Source: Acidimicrobiales bacterium (GTDB taxonomy: Bacteria > Actinomycetota > Acidimicrobiia > Acidimicrobiales > Palsa-688). Taken from it: a DNA stretch of 11,545 nt. The position numbers and the translations under genes are program-made. The DNA lies in the NCBI GenBank assembly GCA_030039575.1, contig JASHVH010000512.1, positions 1-11,545 of the forward strand, written 5' to 3'. The notes under the pieces were generated by a model. The model did not search any database, was not told the origin of the DNA, and worked only from the letters and a program-made list of their open reading frames with translations. Below, one piece after another: positions 1-11,545 of this stretch (positions are counted from its first letter, which is position 1; each line of letters opens with the position of its first letter).

Positions 1-16
1 ACAAACCTGAGATTTC

Positions 17-30
17 GCCCAAATTTGGGC
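17..30. promoter_or_regulatory. Perfect 14-bp palindrome GCCCAAATTTGGGC
   Basis: The 14 bases are a perfect inverted repeat and are followed directly by CTTTT. Read as RNA it would make a 5-bp stem with an AATT loop and a short T-run, so it could be a weak intrinsic terminator of a gene left of the window. Read as DNA it could be an operator upstream of the secreted-protein gene. The sequence shows the symmetry; the role is inferred and neither choice is proven. Confidence 0.4.
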
Positions 31-54
31 CTTTTGCCGGGCCGCGATGACGCA

Positions 55-60
55 TAAGAT
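55..60 (+). promoter_or_regulatory. Possible -10 element (TAAGAT) for the secreted repeat protein
   Basis: TAAGAT fits the TAnnnT core of actinobacterial -10 boxes. TTGCCG at 34-39 is a 4/6 match to a -35 box, but the 15-bp spacing is short. It would give a leader of about 67 bases before the GTG start. A second TAnnnT (TAGGTT, 77-82) is an alternative. Support is weak and rests only on motif match. Confidence 0.25.
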
Positions 61-123
61 CACCGTGCCCCCGCTGTAGGTTTTGTGAGCCCTCCCGCGC
101 GGGTGATCGCCACTTCTTCGACC

Positions 124-129
124 GGGAGG
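124..129 (+). promoter_or_regulatory. Ribosome binding site GGGAGG supporting the GTG start at 134
   Basis: GGGAGG lies 4 bases before the GTG at 134. The spacing is a little short, but no other start with a good Shine-Dalgarno site precedes the signal peptide, so it decides the start. Confidence 0.55.
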
Positions 130-133
130 CCGA

Positions 134-3100
134 GTGAAGTACCGTCAGGGCCAGCGACGCCCGAAAAAGCTCGAAAGTCTGGCCCGTCTGGCGAACGCCT
201 TTGGCCTGTGGGTGGTGGTGCTGACCGCCACAGCGCTGGTTGGCGCGACGTTGGCCGCCACCACGGTGGCCGTTACGGCGCCGGCGGCTTCGGCCCAGAC
301 AAGCGTTGCTTCACCGTCAGGGTCGTGCGCCGGCGACCCGGCTCAGGAGGAGTGCACGCTCACGGGCGTATCTCTCAGTACCTCGGGGCTGGCCTGTACC
401 ACAGCCTGCGAGTTGAACGTGGGCGTGACAGCCGAACTTACGATCGTAGCTATTTACAACGATGGCTCCGAAGGGCCTCTTAGCGTCGTGGCCGGGAACA
501 GCGGGCCCCAGGCCAGTTTCTCGACCTCTCCCTCACCCTCGACGGCGTTCACTTTGAGCGGCGTAGTCAACGGCCCCGATGACGTAGCCGAAGTCCAATT
601 GACAGCGGACGAAGCCACCACTTCGCCGGCGGTTGTCGAGGTCACTTACGACGGGTTTGATGCGTCCTCCCCGTCGGTCACAGCCGCAGTCAGCCCCACG
701 TGCGGGGCTGCCGGCTTGCCTCAGTGCCAGGAGGTCAATGGCGCCCTCCTCACGGTCTCCGCGGTCGTCACCAGTACTGCTAGCGACACGCCTTTAGCCG
801 GGGCCGTGGCGGACATCGTCCAAGCCGGGCCGGCCAGCGGCACCGGTGCGGTCGTCAGTGACCAACCGTGCTACCCGCAGGATGGCAGCAGCACGTGTGG
901 ACCGGTGCCGGCCGGCGACCCAGCCACCGCCTCGGCCGCCACTTGTACGACACCGGCGACCGGGTCCTGTTCGCTTACCGCGATGTGGGACGGGAGCCAG
1001 GAAGACTTCTCGAGCCCCGACACAGTGACGCTTTACCCACCTCCCGGGTACGCGGTTACCTCGGTTTCCGGTTGCACCGGCGTCACGGGGACAGACCCGG
1101 CGCTCACCTGCGACCTCACCGTCCCGGATGGTAGCAGTCCCCTTGCGGTTGTTTTCGGCTTGGAGCCAGTGGCCCTTTTAACCGTGAGCCTGGCCGGCCC
1201 GCTGGAGCCCAGCCAGCCGAGCGCGGTGCTGGGTGAGCCATCTTCCGGTGGCACCGTTTACGACAACGATGCGGTCGACGGGACGACGGTGACCGTCTCC
1301 CCGATCGGCACCCCGAACGGAGGGGCGGCGGCTGAGCCGAGCACCTGCCGGGTGCAGGGTGGGAGCCCCGGCGGTACGGGCGCCGGCGTCGATGCCTCCT
1401 GCACCCTTGCCCTCGCGCCCGGCACGTACAGCGTTTCGCTGCCTGCGACGATCAGTACTCCTGAAAGCGAGGTGGACATCGCCCTGGCGTACGTCACGGG
1501 TGAGAACCCCCAACCCGTGACCTTGGGCCCGGGCCAGGACCAGGACGTCAGCTTTGCCAGCGCCTACGAGCCGGCCATTACGGTGGACCTGGCCGGGCCG
1601 CTGGAGCCGGACGAGCAGGGCGAGGTGACGGGTGACCTCGCTGGCCTGGGCCCCATTTATGACAACGACGCGGTCGACGGGACGACGGTGACGATTACCC
1701 CGGCGGTCGGGACGGCGGGCACGACGGCCTCCTGCCAGGTCGAGGGCGGTTACCCGGGTGACAACGTGGACTACGGCGAGGCGGCGTCGTGCAGCGTAAA
1801 CGTCCCGCCCGGCACGTACAGCGTCTCGGTGCCTTCCACGATCGAGACGCCGTACAGCGAGGTCGGTATCCCCCTGGCCTACGTGACCGGCGCCGACCCA
1901 CAAACGGTGACGGTCGCCGCCGGGGCCGACCAGGACGTCAATTTTGCCAGCGAGTACGAGCCAACTGTGACTGTGGACCTCGATGGCCCGCTGGAGCCGG
2001 GGTGTGCCTCCGGCAACTGTTCTGCCGAAGGCGCGGTGTACGACAATGACGCCGTCGACGGGGTAACGGCCACCATCAACCCGAGCGGAGCGTCGTCGGG
2101 GATCGGGCAGACGTGCCAACTCGAGGGTGGTTACCCGGGGGACAACACCGACTACGGCCAGGCCGCGTCATGCACCCTCGGCGAGCCACCCGGGACGTAC
2201 AGCGTCTCGCTCCCCTCCACCATCGAGACGCCCTACAGCGAGGTGGGCATCCCGCTCGCCTACGTGACCGGCCAAGATCCCCAGTCCGTGACACTGAGCG
2301 CGGGAGACAACGCGACGGTCAAATTTACGAGCGCTTACGAGCCGACGATAAGTGTCACCCTGGCCGGCCCGTTGGAACCGGCCTGCACCACCGGCACTTG
2401 CGCGCCTGGTGCCAAGGTCTACGACGACGACTCGGTCAATGGCACCACCGTGACGGTCAAGCCCACCGGCGCCACGTCAGGGCCGGCGACAACCTGCCAG
2501 GTCGAAGGCGGCGAGCCTGACGGCACGGCTGGGGCGCGCCAGGAAGCTTCGTGCGATGTGGGGGTTGCGCCTGGGACGTACAAGGTTTCGGTACCGGCGC
2601 AGATCGCACCGAGCCCTGATTACGGGTGGGGTTACATCGACGTCAACGGCGCTGACCCTCGGCAGGTGACGGTCGGTTCGAGTGGGGCCGGCACCGTCGC
2701 TTTCACCACCACCTACGCGGCGATGGACAACGTGGGGTCCGGCCCAGGGTCGGCCCGCACCAAGGACGGTTTACTTACAGCCAGCGGCAGCGGCGGCACC
2801 GGCACCGTGACGGTGGGCGAGTACAGTTCGGACCCGGAAGGGCTGCCCACGTTCAACAAGTACAGCGACAGCAACGACTTTTTCGACGTCTCGGTCTCAT
2901 CCGACAGCACCTTCCAGAAGCTCGTGTTCACGATCTGCGGCTTGGCCGGGAACGCCGACGCCATGTCGTGGTGGGACACGACCACGGCCGGGGCCAACGG
3001 GGGCTGGGCACCGGTGGCGCCGGCTTCGACCGTAGTGTCCCTAAAACCCGGTTGCCTGACGGCGACCATCACCGGCACTACCAGTCCCGCCGTGACTGAC

Positions 3101-3727
3101 TTGGGCGGGACGGTGTTCGCCGTGGCGTTGCGGCTCGCCGCCCAACGAGTCAGCTTCACGACGGCCGGCCCGAGCCGGGCCGTGGCCGGGGACAGCTACA
3201 AGCCACTCGCGGTGGCCAGTTCGAAGTTGCCGGTGGCGTACAGCATCGACCCGAGCTCGGCTAAGGGCGCCTGTCTGGTCACGTCTGATGGCACGGTCAG
3301 GTTCACCGGGCCCGGCCTGTGCGCGCTCGACGCCACCCAAGCCGGCAACTCTCATTGGGCGGCCGCATCGGTTAAGCGGGATTTCACCGTCCTCGCCGGT
3401 AGGCCCGTCGCCCAGGACGCCAGCTATTCGACGGGGATGGGAAGGGCCCTCAGAGTTGCAGCCAGGAAAGGCATCTTGGCCAAGGACAGCGTGAACGACG
3501 CCACCATCTCCTCCCACACTGCACCCGCCCATGGCACGCTCGTCCTGTTGGGCAACGGCGCCTTCACGTACGTGCCGCGGCCATCTTTTTCCGGGACGGA
3601 CCATTTCACGTACACCCTCCGCAATAGCCTCGGCCGCTCAAGCGCCACCATAAGCATCGAAGTTGGACATCTCACGCAAGTCGGGGACCTGACGCGTGGG
3701 CCAGAAAGCCAGGAAAAACGGGGCTAG
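134..3727 (+). CDS. Large secreted multi-module repeat protein (Ig-like and cadherin-like modules), function unknown
   Basis: This is a 1197-residue exported protein that I cannot assign to a named family. Residues 1-24 are basic, 25-49 form a hydrophobic core, and an AxA-type signal peptidase site (ASA|Q) sits at 54/55. Residues ~60-180 resemble a bacterial Ig-like (Big_2) fold, and ~186-345 form a second cysteine-containing module. Four tandem repeats span ~350-863, each with LxGPLEP, YD(N/D)D(A/S)V(D/N)G, a cysteine pair and PGTY(S/K)VS. Residues ~864-1000 resemble a module seen in large actinobacterial surface proteins (GTVTV, a central C, a second C). Residues ~1006-1092 resemble an MBG/Ig-like module, and ~1095-1178 a cadherin-like tandem module (GTDHFTYT). 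The C-terminus has no LPxTG, membrane helix or other anchor, so the protein is released or held by its N-terminus. Residues 19-729 contain one basic residue (R406). The role is probably surface or matrix adhesion, by inference. The GTG start is chosen for its Shine-Dalgarno site and signal peptide. Confidence 0.88.
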   Translation: MKYRQGQRRPKKLESLARLANAFGLWVVVLTATALVGATLAATTVAVTAPAASAQTSVASPSGSCAGDPAQEECTLTGVSLSTSGLACTTACELNVGVTAELTIVAIYNDGSEGPLSVVAGNSGPQASFSTSPSPSTAFTLSGVVNGPDDVAEVQLTADEATTSPAVVEVTYDGFDASSPSVTAAVSPTCGAAGLPQCQEVNGALLTVSAVVTSTASDTPLAGAVADIVQAGPASGTGAVVSDQPCYPQDGSSTCGPVPAGDPATASAATCTTPATGSCSLTAMWDGSQEDFSSPDTVTLYPPPGYAVTSVSGCTGVTGTDPALTCDLTVPDGSSPLAVVFGLEPVALLTVSLAGPLEPSQPSAVLGEPSSGGTVYDNDAVDGTTVTVSPIGTPNGGAAAEPSTCRVQGGSPGGTGAGVDASCTLALAPGTYSVSLPATISTPESEVDIALAYVTGENPQPVTLGPGQDQDVSFASAYEPAITVDLAGPLEPDEQGEVTGDLAGLGPIYDNDAVDGTTVTITPAVGTAGTTASCQVEGGYPGDNVDYGEAASCSVNVPPGTYSVSVPSTIETPYSEVGIPLAYVTGADPQTVTVAAGADQDVNFASEYEPTVTVDLDGPLEPGCASGNCSAEGAVYDNDAVDGVTATINPSGASSGIGQTCQLEGGYPGDNTDYGQAASCTLGEPPGTYSVSLPSTIETPYSEVGIPLAYVTGQDPQSVTLSAGDNATVKFTSAYEPTISVTLAGPLEPACTTGTCAPGAKVYDDDSVNGTTVTVKPTGATSGPATTCQVEGGEPDGTAGARQEASCDVGVAPGTYKVSVPAQIAPSPDYGWGYIDVNGADPRQVTVGSSGAGTVAFTTTYAAMDNVGSGPGSARTKDGLLTASGSGGTGTVTVGEYSSDPEGLPTFNKYSDSNDFFDVSVSSDSTFQKLVFTICGLAGNADAMSWWDTTTAGANGGWAPVAPASTVVSLKPGCLTATITGTTSPAVTDLGGTVFAVALRLAAQRVSFTTAGPSRAVAGDSYKPLAVASSKLPVAYSIDPSSAKGACLVTSDGTVRFTGPGLCALDATQAGNSHWAAASVKRDFTVLAGRPVAQDASYSTGMGRALRVAARKGILAKDSVNDATISSHTAPAHGTLVLLGNGAFTYVPRPSFSGTDHFTYTLRNSLGRSSATISIEVGHLTQVGDLTRGPESQEKRG
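1181..1579 (+). repeat. Protein-coding tandem repeat, unit 1 of 4 (133 residues)
   Basis: This unit runs from TVSLAGPLEP (T350) to residue 482. It carries YDNDAVDG at 376-383, a TC...ASC cysteine pair, APGTYSVSLP and a closing FASAYEP. It is the most divergent of the first three units and contains R406, the only basic residue between residues 19 and 729. Confidence 0.85.
1580..1969 (+). repeat. Protein-coding tandem repeat, unit 2 of 4 (130 residues)
   Basis: This unit runs from TVDLAGPLEP and contains YDNDAVDG, CQVEGGYPGDN, PPGTYSVSVP, the tract STIETPYSEVGIPLAYVTG, and FASEYEP. The 19-residue tract is identical in unit 3, which points to a recent duplication of units 2 and 3. There is no lysine or arginine in the unit. 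Confidence 0.88.
1970..2350 (+). repeat. Protein-coding tandem repeat, unit 3 of 4 (127 residues), with an added cysteine pair
   Basis: This unit shares the STIETPYSEVGIPLAYVTG tract with unit 2. It gains a short CxxxxC loop (C624 and C629) just after GPLEP, which units 1 and 2 lack. K730 near its end is the first lysine after the signal n-region. Confidence 0.88.
2351..2722 (+). repeat. Protein-coding tandem repeat, unit 4 of 4 (about 124 residues), divergent last unit
   Basis: This unit starts SVTLAGPLEP and has the same added CxxxxC loop as unit 3 (C751, C756). The acidic loop reads YDDDSVNG and the strand motif reads PGTYKVSVP. Lysines and arginines reappear here. The right edge, near FTTTYAA, is approximate. 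Confidence 0.8.
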
Positions 3728-3854
3728 CGCGACCGCGAGCAGCAAGCCTCGGTAATCAGGTGCCCACGCGTGCCGCGCCTGGCCGCCTTTCCTAAGGGGT
3801 TTGGGCGGCACCGAGCGCTAAACCGGGCATTCTCCGCATTTGTTAGAATTTGCC
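3728..3854. other. Intergenic region between the repeat protein and the LuxR regulator, with a 6-bp stem-loop
   Basis: This gap holds no gene. GCCGCC at 3782-3787 can pair with GGCGGC at 3804-3809 across a 16-base loop. There is no T-run after it, so it is a poor intrinsic terminator, though it could slow readthrough from the upstream gene. The 3' end becomes AT-rich and holds the candidate promoter described separately. ATTTG occurs twice, exactly 10 bp apart (3838-3842 and 3848-3852). Confidence 0.35.
3844..3849 (+). promoter_or_regulatory. Candidate leaderless -10 box (TAGAAT) for the LuxR regulator
   Basis: TAGAAT differs from TATAAT at one base. It ends 5 bases before the GTG at 3855, which puts transcription initiation at or next to the start codon. 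No Shine-Dalgarno site precedes either the TTG at 3840 or the GTG at 3855, which fits a leaderless transcript. No -35 match is visible. The sequence shows the match and spacing; the leaderless start is inferred. Confidence 0.45.
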
Positions 3855-6635
3855 GTGGCGCTCTTCGAGCGGGGGGATGCAAGCGCAGCTATCGAAGCAA
3901 CCTTGGAGTCGGTCGCCAATGGGGGGCCCAGGGCCGTTTTCCTAGTCGGGGAACCGGGGCTCGGCAAGACCTCGCTGTTCGGGCAGGCGTGTTCCCAGGC
4001 CGGCGCCCGGGGTCTCCTGGTCGGCTCTGCGACGTGCTGGGACGTGGAAGCTTCCATTCCGTTCGGCGTCCTCGACCGGTTGCTCTCCCAGCTTGGCGTC
4101 CAGGTCCGGCAGGAGCTTCCCGCCGCCAGGCCGCTAGCGGAGCTCCGTGCCAGTCGCTATCTCGAGACGCTCGACCGGCTCCAAAATGTCGCCCCGGCTC
4201 CCTTGTTGATCGCCCTCGACGACCTTCACTGGGCCGACCCCGACTCCCTTAAAATGTTCAGCTTCCTTGTGCGGCAACTGAAGAAGGCGCGGGTTGCCTT
4301 TCTGGCCACGATGCGCCCCTGGCCGCCGGACGCGCTAAATGAGGCACGCCGGCTGGTGGAGAAGGACCTGGGCCGTTTGGAGGTCCTCGAGCCGCTATCG
4401 GTACAGGCCGGCGCCCGCTTGTTGACGGAGCGGTTGGGGGAGCCAGTGGCTGAGGACCGGGCTGCGGCAGCCACGCGGGCCTGTGCAGGTAACCCGTTCT
4501 TGCTGGGCGAGGTGGCAGCGGCGTGGTCGGCAGGGGACGACCCGTTGGGCAAATCGGCAGCCAAGTTGACGGAACGGCTCCTCCTCTCACGGTTTGCCGG
4601 AGTGGGGGGTGCGGCATTGCGGTGGGCTAGGGCCGCCAGCGTGCTCGGCGCCCGCTTCCAGCCCTGGCTGGTGAGCTCCTTGACGGGCCAGGACGATGAC
4701 GAGACGGCGGTAGCGTTCGAAGCCCTCGTGAACGCCGGGCTGGTGCGCCCAGCCGCGGCCCAACCCCGGGGTGGCGAGGCGGCCGAGTTCGTGCACCCCT
4801 TGTTGCGCCAGGTCCTCTACGAGGACATGGCCGCGCCTGTGCGTCAGGGAATGCACGCCGGCGCCTTCCACCTGCTCGTCGAGAGGGGCGCGGGCCCCGC
4901 CGAAGCGGCGCCACATGCGCTGGCGGCCCATCTCGAGGGGAATGCCCGGGCCGTGCACGCCCTGACGGCGGCCGGTCAGGCCGCGTTCGAGGTTGGCGCC
5001 GTTGCCACGGCCGCCGAGCACCTCGAAGGAGCCGTGCGCCTCGCCGGCCCCGCCGCGTCAACCGGGCTCCTGGCCAGCCTGGGCCAGGCTTACCTGCTGT
5101 CGGGCCGGGTTGACCAAGCGGTCGAGTTGGCTAGGCGCGCCCTGGCGGACGAGAGCGGCGCCGAGCCCGATCGCGTGGGGTCACTCCGGTTGCTGGCGCG
5201 GGCCTTGCTGGCGGCCGGCCTCCATCGCGATGCGACACGCTGCTTCGAAGAGGCCAGCGAACTGGCCGCCCACCACCACCCTGACCTGGCGGCCGAGATA
5301 CTGCTGGACGCGCCGTTCAGGAGCTGGCCCTTCGAAGGGGTTCACACGGCGCGCACGCTCACCCGGCGAGCACTGCACCTGCTGGAGGGAACAGAGAACC
5401 ACTTGCTGCGCCAAAGCGCCCTTAGCGCTGACGGGTTCCTGGCTTTCATGTCGGGCGACCCGGTCCACCTCGACACGATGGCGGACGTGGTCCGGGCCAG
5501 CTTGGAGCGCGGCCGCAACGAGGCTTCCTGGAGCTGGGACGTCGTGTTCGCGTACACGAACGCAGCCAAGGTGGCTGAAAGGTTCGATGAATGCTGCTCG
5601 CTGTCTGAGACCTTGCTTCAGAGCGCAGAAGAGCAAGGGGCCATGCTCACCTACCAGACGTTAGCGGTGTCCCGCTCCGACATCTTGTGGCGTATCGGTC
5701 GCCTTGACGATGCCAGGGCACTGCTGGTGGCGGCGGCCGAGCTGTCGGACTTGTCCCCCATGATCGCCCCCTTCGCGTCCATTGGGCTGGCCAACACATG
5801 TCACGAGATGGGAGACGGGCCGGGGACGGATTTCTGGACGGCCCGAGTAGAAGAGCTCATGGCGACTATGGGTGAGTCTGCTTACCTTCGCCTGTGGCTG
5901 TGCTTGCTTGCGGGCCGCACGGCCTTGCGCAGAGGGCTACTGGGGCTGGCCTTGCAAATGAGCGAGCTGGCCGCCCGCACGGCTGAGGCGTCGGGCATCC
6001 TCGAACCCTGTGCCGTACCTTGGCACGGGACGGCCATTGAAGCGATGGTCGCCGCCGGCCGGCTCGGGCCGGCCGCGCAATTGGTCGACCGGCTCGAGGC
6101 CATCTGCGCACGGCTGCCGTGTCATGCCCCGCGGGCCGTAGCCGCGGCCGGCCGGGCGGCCATTGCGTGGAGGAGCGGCGACCTGGCCCGAGCCGACCTC
6201 AACTACCAGGAAGCGCTGGAACACAACGGCGCCGTGCCGATGCCGCTGGCGGAGGCCGAAACACTTATTGGTTACGGCCGGTTCCTCCGCCAGAACGGGA
6301 GGTTGGGCCCGGCACAGGAAGTTTTGCAGCGCGCCGTTGAGCTCACGAGCCCTATAGGCGCCAGGCGGCTCGAAGGCCTGGCGACCGAGGAGCTGGCGAC
6401 GGCCAGTGGCCGGCGAAACCCGTCCCCTGGCAAGTCGCCCCGGGCGCGGCTTACGCCCCAGGAGGAGCGCGTGGCCAATTTGGCCGCCGCCGGTTTCACC
6501 AACCAGGAGATCGCCACCCGTCTTTTCTTGTCGGTAAAGACCGTTGACCATCACCTATCGCGGGTCTACGCCAAACTCGGGCGCTCGCGGCGAGACCTGA
6601 TGCTGTCCGGTGACGCCAGCCGGTCGTCGAGCTGA
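3855..6635 (+). CDS. LAL-type LuxR-family transcriptional regulator (MalT-like STAND ATPase with C-terminal HTH)
   Basis: This 926-residue protein is a large ATP-binding LuxR-type regulator, a family that couples ATP and inducer binding to DNA binding. Walker A is GEPGLGKT at 32-39. Walker B is LIALDDLHWAD at 118-128. A winged-helix-like segment with FVHPLLRQVLYEDM follows, around residues 311-324. Residues ~340-850 are alanine- and leucine-rich helical repeats of TPR type, the usual sensor region. The LuxR HTH lies at 866-915 (LTPQEERVANLAAAGFTNQEI, then SVKTVDHHLSRVYAKLG). The GTG at 3855 is preferred because MALFERGDASAAIEATL matches the usual start of LAL proteins and a -10 box lies just upstream; TTG at 3840 would add five residues. 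The inducer and target genes are unknown, and the repeat-protein gene upstream is only a candidate. The last 26 codons and stop are antisense to the end of the helicase gene. Confidence 0.9.
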   Translation: MALFERGDASAAIEATLESVANGGPRAVFLVGEPGLGKTSLFGQACSQAGARGLLVGSATCWDVEASIPFGVLDRLLSQLGVQVRQELPAARPLAELRASRYLETLDRLQNVAPAPLLIALDDLHWADPDSLKMFSFLVRQLKKARVAFLATMRPWPPDALNEARRLVEKDLGRLEVLEPLSVQAGARLLTERLGEPVAEDRAAAATRACAGNPFLLGEVAAAWSAGDDPLGKSAAKLTERLLLSRFAGVGGAALRWARAASVLGARFQPWLVSSLTGQDDDETAVAFEALVNAGLVRPAAAQPRGGEAAEFVHPLLRQVLYEDMAAPVRQGMHAGAFHLLVERGAGPAEAAPHALAAHLEGNARAVHALTAAGQAAFEVGAVATAAEHLEGAVRLAGPAASTGLLASLGQAYLLSGRVDQAVELARRALADESGAEPDRVGSLRLLARALLAAGLHRDATRCFEEASELAAHHHPDLAAEILLDAPFRSWPFEGVHTARTLTRRALHLLEGTENHLLRQSALSADGFLAFMSGDPVHLDTMADVVRASLERGRNEASWSWDVVFAYTNAAKVAERFDECCSLSETLLQSAEEQGAMLTYQTLAVSRSDILWRIGRLDDARALLVAAAELSDLSPMIAPFASIGLANTCHEMGDGPGTDFWTARVEELMATMGESAYLRLWLCLLAGRTALRRGLLGLALQMSELAARTAEASGILEPCAVPWHGTAIEAMVAAGRLGPAAQLVDRLEAICARLPCHAPRAVAAAGRAAIAWRSGDLARADLNYQEALEHNGAVPMPLAEAETLIGYGRFLRQNGRLGPAQEVLQRAVELTSPIGARRLEGLATEELATASGRRNPSPGKSPRARLTPQEERVANLAAAGFTNQEIATRLFLSVKTVDHHLSRVYAKLGRSRRDLMLSGDASRSSS

Positions 6636-8633
6636 GGCGTGAACCAGCTCCAGGATCGCCGGGCCGAAACGGGCCACCTTTACGGGGCCGAGGCCGGGGA
6701 CGCCCAGAAGTTCCGCTTCGGTCCCGGGCTTGCGCAGCGCGATGGCCTTGACCGTCGAGTCGTGTAGGAGGACGTGGGCCGGTACCCCTGAAGCGCGTGC
6801 CAGCCTCCGGCGCCAGTCCGTCAAACGCTGGGCCAGTGCCACGGCGGCCGGGTCACTGTTGGCCGAACCCTCAGCGGCTTCAGGCTGCGCCAGGCGTCGC
6901 CGGGCAGAGGCGAGGAAGTCGAGCATCACCTCGTGGCCTCCTGGCGGCCTGCCTGCCCGTCGGGCCGTGATGCTGTTGGGGGTCTCTGCGCCGGCGACCG
7001 TGCCCGGCCCGGCGGAGGGCGCCAGGTCGTCCCGGGCTCCTCCGGGAAGGGCGCAGCGGGCAGCCAGGGCGGCGAGCCAGGGGCTCGGTTCACGCCACAG
7101 CATGATGCCTTGGCCGGAACGTCTTTGCCTGGACCACGAGCAATGGAGCTCCCGCTCGGCCCGGCTGAGGGCCACGTAAAGGAGGCGCCGTTCCTCCGCC
7201 ATCGCCGCCGCGGTCGAAGCGTAGGCGACGGGGACAAAACCAGCTTCCAGGCCGCATACCCAAACGGACGTCCACTGCAGGCCCTTGGCCCTATGGAACG
7301 TGCACACGGTTACGGCGTCTGGGCCGGCGCGGTCGTCGGCCTCTTCATCCCTCGAATCCGCACCATCCTTCGGCGCCGGCGCCCGTAAGGGCACGCCGGC
7401 CCGGCGCAGGGCCTCGACGATGACGCCGGCCTGGGAATGGGCCCTCACGAGCACGGCCATCTGTGCCCACCCGAGCCCTCTGACGTGGGCACCGAGCATT
7501 TGCGCGGCCACCCCAGCGGCCTCGGCGTCCTCGTTGGGGTAGCAGCGCAGGCCGGGAAGCGGCCCGTCCGGTTGGCTTGAACGGACTGCGGTGGCTTGGC
7601 GGCCGAGCACCGAACTGGCCGCCGCGACGACCTGAGGGCTCGAGCGGTGGTTGTCGTCGAGTTGGACCAGTTGGGCCGCCGGCCACCGGTTGGGGAAATC
7701 GGCCAGGAAGGCGGGGTCGGCCCCGTTCCAGCCGTAGATAGCCTGGTTCGGGTCACCGACGACGAACAGGTCGTCGCCGTCGCCGAGCAGGGCCAATAAC
7801 AGGCGGTACTGGAGCGGGTTGACGTCCTGCAGTTCGTCGACGAAGACGTGCCGCCACCGCCAGCGCTGAGCGGCGGCAAAACGGCTGTCTGCCTCCAGGG
7901 CGCCGGTGTAGCGCACCAGCAGGTCGTCGAAGTCAACCAGCCGGCGGCGGCGTTTTTCGTCCTCGTAGCGGCCGTAGAGGGCGGCGATGGCCTCGGCGTC
8001 GGCCGGGAGTTCCCTCCGGGCCTCTCTGGCCGCTATGGCGAAACAGGCTGGCTCGATGAGCCGGGCCTTGGCCCACTCGAGGTGGGCCGCCAGTTCGCCG
8101 ACGCCGGCGTCCTCGAGCCCGGGTCGCCCCGTCACGAGCTCTGCGATCAGCCTGCCCTTCCGCTCGAGCAACGCCGGCTCGGGGGCCCGGCGGTCCGCCC
8201 ACCAGCGCCTCAGTTGGTTGACGGCCAGCGAGTGGAAGGTGCCTGCCATGACCGGCTTGGCCAAGCCGAGGTGGCCGAGCCGCTCGCGCAGCTCGCCGGC
8301 GGCCTTCCTGGTGAACGTGATCGCCAGCATGTGCTCGGGCTTGGCGCTCCCGCACGCGGCCCGGTAACCGATGCGACGGGTGAGCACCCGGGTCTTGCCG
8401 GCGCCGGCCGAGGCGATGACGCAAACGGTCGCCGAAGTGGAGGTCACGGCCAGGCATTGCGACGGCGTGAGGTCGCTGAGCAGCTCGTCGGGCGAGGCTG
8501 CCCGGTGCTCGCCCGAGGTGGCCTCGTCCAGGCTCGGCCCATCGGTACGGGGCCCGTCCGAGTGGCGCTCGTCCGGCCCGGGTTCGGCCAAATTGGGCTG
8601 GTCGGCGGCGGGCGGGCCCAAACTCACAAGCAT
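6555..8633 (-). CDS. uvrD2: UvrD/PcrA-superfamily (SF1A) DNA helicase with C-terminal HRDC-like domain, UvrD2 type
   Basis: This is a 692-residue 3'-5' DNA helicase of the repair class. Residues 1-50 are a low-complexity Asp/Pro/Gly/Ser extension. The Q-motif glutamine is Q59. Walker A is ASAGAGKT (74-81), motif Ia TFTRKAAGEL (106-115), motif Ic GTFHSLA (131-137), motif II VDELQD (265-270), motif III GDPNQAIYGWNG (293-304), motif IV NHRS (328-331), motif V TVCTFHRAKGLQW (442-454) and motif VI EERRLLYVALSRA (480-492). An HRDC-like domain lies at ~592-664. Only ~110 residues separate motifs IV and V, so domain 2B is mostly absent. The CxxC pairs of mycobacterial UvrD2 are not seen. The ATG at 8633 is chosen over GTG at 8681 because a -10-like box ends 7 bases before it. 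The last 26 residues are encoded inside the convergent regulator gene. UvrD2 identity is an inference from the HRDC domain; the helicase family is secure. Confidence 0.9.
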   Translation of the reverse strand: MLVSLGPPAADQPNLAEPGPDERHSDGPRTDGPSLDEATSGEHRAASPDELLSDLTPSQCLAVTSTSATVCVIASAGAGKTRVLTRRIGYRAACGSAKPEHMLAITFTRKAAGELRERLGHLGLAKPVMAGTFHSLAVNQLRRWWADRRAPEPALLERKGRLIAELVTGRPGLEDAGVGELAAHLEWAKARLIEPACFAIAAREARRELPADAEAIAALYGRYEDEKRRRRLVDFDDLLVRYTGALEADSRFAAAQRWRWRHVFVDELQDVNPLQYRLLLALLGDGDDLFVVGDPNQAIYGWNGADPAFLADFPNRWPAAQLVQLDDNHRSSPQVVAAASSVLGRQATAVRSSQPDGPLPGLRCYPNEDAEAAGVAAQMLGAHVRGLGWAQMAVLVRAHSQAGVIVEALRRAGVPLRAPAPKDGADSRDEEADDRAGPDAVTVCTFHRAKGLQWTSVWVCGLEAGFVPVAYASTAAAMAEERRLLYVALSRAERELHCSWSRQRRSGQGIMLWREPSPWLAALAARCALPGGARDDLAPSAGPGTVAGAETPNSITARRAGRPPGGHEVMLDFLASARRRLAQPEAAEGSANSDPAAVALAQRLTDWRRRLARASGVPAHVLLHDSTVKAIALRKPGTEAELLGVPGLGPVKVARFGPAILELVHASARRPAGVTGQHQVSPRAPEFGVDPR
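6629..6650. other. Short stem-loop across the regulator stop codon
   Basis: GAGCTG at 6629-6634 pairs with CAGCTC at 6645-6650 across a 10-base loop. The 5' arm overlaps the regulator's TGA (6633-6635). It lies at the convergent junction, where a bidirectional terminator might be expected, but there is no T-run on either side. The function is uncertain. Confidence 0.25.
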
Positions 8634-8648
8634 GTAGTTCACACTACA
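8633..8648. promoter_or_regulatory. 16-bp palindrome TGTAGTTCACACTACA, candidate operator over the helicase promoter
   Basis: The arms TGTAGT and ACTACA are perfect inverted complements around TCAC. The site covers the putative -10 and reaches the A of the helicase ATG. A protein bound here would block a leaderless transcript. It does not match the actinobacterial SOS box known to me (GAAC...GTTC type). The symmetry is seen directly; operator function is inferred. Confidence 0.45.
8641..8646 (-). promoter_or_regulatory. Candidate leaderless -10 box (TAGTGT) for the helicase gene
   Basis: On the minus strand TAGTGT fits TAnnnT and is separated from the ATG at 8633 by 7 bases, so transcription would begin at or one base before the start codon. 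No -35 match is clear. The box lies inside a 16-bp palindrome. Confidence 0.4.
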
Positions 8649-8692
8649 AGCCGGGTGTGCCCTTAACCCGTGACCATGCACCGTGGAGGCCG

Positions 8693-8720
8693 GCCGCCAC
8701 CCGGTATGCCGGGCGGTGGC
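8693..8720. other. Imperfect 12-bp hairpin between the divergent helicase and hydrolase genes
   Basis: Bases 8693-8704 pair with 8709-8720 around a TATG loop, with one A·C mismatch and one G·T wobble. The 3' side is not followed by a T-run. It sits in the 119-bp divergent region, about 30 bases before the hydrolase start. It may be a leader structure or a remnant of a dispersed palindromic repeat; neither can be decided from one copy. Confidence 0.4.
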
Positions 8721-8732
8721 GCAGTTGGCGGG

Positions 8733-8738
8733 TAATCT
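8733..8738 (+). promoter_or_regulatory. Possible -10 box (TAATCT) for the hydrolase-murF-ddl genes
   Basis: TAATCT fits TAnnnT and ends 14 bases before the ATG at 8753, giving a very short leader. No -35 box is evident. Motif match only. Confidence 0.25.
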
Positions 8739-8752
8739 TTCGGCCGGAACTT

Positions 8753-9538
8753 ATGGCGCTCAGCACTTTCGCCAATGGGCGCCTATGGGGCGCACGCTAT
8801 GGGGCCGCACGACCCTGGGTACTGGCCCTTCACGGCTGGGGCCGGGACCACCACGACTTCGACGCCGTACTGGCCGGCCTCGATGCCGTCGCCCTCGACC
8901 TCCCAGGCCACGGCGTGGCCCCGGAACCGCCAGAGCCGTGGTCGACTCACCAGTACGCCGAGTGGGTGGCCCCCGTTTTGCAGGACCTGGACGGCGGGCC
9001 CTGGGTCGTGGTTGGCCACAGCTTCGGCGCCAGAGTGGCAGTTCATCTCGCCGCCTCTCTTGGTGCCCCGCCCGCGCCCGCCATTGGCGTTGGCGCCCTC
9101 GTGCTGACAGGGGCACCGCTGGCCCCGGTACCCGGAAGGCGCCGGCCGCGGCCGTCGCTGGCCTACCGGACCGGGCGCGCCCTTGGTCGGATGGGGCTTG
9201 TCTCTGATGAGCGCATGGAGCAACTACGGCGCCGGCACGGGTCCGAAGAGTACCGGCGCGCCAGCCCCGTCATGCGCGGAGTCCTGGTAAAGGCCGTCGG
9301 TGAAACGGCCAATGCCGAGTACGTACCGCCCCTGCGCCAATGGGCGGCCGACGGGGGGGCGGTGGAACTGGTGTGGTGGGAGCGCGACCCTGAGGCCTCC
9401 TTGGACGGCGTCCTGACCGGCCTGGACGGCTTGACGTCGCCACGGGCCACCGTGGTCCCGGGCTCAGGCCACCTGATGAACGGCGAGCTGGTCGGCGCAG
9501 TCAGGGCGGCCCTCCTGCGCCACCAGCCGTCAAGATGA
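8753..9538 (+). CDS. Alpha/beta-hydrolase fold protein, substrate unknown
   Basis: This 261-residue protein is a cytoplasmic alpha/beta hydrolase with a complete catalytic set. The oxyanion motif is LHGWG (26-30), the LDLPGHG turn is at 48-54, the nucleophile elbow GHSFG has Ser90 at 88-92, the probable acid is Asp212 in WWERDPE, and the base is His240 in PGSGHLMN. A basic, proline-rich stretch at 127-135 begins the lid region. The ATG at 8753 is chosen over an upstream GTG at 8657: the extra 32 residues look unlike the family and read through the hairpin and helicase promoter region. Only a weak GGAA precedes the ATG. It is the first gene of a forward set with murF and ddl, so a cell-envelope or cell-wall linked esterase or peptidase role is possible, but nothing in the protein shows it. 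Its TGA begins the overlap relay before murF. Confidence 0.85.
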   Translation: MALSTFANGRLWGARYGAARPWVLALHGWGRDHHDFDAVLAGLDAVALDLPGHGVAPEPPEPWSTHQYAEWVAPVLQDLDGGPWVVVGHSFGARVAVHLAASLGAPPAPAIGVGALVLTGAPLAPVPGRRRPRPSLAYRTGRALGRMGLVSDERMEQLRRRHGSEEYRRASPVMRGVLVKAVGETANAEYVPPLRQWAADGGAVELVWWERDPEASLDGVLTGLDGLTSPRATVVPGSGHLMNGELVGAVRAALLRHQPSR

Positions 9539-9552
9539 GCCAGGTCACATGA
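9535..9552 (+). CDS. Mini-ORF 1 (MSQVT), first link of an ATGA overlap chain
   Basis: The ATG at 9535 overlaps the hydrolase stop (ATGA, 9535-9538). It reads five codons and stops at TGA 9550-9552, which itself overlaps the next ATG. A peptide product is unlikely to matter; the reading frame may serve to carry terminating ribosomes forward. The frames are directly visible, but translation is not proven. Confidence 0.3.
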   Translation: MSQVT

Positions 9553-9569
9553 GCTCCCACTTGCTATGA
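9549..9569 (+). CDS. Mini-ORF 2 (MSSHLL), second link of the ATGA overlap chain
   Basis: The ATG at 9549 overlaps the stop of mini-ORF 1. Six codons end at TGA 9567-9569, overlapping the ATG at 9566. Translation would depend on reinitiation at each ATGA junction; no separate Shine-Dalgarno site is seen. Confidence 0.3.
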   Translation: MSSHLL

Positions 9570-9586
9570 ACAGCAACGTGCCATGA
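9566..9586 (+). CDS. Mini-ORF 3 (MNSNVP), last link of the ATGA overlap chain before murF
   Basis: The ATG at 9566 overlaps the stop of mini-ORF 2. Six codons end at TGA 9584-9586, overlapping the murF ATG at 9583. The peptide resembles the murF N-terminus (MNTNLI), which fits a duplicated start region. Confidence 0.3.
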   Translation: MNSNVP

Positions 9587-11136
9587 ACACCAATCTGATC
9601 GACGGGACCGGCCTCGGGCTGGCGGTGGGCGCCCTCGGGCTGGCTTACGTCAGGTGGCTGAGGGTCGCTCAGCGCGAGCACTACTTGCCTGGGACGGTGT
9701 CTCGCTTCGCCCGCCGCTGGTGGGGAGCGGGGACGGTCAACATGGCCCTCGGGACGATCGGTTTGGCGGGCGCCGTTGCGTCGGTGTGGTACTCGCCCGC
9801 CGGCTTCGCCGCCGTCGTCGCCGCCGGGGCCGGCCCGCTCGGCCTGAGGGTCAGAGGCCGGACGTCCAAGTTGGTCTGGACATCCCGGTTGCGCCGCCTC
9901 GCCGGTGCCGGCGTCGTCCTGGCGGCGTTGCCGATCGCCGGTCTCGGCGCCGTCGGGCTGCACGCATCCTTCAGCACCGCCGCCCTGTGCGCCATGGGCG
10001 CGCCGGTGCTGGTCGACTTGGCCCTGCTGGTTATGAAAAGGCCAGAGGCTCGCCTGCTCCGGCCTTACGTCAAGCGAGCCAGCGAACGCCTGGCCGCCGT
10101 GAGGCCCCGGGTCGTCGCTATCACCGGTTCCTATGGCAAAACGACGACAAAGGGTTACGTAGCACATATCGTCGCCGGCAGTACGTCTGTGGTCGCCAGC
10201 CCTGCCAGTTTCAATAACACGGCTGGTCTGGCCACGGCCATAAACGACCATTTGGCCACGGGGACGAGGGTTTTTGTAGCTGAAATGGGCACGTACGGCC
10301 CCGGCGAAATAGCCGCCATGTGCGCCTGGGCGGTGCCGGAAATAGGAGTGATCACGGCCCTCGGGCCCGTTCATTTGGAGCGCATGGGGAGCCTCGACCG
10401 GATCGCGCAAGCGAAATCGGAAATATTGGAGAAGGCACAGGTCGCCGTCCTGAACGTCGACTACCCGCTCCTGGCCGAACTGGCCCAAAAGGCGCAAGAA
10501 AAGGGCAAGTTTGTTTGGCGATGTTCGGCAAAGGACACCGAAGCAGATGTGTCCGTCGTACGCCAGAACGGAAAGTTGCGGGCCCGGACGTCACATTTAC
10601 GGGGTGAAATGGACGTGCTCGTCGCCGCTGCCCCTGAGGTGGAGCCAGGAAATGTGGCCTGCGCCGTGGCCGCCGCTCTTTCTCTGGGCGTCCCCGCCGA
10701 AATAGTGGCAGCCCGGCTCGAGGATTTGCCGGGCGTACCCCATCGACGCAGCGCTCGCCAGTCGGCCAACGGCGTGAACGTGATCGATGACACTTACAAT
10801 TCCAACCCGGCGGGAGCTAACGCCGCCATTGCGTTACTGGAAATTAAAGCCGCGGCCGGTGGGCAGAAGGTGGTCGTGACCCCGGGGATGGTGGAGCTTG
10901 GCCAATTGCAGGCCATGGAGAACGCAAAATTGGCGGCCAGCGCCGCCTCGGTCGCCACCGAGCTGGTTGTAGTAGGCCGCACGAACGCCCGCTCGCTGCT
11001 GAGGGGGGCGAGCACCGCCGGGCTGCCGGCCCGGGAGGCCCGGGACCTGGCCGAAGCGGTGGCCTGGGTGTCGGCCAACCTGGGCCCCGGGGACGCCGTG
11101 TTGTACGAGAACGACCTCCCGGACCATTACCCTTGA
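9583..11136 (+). CDS. murF: Membrane-anchored Mur ligase, MurF-like (D-Ala-D-Ala adding)
   Basis: MurF joins D-Ala-D-Ala to UDP-MurNAc-tripeptide with ATP. In this 517-residue protein the usual N-terminal substrate-binding domain is replaced by about 150 residues with several hydrophobic segments (~5-24, 50-68, 70-86, 106-127, 130-150) and a loop REHYLPGTVSRFARRWW. The central ATPase domain has GSYGKTT (182-188), AEMGTYGPGEIA, and HLERMGSLDRIAQAKSEIL, whose K278 corresponds to the carbamylated lysine. The C-terminal domain has IDDTYNSNP (401-409). The last residues are YENDLPDHYP. The ATG at 9583 is the only start downstream of an in-frame TGA at 9550-9552 that keeps the first helix. It has no Shine-Dalgarno site and overlaps the end of a mini-ORF, so translational coupling is likely. 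The downstream ddl gene makes one of its substrates, which supports the MurF call. A related membrane Mur ligase with another substrate cannot be excluded. Confidence 0.85.
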   Translation: MNTNLIDGTGLGLAVGALGLAYVRWLRVAQREHYLPGTVSRFARRWWGAGTVNMALGTIGLAGAVASVWYSPAGFAAVVAAGAGPLGLRVRGRTSKLVWTSRLRRLAGAGVVLAALPIAGLGAVGLHASFSTAALCAMGAPVLVDLALLVMKRPEARLLRPYVKRASERLAAVRPRVVAITGSYGKTTTKGYVAHIVAGSTSVVASPASFNNTAGLATAINDHLATGTRVFVAEMGTYGPGEIAAMCAWAVPEIGVITALGPVHLERMGSLDRIAQAKSEILEKAQVAVLNVDYPLLAELAQKAQEKGKFVWRCSAKDTEADVSVVRQNGKLRARTSHLRGEMDVLVAAAPEVEPGNVACAVAAALSLGVPAEIVAARLEDLPGVPHRRSARQSANGVNVIDDTYNSNPAGANAAIALLEIKAAAGGQKVVVTPGMVELGQLQAMENAKLAASAASVATELVVVGRTNARSLLRGASTAGLPAREARDLAEAVAWVSANLGPGDAVLYENDLPDHYP

Positions 11137-11151
11137 GCCATTACCGTTGAG
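11124..11151 (+). repeat. 14-bp tandem duplication at the murF stop codon
   Basis: CCATTACCCTTGAG (11124-11137) is followed directly by CCATTACCGTTGAG (11138-11151), with one mismatch. The murF TGA (11134-11136) is in the first copy. The second copy ends inside the ddl Shine-Dalgarno site. This looks like a simple slippage duplication at a gene boundary. Confidence 0.8.
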
Positions 11152-11155
11152 AAGG
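11149..11155 (+). promoter_or_regulatory. Ribosome binding site GAGAAGG for ddl
   Basis: GAGAAGG lies 8 bases before the ATG at 11164. It is the best Shine-Dalgarno site in the window and decides for ATG 11164 over the in-frame GTG at 11155. Part of it derives from the second copy of the 14-bp duplication. Confidence 0.75.
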
Positions 11156-11163
11156 TGAGCCCA

Positions 11164-11545
11164 ATGGGGACAGCGCAACCGGGGACAGGGAAGGTCGGGG
11201 TCATTTTCGGGGGCCCGTCGCCCGAACACGACGTGAGCATCCTCACCGGCTTGCAGGCGGCACGCGCCCTCGTGCAAGCCGGGCCCGGCGCCAGCAACGT
11301 CGAGGCCATTTACTGGACCAAGGGGGAGCGTTTCGTTTCGGTCGACCCCACGCTGGAGGCCGCCGCCTTCGTCGACGGGCCACCCAAGGACGCCAGGGAG
11401 CTCCGGTTCACCGCCCAGCCGGGCGGTGGTTTTTTCGCCACCAAGCAATGGGTGCTCGGTGGCGGGAAGGAACGTCGCCTGGAGCTCGAAGCGCTGGTCA
11501 ACTGCTGCCATGGAGGTCCTGGCGAGGACGGGACGCTGCAGGCGG
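11164..11545 (+). CDS. ddl: D-alanine--D-alanine ligase, 5' part (runs off the window)
   Basis: Ddl is a cytoplasmic ATP-grasp enzyme that joins two D-alanines for peptidoglycan precursors. The open frame continues to the window edge, giving 127 codons of a protein usually near 350 residues. The N-terminal family motif is VGVIFGGPSPEHDVS (11-25), with the conserved Glu at 21. The second motif is CCHGGPGEDGTLQ (114-126), equivalent to HGxxGEDGxxQ. The ATP-grasp core lies beyond the window. It starts 27 bases after the murF stop with a strong Shine-Dalgarno site, so it can be translated independently within the same transcript. Codon use and style match murF. Confidence 0.92.
   Translation, partial: MGTAQPGTGKVGVIFGGPSPEHDVSILTGLQAARALVQAGPGASNVEAIYWTKGERFVSVDPTLEAAAFVDGPPKDARELRFTAQPGGGFFATKQWVLGGGKERRLELEALVNCCHGGPGEDGTLQA

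Follow-up and report, generated by a model that had tools for sequence, protein, structure and literature searches.

Chained ATGA stop/start overlaps between a hydrolase gene and a MurF-like ligase gene, and the unit lengths of similar arrays in the Acidimicrobiales

The window, i.e., the whole stretch of 11,545 nt that was analyzed, is contig JASHVH010000512.1 (C143) of the Acidimicrobiales bacterium assembly GCA_030039575.1 (G000), a genome that is 68% complete and divided into 565 contigs, and several homologues of its proteins are labelled Acidimicrobiales or Acidimicrobiaceae. On the plus strand an alpha/beta hydrolase gene is followed by the gene of a MurF-like Mur ligase and by the start of a D-Ala-D-Ala ligase gene (ddl). 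The hydrolase gene (8753..9538, plus strand, 261 codons), whose ATG at 8753 was picked by alignment with homologues, is identified by these homologues and by an Abhydrolase_6 match on a longer frame that opens at 8657, and its TGA at 9536-9538 forms the first link of the chain that is the subject of this work. The ligase gene, here called murF for brevity (9583..11136, plus strand, 517 codons from the ATG at 9583), gives Mur_ligase_M and Mur_ligase_C matches; "MurF-like" is the safe name for its product, because the score against TIGR01143 (murF) of 210.8 bits lies below the curated cut-off of 288.6 and because the domain search returned no match to the Mur ligase N-domain. By eye, the first 150 residues of this protein (window 9583-10060) look membrane-spanning, a start that is common to its homologues.

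The hydrolase stop and the murF start are separated by a gap of 44 nt, which is bridged by ATGA stop/start overlaps at 9535, 9549, 9566, and 9583 that link the two genes through three mini-ORFs of 5, 6, and 6 codons, and the coordinates assigned to this chain in a preliminary description of the window are confirmed. Mini-ORF1 (MSQVT, 5 codons, 9535..9552, plus strand) leads to the next ATGA 14 nt on, mini-ORF2 (MSSHLL, 6 codons, 9549..9569, plus strand) to one 17 nt on, and mini-ORF3 (MNSNVP, 6 codons, 9566..9586, plus strand), which resembles a murF start, to the murF ATGA another 17 nt on. Because the total shift along the chain is 48 nt, the hydrolase frame is shared by mini-ORF3 and the murF frame by mini-ORF1. 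The spacer has a GC content of 57% vs 68% for the window. Shine-Dalgarno (SD) duplex energies, calculated against an anti-SD string, are 0.4 kcal/mol at the murF ATG, -3.7 kcal/mol (a weak site) at the ATG of mini-ORF2 at 9549, and -8.9 kcal/mol (a strong site) at the ddl ATG at 11164, so that murF, as already noted in the preliminary description, has no SD site and by this measure gives no sign of an independent initiation site.

The next junction downstream has features of its own. Within 11124-11164, a 14-bp tandem duplication called by Tandem Repeats Finder covers the murF stop, and by eye the murF-ddl junction spells TTGA at 11133, TTGA at 11147, and GTGA at 11155 in relay phase towards ddl. 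No relay is claimed there, as the strong SD site at ATG 11164 means that such a chain may be idle.

The chain at the hydrolase-murF junction is hard to attribute to chance, in agreement with the first reading of the sequence. When the spacer was shuffled, an ATGA chain joining 9535 to 9583 appeared about 3 times per 10,000 (mononucleotide shuffles 0.032%, dinucleotide shuffles 0.025%), and setting the window's own 44-mers in the gap, with the spacer-overlapping ones skipped, gave it at 0 of 11501 positions; with GTG and TTG starts counted too, the corresponding figures are 0.21%, 0.35%, and 29 of 11501. With regard to origin, the 17-nt units at 9549, 9566, and 9583 are identical at 11, 11, and 12 of 17 bases in pairwise comparison, and their non-ATGA parts are more alike than the 13-mers that follow other ATGAs (p = 0.003). 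In addition, the MNSNV of mini-ORF3 is like the murF starts of close homologues (MNSN in P0004, MKSN in P0002 and P0003). Taken as sequence likeness, this favors an origin of the 17-bp units by tandem duplication of the murF start, which had been suggested from the similarity of the units; the three of 17 bp look tandemly duplicated, and the first, 14-bp unit has no clear similarity to the others. The array is not among the repeats called by Tandem Repeats Finder.

The same junction was compared in 37 loci, from which 29 relatives were retained after setting aside five loci without one of the two gene matches, the window's own locus, and the repeat records L032 and L034. With ATG, GTG, or TTG taken as starts (DTGA), 21 of the 29 relatives have a direct DTGA overlap in the same gene order and no chain, five lack a DTGA where the hydrolase stops, and three (L016, L004, and L013) have a chain at the homologous hydrolase-ligase junction. 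The chain of L016 (1363-1489) is made of mini-ORFs of 22, 3, and 17 codons, with one GTG start, and extends across 119 nt; an AGGAGG seen by eye a little upstream of the ligase ATG speaks for independent initiation of the ligase at that locus. The chains of L004 and L013 consist of one link each. The only same-genus locus, L003, has a single ATGA, and its gene ends align with those of the window; the closest homologues, at 76-82% identity, are protein records only. The hydrolase-murF chain is not conserved among these relatives, and the expectation that it would be kept across related genomes was not borne out. Because the single overlap is found in the 21 relatives, L003 among them, overlap coupling is the common and probably the ancestral state and the window's chain is probably derived, so that the latter looks like a derived means of keeping the ancestral overlap. 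Relatives with the same gene order, no chain, and a normal SD site had been put forward as the case that would speak against a ribosome relay; what was found is half of this, as the 21 relatives lack a chain yet have a direct overlap. They do not refute a relay, because a direct stop/start overlap leaves no gap and because three of the 29 have another chain. Some hydrolase homologues have altered tails, i.e., a short C-terminal repeat in P0127, about 15 extra residues in P0133, and an end in ...AEAMNKPVL in P0139, and the hydrolase-ligase junction seems, on these sequences, to be prone to small rearrangements.

Chains of this kind are found elsewhere in the same genome, where three nearby ATGAs gave 140 matches vs 19 in a reversed control. 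The 100 triples listed of the 140 contain 186 distinct links, with 105 being 0, 55 being 2, and 26 being 1 modulo 3, and, because multiple-of-3 links look like coding sequence, fixed spacings were used in the comparison across genomes. Several of the matches are 14-bp tandem arrays that run from the stop of one long frame to the start of the next gene. With Pfam support on both sides, three 14-bp links join a BPD transporter gene to another (C95), a URO-D gene to that of a protoporphyrinogen oxidase-like protein (C153), and a UPF0261 gene to a PEP hydrolase-like gene (C209), and one 17-bp link joins two further BPD transporter genes (C267). Five other chains, whose first stop closes no frame of 100 codons, end on the start of a gene: that of a methyltransferase (C33, where the chain begins at the contig edge), a GH39 protein (C300), a BadF-type ATPase (C304; links of 14, 17, and 14), a TPP enzyme (C255; links of 20 and 20), and an oxidoreductase (C518; links of 17 and 17). 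The chains have no one repeat sequence in common, and the units differ among C33, C95, C153, C209, C300, C304, and the window. Arrays of ATGA at 15 bp, a 3n spacing that allows no relay, are present in this genome in C238 (6930-6975) and C284 (13306-13336), the latter after the stop of a 542-codon frame. A TCATGA at the unit junction places an ATGA chain on both strands at 1969-2014 of L138 (on C153) and at 90255-90328 of contig C7 of genome G070.

The comparison across genomes covered 148 genomes (the own genome and relatives of the order) and at least three equally spaced ATGAs at spacings of 13 and 16 (3n+1) or 14 and 17 (3n+2). An array was considered gene-joining when its first TGA closed a frame, and its last ATG opened an ORF, of at least 100 codons each, so that the tallies rest on open frames of 100 codons, and not on gene calls, for four spacings in one order. 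At spacings 13, 14, 16, and 17, arrays were found in 17, 56, 32, and 53 genomes, and those listed comprise 23, 97, 41, and 76 distinct arrays, respectively, palindromic ones being counted once per strand. Gene-joining arrays number 2, 32, 5, and 34 at the four spacings, and arrays with neither long frame 14, 29, 21, and 10. Where genes are joined, the 3n+2 arrays thus outnumber the 3n+1 arrays by 66 to 7, as compared to 39 vs 35 where neither side has a long frame (Fisher p = 4e-7, odds ratio 8.5); arrays flanked by just one long frame number 68 vs 22. The imbalance among the gene-joining arrays is 41 vs 2 after a codon-position GC filter on both genes, 62 vs 7 after merging of homologous junctions (genes homologous on both sides), and 65 vs 7 without L306, one of the 66, which has two N past its last counted ATGA. 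The window's own array is not among the 66; its mixed links, one of 14 followed by two of 17, place it in the "downstream only" class.

Consistent with a role of the mini-ORFs, all of them are open in 66 of 66 gene-joining 3n+2 arrays vs 31 of 39 non-genic ones (p = 2e-4). Upstream neighbour units that are one base off ATGA read GTGA or TTGA in 11 of 21 cases, where 2/12 is expected (p = 2e-4), and downstream ones in 2 of 6; for 3n+1 arrays the corresponding counts are 1 of 5 and 0 of 5. When chains are extended upstream over GTGA or TTGA, 7 of 52 "downstream only" 3n+2 arrays become gene-joining vs 0 of 13 of 3n+1. The rarity of frame-breaking unit lengths at gene junctions (7 vs 66) indicates that the mini-ORFs are of consequence at such places. 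Four homologous junction pairs have a chain in both genomes, namely a His_biosynth/HisF-type pair in two genera of the family (L313 and L306), a junction from an amino acid kinase to an ArgD-type gene (L316 and L317), one from ScpB to a pseudouridine synthase (L164 and L347), where 9 of 20 inter-ATGA bases differ by our own count and all ATGAs are kept, and L365 and L302, where one genome has a period of 14 and the other of 17, a change that keeps the frame; the gene names of the first three pairs rest on one member each. The longest 14-bp ATGA arrays are L366 (G125, C69, 17587-17702), with eight links, and one in G245 (C262, 6065-6180), with seven overlapping matches. In G004, G018, and G026, three genomes that belong to one genus, the reversed control at spacing 14 equals or exceeds the ATGA count. 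A sample of the phylum (246 genomes, of which 17, with the own one, belong to the order) has arrays of spacing 14 in 39 genomes and of spacing 16 in 25, and among the arrays examined outside the order there is no frame excess (2 of 26 gene-joining at spacing 14 vs 2 of 25 at 16, one of the latter two being in fact an 8-bp chain, which is also 3n+2). The phenomenon seems concentrated in the order.

In the model proposed here, which we regard as probable, the hydrolase and the MurF-like ligase were ancestrally joined by a single ATGA overlap, tandem duplication at this overlap produced the chain, and a ribosome relay keeps the genes coupled. A plain 44-nt insertion should uncouple the two genes, because in reporters coupling fell steeply over shorter distances: in H. 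volcanii it was approximately nil at 22-23 nt, and in E. coli a distance of 38 nt either abolished it or lowered it by 80-90%, according to the data given in PMC10666635. Duplications with a unit length of 3n+2 (here 14, 17, and 17) would set a new ATG on each stop, so that a ribosome ending the hydrolase at 9536 would find an ATG one base back, restart, read five codons, and stop at 9550; termination and restart would then be repeated over the following mini-ORFs, and murF would be entered after mini-ORF3. Such duplications would recur in the order, with relay-keeping ones persisting at gene junctions and relay-breaking ones mostly lost. The bias of 66 vs 7 among gene-joining arrays is what a relay predicts if duplications that break the frame are lost.

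The alternative that survives best is that the array is neutral debris, i.e., a tolerated duplication with murF being started independently, by weak de novo initiation or from an internal promoter, and with ATGAs that are in phase by coincidence. The absence of the chain from 21 of 29 relatives would fit such an origin, as would the occurrence of ATGA tandem arrays away from genes as well (74 of 237 lack a long frame on either side) and the large number of junctions and genomes scanned, which offsets a small per-junction expectation. What neutral duplication does not predict is a frame bias confined to arrays beside long frames, and with the murF ATG being devoid of an SD site as well, this explanation is considered unlikely. 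A second alternative retains the translation of the mini-ORFs but hands no ribosome on, the ribosomes on them merely keeping the RNA around the murF start open so that a fresh ribosome can load. Such RNA unfolding is a model kept open for coupled genes in a recent review (PMC12548453). It is set against by the lack of an SD site at the murF ATG that could recruit a new ribosome, and, though both models need translated mini-ORFs, a restart of the same ribosome accounts more naturally for the dependence on unit frame, which makes the unfolding model distinctly improbable here. That the hydrolase once overlapped murF, with its stop in the TGA at 9584, and was later cut short by a mutation creating the TGA at 9536, with the chain as a by-product, would suit the open hydrolase frame from 9539 to 9583 and the longer tail of P0133, but is rejected as highly improbable on the C-termini of homologues, because, of the ten best (P0122-P0131), nine stop one or two residues past the RH(Q/R)P motif, as the window's protein does, and the same-genus hydrolase ends at that point, directly on its ligase start.

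The relay proposed in the preliminary description is partly supported, by the frame rule across the class of arrays and by a chain beyond chance, and is not supported by conservation at the murF junction. Judged from sequence comparison, the relay reading draws its support from the class and is plausible for the hydrolase-murF junction; it is the class-wide frame bias that points to a dependence of murF translation on hydrolase translation, and from it we infer the passage of ribosomes along the chain and a dependence of murF on the chain. More tentatively, as a possibility that falls short of being probable, stop/start relay arrays could form an unnamed class, common in this actinobacterial order, in which 3n+2 duplications are retained through consecutive terminations and re-initiations of a single ribosome on ORFs of 5-6 codons, and in which the number of units could act as a heritable setting for downstream output; the copy number reaches eight links in L366, an array that is itself without evidence of joining genes. 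If the relay is true, ORFs too short for annotation can ferry ribosomes over gaps within operons, which would explain how operons survive small insertions at their junctions. Whether the same or a fresh ribosome translates a coupled downstream gene is presented as not settled in PMC12548453, and natural arrays with mostly frame-keeping unit lengths would be a genetic record of that choice. Array length, copy number, and frame vary among genomes, and each can be moved singly into reporters.

Translational coupling by termination-reinitiation at 4-nt ATGA overlaps is known (PMC6728339, PMC10666635). Each of the four junctions of the chain is such a 4-nt, co-directed stop/start overlap, and the known system shares with it an SD site that is dispensable in principle and a coupling that is strongly distance-dependent; it differs in that the known cases are pairs of full genes with one overlap, whereas here three ORFs of 5-6 codons are interposed and a 3n+2 unit rule extends across genomes. 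The mycobacterial MIRUs, as described in PMC12548453, are short repetitive, apparently mobile elements, in which a repeat at the start codon carries an ORF coupled to the gene at a spacing of -4 nt, limiting harm to expression. The units of the chain are alike in this arrangement, and their ORFs likewise overlap the stop and the start of the flanking genes; unlike MIRUs, they measure 14-17 bp, have a sequence that varies by junction within one genome, and look like local tandem duplications. MIRU unit lengths of 53, 77, and 101 bp are also 3n+2. Leader uORFs and engineered minicistrons similarly use a very short ORF to bring a ribosome to the next start, and, in the account given in PMC12548453, these are single leader or designed ORFs, unlike the natural tandem chains found here between two genes of an operon. 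No description of tandem ATGA mini-ORF chains was found in the titles and abstract openings that searches of an open-licence PMC library returned. The closest known systems are ATGA termination-reinitiation and the mycobacterial MIRUs.
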